Source: Gammaproteobacteria bacterium (GTDB lineage: Bacteria > Pseudomonadota > Gammaproteobacteria > GCA-001735895). Taken from it: DNA of 36,562 nt. Below, piece after piece: positions 1 through 36,562 of this stretch. Below the pieces are notes generated by a model that saw only the letters and a list, made by a program, of their open reading frames with translations, searched no databases and was not told the origin of the DNA. Within the stretch, counting starts at the first letter, position 1; the number at the start of each line of letters is the position of its first letter. A program made the translations under genes and the position numbers. The stretch lies in contig JAAEMR010000157.1 in NCBI GenBank assembly GCA_024225395.1, positions 1-36,562 on the forward strand, in the 5' to 3' direction.

Positions 1-119
1 CGCTTGCTGTTTTCTTAGTCTGACGGGTAGCAGCTCGCTAAATCAAAGATCAGAATAAACATGTAGAGCCAATGGCAGAGGACTGGCGGACGGGGGTTCG
101 ATTCCCCCCGTCTCCACCA
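1..119 (+). ncRNA. ssrA: tmRNA (3' portion, truncated by window start)
   Basis: This is the 3' part of transfer-messenger RNA, which rescues stalled ribosomes with SmpB. The last bases form the tRNA-like acceptor arm: a GGACGGGGG strand, the T-loop TTCGATTCC, the complementary CCCCCGTCTCC strand and an encoded CCA at 117-119. The 5' half and the tag reading frame lie outside the window. A perfect intrinsic terminator follows eight bases later, so the 3' end is well placed. A tRNA gene ending is the alternative, but upstream of the T-arm there is no anticodon-arm cloverleaf, and the upstream bases look like a tmRNA pseudoknot region. Fairly sure. Confidence 0.82.
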
Positions 120-126
120 ATATACA

Positions 127-158
127 GCCTTAACTAACTGATAGTTAAGGCTTTTTTA
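127..158 (+). terminator. Rho-independent terminator of the tmRNA gene
   Basis: A perfect 10-bp stem (GCCTTAACTA at 127-136 pairing with TAGTTAAGGC at 142-151) with a five-base loop is followed directly by six T. It sits just after the tmRNA CCA end on the same strand. Confidence 0.9.
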
Positions 159-360
159 TTTCTAATTCTTTTTTATATACGCTTCTATATACACCAGAGA
201 GTGAAAAAGCATATCTGTCGGTGTACGGCTCTATTGATACAGGAATATGATAACTTTCATCTTTTTCATATTCTATATCGGCAAAGTCCAATTTTCGTTG
301 TATGTTGTTTAACAGTTTAAAGAAAGCTGACTGGCTTTTTTTATTATTCCAGACTGTCAT
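145..360 (-). CDS. Doubtful small ORF, unknown protein (71 aa)
   Basis: An ATG-started ORF of 71 codons with a mixed composition that could be a real small protein. No domain, signal peptide or membrane segment is visible. Its stop codon lies inside the tmRNA terminator hairpin, so the last codons are shared with that structure. The stretch upstream of the ATG has only a weak purine motif. It follows another small ORF on the same strand 78 bp away, as expected of a pair of accessory genes next to a tmRNA gene, a common integration site. I do not recognise it; it may equally be non-coding. Confidence 0.3.
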   Translation of the reverse strand: MTVWNNKKSQSAFFKLLNNIQRKLDFADIEYEKDESYHIPVSIEPYTDRYAFSLSGVYRSVYKKELEIKKP

Positions 361-438
361 TCGTTTTGACCACCGGGTTGGGTAGAGGTAAGATTTTTCG
401 ATTTGCCATTCTAGATTTTGTACATATCGTAGGCTGGA

Positions 439-648
439 TCAATAATCGTCAACATCACAACCACCAAGGTCTTGAAATTTTCCATCCCGATCATCGTAAG
501 GCCCCAATAGATTGATACACTCTCCATCGTCCTCGATGTATGCCTCGAATGAAAGTCCTTTACCATCTGTCAACCGGCGTGAAGAACTTTCCACCCAACT
601 GCGCCCAAAAGCTTCTACTATTAAACAGTTATGTTTTGACTTTTTCAC
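439..648 (-). CDS. Small acidic hypothetical protein (69 aa, GTG start)
   Basis: A GTG-started 69-codon ORF whose C-terminal half is strongly acidic (DDGE, DDRDGK, DVDDY). No known domain or membrane segment is seen. There is no convincing ribosome-binding site before the GTG. It lies in the short accessory-looking stretch between the tmRNA and the collagen-like gene. The composition is more protein-like than a random shadow ORF and nothing overlaps it on the other strand, so I list it at low confidence. Confidence 0.35.
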   Translation of the reverse strand: MKKSKHNCLIVEAFGRSWVESSSRRLTDGKGLSFEAYIEDDGECINLLGPYDDRDGKFQDLGGCDVDDY

Positions 649-885
649 TGTATAAAATTGTATGAGCCTTTACCTGTCACAGGCAGATGCAATACAAATC
701 AGTAAATATCCATCATCCTGAATTCTACAATATATGGTAAATTATGGATGCTGGTTTACAAGATGGGTTTTGACCTGGTAAGCAAAGTGGAATCATCTAA
801 TGTAGAATCAATGGCTAAAAAAAAGTTACTCAAGAGTTTCTTCTAATAGAAGAAAAGACCGCAAATATTAAGAGGATAATGAAAA

Positions 886-1596
886 ATGGCTTCAAAAAAA
901 TCTAAGCATGCAGAGGATAAGGAGATTGATGAACTGAAGGAGTTACTGCAACAACTTTCAGAAAAGGTAAGCTCCCTGGAACTGAAGCTCAGTAGCATGG
1001 AGTTAGAGCCTGGTCCTCAGGGTATACCGGGGCCCGCTGGACCAACCGGGCGCGCTGGCTCTCAAGGAAAAAAAGGTGAGACTGGATCGCAGGGAGAAAT
1101 GGGGTTAACCGGAGTCCAGGGGCAAAAAGGTGAAACCGGACCACAGGGTAAAACAGGGGCACAGGGAAAAACGGGGTTAACCGGAGTTCAGGGGCAAAAA
1201 GGTGAAACCGGACCACAGGGTAAAACTGGTCCACAGGGAGCAAAAGGTGACCCGGGAGGTCCAGTTGGACCACAGGGACCGATTGGCTCCAGAGGACTTA
1301 CAGGAAGTGATGGTAAAACTGGTGCAGCAGGCATACAGGGAATACAGGGGGAAAAAGGGATTCAGGGTGAACCTGGCCCACAGGGACCATTTGGACCCCA
1401 GGGTGAACCTGGCCCGGCAGGACCTATGGGGCCTCAGGGACCTATGGGTATGAATGCTACTCCTGTTGACTCAGGTGAGCCTGAAACTGGACCAACCAAG
1501 GAGAAAGCAAACAAGAAAGGTGATTCCTCTAGTGCTGTAAAGCCTGCTTCATCCAGAGCTAAGCCGGTGAAGTCGACCCGGTCAGTAAAGTCTTAA
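886..1596 (+). CDS. Collagen-like Gly-X-Y repeat protein
   Basis: A 236-residue protein in three parts. Residues ~1-40 are charged and heptad-like (DELKELLQQLSEKVSSLELK) and probably form a trimerising coiled coil. Residues ~43-190 are a nearly unbroken Gly-X-Y collagen domain rich in GPQG, GETG and GKTG triplets. The last ~45 residues are a Lys/Ser/Pro/Ala-rich basic tail. No signal peptide, lipobox or LPXTG anchor is visible, which is unusual because most bacterial collagen-like proteins are exported. The start is supported by an AGAGGA ribosome site a short distance upstream. The collagen part contains a recent 72-bp duplication. Role unknown; a structural or surface or spore-coat-like function is not supported by neighbours. 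Confidence 0.85.
   Translation: MASKKSKHAEDKEIDELKELLQQLSEKVSSLELKLSSMELEPGPQGIPGPAGPTGRAGSQGKKGETGSQGEMGLTGVQGQKGETGPQGKTGAQGKTGLTGVQGQKGETGPQGKTGPQGAKGDPGGPVGPQGPIGSRGLTGSDGKTGAAGIQGIQGEKGIQGEPGPQGPFGPQGEPGPAGPMGPQGPMGMNATPVDSGEPETGPTKEKANKKGDSSSAVKPASSRAKPVKSTRSVKS
1101..1227 (+). repeat. 72-bp tandem duplication inside the collagen domain
   Basis: The stretch beginning GGGGTTAACCGGAGT at 1101 recurs at 1173 with almost no change over about 55 bases, giving a 72-bp period (24 residues, eight Gly-X-Y triplets). The near identity at silent positions points to recent slippage or unequal exchange. Confidence 0.85.
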
Positions 1597-1654
1597 GCCA
1601 GCATTAATCCACATTGGTTTTATTCTCTCTTTCAGCAGCACGAAGTAGATAAGA

Positions 1655-1709
1655 TACTGGATCAGACCAGTAACCTGATACAGGTAATCTCTGCAGCGAG
1701 ATTGCCTGT
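1655..1709 (+). terminator. Two consecutive hairpins after the collagen-like gene
   Basis: TACTGG/CCAGTA (1655-1660 and 1667-1672) is followed by a stronger stem: ACAGGTAATCTC at 1680-1691 with GAGATTGCCTGT at 1698-1709. That stem is 12 bp with one G-U pair and a six-base loop. A short T stretch (ATTTTA) comes six bases after the second stem, so it may act as a weak terminator for the collagen-like gene. The loose T-run makes this a moderate call. Confidence 0.45.
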
Positions 1710-1729
1710 ACCTGATTTTAACTGGAGCA

Positions 1730-1897
1730 GATCTGACTAACCTCAATGGCGATACATTGGGTACGGTCGATGTTGCTGCTTTTGCTGCTGGAGATTCGGC
1801 TTCTGGTTGTCGTCAAATGACTGGTAATGTGTGGCGTACTTACTATGGTCCCGATAGAAATGATGTATTTGGCGGGTTTAGAACCTGTCGAGTATGA
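1730..1897 (+). pseudogene. Remnant of an EgtB/SenA-like FGE-sulfatase domain protein
   Basis: One open frame of 55 codons carries pieces typical of the C-terminal formylglycine-generating-enzyme-like domain of EgtB-family iron sulfoxide/selenoneine synthases: LTNLNGDTLGTVDVAAF, AAGDSASGCRQMTGNVW and then YYGPDRNDVFGGFRTC. In intact members several dozen residues separate GNVWEW from the YTPDR-VFAGFRTC end; here they are fused, so an internal deletion has occurred. No start codon or N-terminal DinB part is present. Family-level recognition is from memory of the GCRQMIGNVWEW and DRNDVFAGFRTC motifs. It is a decayed gene, not a functional enzyme. Confidence 0.65.
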
Positions 1898-1908
1898 AGG
1901 AGCACTAA

Positions 1909-2010
1909 ATGGCGCAAAAATTTCAATTTACGGGTCTTAATCGCACACTTAATCGGATCAGGCCTTACATTTCACATAACTTTTCATTAATAAACGACTG
2001 CTGCTGTTAA
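1909..2010 (+). CDS. Small ORF after the EgtB-like remnant (33 aa)
   Basis: An ATG with a good ribosome-binding site (AAGGAG) begins 11 bases after the remnant's stop and reads MAQKFQFTGLNRTLNRIR to a stop, ending in three cysteines. The spacing suggests it was the second gene of the same operon, now cut short. No family is recognised. It may be only the 5' end of a lost gene. Confidence 0.3.
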   Translation: MAQKFQFTGLNRTLNRIRPYISHNFSLINDCCC

Positions 2011-2551
2011 GGGTTGTCACGATATTCGTGCGTGTCACCTAATCACCTGTAGATTAATTCTATGAGAGCAAAGATTAATAAAAACCAAATTGCGGCTTTG
2101 AGATGATTTTTGAAATTATTACCACACGCATACCTTTTCCAGGACCGGTAAAAACGCTTTCCGGTCCTTGTCTACTGCATAAAATTTTTACCGTTTATTA
2201 CCTCTTGAAGTGATATGATTAAGCCTCTGGCAAATTCCAGTCTCAAGGGCCTGGCCATTGTCTAATACACCGAAAAAGATGAGTAGCTTGAAACTATCAG
2301 GTTGGCAGTCATAACACAAAGACCTGACGCTATTACCCTGACCCTAACACTTAACAGGCGAAAAACAGTATCCGCGATTATCCGTGATAGACTGAGATTA
2401 TTTGATTCAATCCACCTGTTTGAAAAATTAGCCATTAACTTGACATTGCCCCATCCGGGACTACAGTGATGAAATCTGAAAGTTGCAATATACTTAATAA
2501 TTTATAAGGCTGCTTCTGGCTATACCAATAACGCTACCCTGGGAGGTAACC
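2011..2551. other. Gene-free stretch before glgC
   Basis: No credible ORF. It contains one inverted repeat, AGGACCGG at 2141-2148 and CCGGTCCT at 2161-2168 with a 12-base loop, without a T-run on either strand. The last part holds the glgC ribosome site GGGAGG. No conserved promoter pair could be assigned with confidence. Confidence 0.5.
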
Positions 2552-3847
2552 ATGGAAAATAATAATCAACAAAATGGTCAAAATCAAAACTCTGAAAGGA
2601 GTCCTCACAGCATTAGACTATTAACAAAGAATACGCTGGCACTGGTGTTGGCTGGTGGCAGAGGTTCAAGACTTTATGAATTAACCGATTGGCGAGCCAA
2701 GCCGGCACTCTATTTTGGAGGTAAATTCCGCATAATAGACTGGCCACTGTCAAACTGCATTAACTCTGGAATAAGGCGCATCGCTGTTCTTACTCAATAC
2801 AAGGCACACTCCCTGATCAGACATCTCGTCCATGGCTGGAGCATGTTTAAGAAAGAACTGGGCGAATACGTTGAAATTTACCCTGCTTCACAACGCTCTT
2901 CAGGAGAATGGTATCAGGGTACAGCCGATGCTGTTTATCAAAACCTCGATATTATCCGGGCAGAGCAACCAGAGTATGTACTAATACTTTCCGGAGACCA
3001 TATTTATAAGATGGACTATGGTGAGATGTTGCGTGATCATGTTACGCGAGATTCTGATATGACCGTTTGCTGTCTCGAAGTCCCCATCGAAGAGGCTGCA
3101 GGGTCGTTTGGCGTTATGGTCGTTGATGAAGAACTTCGCATTTCAGGTTTTCAAGAAAAACCAGCCCATCCAACCCCTATTCCCGGTGAAGAAAACCTGA
3201 CCCTGGCTTCCATGGGCAATTATCTTTTCAAAACTGAATTTCTGTTTGATGTGCTTGAGGAAGATGCCAATGACCCCGGTTCCTCGCATGACTTTGGTAA
3301 TGATATTATTCCTAAAATCATTAATAAGCATAACGTATTTGCTTTCCCATTCCGTGACCCAAACACGAAAAAAAGAGCTTACTGGAGAGATGTTGGAACC
3401 CTGGATTCTTTCTGGGAAGCAAATATGGAATTGATATCAACAGATCCTGAATTGGACCTATATGACCCTAAATGGCCAACATGGACCTACCAGCCACAGT
3501 TACCTCCCGCTAAGTTTGTTCATAATCATGATAATCGTCGAGGCATAGCAATTGACTCTACAATCTCTGGAGGCTGTATCGTTTCAGGTAGCACTATCCT
3601 CAACTCATTATTGTTTTCCAATGTCAGGATTCACTCCTATTCACATATCGAACAATCCGTATTGTTGCCCGATGTTATAGTTCACCAGAACTGCAAGATT
3701 CGTCGTGCAATTATTGACCGGAGCTGTGAAATTCCCCACGGTACTGTAATCGGTCATGACATTGAACAGGATAAGGCTAATGGGTTCCGGGTGACAGAGA
3801 AAGGGCTGGTCCTGGTGACACGAGAAATGCTGGGACAGCGACCATGA
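2552..3847 (+). CDS. glgC: Glucose-1-phosphate adenylyltransferase (ADP-glucose pyrophosphorylase)
   Basis: Makes ADP-glucose from ATP and glucose-1-phosphate, the committed step of bacterial glycogen synthesis, in the cytoplasm. The 431 residues match the usual ~420-430. The N-terminal nucleotidyltransferase domain shows [13 protein letters not shown], the WRAKPA substrate motif, the [11 protein letters not shown] segment, GTADAV, the [10 protein letters not shown] metal-site motif and FQEKP. The C-terminal part (from ~residue 320) is the left-handed beta-helix regulatory domain ([38 protein letters not shown]). The start is fixed by a strong GGGAGG seven bases upstream. It stands alone: no glgA, glgB or glgP is adjacent. 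Confidence 0.96.
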
Positions 3848-4361
3848 TCAACCGATGACAGGTGCTTTAAAAGCCAGTCATTTGTGGTCTCTAAACCCTT
3901 CGGCTTTAGGCAAAAACTATCATCCCTGAATCTGTTATTCCGTTATTATTTTTGAGAAAATTTAAGCGGGAACCTTGTGATCCATAGCACAAGACCCGGG
4001 GGTTCTTTTCCTGCACTGTTAAAAAGTATAAGAGGAGTAAAAGACCTGTCTGCGAAATCAATCTGCGAAATCAAATCCAGAATGAGCCCCTTTCCCTGTT
4101 TTTTACTGTAATATCTGGAAAATTGTCCAACGTTTATGCGGGCAGTTGATAACTTGCAATTAAAAGTCACCAAATGCTCAAAGAAGTATCAGATAAATAA
4201 TAATCAATATTTGTAAATTAGCTTATTGATTATGTTGCGGTTACCTTTTTAGCTACTACAATATGTATTCTGATTTAACCTCTCGACTTTTCGTCCCCGT
4301 GGTTTAAAAAATCTAACGAGTTTTTTTATTTATTAGCCTGTCAACACAGGCAGACTAGATC
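3848..4361. other. Gene-free stretch between glgC and a membrane-protein gene
   Basis: An imperfect hairpin (TGACAGGTGCTTT / AAAAGCCAGTCA, 3856-3880) followed by only three T may end glgC transcription weakly. A 75-codon minus-strand frame occurs inside but has no ribosome site and no protein-like features. The last 150 bases are A+T-rich and presumably hold the promoter of the next gene. Confidence 0.45.
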
Positions 4362-5132
4362 ATGCATCAGCTAAACACACGTTTTAAGGAAGCCCTCATT
4401 AGAGGAGCAATCTGGGCTTTCATCGGATTCCTGTATGGAATTTTATTCATTTTGTTTTTTAGTATGAGCAACCATCTGTCACTACCGCTTAACCCCTTAA
4501 TTGTGGCAGGTACCCTGGCTGGAACTATTGCCGCTCTGATCTATAGTAGTATGAGCCTGGCGGTAATTGTATCCATGGTTTCTTCCGTCACCAGCTTAAT
4601 CCTGGTAGTCTCTAGCCATAATCATATAAACCTGGTTACTATGACTATTACTACTGCCATAGTAGGTGCAGTAACCGGCGCAGTGTATGGATTAAAAGCT
4701 AAACAATCCCGCATCTTCAGGGCCGATGCCAAAACCCTCACAGGTATTTTTTCCGGTGCAATTGTGTCTCTTTTCTTTGTCCTGTTAAGCATTATTCTAC
4801 CTGACATTTCACTGGAGTTTACTGTCGCTACATTATGTCTTTTTACCGGTATACTATATGTAACTTTCGTACCAACCTTTGTTAAGCATTTTTCTGGCCT
4901 GTTGCCTCCAATGGCCGATGGTGCAATGGTTGGTGCTGGTACAAGTGCCTTTATCGCATTAATTTTTTTCTTCATGACAAGTGGTGTCACACCGGAAACT
5001 GCAGGAAGTTTGCAACCACTTATGGATCAGGTTCGTATGACAATTCTGCAAACTGCATTTGGTGGAATGATGGGGGGCGGTTTAGCCGGTTTTCTATCAG
5101 GTTTTATGTTAACCAAATGGCAGGATCTGTAA
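4362..5132 (+). CDS. Multi-spanning inner-membrane protein of unknown function
   Basis: A 256-residue integral membrane protein with about seven hydrophobic segments (roughly residues 14-36, 45-62, 64-84, 92-110, 125-147, 152-170, 190-210, plus a Gly-rich C-terminal helix at 230-250). Several helices carry small-residue packing motifs such as GAVTGAVYG and GGMMGGGLAGFLSGF, which suggests tight helix association or a channel-like core. No transporter or enzyme signature is recognised. There is no strong ribosome site before the ATG, and it stands alone between two gene-free stretches. Function unknown. Confidence 0.75.
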   Translation: MHQLNTRFKEALIRGAIWAFIGFLYGILFILFFSMSNHLSLPLNPLIVAGTLAGTIAALIYSSMSLAVIVSMVSSVTSLILVVSSHNHINLVTMTITTAIVGAVTGAVYGLKAKQSRIFRADAKTLTGIFSGAIVSLFFVLLSIILPDISLEFTVATLCLFTGILYVTFVPTFVKHFSGLLPPMADGAMVGAGTSAFIALIFFFMTSGVTPETAGSLQPLMDQVRMTILQTAFGGMMGGGLAGFLSGFMLTKWQDL

Positions 5133-6068
5133 AAGCAACCATTGCTGATTTTAAAGCATAACACTCCAGCTTAATCCTTTGAAAAACACGGTTTCATTTC
5201 ACTGATAACAGAGTTATTCATGTTCTGTTTAATATAATTGTTAGAATGCGGTGTGAGTAAAAATGTCTTTTTTTTGAAGTTAATCAAAAAAGTCTGGAAC
5301 AGCGTTATCATCAAGTTCTGATAAAATACCAGTTATTTTTGCGAAAGTTGATATCGATAAGAATACCTAACTGCGAAAACAGCACATAATTGAAAACATG
5401 CCCACTATGATGGAGTTGCATGGATTAGCACAGGATATACGGCGTATACTGGCGAATCTCCTGACAGAATAATATCAATAACAGGGTAATCACTTTTACT
5501 TAACGCTGATCACGCTTCAACCATTTTACCTGATATTCTTAAAACAATGACTTGTTAGAATAGTTGAATTGTATTGAATATTGATCCAGTTCTCTCACTA
5601 TCAATCATTACTAATTTCCATAATGGAACTGTCAAGTTAACCAAATTAGATTAAAAACTACATCCATGTAGCATGTGTCACCCGGTGTAACTCAACTCTG
5701 CACTTGTTGATAAATCGGGCATCATCTGGGCCGAATTTATTACAGCAGTTGCGATTGAACCCTTAACAAACAACAATTCCGCGCTCAGCCAGAATGTTCT
5801 CAACATCACGAAAGCTGAGACAAAACCCGGGAAATAGCAACATCGCATGACTGATGATCTCGGCAGCAAAACGGTATCCAAGGTAAGCTAAACAGGTATT
5901 ATTCTTTCTATCGGTCTGACCGATTAGCCCTTAACTTGACCGTACCGTTTTATCCATAGCGGACTTTACACTCGAATATGTATAATTATTCCAGGTTGAA
6001 TATTGGATGAAAAAAGTCCCTTCACTTTTGATTGACGATTTAATTCATAATTTTGTCTAATATTCAGG
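5133..6068. other. Long gene-poor stretch
   Basis: No gene can be supported over about 930 bases. One frame around 5680-5830 reads in a protein-like way (NSALVDKSGIIWAEFITAV, then a stop) but has no start, no ribosome site and no recognised family; it could be a decayed gene. A 24-codon ATG frame at 5398 has nothing else in its favour. A small hairpin at 6012-6029 (AAAAGT/ACTTTT) lies just beyond the stop of the minus-strand gene at 6069 and might help terminate it. Confidence 0.4.
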
Positions 6069-7064
6069 TTAAATTGATGATCGCAATGCCAGTTGGCCTG
6101 GAAATGGATCCAGATAATATTGCTGGTTGATATAAGGCTGCGGGTGGACACGCAAATGGTGCCGCAACAATGTTATCGGTGTAATAAGCGGTAGTTCGTT
6201 GTGTCGATAGGATTCGAATACTGACAGTAACTCCTGTTTGTCATCATGACTTAAGGCTTCTTTTAAATACCCCATAATATGTTGCATCACATTCACCTGA
6301 CGACCTGGACGCGAGCGCATAGCCATCACAAGCATAAAACGGCTGATATAAGCCTGACGTTGTTCCCTTAAATTGATACGTGTCGTTTGTGCCACCAGTC
6401 GTCCGAGTTCCTGGTAATAACTGCTGCCACGACCCATCAGCATCAGTTTATGACGCGAGTGAAACTCGATCAGTCCCTTTACATTAGTGTCCGGGGTCTC
6501 AATATTTTTCCAGCGTTGATAAGCAAATATTCGTTCGAAGAAATTTTCACGGATGGAGTTATCATTCAAACGCCCTTCTTCCTCGACTGGCACCAACGGA
6601 AAATGCTGCATGAATGTTTTAGCGAAAAGCCCGGTTGCATCCCGGTTACGGTAACCATCATCATTGATCACTACCGGCACGCGAAATGCTCCGCAGCTGG
6701 GTGAATCTTTCTTGAAAATAAAACCATCCAGATCACTCAGGCTGTGCATTTTCTGTTCAGCATAACTCATCATTTGTCCGGTGATATCATTGAAAGGCGT
6801 TTTATTCACTAGCAGACGTATCTCTTCTCCTTGCTGGCGCAACTGCATTGCTGGACGCGGAGTGGGCAAACCGCATTCTTTTTCGGGACATACAGATTTT
6901 AAATGGACAAATTTTGACAGCGAATCAACAATCAGTTTGTTGTTCTTGTGCCCTCCATCAAAACGAACCTCTTTTCCCAACAGGCAGGCACTCACCCCAA
7001 TCTGGGGTTTTGGCAGCTTATACTCATCAGGCTGTTTAAGATTTAAAGAATCTAAGGTACTCAT
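6069..7064 (-). CDS. DUF523-DUF1722 protein (YbgA-like)
   Basis: A 331-residue two-domain protein. Residues ~20-165 are DUF523, with the cysteine motifs IGVSACLLGKEVRFDGGHK, CPEKECGLPTPR and KKDSPSCG. Residues ~190-310 are DUF1722 (FHSRHKLMLMGRGSSYYQELG). The N-terminal cysteines suggest a metal or iron-sulfur site, but the reaction is not established. The ATG is one base after the hemH stop, and its ribosome site (GCAGGAG) lies inside the hemH end, so the two are co-transcribed. In enterobacteria and pseudomonads the homologue YbgA is typically adjacent to photolyase and light-response genes, which agrees with the LitR-type element upstream of hemH. Confidence 0.9.
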   Translation of the reverse strand: MSTLDSLNLKQPDEYKLPKPQIGVSACLLGKEVRFDGGHKNNKLIVDSLSKFVHLKSVCPEKECGLPTPRPAMQLRQQGEEIRLLVNKTPFNDITGQMMSYAEQKMHSLSDLDGFIFKKDSPSCGAFRVPVVINDDGYRNRDATGLFAKTFMQHFPLVPVEEEGRLNDNSIRENFFERIFAYQRWKNIETPDTNVKGLIEFHSRHKLMLMGRGSSYYQELGRLVAQTTRINLREQRQAYISRFMLVMAMRSRPGRQVNVMQHIMGYLKEALSHDDKQELLSVFESYRHNELPLITPITLLRHHLRVHPQPYINQQYYLDPFPGQLALRSSI

Positions 7065-7065
7065 A

Positions 7066-8193
7066 TCAGTTTGCTCCTGCGGCTATCGCCAAATCGCGGC
7101 TTAGGGTTGATTGTTGTTGCATGATATTTGTTTCAACAGGCTGTTCCAGTTCGGGCCAGCCCGAAGCCTGGCGTAGTACACGTGCCAGCATTAATTCAAC
7201 GTGCGCCGTGGATGCATTTAAAGCCGGGACATAATCAAATTTTTCGCCACCCGCAGCCAGAAATTCTTCACGACCTTCATTGGCGATTTCGTCCAGGGTT
7301 TCCAGACAGTCGATAGCAAAACCAGGACACACCACGGTCAAATGTCTAACCCCTTCAGCAGCCATTTCTACCCAACGTTCCGCGGCATAAGGTTTTAACC
7401 ATTCTGCTGAACCAAAGCGAGACTGAAATACCATTTCCCATTGATCTTCATCCAGCTCCAGTTCAACTGCGAGCAGGCGTGCGGTTTTGTGGCATTGACA
7501 ATAATATGGATCGCCTGCGAGCAAAGTGGCTTTCGGCATACCATGAAATGAAATCAGCAGGCGTTCGCTCTGTCCTTTTTCGAGCCAGTGGCTGCGTACC
7601 GACTGGGCAACGCTAGAGATATACTGAGGATCATCATGATACGCACCCATCAAGCGCAATTCGGGTACCCAGCGCCACTGTAATAAATTTTTTAATACTC
7701 CATCGGACACGCTGCCAGAAGTTGCCCCCGAATATTGAGGGTACAAAGGTAACACGATGATGCGTTGTGCCCCGGCCGACTGCAAGGTTTCCATGCCCTG
7801 CCTGATAGTTGGATTGCCATAACGCATCGCCAGCACGGTAGTGCATGAATCACCTAATTTCTCGGTTAAACGTTCAGACAACTGATCGGTCAAATCGGCA
7901 GAACCTGCCATCAAAGGTGACCCCTGATCACTCCACACACGTTGATACGCTTTGGCAGATTTTGCCGGGCGCACACGTAATATGATGCCATGCAGAATCA
8001 TCTTCCACAGCAGTCGGGGGATTTCGACAACGCGGGTATCTGATAAAAACTCGGCCAGATAACGCCTGACTGCTTTGGGAGTTGGCTCGTCGGGTGTGCC
8101 CAGGTTCACAACCAGGACACCCAGAGTGGCTCTGGTACCATGACTGTAGTTAGTCTGCCCGCGTACTTTGATACCTGAGAAAATATTGTTCAT
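7066..8193 (-). CDS. hemH: Ferrochelatase
   Basis: Inserts ferrous iron into protoporphyrin IX, the last step of haem synthesis. The 375-residue form shows GVLVVNLGTPDEP at the N-terminus, FLSDTRVVEIPR, the conserved catalytic-histidine motif LISFHGMP (His ~217), and CPGFAIDCLETLDEI near the end. I use the ATG at 8193, because AGGGTG sits at ribosome-site distance, rather than a GTG three codons earlier. The C-terminus (last ~35 residues) is an extra poorly conserved tail. It is followed immediately by the DUF523-DUF1722 gene and diverges from the CbiX-type gene across a paired TTGTACA element, suggesting joint LitR-type control. Confidence 0.95.
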   Translation of the reverse strand: MNNIFSGIKVRGQTNYSHGTRATLGVLVVNLGTPDEPTPKAVRRYLAEFLSDTRVVEIPRLLWKMILHGIILRVRPAKSAKAYQRVWSDQGSPLMAGSADLTDQLSERLTEKLGDSCTTVLAMRYGNPTIRQGMETLQSAGAQRIIVLPLYPQYSGATSGSVSDGVLKNLLQWRWVPELRLMGAYHDDPQYISSVAQSVRSHWLEKGQSERLLISFHGMPKATLLAGDPYYCQCHKTARLLAVELELDEDQWEMVFQSRFGSAEWLKPYAAERWVEMAAEGVRHLTVVCPGFAIDCLETLDEIANEGREEFLAAGGEKFDYVPALNASTAHVELMLARVLRQASGWPELEQPVETNIMQQQSTLSRDLAIAAGAN

Positions 8194-8300
8194 CTTCTTC
8201 ACCCTAAACTAGATTATTGATAAATAAATATGTAAACCTGTTTCCAGGCCATGAGGCATCAAACTGACGTTGATCCCTGAAAATATATTAGACTCAATTC

Positions 8301-8328
8301 TTGTACATGTCAATTTTTCTTGTACAAT
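8301..8328 (+). promoter_or_regulatory. Paired TTGTACA element with embedded promoter, hemH/cbiX divergent region
   Basis: TTGTACA at 8301-8307 and again at 8320-8326, separated by 12 bases. The first copy gives a -35 (TTGTAC) and the second, extended by AT, gives a -10 (TACAAT at 8323-8328) with a 16-base spacer in the direction of the CbiX-type gene. The same arrangement, with identical 12-base gap, precedes the MerR-B12 regulator gene at 29053. The likely binder is that regulator; this is inference from the shared sequence and from known LitR/CarH biology. Confidence 0.75.
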
Positions 8329-8421
8329 ACTTTTTTGAAAACGAATGCGATACCGGGATAGAGAGTGCTACTATTTAGCATCTGTCTAACTTCCCTGCCC
8401 TTTTCTGGAGAAATAAAACTT

Positions 8422-9270
8422 ATGCCCACCATCTTAATAACTGATAACGGTTCAATTCGACCTGCTGCAACTTTACAGTTACGTCAGCTGGCAAAAAAAT
8501 TGAGTAAAAAAACAGGTCACACGATCTATCCGGTATCACTCCAGCATGCGCATCGAATACCAGCCGCAAAACTGGACGGACAACCGGCACTTATGTTTCA
8601 CGAGTTCCTGGCCGACCAGTTGCAACAGGGACAACGCGATTTCATATTACTGCCGTTATTTTTTGGAAACAGTAAGGCCCTCAATTCATTTGTGCCCGAA
8701 CAGATCGAAACATTGACCCGACAGTTTGGGGAAATTACGCTGCAAATTGCCGAAGTCATTTATCCGCTGCCGCAGGGTGAACCCCTACTTGCTGACATCA
8801 TTTATGATCATGCAAACGAGACCGCTCAAAAGCATGCTATGCCTTTAGATAATGTCGTACTGGTAGACCATGGCTCACCGGTATCCAGGGTGACGGAAGT
8901 ACGCAAACACCTGGCACAACAAGTTCAGCAAAAATTACCTGAACGGGTCAAACTGGAACAGGCGGTGATGGAACGCCGAGAAGGCCGTGAATATGATTTT
9001 AACGGTGATTTATTACAACAATGGCTGGTCAAAAAAGCCGAGGCAGGTGAAACATCGGCTATTGTCATCCTGCAATTTTTCCTGCCCGGGAAACATGCCG
9101 GTGAAGGTGGAGATATTATCGAAATTTGTGACAAAGTTATGACTCAATATACTCAATTCAAAATTGCCATCAGTCCGCTTATATCCAAACACTCTGGCTT
9201 ACTGAATATTCTGCAGGCCCGACTGCAACGGGTTATCGATGAAACCGGCGTAACACCTAGGAGCACTTAA
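8422..9270 (+). CDS. CbiX-type chelatase (sirohydrochlorin cobalto/ferrochelatase family)
   Basis: A 282-residue two-lobed class II chelatase. The second lobe carries the metal-site histidines: VLVDHGSPVSR and FFLPGKHAGEGGDI. The first lobe has TDNGS and LLPLFFGNSKAL at the corresponding places, so its histidines are lost and only one site looks active. Family members insert cobalt or iron into sirohydrochlorin for B12 or sirohaem. The ATG at 8422 is preferred over an upstream one at 8365 because TGGAG precedes it and MPTILITDNGS begins the domain. It diverges from hemH across a TTGTACA pair. Cobalt insertion for B12 would fit a B12-dependent light regulator, but the metal cannot be told from sequence. 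Confidence 0.8.
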   Translation: MPTILITDNGSIRPAATLQLRQLAKKLSKKTGHTIYPVSLQHAHRIPAAKLDGQPALMFHEFLADQLQQGQRDFILLPLFFGNSKALNSFVPEQIETLTRQFGEITLQIAEVIYPLPQGEPLLADIIYDHANETAQKHAMPLDNVVLVDHGSPVSRVTEVRKHLAQQVQQKLPERVKLEQAVMERREGREYDFNGDLLQQWLVKKAEAGETSAIVILQFFLPGKHAGEGGDIIEICDKVMTQYTQFKIAISPLISKHSGLLNILQARLQRVIDETGVTPRST

Positions 9271-9546
9271 AAGAGTAGATCTCAAAGGTCAAAGCCAGGT
9301 TGGAAATTATTAACGATGAATTTGTCATAGCGAGGCGAATCATAATCGATTCCTTATAATTAGATTAGCCAGGAATGTACCACAAATAAATACTGACATT
9401 TGCCGGGAGATTAAACACCTGTTTCATACTCCTCACATCCCATCCCATGCCTGTTTTTCACTGTCGATAATGCGGACAGCTTTCCTGTTTAATTCGCTAT
9501 GCAGTGCTCAATTATATTGAATCGTTTTTATCAAGCTTTCAAAAAA
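9271..9546. other. Gene-free stretch before the SOUL promoter
   Basis: No ORF or RNA gene is supported here. It is A+T-rich spacer between the CbiX-type gene and the TTCAC array; I saw no clear terminator for the upstream gene. Confidence 0.5.
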
Positions 9547-9584
9547 TTCACGAATACTTTTTTGTTCCTTCACATGATCTTCAC
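9547..9584 (+). promoter_or_regulatory. Tandem TTCAC half-sites upstream of the SOUL gene
   Basis: TTCAC at 9547, 9569 and 9580: spacings of 22 and 11 bases, so exact multiples of one helical turn (the skipped position at 9558 is TTTTT). The last copy ends 51 bases before the start codon. The same grid stands before four other genes in this window, including the response regulator. Immediately downstream is a perfect palindrome AGGTAA-TGTC-TTACCT (9585-9600) and then a possible -10 (TATATT, ~9612). Proposed binding site of the OmpR-type regulator encoded at 12000. Confidence 0.7.
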
Positions 9585-9635
9585 AGGTAATGTCTTACCT
9601 TAAAGCTTCATTATATTTCAACAGGTATTCATACA

Positions 9636-10265
9636 ATGCGATATTTTTCAGGTTTATTACTTTTTCCGTTGCTATCGGGCTGTAGTATTTTTGGAATCAA
9701 TTCCGTTGAAGAAGCAAGCTATGATGTTCTCATGTCCGAGGATAATTACGAAATTCGCCAGTACGAGCCGATGGTCATTGCTGAGACTTCTGTCGAAGGT
9801 GACTTTACGGCAGCGGGAAATCTAGCTTTTAGAAGGCTTTTTGGCTACATTAGCAGAGATAATATTTCCTCTAGCAAAATAGCCATGACAGCTCCCGTCA
9901 TAGCAAATCAAACTGAATCTGACCTCGGCAAAAACATCGAAATGACGGTCCCGGCACTGCAGGAACGCGAAGATCAGGGCTGGCGCTATATGTTCGTACT
10001 ACCTGCAGATTATTCCCTTGAAACTGCACCTGTACCATTAGACGAAAATGTTAAGTTATCCACCATACCTAGTAAAAAAGTCGCCGTACTTCGCTTCTCA
10101 GGTTTAAGGGACGAACAGGTTATTAACGAAAAAACGCATCTACTCGAGCAGTGGATAGTAGCGAATAATTTGACACCCAGTTCCAAATCACGCTGGGCCG
10201 GGTTCAATCCACCATGGACAATTCCTTTCTTACGTCGCAATGAAATTATGATAGATGTGAATTGA
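9636..10265 (+). CDS. SOUL-family haem-binding lipoprotein
   Basis: A 209-residue SOUL/HBP domain protein with a lipoprotein signal: MRYFSGLLLFPLLSGC, lipobox LSGC, predicted modified Cys16. Family landmarks are YEIRQYEP, GNLAFRRLFGYI, the KIAMTAPVI motif characteristic of SOUL proteins, and near the end WAGFNPPWTIPFLRRNEIMI. It probably sits on the inner face of an envelope membrane and binds haem or another tetrapyrrole. It is preceded by the TTCAC array, so probably controlled by the nearby two-component system, and is followed 67 bp later by a DUF2141-MipA fusion gene, with which it may form an operon. Confidence 0.9.
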   Translation: MRYFSGLLLFPLLSGCSIFGINSVEEASYDVLMSEDNYEIRQYEPMVIAETSVEGDFTAAGNLAFRRLFGYISRDNISSSKIAMTAPVIANQTESDLGKNIEMTVPALQEREDQGWRYMFVLPADYSLETAPVPLDENVKLSTIPSKKVAVLRFSGLRDEQVINEKTHLLEQWIVANNLTPSSKSRWAGFNPPWTIPFLRRNEIMIDVN

Positions 10266-10332
10266 TTTTCACGTCACAATAGAGCGCTTAATTATCCTCA
10301 AACAATCTGACAATACATCTGCGATAATAAGT

Positions 10333-11466
10333 ATGTTATTTATCAGGCATAAAAACTTTTCAGGTTGGCACTGGATATTATTTTCGATAGTCCTGCTGTT
10401 GAATAGCCTCTCTTCTTATGCGGCCGGACTGACAATCAGTCTGGATAATCCTCCACAATCAGGCATTGTCGAATTCCAGCTGTATGACTCTGCCAAAGCG
10501 TTCAGCGCCCAGAGTAATCCGCTCAAAACCGTCAGGTACAGTGTGAATGGCCCTGACGTCTATATTATTGATGACCTGCCGCGTGGTGAGTATGCATTAA
10601 TGGTCTATCATGATGAAAACGACAACAAGCGACTCGATAAAAATTTTATAGGCATACCCGTAGAGCCAATAGGATTCTCGAATGGTTATGCGCCCAAAGC
10701 ACCGCCCAGCTTCAGCCGTGCTGCTTTCATTATCAGCGAAAATGAAACGCGTCACTTCGATGTAAAACTGTATCTGCCACTGGGGAAACGCGGACAACTG
10801 GGTGTTGGCCTCGGGATGATTGCACGCACCAGTACGTACCGAGAATATAATGGCAATGTTAGCCAGTTTATTCCGGTCATCACTTATATCGGTGAACGTT
10901 TGCAAATATTCGGCCCCCAGTTCCAGTATGGTATTGCCGGTAGTGGCAAACTGCGCCTGGCACTGGCCGGGCAATACCGCATAGGTGTCTATCAGGAAGA
11001 AGACAGCCCGCTGCTGGTGGGAATGGGTAACCGAGAAAATACTGTGCTGGCAGGGTTGGCTGTACAGGCTGAGTTACCCGGTGACGTTAACCTGGAACTG
11101 GGCTATAAGTTCGATGTTCTGGACAGAACTGGAGGTGGGGAAGCCAGCCTGGTTATCAGCAAGGCTCTGCAATTCGGCACCCTGCGCATAACACCTCAGT
11201 TAGGCATCAATTACCTGAGCTCAGAAATCTCTAATTATGATTTCGGCGTACCCGATAACAGGGCCATAGTGGCAAGGCCCGCTTATGAGCTTGACAGTAC
11301 CATCAGCATCGAGGCAGGCATTGGCCTGTTCATTGAAATAACTCGAGAGTGGCTTTTGCTGGTCAATATGAACATTGAGAAACTCAGTGATGAAGTTGCC
11401 GATAGTCCAATCGTTGGCCACGACTCTGTAGTCAAAGGGTTTGCTGCTATCAATTACGCATTCTGA
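10333..11466 (+). CDS. DUF2141 domain fused to MipA/OmpV-type outer-membrane barrel
   Basis: A 377-residue exported protein. A signal peptide ends near SSYAAG (~residue 31). Residues ~32-140 are a DUF2141 domain (GIVEFQLYDS, DLPRGEYALMVYHDENDNKRLDKNFIGIPVEPIGFSN). From ~155 on, alternating hydrophobic strands (GVGLGMIARTSTYREYNG, FGPQFQYGI, VNLELGYKFDV) and a terminal phenylalanine (FAAINYAF) match MipA/OmpV-family outer-membrane beta-barrels. The fusion of a periplasmic beta-sandwich to the barrel is noteworthy; each part normally occurs alone. It lies 67 bp after the SOUL gene on the same strand. Substrate unknown. Confidence 0.8.
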   Translation: MLFIRHKNFSGWHWILFSIVLLLNSLSSYAAGLTISLDNPPQSGIVEFQLYDSAKAFSAQSNPLKTVRYSVNGPDVYIIDDLPRGEYALMVYHDENDNKRLDKNFIGIPVEPIGFSNGYAPKAPPSFSRAAFIISENETRHFDVKLYLPLGKRGQLGVGLGMIARTSTYREYNGNVSQFIPVITYIGERLQIFGPQFQYGIAGSGKLRLALAGQYRIGVYQEEDSPLLVGMGNRENTVLAGLAVQAELPGDVNLELGYKFDVLDRTGGGEASLVISKALQFGTLRITPQLGINYLSSEISNYDFGVPDNRAIVARPAYELDSTISIEAGIGLFIEITREWLLLVNMNIEKLSDEVADSPIVGHDSVVKGFAAINYAF

Positions 11467-11915
11467 ACGACAACTACTGAATTTCGTTGATAAAATCAGC
11501 TCATATCCTCAGCCTCCCTTCATCTTTCGCGACCCGCGATATGACCTGATAAATTAAAACCGACTCAGAGAACTTTCCAGCCAAAACACTTTTACCAGTA
11601 ACATTCATTTGTTAAATGTTGCTAATATTTATCCAGCGGCCTGTCGGACTCAGGATTAATCTACCCCGCTACGGCTACTGCATTACTCACGGCTTTGACT
11701 CCTGTATCGCGCTGCCTTTAGCATCCATGCAGTCGTAACCTTGAGCATCCATAGGCTAGTGTGGTAAAGCTATTTAAGCAGAAAATCTATTTTTTTAGAG
11801 ATTTGATTTCTGCTAAATATCGAAATAGCTGTGTAAATTAGCTAGCAGTGATTATGTAAAAGTATTTAAATATATCAGGCACCAATCAAGTAGCATTTGT
11901 ACAACTACATAAAAT
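11467..11915. other. Gene-free stretch before the two-component operon
   Basis: No ORF is supported. It contains a hairpin with the outer stem AGCAGAAA (11777-11784) and TTTCTGCT (11807-11814) enclosing an A/T-rich partly paired loop, and a single TTGTACA at 11897-11903 that lacks a second copy. The regulatory TTCAC array follows immediately. Confidence 0.45.
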
Positions 11916-11953
11916 TTCACTATAAATTGATGCCAGTTTCACACTAATTTCAC
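11916..11953 (+). promoter_or_regulatory. Tandem TTCAC half-sites upstream of the response regulator gene
   Basis: TTCAC at 11916, 11938 and 11949, i.e. offsets 0, 22 and 33, exactly as before the SOUL gene; the position at offset 11 is TTGAT. The last copy continues as TTCACAGGT, nine bases identical to the SOUL site. It ends 46 bases before the response regulator ATG. This predicts autoregulation by the encoded OmpR-type protein. Confidence 0.72.
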
Positions 11954-11999
11954 AGGTTTGGGATTAATCTACAGATATTTAAGGAATTTCTAAAGCACT

Positions 12000-12698
12000 A
12001 TGCCAACACAATCCAGTCCAACCATTCTTTTTATCGAAGATCATCAGGATATTGCCGAAATGGTCGTCGATTATTTGGAAAATAAAGGCTTTGCCGTAGA
12101 TTATGCAGGCGACGGAATTACAGGTTTACACCTCGCTGTCACTAATTCCTATGACGCCATCATACTGGATCTAATGTTACCGGGTATTGACGGCCTTGAG
12201 ATCTGTCATAAAGTCAGGAAAGAGGCGAAAAACGATACCCCGATAATCATGCTAACGGCCAGGGATACGTTGGAAGATAAAATTTCAGGCCTGGAACGCG
12301 GTGCTGATGATTACCTGGTGAAACCCTTTGCAATTCAGGAACTGGAAGTCCGGGTCAGGGCTTTAATCCGTCGTCATCAGGGACAGGTAGCAGCAGAAAT
12401 TCTTAAAATAGCCGACTTAACGCTGGATACCTCGACTTTATCGGTAACCAGAAATAATCAGTCACTGACTTTAACCCCTATAGGCCTGAAAATTTTGACC
12501 ACGTTAATGCGCGCCTCACCTTCCGTGGTTAGCCGAAGTGATCTGGAGCGACAGGTGTGGGGACATGTCCTACCCGACAGCGATACCCTGAGAAGCCATT
12601 TATACAATTTACGCAAAATAATAGATAAACCTTTCCCCAATCAACTGCTGCAAACCCTACAGGGCAGTGGCTACAAGATCATCGACCCCAATGGCTAA
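12000..12698 (+). CDS. OmpR/PhoB-family response regulator
   Basis: A 232-residue DNA-binding response regulator. The receiver domain (1-~120) has the acidic pair Glu13-Asp14, phospho-acceptor Asp57 (AIILDLMLPG), Thr86 (IIMLTARD) and Lys108 (LVKPF). Residues ~135-230 are a winged-helix domain (TLTPIGLKILTTLM, RSDLERQVWG, LRSHLYNLRKIID, LQGSGYKI). Proteins of this family bind direct repeats about one helical turn apart, which is the pattern found before this gene and four others here. Its last eight bases overlap the kinase gene start, so the pair is translationally coupled. Stimulus unknown; not assignable to a named system. Confidence 0.95.
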   Translation: MPTQSSPTILFIEDHQDIAEMVVDYLENKGFAVDYAGDGITGLHLAVTNSYDAIILDLMLPGIDGLEICHKVRKEAKNDTPIIMLTARDTLEDKISGLERGADDYLVKPFAIQELEVRVRALIRRHQGQVAAEILKIADLTLDTSTLSVTRNNQSLTLTPIGLKILTTLMRASPSVVSRSDLERQVWGHVLPDSDTLRSHLYNLRKIIDKPFPNQLLQTLQGSGYKIIDPNG

Positions 12699-13983
12699 AT
12701 CAAACAGACTGATCAGGAAAATAAACCGTGCATTTCTATTACAAGCGGGACTCATCAGTGTTACCGCTATTCTCAGTATTTTAATTGCTAATAAAGTGAT
12801 CGATGAAATACTGATTAAGAATGCGATACAACAGGAATCCGATTATTTCTGGAAAAATTATCAACGAAATAATCAGTTCAACCTTCCGGATACTATGAAC
12901 CTCACTGGTTACCTGAATAAACACGATATCAACAACATCGATATTGCAAAAATTCCACAACAACCCGGATTTTATGAATTCGCAAAAAAGGATATAACTC
13001 TGGTACTGTATATTTCCATGCAACAAAACCAGACGCTTTATCTAATTTATAACCGCGGACAGGTCGATGCATTGGCGGCATTTTATGGTTTGTTTCCACT
13101 GTCCGTGGTGTTAATCGTGCTGTATTTAGCAACCTGGGTAACCTATCGATATAGTCGTAGAACCCTGTCTCCCGTCATACGACTGGCGGAACAGGTGAAT
13201 AAAATTAACTTTAACTCGATTGATTTATCACTCTTAAAACAGAACCCGATAGATATCGATTCTGGTGATGATATCCAAGTGCTTTTCGATGCCATTTTAC
13301 ACCTGGGTGAAAGGCTGAAATCATATGTAGCCCGCGAACGTAATTTTACGCGTGATGCCAGTCACGAATTACGCAGCCCTTTAACGGTCATTAATATAGC
13401 TGCAGACATGTTACTGGAAGAACCTACAATTTCAATAATTGCTAAAAAAAATCTACATCGTATAAAACGTGCCATTGTCGATATGGAGGAACTCACCGAA
13501 GCGTTTCTGTTACTGGCAAGGGAAACGGACAGTGCTTTAACCAAGGAACAGGTTTGTATCAACGATGTGCTGAGAGAAGAAATTGAACGTTCCACACTGC
13601 TAAAAAAGAATAAGGATATCAGCATCAACTTACTGTTAAACAATAAACTGTATACGCAGGCATCGGACAAGGTTCTATCCGTGTTATTTGGCAACCTGAT
13701 TCGAAATGCCATTCTGTACACAGATCAGGGGCAGGTTGATATCAGCATCGATAAACAAAGTGTCATTATCAGTGACAGTGGCCAGGGTATAGAGCAACAT
13801 AAAGTTAAAGAAATATTCGAGCCCTTTGTACGCGGCAAAAATAACAATAGCCACGGGCATGGTGTTGGCCTGACTATAGTAAAAAGGTTATCTGATCGTT
13901 TTAAATGGCCTATCAGAATAGATAGTTCGCCTCAACAGGGTACAACTGTAGTGGTTGAATTTCCTGTCTCAAAAATGGAATGA
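12691..13983 (+). CDS. Membrane sensor histidine kinase, partner of the upstream regulator
   Basis: A 430-residue orthodox kinase. A transmembrane helix at ~15-34, a periplasmic region of ~95 residues with no recognised fold, and a second helix at ~131-150 precede the linker. HisKA contains the phosphorylated His225 in FTRDASHELRSPLTV. The ATPase domain has the N box NLIRNAILYT, G1 ISDSGQGIE, F box FEPFVRG and G2 GHGVGLTIVKRL. The ATG at 12691 (ATGGCTAA overlapping the regulator stop) is preferred over an in-frame ATG at 12667. The periplasmic domain implies an envelope-side signal. It would phosphorylate the adjacent OmpR-type protein. Confidence 0.93.
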   Translation: MAKSNRLIRKINRAFLLQAGLISVTAILSILIANKVIDEILIKNAIQQESDYFWKNYQRNNQFNLPDTMNLTGYLNKHDINNIDIAKIPQQPGFYEFAKKDITLVLYISMQQNQTLYLIYNRGQVDALAAFYGLFPLSVVLIVLYLATWVTYRYSRRTLSPVIRLAEQVNKINFNSIDLSLLKQNPIDIDSGDDIQVLFDAILHLGERLKSYVARERNFTRDASHELRSPLTVINIAADMLLEEPTISIIAKKNLHRIKRAIVDMEELTEAFLLLARETDSALTKEQVCINDVLREEIERSTLLKKNKDISINLLLNNKLYTQASDKVLSVLFGNLIRNAILYTDQGQVDISIDKQSVIISDSGQGIEQHKVKEIFEPFVRGKNNNSHGHGVGLTIVKRLSDRFKWPIRIDSSPQQGTTVVVEFPVSKME

Positions 13984-14000
13984 TTTTTAGTAACTTGAGT

Positions 14001-14051
14001 AAAAAAAGGCCGGGCTTTAAGAGAAGGGGCTGTCAGAGGGTAGCCCGGCCT
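14001..14051 (-). terminator. Terminator of the 54-residue small gene
   Basis: A perfect 10-bp inverted repeat, AGGCCGGGCT (14007-14016) and AGCCCGGCCT (14042-14051), with a 25-base loop. On the minus strand the stem is followed by seven T (the A run at 14001-14007), so it terminates the minus-strand small gene. It also lies 23 bases after the kinase stop and could block read-through from that side. Confidence 0.75.
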
Positions 14052-14102
14052 GTAAAGGGGTAACATTTAAAAATAACTAATATTCATCGATTAGTAAAAA
14101 TA

Positions 14103-14267
14103 CTAATCTTCGTCGATACCTTCAGTAGCAGGGTTGTGAATAATTTCATGCAGGCGACTTCCCGGTACTACTGAATATAGAAAACTAGGATCGACCTGTT
14201 CTATTTCATGCATCATTTGATCATAGAAGTGTTCGGTATCCAGCATTTGTTGTTCATATCGTGACAT
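14103..14267 (-). CDS. Small acidic protein of unknown function (54 aa)
   Basis: A 54-codon gene beginning MSRYEQQMLDTEHFYDQMM and ending ATEGIDED. Support: an AGGAG ribosome site at proper distance (GGAGAAAATCATG), its own perfect terminator downstream, and an 11-bp-phased TTCAC-type array upstream matching those of four other genes. The product is soluble, acidic and Met/Gln/Glu-rich, with no signal or membrane segment. It lies between the kinase gene (convergent) and folE (divergent). No family is recognised. Being a separately controlled unit next to the two-component genes, it might modulate that system, but this is only a guess. Confidence 0.72.
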   Translation of the reverse strand: MSRYEQQMLDTEHFYDQMMHEIEQVDPSFLYSVVPGSRLHEIIHNPATEGIDED

Positions 14268-14322
14268 GATTTTCTCCTGGCTATTAGCCTCTAATTGAGG
14301 TGCAAATAATAACCGCCCGTTT

Positions 14323-14360
14323 GTGACGGGAGTGTTAATACGACATGAAGTTTTTGTGAA
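14323..14360 (-). promoter_or_regulatory. Tandem TTCAC-type array upstream of the 54-residue gene
   Basis: Read on the minus strand: TTCAC, TTCAT, TTAAC, GTCAC, each starting exactly 11 bases after the previous (5' ends at 14360, 14349, 14338, 14327). The third unit TTAAC is the same variant found third in the array of the lipid operon. The array ends 55 bases before the start codon. A CCCGT/ACGGG inverted repeat overlaps its end. On the plus strand toward folE only one perfect TTCAC (14376) is seen, with weak TTTAT and TTGAC at +11 and +22. Confidence 0.6.
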
Positions 14361-14458
14361 ATTTGTTTTTTTCTCTTCACAGTTTCTTTATGTCATATTG
14401 ACATCCACATCACGGCTCCCCTTCTACTCTTATACATACTCGAACCCGGAGAAAACTG

Positions 14459-15151
14459 ATGAAGACTAACCCCGTTCCTTTGACCACGAACAGCAGATTA
14501 ATCGACAACTTGTTAAGCCCGGAAGCTATTTCTGTTAGGGAGACTCTCATCGAACGCGGCCTTGAAACGCCCATGATCGATACCGGGTTAAACTCAGTGC
14601 AAAAATATGAACGTATCCGCGATCTGATGTCAGAAGTGGTGTCAACTCTGGGTCTCGATTTGAAAGATGATAGCCTGACAGAAACACCGCATCGTATAGC
14701 CAAAATGTATGTACATGAAATTTTCTCCGGACTGGATTACAGCCACTTTCCAAGGTTGTCCCTGATTGAAAATAAAATGGGCGCAGATGAAATGATAAAA
14801 ATTAGGGACATAGACCTCACCAGTATCTGCGAACATCACTTTGTCACCATTGATGGGGTTGCTAAAGTAGCTTATATACCGGGCAAAAAAATTATTGGTC
14901 TATCCAAGATCAACCGCGTAGTACGCTTTTTTGCACAACGCCCGCAAGTGCAGGAACGCTTAACTAGCCAGATACTCGTTGCTCTGCAAACTCTGCTCGA
15001 GACCGAAGATGTCGCCGTGAGTATCGAAGCGGTACATTACTGCGTTAAATCACGCGGCGTGCAGGACAGTAACTCGCAAACCAGTACCACTATGCTAGGT
15101 GGCTGTTTTAAAGAAAATATCCATACTCGTGCAGAATTTCTCAATCCATGA
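14459..15151 (+). CDS. folE: GTP cyclohydrolase I
   Basis: Converts GTP to 7,8-dihydroneopterin triphosphate, the entry to tetrahydrofolate and tetrahydromonapterin. The 230-residue protein has the zinc ligands Cys124 and His127 in SICEHHF and Cys195 in VHYCV, with the [23 protein letters not shown] signature and the C-terminal SRGVQD-STTMLGG. A GGAG ribosome site precedes the ATG. It overlaps folM by four bases (ATGA), so both form an operon. A folE/folM pair usually serves monapterin synthesis rather than folate, and a folE paralogue is a known member of light-induced regulons in pseudomonads; that role here is inferred. Confidence 0.95.
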
Positions 15152-15861
15152 AATCAGATCCAGTTCTAATAACCGGGGTCGGTAAGCGCGTCGGCCTGCA
15201 ACTTGCCCGTAACTTCCTGGCACGAGGAATTCCTGTGATCGGGACCTACCGCACTGAGTATGCAAGTCTGCGAGAGTTAACGGAGCACGGTGCCGAACTG
15301 CATCACTGCGATTTAACAGACTCGGTACAGTTGAAGCATTTCAGAGAGACCATTACAGCTAAACACGGGGGGCTGCGCGCGATCATCCATAATGCCTCTG
15401 AATGGCTGCCGGATGATGCCGGGCTGGAACCTGCCGAAATCATGCAGCGCATGATACAGATACATGTCAGCACCCCTTATCAGCTCAACCTTGCGCTTAT
15501 GCCGCTGTTACAGGTAAATAATCATAGCCATACCGACATCATTCATATCGGAGATTATGTGAGCAGTACGGGCAGCAGAAAACATATCGCTTACGCTGCC
15601 AGTAAGGCTGCCCAGGACAATCTGACGCTCTCCTTTGCTGCCTTACTGGCGCCGAAGGTGAAGGTCAACAGTATTGCTCCGGCCCTGATTCTATTTAATG
15701 AAGACGATGATGCAGACTACCGCTCTCAAGCCCTCGACAAAAGCCTGATGCAATGTGAAGGTGGGCTGAAGGAAATTCAACTTGCGGTCGATTATCTGCT
15801 CGAAAGCACCTATGTCACAGGCCGCATTCTGCCTGTTGATGGAGGTCGACATGTTAAATAA
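15148..15861 (+). CDS. folM: FolM-like dihydromonapterin/dihydrofolate reductase (SDR family)
   Basis: A 237-residue short-chain dehydrogenase. N-terminal TGVGKRVG binds NADPH, IIHNAS is the NAG-like motif, and YAASK holds the catalytic Tyr and Lys; the C-terminal [12 protein letters not shown] is typical of FolM. It would reduce dihydromonapterin to tetrahydromonapterin, a cofactor for example of phenylalanine hydroxylase. The ATGA overlap with folE and direct continuity support this assignment over other SDRs. The next gene begins 60 bases downstream on the same strand. Confidence 0.88.
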
Positions 15862-15921
15862 AGCTGGCATATATGATCATTTTCCAAATGACATGCCTGC
15901 ACTCATTATCCTCACATCAGA

Positions 15922-16491
15922 ATGAAAAAAAATTTATTCATCCTGACTCTACTGGCCATCTTTACTCTGCCCATGAAAACTTCATCATTCGAGACAAAAC
16001 CTGCATTCTCGGCATCACTGATAAACGACTGGAAGTTGATTTCCGATCAGGTCATGGGGGGGCGTTCTACGGGCCGTTTAATGCTCAAAGAATCTAAACC
16101 TCATCCATGCTTGCATATGCAAGGTATCGTCACCACCGAAAATAACGGTGGTTTTCTGCAGATAGCACATAGTCTGTCTGAATCTGAGCGCCTTAATGCT
16201 ACCGAAGCACAAGGCATACACCTGCACGTACGTGGAAATAATGAACGGTACAACCTGCATCTTCGAACTTCTGATATGTGGTTACCCTGGCAATCATTCC
16301 GCAGCAGCTTCATGGCCCGCCAGGAATGGCAACATATATACATCCCGTTTGACCGCTTTGAAGCCTATAAAATCACCAGAAAACTGAATACCGGTAAATT
16401 AAAAAGAATGGGTATCGTTGCCATCGGAAGGGATTTTGAAGCCGATATCTGTATCGCTGCTGTTGATTTTTATTATCCCGGTTCATCCTGA
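15922..16491 (+). CDS. CIA30-domain protein (NADH-ubiquinone oxidoreductase intermediate-associated 30 family)
   Basis: A 189-residue protein with an N-terminal export-like hydrophobic stretch (LFILTLLAIFTLP) followed by a CIA30 carbohydrate-binding-like beta-sandwich: WKLISDQVMGGRSTG, GGFLQIAH, GIHLHVRGNNERYNLHLRT, WQSFRSSF, WQHIYIPFDRF and KRMGIVAIGRD. Bacterial CIA30 proteins are of unknown role. It follows folM by 60 bp and is probably the third gene of that operon. No strong ribosome site is seen before the ATG. Confidence 0.85.
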   Translation: MKKNLFILTLLAIFTLPMKTSSFETKPAFSASLINDWKLISDQVMGGRSTGRLMLKESKPHPCLHMQGIVTTENNGGFLQIAHSLSESERLNATEAQGIHLHVRGNNERYNLHLRTSDMWLPWQSFRSSFMARQEWQHIYIPFDRFEAYKITRKLNTGKLKRMGIVAIGRDFEADICIAAVDFYYPGSS

Positions 16492-17008
16492 CTTCTGAAT
16501 GCAGGTCATAAGTGGCACTAAAGTCACCAGTAATACCAACGCATCGCTGCCTGGATGGAATATACCCAGTACTTCAGATCCAGTCCGCTAGCAGTCACTG
16601 TCGGTGAAAAAATGGCACCCGTTTATGTTGTAACTTTCACAGCCGACCCGTTTTAGCATCCACAATTTTTTGCGGTAGTATTGACGCATAGACTGGATGC
16701 CGGCTTTTGTGCAGAAAATACTACAGGCATCGAGATACTGTTTATCAAACAGCTCTATGTGATAACCCGGGCACCGGTCTGCCATACTCCATTCGAACCT
16801 GAACATGAAAACGCTCCATCGCCGTTCGCAAGTCCAACTGGTCATCTTTTAAAACAGTACTGTCATCAGAAATATCTTTTCATTGCCATCTATCACCCCT
16901 TTAAGTGCCGGTAGTGATTAATTCACGACTGCACATCGGGCTACTGTCATCATAAAATACGTTGTAGTAACTACTTTGATTATGTTGTTAGAGTTCATCG
17001 ATCAATAC
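16492..17008. other. Gene-free stretch between convergent operons, possibly a decayed ORF
   Basis: A minus-strand 85-codon frame at 16588-16845 (rich in Cys, Trp and Arg) has protein-like patches such as YHIELFDKQYLD but no ribosome site and no recognised family. A neighbouring frame reads ISDDSTVLKDDQLDLRTAM, so this could be one gene broken by a frameshift after the eight-gene operon. I cannot name it. Confidence 0.35.
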
Positions 17009-18283
17009 TTACCAGGTATGCACCGGTTCACGTCGGCAAGCGGGTTTTGTAAGTAGCATCTGTACAGTTCCTATATCACGTTCGATAAATGCACCTTCGC
17101 AATAACATAAATAATACTCCCACATGCGGATAAACGATTCAGAGTAGCCGGCAGACCTGACTTCATCAATGCGCTGAAAGAAACGCTCCTTCCAGTGCGC
17201 CAGTGTTTTAGCATAATGCGGACCAATATCATCCAGGTGAAACAGTTTCATATCAGTGACTGTACAGATGGATTGTGACATAGCCGTTATCGAGGGTAAG
17301 AAGCCACCGGGGAAAATGAACTTCTTAATATAATCTACATCTTTTAGTGCTGTCGCATAAAGTTGGTCAGTTATAGTAATCGACTGCAATAACATCATGC
17401 CATTGGGTTTCAATAAAGAGCTGCATTTATCGAAGTAGGTATTCATGTATTGATGCCCGATAGCTTCGATCATTTCAATAGAAACCAGCTTATCGTATTG
17501 CCCGTCAAGATCACGGTAATCTTCAAACAGCAGGGTAACCTGTGATTCAAGACCAGCTTCCTCTACCCGCTGTTTAGCCATTTCGTACTGTTCTCGTGAA
17601 ATAGTCGTCGTGGTCACCGAACAGCCATAGTGTTTTGCAGCATGTATCGCAAAACCACCCCAACCGGTACCGATTTCCAGCAGTTGGTCACCCGGTTTCA
17701 GTTGAAGCTTCTGGCAGATTCTATCCATTTTAGCGACTGCGGCACTATTTAAGTCCATATCAGGTTTTGCATAATAAGCGCAGGAGTACATCATGGTCGG
17801 ATCCAGGAAAAGTTCAAATAAATCATTACCCAGATCATAATGTGCACTAATATTGCGTCGACTGCCTTTTCGTGTATTGCGGCTAAGCCAGTGAAGTATT
17901 TTATGCAGTGGAGCTTTTAAACGAGTCAAACTGTTATCCATCTGATCCAGTACATGGCGGTTACGTAAAAAAATGCGAACCAGCCCGAGTAGATTATGAC
18001 AACTCCAGCTACCCTTAATATAAGCTTCGCCTGAACCAGTGCTACCTCCAAATGCAACATCACTCCACACACTGGGATGATTTACCTCGATATGTACACG
18101 TACCGGGAAGTCATCACTATACGAACCGAAATAAATTTCTTCACCGTTTTCACGAAAAACTATTTCCCCGAATTGAATTTTTGAAAACTGATTGATGACC
18201 AGTTTACGCGAGACTCGATCGAGCCAGAATGATGGAAGCCGTGCCTGTGTAGATTGCACGAGTGGATTTATCGTCGTTTTCAT
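17009..18283 (-). CDS. Cyclopropane-fatty-acid-synthase-like methyltransferase (CFA/UfaM type)
   Basis: A 424-residue SAM-dependent enzyme acting on unsaturated phospholipid acyl chains at the membrane. Residues ~1-130 are the N-terminal lipid-interacting domain; HYDLGNDLFELFLDPTMMYSC and LEIGTGWGGFAIHAA (SAM site) open the catalytic domain; VSIEMIEAIGHQY and FIFPGGFLPS complete the CFA signature. As last gene of the eight-gene operon, directly overlapping DUF1365 by four bases, it matches the gene order of operons in which such an enzyme works with DUF1365 and an FAD oxidoreductase. Product could be cyclopropane, methylated or furan-type fatty acids; sequence alone does not decide. Confidence 0.9.
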   Translation of the reverse strand: MKTTINPLVQSTQARLPSFWLDRVSRKLVINQFSKIQFGEIVFRENGEEIYFGSYSDDFPVRVHIEVNHPSVWSDVAFGGSTGSGEAYIKGSWSCHNLLGLVRIFLRNRHVLDQMDNSLTRLKAPLHKILHWLSRNTRKGSRRNISAHYDLGNDLFELFLDPTMMYSCAYYAKPDMDLNSAAVAKMDRICQKLQLKPGDQLLEIGTGWGGFAIHAAKHYGCSVTTTTISREQYEMAKQRVEEAGLESQVTLLFEDYRDLDGQYDKLVSIEMIEAIGHQYMNTYFDKCSSLLKPNGMMLLQSITITDQLYATALKDVDYIKKFIFPGGFLPSITAMSQSICTVTDMKLFHLDDIGPHYAKTLAHWKERFFQRIDEVRSAGYSESFIRMWEYYLCYCEGAFIERDIGTVQMLLTKPACRREPVHTW

Positions 18284-19080
18284 TGTTTATTCACCGATTT
18301 AGGTGCCTCGCTATTTTCTGCATAAGAATAAAAGGGAATTTTCTTTAACCATAATCTGAGTGCTTCAAAATAAATTCCACCAACCACTTTTAACGTCATC
18401 AGTGGAAAGTGTGTCAACACGCTGGCCAGCGTGGCAGAATTGATCGGTAATTTTTTAAAGGTCAGCGTCGCATCGAACAATTTTTCACCCTGTTGATAAT
18501 TCTGCATATGTATATTCAACTTTTCACCGGGTACAGAAAAAGTCCAGTCATAATCTATATCCATCGGCATAAAAGGAGACACATGGAATTCTTTTTTGCG
18601 CTGAAATTTCAGGTTCTTTCTTCCAGTAGACTGATTTGCCGTTAGCGGAGCACTGTCATAATCACTCAACACATACAGATGCTGTTCGCCCCAGGGTGTG
18701 TTATTAACCTCGCAAACTATAGTTTCAAGTTTTTTATCTTCAGCATCGAAGCAGTAATAAAAACTCACCGGGTTAAAACCATAACCCAGATAACGCAGGT
18801 GCGTGAGCAAACGGATGGGGCCTTCAGGTCGCCGACCCGTATACTCCTGGATGCGATCTTTAACCTCCTCAAGCAGTGAATTCTGTGGATCACCCAGGTG
18901 ATCTTTACGTCTGTACGAGGCCAGGTTAAAGCGCTCCGTTGACCACAACCAGAAAGGTTTGAATAAATCCGGTAACTCCTGCAAATCAAGATACATCATG
19001 AACAGGCCATAGCTAAATTCATGCTGCCCTGGCGCAAAGCGTCTATGCCTAACTGGCCCTTTGTAAATACAACTTTTCAT
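18280..19080 (-). CDS. DUF1365 protein
   Basis: A 266-residue DUF1365 protein. Landmarks: KSCIYKGPVRHRRFAPGQHEFSYGLFMMYLDL at the start, RRKDHLG, RLLTHLRYLGYGFNPVSFYYCFD, VCEVNNTPWGEQHLYVL and KEFHVSPFMPMDIDYDW. The ATG at 19080 is chosen because the domain begins there; the frame stays open upstream into the oxidoreductase gene, which it overlaps by 32 bases. DUF1365 genes are almost always found with CFA-like methyltransferases and FAD-dependent oxidoreductases and are thought to act in lipid modification; the reaction is undefined. Confidence 0.92.
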   Translation of the reverse strand: MKSCIYKGPVRHRRFAPGQHEFSYGLFMMYLDLQELPDLFKPFWLWSTERFNLASYRRKDHLGDPQNSLLEEVKDRIQEYTGRRPEGPIRLLTHLRYLGYGFNPVSFYYCFDAEDKKLETIVCEVNNTPWGEQHLYVLSDYDSAPLTANQSTGRKNLKFQRKKEFHVSPFMPMDIDYDWTFSVPGEKLNIHMQNYQQGEKLFDATLTFKKLPINSATLASVLTHFPLMTLKVVGGIYFEALRLWLKKIPFYSYAENSEAPKSVNKQ

Positions 19081-20338
19081 TGTCTCGTTGTTTAAGCTCT
19101 TGTTGTTCAAAATGTTTAACCGCATTGAGTGCACTGACAACCCCGTCTTCATGAAATCCATTGCGCCAGTAGGCACCACAAAAATAGGTTCTGTTAACAC
19201 CATTAATCTCGGCCTGACGTTGTTGTGCGGCTACACTGTCGATGGTATAAAGCGGATGATCATAATTAAAACGATGAATTATTTTAGACTTGGCCACTTC
19301 GGCACTATTATTCAGCGTAACACAAAGTGTTTTACTCGACTGATGGCCCTGCAAGATATTCATGTTATAGGTCAAAGCCGCCTGTGGTTGATGACGATTA
19401 AGTAAATGATAATTCCAGGCCGCCCAGGCCAGTCTTTTTTTCGGCAATAGAGTTTCATCGGTATGCAAAATCGCTTCGTTCTGCTGATAGCGTATAGCAC
19501 CCAGCACTTCTTTTTCAGCTTGACTGGCATCCGTTAGCATGTTCAATGCCTGATCACTGTGACTGGCAATAAAAACCGAATCGAATCGCTGAACTTTCTG
19601 ATCATGCACTTTAATTTCAACATATTCAGCAGTCCGTTTTACCGATTCTATTTTACTGTTCAAACGGATGTTATTTTTGAAGCCTGAGATCAGTGGTTTG
19701 ATGTATTGTTTCGATCCACCTTTTATAACAAACCAGCGAGGTCTGTTTTGCACATTTAATAGTCCATGGTTATAAAAAAATCGAATAAAAAAGCGTGCCG
19801 GAAATTGTTGCATTTTAACTGGATCGGTAGACCAGATAGCGGCCCCCATCGGTATAATGTAATTGTGAATAAAGTATTCACTGTAGTTATTTTGCAGTAA
19901 GTAATCACCCAGCCCGATTTCAGCCTGCCCATCCTGCATGTCTTTCAGGGCTTCTTTATTGAAACGCAAAATATCGCGTATCATGCGATGGAATGAGGGC
20001 TTAAAAAGGTTAGACCGTTGAGCAAACAACGTGTTCAAATTATGTCCATTATATTCCAGCCCGTAACGTTCACTCCTGACACTAAAACTCATTTCAGTTT
20101 CATGGGTCTCTACCTTCAACTCATCCAGTAAACTAATAAAATGTGGATAGGTTCTTTCGTTGTAAACGATAAAACCGGTATCCACTGCAAAGTGTTTTCC
20201 ATCGAGTTCAATATCATGAGTATGGGTATGGCCACCTATATAATCATTCGCTTCAAACAACGTGACATCATGTTGTTTATTCAACTTATATGCGGCGACA
20301 TTACCCGATATACCACTACCGATAACTGCAATTTTCAT
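19049..20338 (-). CDS. FAD-dependent oxidoreductase (amine-oxidase/desaturase-like)
   Basis: A 429-residue flavoprotein. The dinucleotide fold IAVIGSGISGNVAAYKL begins at residue 3, followed by LFEANDYIGGHTHTH, VDTGFIVYNERTYPHF and, near the end, YDHPLYTIDS and RTYFCGAYWRNGFHEDGVVSALN. This is the NAD/FAD-binding oxidoreductase type that precedes DUF1365 and CFA-like genes in light/singlet-oxygen lipid operons. It presumably oxidises or desaturates modified acyl chains. Start overlaps the upstream lipocalin stop by four bases (ATGA). Confidence 0.92.
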   Translation of the reverse strand: MKIAVIGSGISGNVAAYKLNKQHDVTLFEANDYIGGHTHTHDIELDGKHFAVDTGFIVYNERTYPHFISLLDELKVETHETEMSFSVRSERYGLEYNGHNLNTLFAQRSNLFKPSFHRMIRDILRFNKEALKDMQDGQAEIGLGDYLLQNNYSEYFIHNYIIPMGAAIWSTDPVKMQQFPARFFIRFFYNHGLLNVQNRPRWFVIKGGSKQYIKPLISGFKNNIRLNSKIESVKRTAEYVEIKVHDQKVQRFDSVFIASHSDQALNMLTDASQAEKEVLGAIRYQQNEAILHTDETLLPKKRLAWAAWNYHLLNRHQPQAALTYNMNILQGHQSSKTLCVTLNNSAEVAKSKIIHRFNYDHPLYTIDSVAAQQRQAEINGVNRTYFCGAYWRNGFHEDGVVSALNAVKHFEQQELKQRDNEKLYLQRAS

Positions 20339-20889
20339 AATTCTCCAGATGCTTCTTTAGAAATGATTTTATGTAATGGCTGTTGTAATTTGCTTACATC
20401 GTAGCCAAGCCCTGCCACTATTTTTTTATACCGCGCTAACTGCTCATCACTTATCTGTGGACTACGGCTCATGATCCAGACATAGTCTCGAGCCTGCCTG
20501 GAGATAATGGTGTTTTGATAATTACTATCAAGATACACAATTCGATAATCGGCCTTAAAAGGCCAGATAAACTGCATCCCCCACAATGCATTGCTTTGAG
20601 TGTCTTTTACATACCCGACAGGATGGTATTTTTTAACTGGACCATCAAGTGCTCCCTTGTTGAAGGTAAAGGTAGTCGCTATGCTTCCGTCTTCCTGTAG
20701 CCTGTAATTTTCTACAGGATTAAAAGCATTTTTTTCGATAAATGTCGGGATACTGGCAACCACGTACCAGTCCCCCATGAAACGATCAAGCTCAACCCGA
20801 CTGACTGTTTGCATCGGTGCATAACTGACGCAACCAGCGGTCACTATCAGAACGCTTAACAATACCAATTTTAAAAGTGACTGAGTCAT
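20335..20889 (-). CDS. Blc-like outer-membrane lipocalin (lipoprotein)
   Basis: A 184-residue lipoprotein with lipobox VTAGC near residue 19, then the lipocalin signature FMGDWYVVASIPTF, the YRIVYLDSNYQ strand and DYVWIMSRSPQISDEQLARY at the C-terminal helix. Bacterial lipocalins of this type bind lysophospholipids or fatty acids. It sits inside the lipid-modification operon, 13 bases after the DUF6134-like gene. It is one of two lipocalins in this window; the other follows trpB. Confidence 0.93.
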   Translation of the reverse strand: MTQSLLKLVLLSVLIVTAGCVSYAPMQTVSRVELDRFMGDWYVVASIPTFIEKNAFNPVENYRLQEDGSIATTFTFNKGALDGPVKKYHPVGYVKDTQSNALWGMQFIWPFKADYRIVYLDSNYQNTIISRQARDYVWIMSRSPQISDEQLARYKKIVAGLGYDVSKLQQPLHKIISKEASGEL

Positions 20890-20902
20890 TTGATATTCAA
20901 TA

Positions 20903-21616
20903 TTAGAAATTTACCGTCTGAGGGTAATAACTAAGCTGGTACCCTCCTTCGGTTTCACTCTGTAACGCCAGCCAGTCCATGTCAGTGGAATACCACAGAT
21001 CAATATTCTTATCTTTTAACAGCAGGCGGTATTTAAATGCAGGAATATTCTGACCCTCAAATTGCAAAACTGACTTTCCTAAATCCCGCAACTCGACCTG
21101 CTCCATTTCTCCGCTCTGGGTATTTAACAATCGCTCGGCTTTTAATAACTCCAGATCCCAATAGGCAAAACTTCTGACACAACCATCCAGCGATTGCTCA
21201 CCGGCATGTGTGCGAATAGTAAAACCAGTAGTATCTGAGATTTTCTGGATGAACAGATTTTCACCGTTATTATTGGTGGAGGACTGAATTTCTGATAAAC
21301 AGGAACCGACCCAGGTTTCCTCGGTCTGGTGCTGATAACGAAAAGCAGTGAAGAATAAAAACTTTACTATAAAATCTGCTTCTACACTGACCTGTTTAAC
21401 TTGCTGTCGAGTGTTTAGACTGACATTATGGTAGCCAATTTCTTTTTCATCCAGAAACACCCGAAACTGCCAGCTAGTTTGTGGCTGCAGGGTCAATTCT
21501 GCAGCATTCACTACGCTGCTCAGCAATATAACTGACAACCCGAACCAGGCAGGAAAACTAATAAAAAGTAACTGTTTAAGCAACAATGAGTAAAAATTAT
21601 TAATCCTTTTGTTCAT
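20903..21616 (-). CDS. Exported DUF6134-like protein
   Basis: A 237-residue protein with a signal peptide (hydrophobic stretch ~15-38 ending VNAAELTL) and an all-beta body (WQFRVFLDEKEIGYHNVSL, VEADFIVKFLFFTAFRYQHQ, TEETWVGSCLSEIQSSTNNNG, FAYWDLELL, YRLLLKDKNIDLWYSTD). This pattern fits the DUF6134/DUF3108-like periplasmic proteins found in DUF1295-DUF2878-CFA operons; the family name is from memory. Periplasmic location suggests lipid or isoprenoid handling. Overlaps the DUF1295 gene by four bases. Confidence 0.8.
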   Translation of the reverse strand: MNKRINNFYSLLLKQLLFISFPAWFGLSVILLSSVVNAAELTLQPQTSWQFRVFLDEKEIGYHNVSLNTRQQVKQVSVEADFIVKFLFFTAFRYQHQTEETWVGSCLSEIQSSTNNNGENLFIQKISDTTGFTIRTHAGEQSLDGCVRSFAYWDLELLKAERLLNTQSGEMEQVELRDLGKSVLQFEGQNIPAFKYRLLLKDKNIDLWYSTDMDWLALQSETEGGYQLSYYPQTVNF

Positions 21617-22413
21617 GATTGATGATCTCCTAATGGAATAGACTGTTGAGTTTTTTTAAACCATGGAAAGAAACTATTAGTTGTTGAGATATAGTGCTGA
21701 TAAGCCGGACGTCTCTGCCCGATATCTTTTTCCAGCATCACTACACCGGACACTTTTAATAATAGAAAGCTCATTAATAACGGGGCGTAGACTGTCCACC
21801 ACCCGCCCGCCGGAATGGCAAAGAGAAAGTAAGCCCACCACATACAAAATTCTCCAAAGTAATTAGGATGGCGGGTATAGGCCCACAGTCCGGAATCCAG
21901 CACTTTGTTGTGGTTCATAGTAAAGCGTTTAAATGCGACTAATTGATAATCGCCCAGAGCTTCAAAGGTAAAACCGATAATCCACAAAATCATCGCAATA
22001 CCGTCCAGCCAGCTTAATGGAGTTGATGAAGATAATGCTATTAATAGTGGAATCGAGATGATCCAGGCCAGAAAGCCCTGCAAACCAAAAATAATATATA
22101 GACTTTTAAACTTGAATCCAGGTTCGTTATTACTGCGAATTTGCCGATAGCGACGATCTTCTTCATGGCCCCAGTTGCGTAGCGTTAAATGTACCGATAA
22201 ACGCAGTGACCAGAGAGCAACCAGGCAAAAAATTATCCACTCTCTAAATTCCGGAGAGTTGTTAAAAAACAGGTAAACCATGGCTGCCATCAGGAACATC
22301 AATGACCACAGGCTATCGACGCTATTAACATTTTGTTTTTTTACGCTGTACAGCCAGGTAATAAAACCCATGATGACTATAAATGGCAACGCCCAACTAT
22401 AAATTTCCAGCAT
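21613..22413 (-). CDS. DUF1295 membrane protein (steroid 5-alpha-reductase-like fold)
   Basis: A 266-residue integral membrane protein with about six helices. The C-terminal GLWAYTRHPNYFGEFCMWWAYFLFA and VVMLEKDIGQRRPAYQHYISTTNSFFPWF are the signature of DUF1295/steroid-reductase and isoprenylcysteine methyltransferase-like proteins, which bind NADPH or SAM through that region. I choose the ATG at 22413, because GGAGGT lies a short distance upstream, rather than the adjacent GTG. It probably reduces a double bond in a lipid product of the operon. It overlaps DUF2878 by 17 bases. Confidence 0.92.
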   Translation of the reverse strand: MLEIYSWALPFIVIMGFITWLYSVKKQNVNSVDSLWSLMFLMAAMVYLFFNNSPEFREWIIFCLVALWSLRLSVHLTLRNWGHEEDRRYRQIRSNNEPGFKFKSLYIIFGLQGFLAWIISIPLLIALSSSTPLSWLDGIAMILWIIGFTFEALGDYQLVAFKRFTMNHNKVLDSGLWAYTRHPNYFGEFCMWWAYFLFAIPAGGWWTVYAPLLMSFLLLKVSGVVMLEKDIGQRRPAYQHYISTTNSFFPWFKKTQQSIPLGDHQS

Positions 22414-22963
22414 CACAGACCTCCAGTTTTATATGTTGCTGGTTAAATCCGTCGAAACGTGTAGACAAAATCATTAACAAAGGCATGATCAGCGCCCAGC
22501 CAAATGCCAGCGACAGCATCGCCTGATAGATATTACTAAAATCAACGACTCCTATCTTGAACCCTGCGTAATAGGCAAGTGGTCCACCTGCCAGTCCAAA
22601 CAGGCTGGCAATCAACAGACGCTGCTTCAACCATTTAAGGGAAACATTCAAGGTACTTGCGAATAATGCCCACATTGCAATAATCCAGTATGGTGCCAGG
22701 CTCTCATGAATCTGGCCATTGTCGTAACGCAATAAACCACTCCAGGTCAGCAGGCTATCCCACAAGAACCCAATGAATAACACCAGCAGAATAAGTTTAA
22801 ATTCTTTATCCGGCTGGCCCGACCTGGACAAATGAAAGCCAAGAATTAACATGACGATTAGTAACCCTAACCACGGCAATTGATAAGCTGCACCCAGCAC
22901 ACAACTAAACCAGCCCAGTTGAAACAGCAAAAAATTAACTAACAGTGAGGACATAGCAGGCAT
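22397..22963 (-). CDS. DUF2878 membrane protein
   Basis: A 188-residue membrane protein with five or six helices (for example ~5-40, 55-75, 90-112, 116-140, 150-172), with the family motifs GFLWDSLLTWSGLLRY, APYWIIAMWALFASTLNVSL and LAGGPLAYYAGFKIG. DUF2878 proteins of unknown function occur in CFA-linked operons. The start ATG shares one base with the upstream methyltransferase stop (TAATG), showing translational coupling. Confidence 0.9.
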   Translation of the reverse strand: MPAMSSLLVNFLLFQLGWFSCVLGAAYQLPWLGLLIVMLILGFHLSRSGQPDKEFKLILLVLFIGFLWDSLLTWSGLLRYDNGQIHESLAPYWIIAMWALFASTLNVSLKWLKQRLLIASLFGLAGGPLAYYAGFKIGVVDFSNIYQAMLSLAFGWALIMPLLMILSTRFDGFNQQHIKLEVCDAGNL

Positions 22964-24006
22964 TAGCGTTTACCGAACAGGTAGTGGCTTACCCACCATT
23001 GCTGACCCTTGTCGTATCCAAACAGTTCAGCACAGGCCATAAAAAAAAGTCTCCAGCGCTGCCACCACACGGCGGCAAAATCCTGACCGTAAGTTTCTTC
23101 AAACAGGGGCCATAGTTTTGCTTTATTTGAATCCATCTTTTGCAACCAGGCATTACTGGTTTTTTCATAATGCCTGCCATCCCAGCGCCAGTGGTTTTCA
23201 ATCTTTAAATGATCCTGAAAATTCAACGATAAACTGTCACTCGGCATCATACCGCCACTGAAAAAATGTCGACTCATCCAGTCATTGGACTGTTTATCTT
23301 CAAACAGGTAAGGAGTAGCCCTGTTGACAAAGATGTGTTTAAAAAATTTTCCACCAGGCTTTAACCAGTTACTGATTCTCTGGTACAGCTCTGAGTAATT
23401 GCGCATATGTTCAAACATTTCAACCGAGACGATCCGGTCGTACTGCTCAGTCGTATTAAAATCATTCATGTCGGCAGTAACAACTTCGATATTCGATAGA
23501 TTCGATTCATGCGCAAGTTGTTGAATAAAATCACCCTGTGATAACGAATTGGATACCGCAGTAATTCGACTTTGTGGATATTGCTCAGCCATCCACAGGG
23601 TTAGAGATCCCCAGCCACAACCCAGTTCCAGAATAGACTGGCCATTTTTCAGTTCGGCATGTTGAGCCGTTTGTCGCAGCGCATTAATTTCGGACTGATC
23701 CAGTGTTTGACAATTGTCATTCCACAACCCGCAACTGTATTTCAGGCGATCGCCAAGAACCGTGCGGAAAAAATCTGCAGGTACTTCATAATGCTGCTCG
23801 TTGGCTTTGTCCGCCTGTAGCGCTACGGGTGCTGCATTCATCATGCGAATAAACGACTGCTCTTGCTGCGCCATAGTTTCACAATCCAGCGCATTGATTT
23901 CCTGCAGTCGTCCTTTTAACAGCAGGCGAATACCCTGCCGTAACATGGCGTCAGGAAGGATCCCGCGCTCGGTTAACTGGTAGGCAAGATTTTGATTTAG
24001 TTTCAT
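22963..24006 (-). CDS. SAM-dependent CFA-family methyltransferase, first gene of the lipid operon
   Basis: A 347-residue enzyme of the COG2230-type family with HYEVPADFFRTVLGDRLKYSCGLWND, the SAM-site LELGCGWGSLTLWMAEQ, VSVEMFEHMRNY and KHIFVNRATPYLF. It is shorter than the second copy at 17009 and lacks that protein's long N-terminal lipid domain, resembling plant-type 'cyclopropane synthase' relatives. The two paralogues flank the operon, suggesting distinct steps. It is the promoter-proximal gene, 63 bases downstream of a four-unit TTCAC array. Confidence 0.9.
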   Translation of the reverse strand: MKLNQNLAYQLTERGILPDAMLRQGIRLLLKGRLQEINALDCETMAQQEQSFIRMMNAAPVALQADKANEQHYEVPADFFRTVLGDRLKYSCGLWNDNCQTLDQSEINALRQTAQHAELKNGQSILELGCGWGSLTLWMAEQYPQSRITAVSNSLSQGDFIQQLAHESNLSNIEVVTADMNDFNTTEQYDRIVSVEMFEHMRNYSELYQRISNWLKPGGKFFKHIFVNRATPYLFEDKQSNDWMSRHFFSGGMMPSDSLSLNFQDHLKIENHWRWDGRHYEKTSNAWLQKMDSNKAKLWPLFEETYGQDFAAVWWQRWRLFFMACAELFGYDKGQQWWVSHYLFGKR

Positions 24007-24069
24007 TATATTGTTCCGGCAATTGTGTTTAGATTAATGTTTAACTGTTATTAATTTACTACTCGACAT

Positions 24070-24107
24070 GTGAAACAGCTGTTAAATTGATGTGAAGATT
24101 GCGTGAA
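24070..24107 (-). promoter_or_regulatory. Four-unit TTCAC array driving the eight-gene lipid operon
   Basis: On the minus strand the units are TTCAC, TTCAC, TTAAC and TTCAC, with 5' ends at 24107, 24096, 24085 and 24074: exact 11-base steps. The six-base spacers differ, so only the half-sites and phase are conserved. It ends 63 bases before the methyltransferase start codon. The same grid occurs upstream of the response regulator, SOUL, small-protein and DUF4397 genes. Confidence 0.75.
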
Positions 24108-24327
24108 ATTTGCAGGTAACAGCGGTTTGAGATAATTCTAAATTGTTGATAAACAGCTCTTTTTTCTGGTTTTTTCCGCTGCGTCAAAGATTTGTGTAGG
24201 CGACCTGCATGCAGGCAGGGAGTGCAGTTCAGGCTTGAAACTATTAACGGACTTTCACAATAAAACTGATTTTTCCAGGGTTATGTCAGGTTACTGACGG
24301 ACTTGCCGCCAGCAACCTGTCAATTGG
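24108..24327. other. Spacer between the lipid operon and the DUF4397 gene
   Basis: No ORF is supported. A perfect 12-bp palindrome, CCTGCATGCAGG, lies at 24204-24215, without a T-run on either strand. No terminator for the DUF4397 gene is obvious. Confidence 0.45.
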
Positions 24328-25779
24328 TTAGTTGGTTAAAAGTATTACACCAAAGTCCGCAGGTGTACCATCTCCGTCTGGTTCACGTGCTATCACCGTA
24401 GAGACACTTCCTGCAGCAAGTGTTGCACTAATATCAATCGCAGTAGTACCGGTGGCTGTCGGAATTACCCGTATGTCGTAATCGCCATGTGCTACTGCTA
24501 CATAGTCAGTGATGCTCTCATAGTTAAAATCATCCAGTAATGGTGCACCCGCCGCTCCACTTTCGACCTGGGCTGTGGTGAAACTGCCTGCTGGTGTTAC
24601 ATATACATCGACACTACCTGCAGAAGGTGCCGCGTGTACAACTTTGACACTGGCCTGAGTAACTATTTCACGATTGTTGTCAACGGTACTCAGCAACCCA
24701 AAAGCAGGATTGCCACCCACCAGCCCTGCAGCCAGAACGGTATATTCAGTACCTGCCGTTAGAGCCAGAGAATTTGACGTATAAACTGAATTATCGATTC
24801 CACTATTATCTACCGCTACGTCGAACACATAATCACCTGCTGGCACTGATGCATATAAGTTTGTAGATTGATCGGGAAATGCTTCTTCATATTCAAATGC
24901 ATCAATCAACTCCAACGGACTATTCATACCCAGAACGGTGCTTGTTGCAAAAACTTCGACCGGACCTGCGGCCACGGTTCCTGCATTGGACGAAACGTGT
25001 ACAACTCTGGCACCGACAGATGTTTCAACATCGTACAAGGTTAATGCTGCGCTGTCGGTAGCTGCCAGTAGCTTGACCGGAGAAGCATCAGCGTTAGTCG
25101 AGCTAACAGTCCTGATTGCAGAGATTAATAATTTTTCTCCGCCAAATGCGGTTAAATCAATTTCACCGGAATCATATACTACGGTCCCTGATCCTGCCGG
25201 TGAATCGACCCTGATCTGGTAAGCTGCTGCAGGTAACACACCGGCATCGACCACAGCTTTGTAATCGAAGTTAAAAGTTGTATTATCAGGCAATGTGACA
25301 TTTGGTGCTGTCACGTAAACACCTACTTCACCTACACCAAATGCTGTATGCGCAACGGCAACGGCAATCTCTGTATCAGCGGGTGTAGAGGCTGATTCAG
25401 CGGCAGCCAGGTAATCGATAGTAGCGGTGTCATTGACAGCGATTATCGTGTATCGACCTTCTTCCTCAAAGTCAAAACTCGGAATTTCGATAACGTCCGA
25501 ATTTCCACCGGGAATGATTGCTTCTACAGCAACATCTTTTACCCCGGCAGGAATCTGGGCAAACCCGGTGCTCTCACCATAGTCAAGATCGCTTATAGCA
25601 GTCGCATTATCTAGTTTTATATTTACCTTGGGAGCATCGTGTGAGGCATGTATTACTCGAACGTAAGATGAACTTGTAGACATATTGTCATCATCGTTAT
25701 CACTGCATGCGGTTAATGAAAAAGCCACGGCAACCATAGTTGCTGCGACAGCTGTTTTAGAAAATGTATTATGTTTCAT
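24328..25779 (-). CDS. DUF4397 repeat lipoprotein
   Basis: A 483-residue exported lipoprotein: signal peptide with lipobox SLTAC at ~residue 25, then an acidic Asp/Asn/Ser linker. Three DUF4397-type units can be read from their start strands: YVRVIHASHDAPKVNIKLDN (~40), GARVVHVSSNAG (~255) and ASVKVVHAAPSAGSVDVYVT (~375). The rest is Ala/Val/Thr/Ser-rich beta-sandwich sequence. A surface or periplasmic adhesion or structural role is likely but not established. It is preceded by a TTCAC array, and so is predicted to belong to the same regulon as the lipid operon. Confidence 0.88.
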   Translation of the reverse strand: MKHNTFSKTAVAATMVAVAFSLTACSDNDDDNMSTSSSYVRVIHASHDAPKVNIKLDNATAISDLDYGESTGFAQIPAGVKDVAVEAIIPGGNSDVIEIPSFDFEEEGRYTIIAVNDTATIDYLAAAESASTPADTEIAVAVAHTAFGVGEVGVYVTAPNVTLPDNTTFNFDYKAVVDAGVLPAAAYQIRVDSPAGSGTVVYDSGEIDLTAFGGEKLLISAIRTVSSTNADASPVKLLAATDSAALTLYDVETSVGARVVHVSSNAGTVAAGPVEVFATSTVLGMNSPLELIDAFEYEEAFPDQSTNLYASVPAGDYVFDVAVDNSGIDNSVYTSNSLALTAGTEYTVLAAGLVGGNPAFGLLSTVDNNREIVTQASVKVVHAAPSAGSVDVYVTPAGSFTTAQVESGAAGAPLLDDFNYESITDYVAVAHGDYDIRVIPTATGTTAIDISATLAAGSVSTVIAREPDGDGTPADFGVILLTN

Positions 25780-25839
25780 GTTTCCTCCGAAATTATTTCG
25801 AGTTGGGTTAGTGTCGAGGCGAAGATTACTTCGGAGGTT

Positions 25840-25877
25840 GTGAAGTGATAGTTTAATTCAGGTGAAAATTGTGTGAA
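25840..25877 (-). promoter_or_regulatory. TTCAC array upstream of the DUF4397 gene
   Basis: Minus-strand units TTCAC, TTCAC, TAAAC and TTCAC begin at 25877, 25866, 25855 and 25844, in 11-base steps. As in the lipid operon array, the third unit is the variant. It ends 60 bases before the start codon. Confidence 0.75.
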
Positions 25878-26133
25878 GTTTACTGATATTGTCTGGATGT
25901 AGAGCAAATTTTGAAAACTGGAATCAACTGTTAATGGAAAATCTGATGAACACGACTCTATCTTTTCAAGAAGCACCGCAGTGCCATCTATGAGTGTTAT
26001 CTGGTTCTGGGTATAAAATCTCGATTATTAGTACTCGAGTACTCATGATTTTTTTTACCGCTGACACATTGGGTTACCCCGACATAAGTGACTATCGGTT
26101 TACCCCTCTCTAAGATTCTGGTTTAGTACGTAT
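25878..26133. other. Spacer with a perfect 14-bp palindrome
   Basis: No ORF is supported. AGTACTCGAGTACT at 26030-26043 is a perfect palindrome in otherwise A+T-rich spacer. It lies between the DUF4397 promoter and the 3' end of the lipocalin gene; a dimeric regulator site or a chance palindrome cannot be told apart. Confidence 0.4.
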
Positions 26134-26646
26134 TTATGGCTGTTTCACAAAAATTAATTGCTCAGTATCAAAGCCGATTTGTTTTGATTTTTTTATGAAT
26201 TTTTGCTTTATTTCATCACTCACAGTCGCGCTTCGTGATAGTAACCACAGGTAAGATTTATCCGGCCCGCTGACAAAGGCATATTGATAATCTTTATCCA
26301 GTTCAAAAATTATATAAGAACCATAAAACGGGCCGAAGAATGAAACTTTTAAATGGCCGGTATCGACATCACCCACAAAGTAAGCCTTACCCTGTGCGTT
26401 TTTCCAGTCATTTTTTTCATTCGAAAAACCTCTGTTGATGACCTTGACACCACCATCTCCACGCATTGAATACTCAGCAGTAATTTGCTCCAGACCGCGC
26501 TCAAAAGAATGATCAAGGCGCGCGATTTCGTACCACTTACCGAGGTATTTCTCGAGTTTAAAATCAGTTACAGGCTGGATAGATTCAGGTATAGAAACAC
26601 AGGCACTGATCGAAAATGTCACTAATAATATGATTAAACTACGCAT
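26134..26646 (-). CDS. Second Blc-like lipocalin (lipoprotein)
   Basis: A 170-residue lipoprotein: MRSLIILLVTFSISAC gives the lipobox, then KYLGKWYEIARLDHSFERGL, the lipocalin signature, VKVINRGF, and YAFVSGPDKSYLWLLSRSATVSDEIKQKF. I start at the ATG at 26646, where an AGAGG lies upstream, rather than a TTG at 26658 that overlaps the trpB stop. It is more like E. coli Blc than the operon copy at 20335. It follows trpB with almost no gap and presumably shares its transcript. Confidence 0.9.
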   Translation of the reverse strand: MRSLIILLVTFSISACVSIPESIQPVTDFKLEKYLGKWYEIARLDHSFERGLEQITAEYSMRGDGGVKVINRGFSNEKNDWKNAQGKAYFVGDVDTGHLKVSFFGPFYGSYIIFELDKDYQYAFVSGPDKSYLWLLSRSATVSDEIKQKFIKKSKQIGFDTEQLIFVKQP

Positions 26647-26654
26647 TTTGTTTT

Positions 26655-27872
26655 TCAAACCTCTATCCCTTCAAGTTCTGCCATGGTCAATATATCTTTA
26701 TCCCCGCGCCCGGAAAGATTCACGACAATATGCTGTTCGGGGCTCATTGTGGGAGCGAGCAGTTTGACGTAAGCCAGTGCATGGCTGGTTTCCAGTGCTG
26801 GAATAATGCCTTCGATTCGGGTCAGATCATGGAAAGCATTGATGGCCTGTTGATCATCCACCGCTACATATTCAACACGCCCGCTATCTTTTAACCAGGC
26901 ATGTTCCGGCCCGACTCCGGGATAATCCAGTCCGGCCGAGACTGAATGTGTTTCAGCTATCTGACCGTCTTCATCTTCCAGAATATAAGTTCGATTACCG
27001 TGCAGGATACCGGGCTTACCCGCACATAACGCGGCTGCATGTAAACCACTGGCGAGACCATTTCCACCCGCTTCGACACCGATCATGCTGACCGAGGAAT
27101 CATTCAGGAAAGGATGAAACAGGCCTATCGCATTTGAACCTCCACCGACACAGGCCAGCAGCACATCGGGTAATTTCCCCACCAGCAGTTGCATTTGCTG
27201 GCGTGTTTCGCGCCCGATCACGGCCTGAAAATCTCGCACCAGCATCGGGTAAGGATGTGGCCCGGCTACCGTGCCGATGATATAAAAAGTATCATCAACA
27301 TTACTCACCCAGTCGCGCATGGCTTCATTCAGGGCATCTTTGAGTGTCTTTGACCCGGATTCAACGGCGATCACCCTGGCACCCAGCAGTTTCATGCGGA
27401 ATACATTAAGCTTTTGTCGCTCTACATCGGTGGCTCCCATATACACTACGCATTCGAGACCCAGTCGAGCCGCTACCGTGGCTGATGCTACCCCGTGTTG
27501 TCCCGCGCCGGTTTCGGCAATAATACGAGTTTTACCCATGCGTTTGGCGAGCAATGCCTGCCCGATGGTATTGTTTATTTTGTGCGCGCCGGTATGGTTA
27601 AGGTCTTCCCGTTTTAGCCAGATCTGCGCGCCACCCAGTTGCTGCGACCATCGTTGTGCGTGGTAAAGCGGGCTGGGACGTCCTACAAAGTGTTGCAAAT
27701 CCTGATCCAGCTCAGCCATGAATTGTGGATCCTGCATGTATTGATGATAAGCCGCTGTAAGTTCCTGCAAAGGAGCGATCAGGGTTTCCGGTGCAAACAC
27801 GCCACCGTAATGGCCAAATCGGCCGGATGTATCCGGAAATGACATCCAGTCCGTGTTAACTTCTTCGTTCAT
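26655..27872 (-). CDS. trpB: Tryptophan synthase beta chain
   Basis: A 405-residue PLP enzyme that condenses indole with serine. It has the typical start [14 protein letters not shown], the PLP lysine in [17 protein letters not shown], the phosphate-binding GGGSNAIG, and the monovalent-cation region [29 protein letters not shown]. Length is normal and nothing is missing. trpA is not adjacent on either side, which is unusual; instead a lipocalin follows and an unknown 301-residue gene precedes it by 44 bases. Confidence 0.96.
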
Positions 27873-27916
27873 GTCGTTTACTCATCAGTTAGGTGGTTGT
27901 AGATAACAGGCAGTGC

Positions 27917-28822
27917 TCATGAGTGCTTCTGCGCCTGTTGTAAGCGGCACTGCACCCTTGCGGATGACAGCGATTGCGAGTTAATAATTTGCGGGTATAA
28001 ACGCCAGTGATGTTCTATAGAAATAGCCTGGCAGTTTAAATTTTTTTCCAGAAGTTCACGTTCAGCTTCAGTAAAATGTTGCAGGGTAAGCAATGATGGG
28101 GATATCCAGCGGATGTATTCATTGACCCTTTCTGCCTGTTGTGCATCAGCCCAGCTCTGCTCGATCAGAAAAACCGGAAACTGTTGATTATCCAGTGTTA
28201 TCGATTTATCTTCAATCAGACCATCACCACCCGGCAGGCGGTTAACCCAGTGTGTATGGATGTTATAACCTGCGCGCTGTTTGACCTGGGCCTCCAGTTC
28301 GCTGGATTGTGGAAAGCGCTGTTGACTGGCCAGACCGTCCCCACCCATACAACATAGCCAGCTTTTGGGTTCAACTACAGGCGGTTTGTCCTGTTGTAAA
28401 GCGCTACCCAGCAGTGCCAGCGGCAGGTTATCCTGCTGATCAAATAACCACAGTTCACGATTGTCCATGAGTGGAAACGGCAGCTGATCAACCTTCGACT
28501 GTATCAGTTGCAGTAAATCTTCAACCCGGTTTTTAATGTCCTGCGTATTTAAGCGTGGCACCAGCATGCCTCTCACCAATCCATCCCCGGCAGACCACAA
28601 TCCATAGCGGAAAAAAGTTTTTTGCTGTTTACCACTGTTCAGGCTGCCCCAGGATTTTTCTTTCTCGCCCAGCATTTCGATCGACCAGGTCACGCCGTTA
28701 GCACTGACCGCTCTCCCGTGTGTGCCAGAAATCACCTGCAGCACCCCTAAAAACGGGTTAAGCCGCCGTATCGAATAGACTTGCAGGCTCGTTGATTCGG
28801 CCTTATCTGGCTGGTTATCCAC
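27917..28822 (-). CDS. Conserved-looking protein of unknown function (301 aa)
   Basis: A 301-residue soluble protein with no signal or membrane segment. Readable features include an N-terminal beta-rich segment (FLGVLQVISGTHGRAVSANGVTWSIEMLG), a middle WLCCMGGDGLASQQRFPQ, and a C-terminal helical region. The paired cysteines and Gly-rich GGDG are notable. I do not recognise the family. Its start overlaps the 63-residue gene upstream by eight bases, and trpB follows 44 bases later, so the three or four genes appear to be one transcription unit starting opposite the MerR-B12 gene. Confidence 0.8.
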   Translation of the reverse strand: MDNQPDKAESTSLQVYSIRRLNPFLGVLQVISGTHGRAVSANGVTWSIEMLGEKEKSWGSLNSGKQQKTFFRYGLWSAGDGLVRGMLVPRLNTQDIKNRVEDLLQLIQSKVDQLPFPLMDNRELWLFDQQDNLPLALLGSALQQDKPPVVEPKSWLCCMGGDGLASQQRFPQSSELEAQVKQRAGYNIHTHWVNRLPGGDGLIEDKSITLDNQQFPVFLIEQSWADAQQAERVNEYIRWISPSLLTLQHFTEAERELLEKNLNCQAISIEHHWRLYPQIINSQSLSSARVQCRLQQAQKHS

Positions 28823-29006
28823 AATGGTCCAGCTTTTCGCGTATCAGGCCGATAAGTGTTTCAGCGTTATCCTGCATTTCTGGAGGAATAACTTCGAACA
28901 GGTACTCGAGTTCATCCAGCACTGTTTCAAGCTCATCACGCTTGGTGAGTTCGTTCATTTTTACCGATACCTGTTGCATATAGGCATAGGGATCAATACC
29001 GTTCAT
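28815..29006 (-). CDS. Small helical protein of unknown function (63 aa)
   Basis: A 63-residue acidic protein (MNGIDPYAYMQQVSVKMNEL ... IREKLDHCG) that looks like a two- or three-helix bundle. AGAGGA lies before the ATG as ribosome site. It overlaps the 301-residue gene and is the first gene of the leftward unit divergent from the MerR-B12 regulator, with only 80 bp between starts. A minus-strand promoter reading TTGACG, 17 bases, TATTCT (about 29087 to 29059) overlaps the TTGTACA pair. Confidence 0.72.
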   Translation of the reverse strand: MNGIDPYAYMQQVSVKMNELTKRDELETVLDELEYLFEVIPPEMQDNAETLIGLIREKLDHCG

Positions 29007-29052
29007 ATCATAATCCTCTGCTGAAGTAGATCAATTTAATTACTCTTAATAC

Positions 29053-29080
29053 TTGTACAGAATATTAATACTTGTACAAT
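29053..29080 (+). promoter_or_regulatory. Paired TTGTACA element with embedded promoter of the MerR-B12 regulator
   Basis: TTGTACA at 29053-29059 and 29072-29078, separated by 12 bases as at 8301. TTGTAC (29053-29058) and TACAAT (29075-29080) form a -35/-10 pair with a 16-base spacer toward the regulator gene. On the minus strand the same segment overlaps a TTGACG...TATTCT promoter for the leftward genes. Repressor binding to both repeats would block both directions; this is inferred from layout and MerR/CarH family behaviour. Confidence 0.78.
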
Positions 29081-29086
29081 ACGTCA

Positions 29087-30088
29087 ATGAAAATAAATCC
29101 TTTAATGAACCAGAATCCACAAAAATTGAACACAGAAATGGCTACCGAGCGTTTTCCTATACGCATTCTTTCGGAAAAAACTAATATTGGCACATCGACT
29201 CTGAGAGCCTGGGAAAGACGTTATGGCCTGCTACATCCGGCCAGAACCCCGAAAGGGCACCGGCTTTACAATGTACAGGATGTGCAGCATGTACTGAAAA
29301 TTGTGGACCTGCTAAACGACGGGCATTCACTACCGGCTATTGCGGAAATGCTCTCGGTCAATCAAACAGGCAGTGAAAATGATGAGGCGATTTCGAACGT
29401 AGCGCCTTCCTTCGAGATGAGTTCAATCTGGCAGGATTTCATGCAGTCAACTTTAGACGCAGTTAGTGACTTTAATATCGAGCGAATCGATGCAATTTAC
29501 AACGAAGCTTCTTCGTTGTATCCGCTGGATATGGTGACAGATCGCCTGATTCAGCCCACACTCACCCGGCTGGGTGAAGCCTGGAAGCAACATCCGGAAA
29601 GAGGCATCGCCGAGGAACATTTTTACAGTAGCTGGTTAAAGAACCGGCTCGGTGCTCGTTTTCATCATGCCTATACGAATGCCAGGGGAGCCCGCATCGT
29701 GTGTGCCTGTGCGCCCGGCAGCTACCATGAAACCGGGCTGATGTTATTTTCCCTGTCGGCACTCGCGCGTGGTTATAGAGTGCTTTACTTTGGTGCCGAT
29801 ATGCCGCTCAACCAGTTGCATTACATCACCCGACGATCAGCAGCAAAAGCAGTAGTGCTTTCCGTGTATGACCAGATGTCACCTGCGCAGAATACACAGT
29901 TAACCCAACTGGTGAGAGACCTCCCTACCCCGCTGTTCATCGGTGGAGCTGGACAGCTGGATGATAGCGCAGCTTTTGAAACGGCAGGAGGCATTCTGCT
30001 GGGTGCCAGTATATCGGTTGCATTACGTGTGTTCGAAAACCATATTCCGGTTTACCCTGAAAAGCGAGAAACTCCACGCAGCAAATAA
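29087..30088 (+). CDS. litR: MerR-family regulator with B12-binding domain (LitR/CarH-like photoreceptor)
   Basis: A 333-residue regulator. Residues ~24-90 are a MerR winged HTH (RILSEKTNIGTSTLRAWERRYGLLHPARTPKGHRLY). The middle is the helical cobalamin cap with GEAWKQHPERGIAEEHFYSSWL, and ~residues 205-315 are a B12-binding Rossmann domain with CACAPGSYHETGLMLF (the HxxG motif) and YFGADMPL. Relatives use adenosylcobalamin to repress target genes in the dark and release them in light. The start is uncertain: ATG at 29087 would be almost leaderless with the promoter above; ATGs at 29105 and 29138 are in frame. The spacing between Trp and Glu-His in the cap is one residue longer than in CarH. 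A photolyase remnant follows. Confidence 0.9.
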   Translation: MKINPLMNQNPQKLNTEMATERFPIRILSEKTNIGTSTLRAWERRYGLLHPARTPKGHRLYNVQDVQHVLKIVDLLNDGHSLPAIAEMLSVNQTGSENDEAISNVAPSFEMSSIWQDFMQSTLDAVSDFNIERIDAIYNEASSLYPLDMVTDRLIQPTLTRLGEAWKQHPERGIAEEHFYSSWLKNRLGARFHHAYTNARGARIVCACAPGSYHETGLMLFSLSALARGYRVLYFGADMPLNQLHYITRRSAAKAVVLSVYDQMSPAQNTQLTQLVRDLPTPLFIGGAGQLDDSAAFETAGGILLGASISVALRVFENHIPVYPEKRETPRSK

Positions 30089-30101
30089 CCCCTGGCGTAA
30101 G

Positions 30102-30553
30102 ATGATGAGTGTTTTATTGTGGTTTCAACCTGACCTGAGGATTCGACAAAATCCGTCACTCAACCAGGCGTTACAACAAGGGCAGCCGTTGTAGCTGTCA
30201 TTCACAGCCCGCATAAAGATGAATTAACACTGGATGCACTCTAATTTCTCGATAACCATGCCTGGCAATATCAATCAGCGTGATTTACCCGCCATTCAAG
30301 GTACTTCTGCACTATCCCCGCATCTGCATTTTGGTGAAATCAGTCCACATCAAATTATCACCGAGCTGGCACGGTCATTCAATTTGCTGACAGTCAACAG
30401 GCTAATGCCGCAGAAGCATTTTTACGCCGGTTAATCTGGCCTGAATATGCACGTTACATACTCTGGCATTTTCCTCACACCAGCGATCAGGCAATGAATC
30501 CTAAATACTCGGGTGAATTCTGGAGCGATGATCAAGTCGTCCTGACACAATAG
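30102..30553 (+). pseudogene. Decayed DNA photolyase/cryptochrome
   Basis: Pieces of a photolyase are readable in three frames. The N-terminus reads VLLWFQPDLRIRQNPSLNQAL, then shifts frame into AVVAVIHSPHKDELTLDAL and a stop. The central FAD-binding region is missing: the next piece, RDLPAIQGTSALSPHLHFGEISPHQI (family motif TSxLSPHLHFGEIS), lies only ~40 bases on. A further frameshift gives EAFLRRLIWPEYARYILWHF and NPKYSGEFW, ending at 30553 without the C-terminal FAD domain. So there are at least two frameshifts, a large internal deletion and a 3' truncation. It begins 13 bases after the MerR-B12 gene, in the classical litR-phr arrangement. Confidence 0.85.
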
Positions 30554-30667
30554 CAGCGAGGTCAAAGCGGCCGTTCATAAAAATCAGGATACACAGGAAA
30601 CAGGTATACTGTCTCCAAACTTCTCAAAGTATGTGGCATGCAGTTTGAAGTGCGCGTCATAATTTGC

Positions 30668-32080
30668 CTATTTAAAGGGTCCGCAAACCAATGCTCGTTT
30701 TACTCCAGCGGATAGAGAATCTAACCCTTTGATTAATTTCTCTGTTGTAATCAGAACATCAGTAATTTGACTGGAATATTTTATAGCGCTCTCTCTCATC
30801 ATTCCCAACATTGGCCAACCCCACAATGCAGAAACAGTAACTTCCTCTTTAATAAAATGAGGTTCCGTTAAAAATGTGCAACTCAGTACGGATTCAACGG
30901 GACTTCTATTTGTCTCACTGCCTCCGACAAGGTCAATCACAACTGAACCTTTGGGAATGACTTTTTTCAGGTGATCATTGCTGACAAGATAAGTGATACC
31001 CCTTTGTTTTATTGGCAGTTCTGCACCATTTACAACTAAGTCAACATCCTTTAACCAAAAATCTATTTCATCTTTAGCTGTTTGGGTTCGACCTAAGATA
31101 TGAATATTTTTGAAGCCCTGATCATATATTTCATGCATTGCACCTCGAGCTACATTTCCATACCCCAATACAACAACTTTTGCATCACGAATATCCAGTT
31201 GAGGTTTATTTTCTTTAAGCAATTTAATTCCATATCTTGCACCTGCCTGTCCGGTCTCATGTAGACATTGTATTCGTCGTAAACCAAATTCAGCAGGTGC
31301 ATGTGTTTTTCTATACTCTGCAATTGCCGCATCCCCATGTTTTATTTCAAATTCATGCAAGTCAAAAATATGAGAACGGGTCTGTTTTAATTTTCTAATT
31401 ATTCCATTTGAATCATTAAAATCTGCGCTATCATAAAAATACAGCGTTTCACTACCGGTCTCTGTTAACTCTTCAAATTTTACATTTTCATGTAAAAGGC
31501 TGAGGGAGCGCGGGTTTCGATTTCCTGCTCTTCTTATCGAGCCGGCTAATCTTTCATTTCGCCCAATAACAAATATTTTCAGATTTCCAATTGTGCCATC
31601 ATCAATAAAATTTTTTATGGCTGCTTTCATTGAAGTTCGCGCTATTATTTGCTCATCGGTTTGTACTTTAGGGGATTCAAGAATCTCTTCCATAGCGATA
31701 ACATTTATTTGATTTTCCTCAAGCAACTTTGCCCTGTCCGGGAAAGAATGAAAATGTGCCATGCAAAATAAAGTACAGCCTTTTTTCATCCTGGATATAG
31801 ACTCTAAAGAAGGACCTTTGAATTTAATAATCATATCTTTATCTTTGTAGATATCATCCACTTTCTGCATTACCGCACCATTTTCAAGATATTCAGCATC
31901 TTCAAAATTTACCCCCAGGCCTGCACCATACTCAACAAATACATTAACCCCTGCAGCGGTTAACTGCCCGATATCTTCTGGAGTTAAAGCCACCCTTTTT
32001 TCAAATCCTCCAGGGTTTTCAGGAGATTCAATCTCTTTAACTAAAGCAATATTTTTGAATGCAATTGATAATTTATTCAT
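30668..32080 (-). CDS. Alanine dehydrogenase/transhydrogenase-like NAD(P)-binding protein
   Basis: A 470-residue protein with the AlaDH/PNT N-terminal domain (VKEIESPENPGGFEKRVALTPEDIGQL, GAGLGVNFEDAEY) and a C-terminal nucleotide-binding fold (AKVVVLGYGNVARGAMHEI, DLVVNGAELPI, GSVVIDLVGG). It is longer than alanine dehydrogenase (~370) and has an inserted middle segment, so it may be closer to saccharopine- or N5-carboxyethylornithine-type oxidoreductases. The substrate is not clear. I prefer the ATG at 32080, with AAGGA just upstream, over an ATG seven codons earlier. It is A+T-richer than neighbours and stands alone, which hints at a different origin. Confidence 0.82.
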   Translation of the reverse strand: MNKLSIAFKNIALVKEIESPENPGGFEKRVALTPEDIGQLTAAGVNVFVEYGAGLGVNFEDAEYLENGAVMQKVDDIYKDKDMIIKFKGPSLESISRMKKGCTLFCMAHFHSFPDRAKLLEENQINVIAMEEILESPKVQTDEQIIARTSMKAAIKNFIDDGTIGNLKIFVIGRNERLAGSIRRAGNRNPRSLSLLHENVKFEELTETGSETLYFYDSADFNDSNGIIRKLKQTRSHIFDLHEFEIKHGDAAIAEYRKTHAPAEFGLRRIQCLHETGQAGARYGIKLLKENKPQLDIRDAKVVVLGYGNVARGAMHEIYDQGFKNIHILGRTQTAKDEIDFWLKDVDLVVNGAELPIKQRGITYLVSNDHLKKVIPKGSVVIDLVGGSETNRSPVESVLSCTFLTEPHFIKEEVTVSALWGWPMLGMMRESAIKYSSQITDVLITTEKLIKGLDSLSAGVKRALVCGPFK

Positions 32081-32101
32081 AAGATCCTTTGTCTCATTCA
32101 T

Positions 32102-32503
32102 TACAGGGTATCTGTTTATAGAAGGTTTATTATGTTGTGCTGTAAAAGCACTATTTAAGGAAGTATACAGTGGCTTTACTGATGCAGTTATACCTTTAAC
32201 TAATAGAGTTAGAAACGACTTCTGTAAGGTCAGGTTTTCTATGTAAACACGAAAATAGATTTCTACAGACGTCTAAAACTCGCTCAGGCATAGTTGCATT
32301 TTTAATAATACTTCAAAAATAACAAAAGGAAGAAAAGCAATGATGATTTGTTGACTCTGGAACCTCGGTAATATGGAGTTGCGATCGAATTTTGAAGCAG
32401 TAGAACCAAACTGACCTGAATCAATTTAAAAACCAATTAGGATTGTCTATTCAACTATACGGGTGTAGGTTGGATTATAAGACATAAAGGATGAAGAAGG
32501 ATT
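32102..32503. other. Gene-free stretch before the lipoprotein gene
   Basis: Divergent spacer between the alanine-dehydrogenase-like gene and the lipoprotein gene. No ORF with a ribosome site is seen; the sequence is A+T-rich and presumably holds both promoters, but no clear -35/-10 pair could be chosen. Confidence 0.45.
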
Positions 32504-33718
32504 ATGAAAAGAAATTCCTTTTTTATAGTAGCGCTTGTTACTTGTATGGCTTTATTTCTAATTATTAGTTGCTCACCGATCAGCCATCATCACTCAACCA
32601 GCCCAGCCTATCGTCCTAACAGTGAATATGCTGCTACATTCGTTAAAGCACTTAATACCTCTAAAGTTGAAGTCTACCCCACAATTGTTCGAACAATACA
32701 AGAAACAACCTACTCTGAGGATTCTCAACAGCAGGTTGTTTCCATACTTAACAGTGAAAAGGTTACTTCCGCAATATTAAAGACTGACTATGTCGATCCG
32801 GGGCCACTCAAAAGCCCTCCCCAGTGGGATATTTTCGTGCATGACCTGTCCACCATTGCTGAAAGTATAAAGGACAGGAAAACAGATACGGATTATAGCC
32901 TGGTCATGGAGATCATTTTTTCTCCTGAAAACCTGTCTGTCTGGGGTATTCACTGCTTTGTTTTAGATCATCAAGGAAATAATGTTTTTTCATTCTTGCT
33001 TAATTCTCATCATAAACTATTTATCGATGCTAAATTATTTGGTAAGGATGCATCAATCATTACTCGTGCCAGGTTAATAGAGAAAGCAACCCGAGTGGGA
33101 ATTACCGCGTTAATTCAACAGATCAAGACTCCGGTTAAAGTCGATGCTCAAAATAGACAAGGTTATACAGTCACTTCACAAAAAATGGATGGTTTCGACA
33201 AAAAAGTCGAGAAGATTTTTGTCATGGCCAGGATACATGAGCGTTTGGAACAAGTTGTCATGCACTCTTTAAAACATAGCCTGGTATCTGGTTTTGAATC
33301 GAATGCTATCAAGGCCACAGTCAAACTCATGCACAGGGATACAAACGACTATGCTGAGTTTGATAGTGATATTGAAAGCTTTTCACCTGATGCCTTGATG
33401 TATGTAGACCTTGATCCGCTTGTTAGGTCTCGTAAGGATGGCTATCAGGCCTTTGTCGGTATTAATTTTAAAGTGAGAGTAATTAATCAGACAAGCAAAA
33501 AACTAGTATGGCAGACAAAAGGCAAGGTGGACTACATACAAGATAGGTTTTTTAATCATGGAAACTACTCAGCACATGAAGGCATCAGGAAGGAGTTTGC
33601 CTGGCATACAACAGCTGCGATTGTAAGGACTTTTGTACTAGACGTGAATAATCATAAATCAGCCCCGATTTACACTGTCACAGAAGATAGACAACTCTAT
33701 GGTCAACGGATTGACTGA
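32504..33718 (+). CDS. Lipoprotein of unknown function (404 aa)
   Basis: A 404-residue exported lipoprotein; the signal MKRNSFFIVALVTC...LIISC has a lipobox with predicted Cys23, followed by a His/Ser-rich segment. The body is mixed alpha/beta with two similar-looking halves: SILNSEKVTSAILK ... DYSLVMEIIFSPENLSVWGI, and later DALMYVDLDPLVRSRKDGYQAFVGINFKVRVINQTSKKLVWQTKG. That second phrase recalls lipoproteins that compare a metabolite-inducible trait, but no family is recognised. AAGGA precedes the ATG. Standing alone, it is followed by a transposable-element remnant. Confidence 0.75.
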   Translation: MKRNSFFIVALVTCMALFLIISCSPISHHHSTSPAYRPNSEYAATFVKALNTSKVEVYPTIVRTIQETTYSEDSQQQVVSILNSEKVTSAILKTDYVDPGPLKSPPQWDIFVHDLSTIAESIKDRKTDTDYSLVMEIIFSPENLSVWGIHCFVLDHQGNNVFSFLLNSHHKLFIDAKLFGKDASIITRARLIEKATRVGITALIQQIKTPVKVDAQNRQGYTVTSQKMDGFDKKVEKIFVMARIHERLEQVVMHSLKHSLVSGFESNAIKATVKLMHRDTNDYAEFDSDIESFSPDALMYVDLDPLVRSRKDGYQAFVGINFKVRVINQTSKKLVWQTKGKVDYIQDRFFNHGNYSAHEGIRKEFAWHTTAAIVRTFVLDVNNHKSAPIYTVTEDRQLYGQRID

Positions 33719-33737
33719 AAAAGGTTTGAAAAATGCG

Positions 33738-33887
33738 AAAAAGGTGACGGAGGAATTATTTTTTTAACCATCTTCCCCGGTCTGCCTGTTGCCGCCTGCC
33801 CCAATTTAATATCGTATTTCTCTTCTATCTTCTTGCGCAATCCGTCATCTTGGAGCGGTCAAAAAATAATTCCTCCGTCACCTTTTT
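33738..33887. mobile_element. Internally deleted REP/RAYT-type element, copy 1 (MITE-like, 150 bp)
   Basis: Begins AAAAAGGTGACGGAGG and ends with its reverse complement CCTCCGTCACCTTTTT, so it has perfect 16-bp terminal inverted repeats. The left ~105 bases match the left end of the longer element at 34790 and the right ~35 bases resemble its right end; the middle is missing. On the minus strand its left part encodes the same transposase C-terminal peptide (ATGRPGKMVKK). It is a non-autonomous deletion derivative. Confidence 0.8.
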
Positions 33888-34197
33888 ATGATTGCTATAA
33901 ATAACTAAATACAGCCTATTAGTTATCATTATTATTATTTGGAATAGTTTTATTACACTCTGGACCCAAAACCAATATAAACATTACCATTTGCGGAATA
34001 TTTAAAAGATATTAAGCAATCTCTATTTCGTTATATATCTGACTATAAATATAATTTTGATCTGCATCATTTCTTAATTACACTTTATTATGTATATTTT
34101 TACAGGAAAGGAGTTAATGGATTTTTACTTCAATGTTAAAGAGGGTTATTGGAGTAAAATTTAGGAGTGTTTTACTTTTTAGCATATCAATGGAGTA

Positions 34198-34665
34198 ATG
34201 AATAAAATGAAATCAATTACGAAGTCTATAGCGATAACCTGTTTGACGGCAGGACTAACACTTTCCCTGGTCAGCAATGCTGCATATGCAGAAATGGGCG
34301 CGATAGGGTCCGATGAGTATCGGATTTCGTGTCTTTCGTGCCACGGTGTCGGTGGGAGAGGTAATGGACCTCTGGCAAAATTTCTTAACACGAAGCCAAC
34401 AGACTTAACTATGATTGCGAAAAATAATGGTGGGCATTACCCAGATTTAAAGGCGGGAACCTATCCGTTTATTCGAGTCTATCAGGTCATTGATGGCAGG
34501 GCCAATGTTGGGATTCATGGTGATAGAGCGATGCCGGTCTGGGGTAATCGTTATCTCATAGATGAACCGGGCGGTTATACCCCCTTTGGAGGCCAGTATG
34601 AAAAGGTAGTGCGTGGACGCATTCTGGAGTTAGTATATTACATCCAGACATTGCAACAACCATAG
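34198..34665 (+). CDS. Periplasmic c-type cytochrome (mono-haem)
   Basis: A 155-residue class I cytochrome c. The signal peptide ends AAYAEM (~residue 32); haem attachment is CLSCH (in RISCLSCHGVGGRGNGPL, ~residues 49-53) and a downstream Met, for example in RAMPVWG, probably gives the sixth ligand. GGAG is seven bases before the ATG. The short CHGxxGxGxGPLA-F pattern is typical of small electron-transfer cytochromes. No oxidase or dehydrogenase partner is adjacent. It is separated from the lipoprotein gene by an element remnant. Confidence 0.92.
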   Translation: MNKMKSITKSIAITCLTAGLTLSLVSNAAYAEMGAIGSDEYRISCLSCHGVGGRGNGPLAKFLNTKPTDLTMIAKNNGGHYPDLKAGTYPFIRVYQVIDGRANVGIHGDRAMPVWGNRYLIDEPGGYTPFGGQYEKVVRGRILELVYYIQTLQQP

Positions 34666-34681
34666 TGTATGAAGCTGATCC

Positions 34682-34772
34682 GGGCCGATAGCACGAGTTG
34701 TAGATGATTTTTTAATGCTTTTTTATGGAAGCAAGCATTATCAAAATCTTTCAAATTTTCTACTATCGGTCC
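34682..34772. repeat. Nested inverted repeats after the cytochrome gene
   Basis: An outer pair, GGGCCGATAG (34682-34691) and CTATCGGTCC (34763-34772), encloses an inner pair, AATGCTT (34714-34720) and AAGCATT (34733-34739), extended by GATTTT/AAAATC. T-runs flank the inner stem. It could be the cytochrome terminator or a branched RNA structure. Confidence 0.5.
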
Positions 34773-34789
34773 TATGCAATGAAAGGTTG

Positions 34790-35274
34790 AAAAAGGTGAC
34801 GGAGGGATTATTTTTTAACCATCTTCCCCGGTCTGCCTGTTGCCGCCTGCCCCGATTTAATATCGTATTTCTCTTCTATCTTCTTGCGTAACCGGTCATC
34901 GCCTAGCGGATGGCAATAATCGCTGGCATTTTATATCAGGTGAATATCCTGCCCTGATAGCTGGTTTTTAATAACTCACGTTATTCATAACAACGGGTTT
35001 TGCTATCGCTGCCAAGCTTGATGCAGTAGGTATGCACTTCTACCCCTAACGCTGAGAGCATTCCTGCCATAACTCAAGATAAAGTTGATAGTTTTCCGGT
35101 TCGACAAAACAGGCTTCTCGGTTATTGCCGCGTTGAGCGATATGGTATGGATGCTCAGGTAGGTATATCCTGGTGCGTGTGGGCATAGCAACTCCTTTGC
35201 TATTTAATAATTGATTATTAAGTGTATTATCATTTTAGGAAGCGGTTAAAAAATAATCCCTCCGCCACCTTTTT
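34790..35274. mobile_element. REP/RAYT-type transposable element, copy 2 (485 bp, decayed)
   Basis: Bounded by AAAAAGGTGACGGAGG on the left and CCTCCGCCACCTTTTT on the right (one mismatch from a perfect inverted repeat), the same ends as the 150-bp copy at 33738. Between them are a decayed transposase on the minus strand and A+T-rich filler. The inner sequence beside each end, ATTATTTTTTAAC and its counterpart, is shared by both copies. Confidence 0.82.
34808..35186 (-). pseudogene. REP-associated (Y1/IS200-like) transposase remnant
   Basis: The minus strand begins MPTRTRIYLPEHPYHIAQRG, NNREACFVEPENYQLYLELWQ, the usual N-terminus of REP-associated tyrosine transposases. It then meets a stop; a neighbouring frame continues LGVEVHTYC and then breaks before the expected NHVH motif. 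After a large deletion the C-terminal end DRLRKKIEEKYDIKSGQAATGRPGKMVKK closes at 34808. The HUH/tyrosine core is absent, so it is inactive. Confidence 0.78.
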
Positions 35275-35284
35275 CGCGTCTCGC

Positions 35285-35329
35285 TTTATACAAATTTATA
35301 CAAATTTATACAAATTTATACAAATTTAA
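35285..35329. repeat. Four 10-bp tandem repeats with phased A/T tracts
   Basis: TTTATACAAA is repeated four times without change, placing an AAATTT tract every 10 bases. Tracts at helical phase bend DNA intrinsically. It lies ~105 bases before the sensor gene at 35435, just right of the transposable element end. Confidence 0.8.
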
Positions 35330-35434
35330 TACAATACCAATGCGCATAATGCCTATACTTCAATTATATTATTAGAATTATCTATATTATAACTCGCAAT
35401 ATAGTTAATTTACTGCAAAAAATTGGGTACATGG

Positions 35435-36562
35435 ATGAGTTTTAAACTGAAAACTATTTTAGGCATTGCATTAATTGAAATCGTCTTATTGACTGTTCTA
35501 ATTGCAAGCGTTCTTAATTTTATTTACTCATCCAATAAAAAACAGATAAATTCATATGCCAGCACTACTATAAGGCTATTCCTTAATGCGACGAAGAGTG
35601 CTGTATTGGCATCAGACCTGGCATCTCTGGATAGCTTTGGAAAGGATATAGTAAGAAATCCTGAAATAGTCTACGTAAAAATTATTTCACACGATATCAC
35701 CCTGTCAGAATATGGTTCAAGTCAGTATCTTGGTATTGATAGGCCAATAGATTTAAATCTATCGGAAGTGAATGATGGAATCTACGATATTACCTCTACA
35801 ATCAATGAGGGTGGAATCAAATATGGCGAGATAAAAATGGGATTATCTATTGCACAGTTTGATGGAGTATTTCACGACACTCAAAAATGGAGTGTAATGA
35901 TTGCTACATTAGAAGTAGCCCTGGTTATGATATTTTCATTTTTTTTAGGGACCTATCTCACATCCCAGTTAAGGCAATTAAAAATAGCTTCGCAAATTAT
36001 TTCAGAAAAAGGACCAGGCTACCAGGTTAAAGTGTCCGGTTCAGATGAGATAGCCAATTTTGCCAGATCGTTTAATGATATGTCACTAAATCTAAAGGAA
36101 AGTTATGACCAGCTAAAACAGAACCTGGTCATTCAGGAGGAAGTCAATAAAAATCTTGGAATAAGCCAGAAAAAAAGTGAAGAGGCAAATCAGGCCAGGA
36201 AGGAGACCATGAAAAAACTGGCTCTTGAAATAGAGATTCGTACACGGGCTGAAGATGCATTACAACAGTCCTATGCGGAGATAGAGCTGCGGGTTGAAAA
36301 TAGAACGGAAGAGCTAAACAAGGCGCGCCTGGATTATCAAAACACCGCTTCTGACCTGACCCAACTGATGGATACCGCCAATGCCATGATCCTCAGCATC
36401 GATAGGAGTGGTAATATCAATAACTGGAACCAGACCGCCACAAACCTCCTGGGCTACGCCAAGAAGGATGTCATGGGGAAAAACTTATTGAATATGTTTA
36501 TTAGAGATGAGGATAAAGCACAGGTCAGGATCATCCTTGACAAGGCCCTGGAGGGTGAAATA
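35435..36562 (+). CDS. Membrane sensor protein with HAMP, coiled coil and PAS (partial, cut by window end)
   Basis: 376 residues are visible and the frame is still open. A transmembrane helix at ~10-32 (IALIEIVLLTVLIASVLNFIY), a periplasmic sensor region of ~125 residues, and a second helix at ~155-180 lead to a HAMP-like segment (YLTSQLRQLKIASQIISEKG...DEIANFARSFNDMSLNLKESY). A long coiled coil follows (ARKETMKKLALEIEIRTRAEDAL, VENRTEELNKA), then a PAS domain (LMDTANAMILSIDRSGNINNWNQTATNLLGYAKKDVMGKNLLNMFI). Such architecture continues into a histidine kinase or diguanylate cyclase, which is outside the window. The ATG at 35435 is preferred over an out-of-frame one four bases upstream. Confidence 0.9.
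   Translation, partial: MSFKLKTILGIALIEIVLLTVLIASVLNFIYSSNKKQINSYASTTIRLFLNATKSAVLASDLASLDSFGKDIVRNPEIVYVKIISHDITLSEYGSSQYLGIDRPIDLNLSEVNDGIYDITSTINEGGIKYGEIKMGLSIAQFDGVFHDTQKWSVMIATLEVALVMIFSFFLGTYLTSQLRQLKIASQIISEKGPGYQVKVSGSDEIANFARSFNDMSLNLKESYDQLKQNLVIQEEVNKNLGISQKKSEEANQARKETMKKLALEIEIRTRAEDALQQSYAEIELRVENRTEELNKARLDYQNTASDLTQLMDTANAMILSIDRSGNINNWNQTATNLLGYAKKDVMGKNLLNMFIRDEDKAQVRIILDKALEGEI

Follow-up and report, generated by a model that had tools for sequence, protein, structure and literature searches.

Operons of the photo-oxidative lipid type are usually turned on by light or singlet-oxygen regulators. The closest described relatives of the operon examined here are the furan fatty acid pathway of Rhodobacter sphaeroides (RSP1091-1087, UfaM-UfaD-UfaO; PMC7380195) and the phr/cfa operon of Vibrio, Shewanella, and Pseudomonas, which is linked to LitR/PhrR and RpoE2-ChrR (PMC5241685, PMC4336711, PMC9758184). 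The direct repeat TTCAC-N6-TTCAC, in turn, is a proven site type for the OmpR-family regulators ColR (PMC2689224) and CreB/BlrA (PMC3660660). Here we describe a locus of Gammaproteobacteria bacterium (GCA-001735895 lineage; GCA_024225395.1, contig JAAEMR010000157.1) at which a dedicated two-component system resembling ColRS and CreBC probably activates such an operon; no report of two-component control of this operon was found in a search of 5.4 million open-access papers. The window, meaning the whole stretch of DNA analysed, spans 36,562 nt, and eight tightly packed genes on its minus strand, running from 24006 to 17009, form the operon:

22963 to 24006, minus strand: gene 1 (mt1), coclaurine-N-methyltransferase-like member of the CMAS superfamily, a class I SAM methyltransferase of 347 aa (Pfam CMAS, 1.3e-41)
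22397 to 22963, minus strand: gene 2, DUF2878 membrane protein (PF11086, 7.9e-46)
21613 to 22416, minus strand: gene 3, DUF1295 membrane protein, Steroid_dh/ICMT-like (PF06966, 7.6e-69)
20903 to 21616, minus strand: gene 4, DUF6134 protein with an N-terminal hydrophobic segment, predicted to be exported (PF19630, 4.7e-41)
20335 to 20889, minus strand: gene 5, Blc-type lipocalin lipoprotein (PF08212, Lipocalin_2, 2e-38; under the NCBIfam Blc cutoff)
19049 to 20338, minus strand: gene 6, FAD oxidoreductase, UfaD-like and flavin amine-oxidase-like (PF01593, 1.3e-20)
18280 to 19080, minus strand: gene 7, DUF1365 protein, UfaO-like (PF07103, 3.4e-84)
17009 to 18283, minus strand: gene 8 (cfa8), CMAS methyltransferase, UfaM-like by alignment, 424 aa (PF02353, 5.6e-93)

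Pfam profile searches upheld the family assignments of all eight genes, and the seven tight junctions claimed in an earlier note on this DNA were borne out as six overlaps (1, 20, 4, 4, about 32, and 4 bp) and one 13-bp gap; gene 7 probably starts at 19080 rather than at 19203, the first ATG of the mechanical open reading frame. Judged by gene content, this is a photo-oxidative lipid operon of the Vibrio, Shewanella, and Pseudomonas type with a predicted UfaM/UfaD/UfaO-like core. It shares with the R. sphaeroides pathway a CMAS methyltransferase, an FAD protein, DUF1365, and linkage to a photo-oxidative regulator, but differs in that genes 1-5 belong to the same operon, the MFS gene is missing, and a two-component system is predicted in place of ECF-ChrR. 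Shared with the phr/cfa systems are RudS, LitR, photolyase, FAD, DUF1365, CFA, and DUF2878 and, within the regulons, folE, folM, hemH, and glutathione peroxidase; however, the first gene and the gene order differ, the promoter here combines a TTCAC array and a sigma70 -10, and light-regulator sites remain only at litR and at hemH-RudS/CbiX. The earlier note was right to relate this operon to those under ECF/ChrR or LitR control. Its description of the lipocalin, DUF6134-like, DUF1295, and DUF2878 proteins as additions does not hold, since many Gammaproteobacteria regularly have all four in operons of this type.

The UfaD/UfaO relation was tested with proteins encoded beside ECF-ChrR in Qingshengfaniella (Rhodobacterales), standing in for the R. 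sphaeroides UfaD and UfaO. Gene 6 is 38% identical to the Qingshengfaniella FAD protein adjoining ECF-ChrR and 54% identical to the Salinivibrio protein, and gene 7 is 30% identical to the DUF1365 protein adjoining sigma-ChrR. The encoding of a CMAS methyltransferase, an FAD protein, and DUF1365 together, in the overlapping genes 6-8, matches the UfaM/UfaD/UfaO gene set.

The first and last genes encode different methyltransferases, as had been proposed. Gene 1 has no CFA N-terminal domain, and its entire length can be aligned with plant coclaurine/pavine N-methyltransferases, the best of the solved structures (nearest PDB match 6gkv, coclaurine NMT, 1.1e-72, residues 12-346); in full-length similarity, CNMT-type enzymes rank above CFA synthase (1e-72 against plant coclaurine N-methyltransferase, 6e-30 against E. 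coli Cfa). Unlike its plant counterparts, gene 1 is bacterial and lies within a lipid operon; its product may N-methylate an amine. Gene 8 is CFA-synthase-like along its full length, and it might be an ordinary cyclopropane synthase, the operon then shielding membranes by means of cyclopropane fatty acids. Its strong match to the CMAS family favors this idea, as does the interpretation of the induced VC1122 of Vibrio cholerae as a cyclopropane synthase (PMC5241685). We nevertheless regard it as unlikely: gene 8 scores under the NCBIfam Cfa cutoffs, DUF1365 and the FAD protein share its operon, and the positions aligned with the E. coli Cfa bicarbonate site (Cys139, Glu239, His266, Ile268, and Tyr317) read C, E, Q, I, and Y, so that the full site is broken by His266 -> Gln. 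This Gln recurs in every operon-type copy examined but that of L214, probably a canonical cfa gene in its own right; the Cys139 position is Ser or Ala in many of the copies. For the operon as a whole, we reasonably infer a multi-step lipid product. Genes 6-8 would rebuild the unsaturated acyl chains of membrane phospholipids by methylation, desaturation, and oxygenation, a UfaM/UfaD/UfaO-type route whose end products would be methylated or furan fatty acids, while the CNMT-like methyltransferase, the two membrane proteins, the exported DUF6134 protein, and the lipocalin may act on or move this product.

Both described classes of photo-oxidative regulator were sought in the genome. The ChrR anti-sigma factor (TIGR02451) is absent from the genome, which is 98.85% complete, and ChrR control of the operon was rejected on this ground. 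LitR is represented by the following features:

29087 to 30088, plus strand: LitR/CarH-like MerR-B12 regulator (MerR_1, B12-binding_2)
29053 to 29078, plus strand: first of the genome's two LitR double elements, TTGTACA-N12-TTGTACA, at litR
8301 to 8326, plus strand: second LitR double element, in the gap that separates hemH-RudS from the CbiX gene

The earlier note saw no recognizable TTGTACA element in the operon promoter, and this promoter indeed has no LitR double element. LitR itself is present: a litR gene, whose promoter contains a pair of TTGTACA repeats, lies 5 kb upstream of the operon. Light, acting through this nearby LitR, could in principle control the operon and leave the TTCAC arrays a secondary role. 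Homologous operons do stand under LitR-type regulators in Pseudomonas and Vibrio (PMC9758184, PMC5241685), and a single TTGTACA occurs at 11897 in the response-regulator promoter, where genome G007 has a double site. Set against this are the location of both of the genome's double sites away from the operon and, at the operon promoter itself, a phased array with a fixed -10, and we assign LitR control a low probability. With the second double site found only at hemH-RudS/CbiX, the regulon is therefore divided between two regulators.

The TTCAC arrays and associated promoter elements are:

24070 to 24107, minus strand: four-slot TTCAC array, predicted response-regulator site of the operon (5, 5, 4, and 5 of 5 matches per slot; 11-bp phase)
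24053 to 24058, minus strand: predicted sigma70 -10 of the operon, TAAATT, 11 bp past the last TTCAC
11916 to 11953, plus strand: array 5' of the response regulator, predicted autoregulation (-10 TAATCT at 11965-11970)
9547 to 9584, plus strand: array 5' of the SOUL gene at 9636 (-10 TACCTT at 9596-9601)
25840 to 25877, minus strand: array 5' of the DUF4397 gene at 25779 (-10 TAATCT at 25823-25828)
14323 to 14360, minus strand: weaker, uncertain array-like stretch before folE (14459), in opposite orientation (17/20, one perfect slot)

Pattern searches, which also supplied the genome-wide LitR-site statistics, place eight phased TTCAC arrays in the 4.45-Mb genome, four of them inside the 36.6-kb window; shuffled windows gave none in 30 trials. 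The stretch before the window folE was set aside as uncertain, having one perfect slot and a reversed orientation. A folX-folE operon outside the window is also preceded by a TTCAC array. The single photolyase gene, on contig C164, has neither an array nor a LitR double site.

Contrary to the earlier claim that the promoter has no recognizable sigma element, a sigma70 -10 lies at a fixed distance from the array. Across 21 arrays from several families, TANNNT occurs exactly 11 bp past the last TTCAC in 18, as against 0-4 at other offsets, although these -10 elements are often weak (mean match 3.9 of 6). The operon promoter has no good -35 apart from the array, which occupies the -35 position; the layout is that of PhoB-type class II promoters. 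Could the array instead mediate repression by the two-component system, with a separate activator needed? ColR represses some promoters bearing such boxes, e.g., PP0737/pagL (PMC2689224), yet the placement of the box over the -35 and upstream of the -10 in 18/21 arrays is an activator layout, and with no good -35 beyond the box we consider repression very improbable. PP0737 was also considered as a P. putida member of the operon and rejected, being pagL.

The predicted source of activation is a neighboring gene pair:

12000 to 12698, plus strand: OmpR-family response regulator (Response_reg, Trans_reg_C)
12667 to 13983, plus strand: sensor histidine kinase (HisKA, HATPase_c) with a small, putatively Cache/PDC-like periplasmic domain (model and fold comparison)

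Foldseek with the whole kinase returned matches to kinase cores only. The modelled periplasmic domain (AF2 pLDDT 85) can be superposed on the Mlp24 dCache domain in VIA (Z 10.5, rmsd 2.1, 94 residues), but no Foldseek hit had E <0.001. The pair recalls ColRS of Pseudomonas putida (PMC2689224, PMC4074579), likewise an OmpR-type regulator with an EnvZ-like kinase and membrane-lipid targets, in which TTCAC direct repeats are 11 bp apart and form a four-slot array at PP0900/colR; an OmpR-type regulator reading TTCAC-N6-TTCAC boxes is likewise what the sequence predicts here. In contrast to ColRS, however, kinase residues 1-160 contain no metal-binding ExxE site, the array predicts autoregulation whereas ColR is reported as not autoregulated, and, in place of lipid A, genes for acyl-chain modification and pterins are the predicted targets. 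The cre/blr-tag TTCACnnnnnnTTCAC of CreBC/BlrAB (PMC3660660) is also found here; the proteins do not agree with it, since the regulator is 33% identical to CreB and under the CreB cutoff, CreD is absent from the genome, and the arrays have four slots, and membership in that family was rejected.

The array motif thus equals both the cre/blr-tag and the ColR box, and another OmpR-family regulator, CreB-like or ColR-like, might bind it, making the neighboring pair merely one target. The genome encodes about a dozen OmpR-type regulators, any other of which could read TTCAC, and some outscore the neighbor against CreB. Yet none passes the CreB cutoff, CreD is missing, the site preceding the neighboring regulator's gene is retained from family to family, and it is this pair to which both site and operon are linked; a different regulator is accordingly improbable. 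TTCAC-N6-TTCAC (≤1 mismatch, sense strand) lies upstream of 28/46 regulator orthologues, with ~1% expected per region.

Linkage of the pair to operons of this kind extends across Gammaproteobacteria. Among 369 genomes sampled from the class, the kinase and gene 1 occur together in 14 genomes and within 10 kb of each other in 7, from 7 families; linked loci include Acinetobacter (with named plasmids), Alloalcanivorax, Wenzhouxiangella, and Thiotrichaceae. The proposed comparison of regulator type beside the operon was carried out, and it supports the tie to the two-component system, together with the common and autoregulatory arrays: the exact two-slot site precedes 11/22 operons within 6 kb of the pair but 3/47 without it (Fisher P=8e-5, a value that overstates independence because the loci are related by descent), and LitR or ECF genes often adjoin the unlinked operons. 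The linkage threshold and the 1.5-kb search region were set in the course of the analysis, the latter replacing 450 bp, which missed arrays before unrecognised first genes; the linked set includes G007 (L123) and L155, whose pairs, on another contig and just past the distance limit, were assigned by hand. Half of the linked operons have no exact two-slot site, and distant ones (Acinetobacter, L061) no clear array, so that there the site has diverged or control differs. The Xanthomonadaceae examined have the orthologous pair with a conserved site before the regulator, and in none does it lie beside this operon.

Taken together, we think it likely that the neighboring two-component system is the main switch of this acyl-chain-remodelling operon, acting through a PhoB-like array promoter. 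The membrane kinase, sensing through its small Cache/PDC-like domain, would phosphorylate the regulator, which would bind the 11-bp array head-to-tail over the -35 region and recruit sigma70 RNA polymerase to a -10 placed 11 bp farther downstream, in the manner of PhoB-like class II activation. The same regulator would also activate SOUL, DUF4397, the folX-folE-folM operon, small membrane peptides, and the gene that encodes it. A bolder possibility, which we advance tentatively and hold to be less probable than not, is a third independent class of photo-oxidative/membrane-damage regulator: a dedicated two-component system, sometimes carried on mobilizable plasmids, would sense a periplasmic sign of membrane damage through a Cache-like domain and, by way of PhoB-like array promoters, drive an ECF-ChrR/LitR-equivalent regulon for acyl-chain remodelling, pterins, and heme-binding proteins; the operon's lipid would be methylated once more by a CNMT-like enzyme new for bacteria. 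Across Gammaproteobacteria, one and the same membrane-protecting operon appears to answer to LitR, to ECF-ChrR, or to a two-component system, three regulators with no relation to one another, and so clearly exemplifies the replacement of regulators. In genomes without LitR and ChrR, this two-component system and its promoter code offer a direct way to learn what the operon responds to, and DUF2878, DUF1295, DUF6134, the CNMT-like methyltransferase, and the 44-aa peptides are defined targets for functional work. Other array targets belong to known photo-oxidative regulons, namely folX-folE and, in relatives, a GSHPx gene near arrays.

Judged from sequence, what appears to be new here is the pairing of this type of lipid operon with a dedicated two-component system that is conserved together with it in several families and has a defined promoter code and a ChrR/LitR-like regulon; no paper on this pairing was found in the open literature. 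The operon type itself is already known. The genes concerned are as follows.

24006 to 17009, minus strand: operon of eight genes (gene calls), encoding in order (Pfam) a CMAS methyltransferase, DUF2878, DUF1295, DUF6134, a lipocalin, an FAD amine-oxidase-like protein, DUF1365 and a CMAS methyltransferase
12000-13983, plus strand: OmpR-type response regulator and histidine kinase
Within the window: LitR/CarH-like MerR-B12 regulator
Within the window: RudS-like DUF523/DUF1722, hemH, CbiX-like gene, SOUL
Within the window: folE, dihydromonapterin reductase, CIA30, DUF4397, second lipocalin

Pfam bears out the gene list of the earlier note, and its seven overlaps or near-overlaps resolve into six overlapping junctions and one gap of 13 bp. 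The methyltransferases at the two ends are, as it had claimed, of different kinds. Gene 8 is CFA synthase-like along its entire length, with Gln where E. coli Cfa has the bicarbonate-site His266 (alignment); this Gln is common to all other aligned operon-type copies, and the sole exception found, at locus L214, lies near the operon and is probably a canonical cfa gene distinct from it. The Cys139 position is Ser or Ala in many of these copies. Gene 1 lacks the CFA N-terminal domain, and its best matches among solved structures are plant coclaurine and pavine N-methyltransferases (1e-72, full length). The UfaM/UfaD/UfaO steps are established in R. sphaeroides (PMC7380195), and in Qingshengfaniella UfaD/UfaO-like genes adjoin sigma-ChrR.

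A kinase search found the pair adjoining FAD-DUF1365-CFA operons in Thiotrichaceae, Wenzhouxiangella, Alloalcanivorax, Acinetobacter and several uncultured lineages, and on named mobilizable plasmids of A. schindleri (p1AsACE) and A. pseudolwoffii. Among 369 evenly drawn genomes of the class, 48 carry the kinase, 50 gene 1 and 14 both, with the two at most 10 kb apart in 7 genomes of 7 families. Exact TTCAC-N6-TTCAC lies within 1.5 kb upstream of 11/22 linked operons (within 6 kb of the pair, plus two assigned by hand) versus 3/47 others (P = 8e-5), and arrays scoring at least 17 precede 7/22 versus 1/47 (P = 0.001), P values that serve as guides because the sampled loci share ancestry. One unlinked match, L226, is a contig fragment ending just upstream of gene 1, and another genome of its genus is among the linked ones. 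In distant lineages the linked operons often show no clear array. Many operons without the pair have as neighbor a LitR-like gene (L223-225, L228, L230, L232, L234) or an ECF sigma gene (L125, L219, L220, L231, L233); some have neither. On the Acinetobacter plasmids (L271, L272; MOBP), operon, fatty acid desaturase and pair form one module, which suggests horizontal spread; the A. schindleri module also carries a photolyase gene.

Arrays of four TTCAC slots at 11 bp spacing, one slot usually degenerate, stand upstream of the operon, the response regulator, SOUL and DUF4397; 30 shuffled windows contained no such array. That the regulator gene itself has an array suggests autoregulation. The site is conserved, since TTCAC-N6-TTCAC with no more than one mismatch precedes 28/46 regulator orthologues, in every case in the sense orientation; shuffled sequence leads one to expect it in about 1% per region. 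Across 21 arrays, drawn from this genome and from related ones in several families, a TANNNT-type -10 (A2 and T6 of TATAAT) begins exactly 11 bp past the last TTCAC in 18, versus 0-4 at other offsets; since the arrays were selected by TTCAC alone, the -10 counts as independent evidence. The layout matches that of PhoB-type promoters, in which the activator site takes the place of the -35.

Four of the eight phased triple-TTCAC arrays in the genome lie inside the window. Targets outside it are a folX(FolB-family)-folE-folM-DCC-SDR operon, an 84-aa predicted membrane peptide with no family assigned (array at C159:4147-4173, L121) and two 410-bp cassettes, 90% identical, at C177:79156 (L120:7157, L117:1501) and C236:44104 (L122:8105, L118:1501); a few targets could stem from foreign contigs, because the assembly is fragmented (265 contigs, contamination estimate 4.7%). 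Each cassette comprises a phased array, a -10-like element and a gene for a 44-aa peptide with a single predicted helix (MSKMIVSKQTVF..QDLRLI.IYCSMLLLTPLVV), after which comes an inverted repeat; the peptide is an unannotated small membrane protein sharing the promoter type of the array genes. TTCAC-N6-TTCAC-N11-TATAAG upstream of a 193-aa protein, SCO1/SenC-like by eye, marks a possible further target (C253:40604, L288:1501). In relatives (L054:5911 in G003, L123:5476-6045 in G007 and L257:7488 in G196), arrays or operon promoters occur close to a gene for a glutathione peroxidase that probably has a signal peptide (compare PgpD in the RpoE2 regulon of Shewanella) and ahead of a fasciclin-domain lipoprotein adjoining the same two-component genes.

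Both CreB/BlrA (PMC3660660) and ColR (PMC2689224) are known to use the DNA motif of the array, and the ColR paper footprints such boxes, a four-slot array at PP0900/colR among them. CreB as the regulator's identity was rejected (33% identity, no CreD). ColS of ColRS has a metal site, whereas the kinase here lacks it, the ExxE metal motif being absent from its periplasmic part. The structure predicted for that part, with a pLDDT of 85, looks similar to sensor domains of the Cache/PDC class (VIA against Mlp24 dCache: Z 10.5, rmsd 2.1, 94 residues); no Foldseek match had an E-value below 0.001.

The predicted regulon of this system resembles those of ChrR and LitR. Among the genes in the window, RudS, LitR, hemH, folE and folM are known from light/singlet-oxygen regulons of Vibrio, Shewanella and Pseudomonas (PMC5241685, PMC4336711, PMC9758184, PMC11417400). 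ChrR is absent from the genome (98.85% complete). A genome-wide search for LitR double sites, TTGTAYA-N10-12-TTGTAYA, found only two, in the litR promoter and the hemH-RudS/CbiX intergenic region, and none at the operon. In G007 the stretch that separates hemH from the response regulator contains a double site next to an array, and a single TTGTACA is left at 11897 in the window; LitR may thus feed into the two-component system. The window also holds a tandem 10-bp repeat resembling LitR half-sites in tandem (35280-35325, minus strand; TTTGTATAAA) and a 236-aa collagen-like GXX repeat protein (886-1596).
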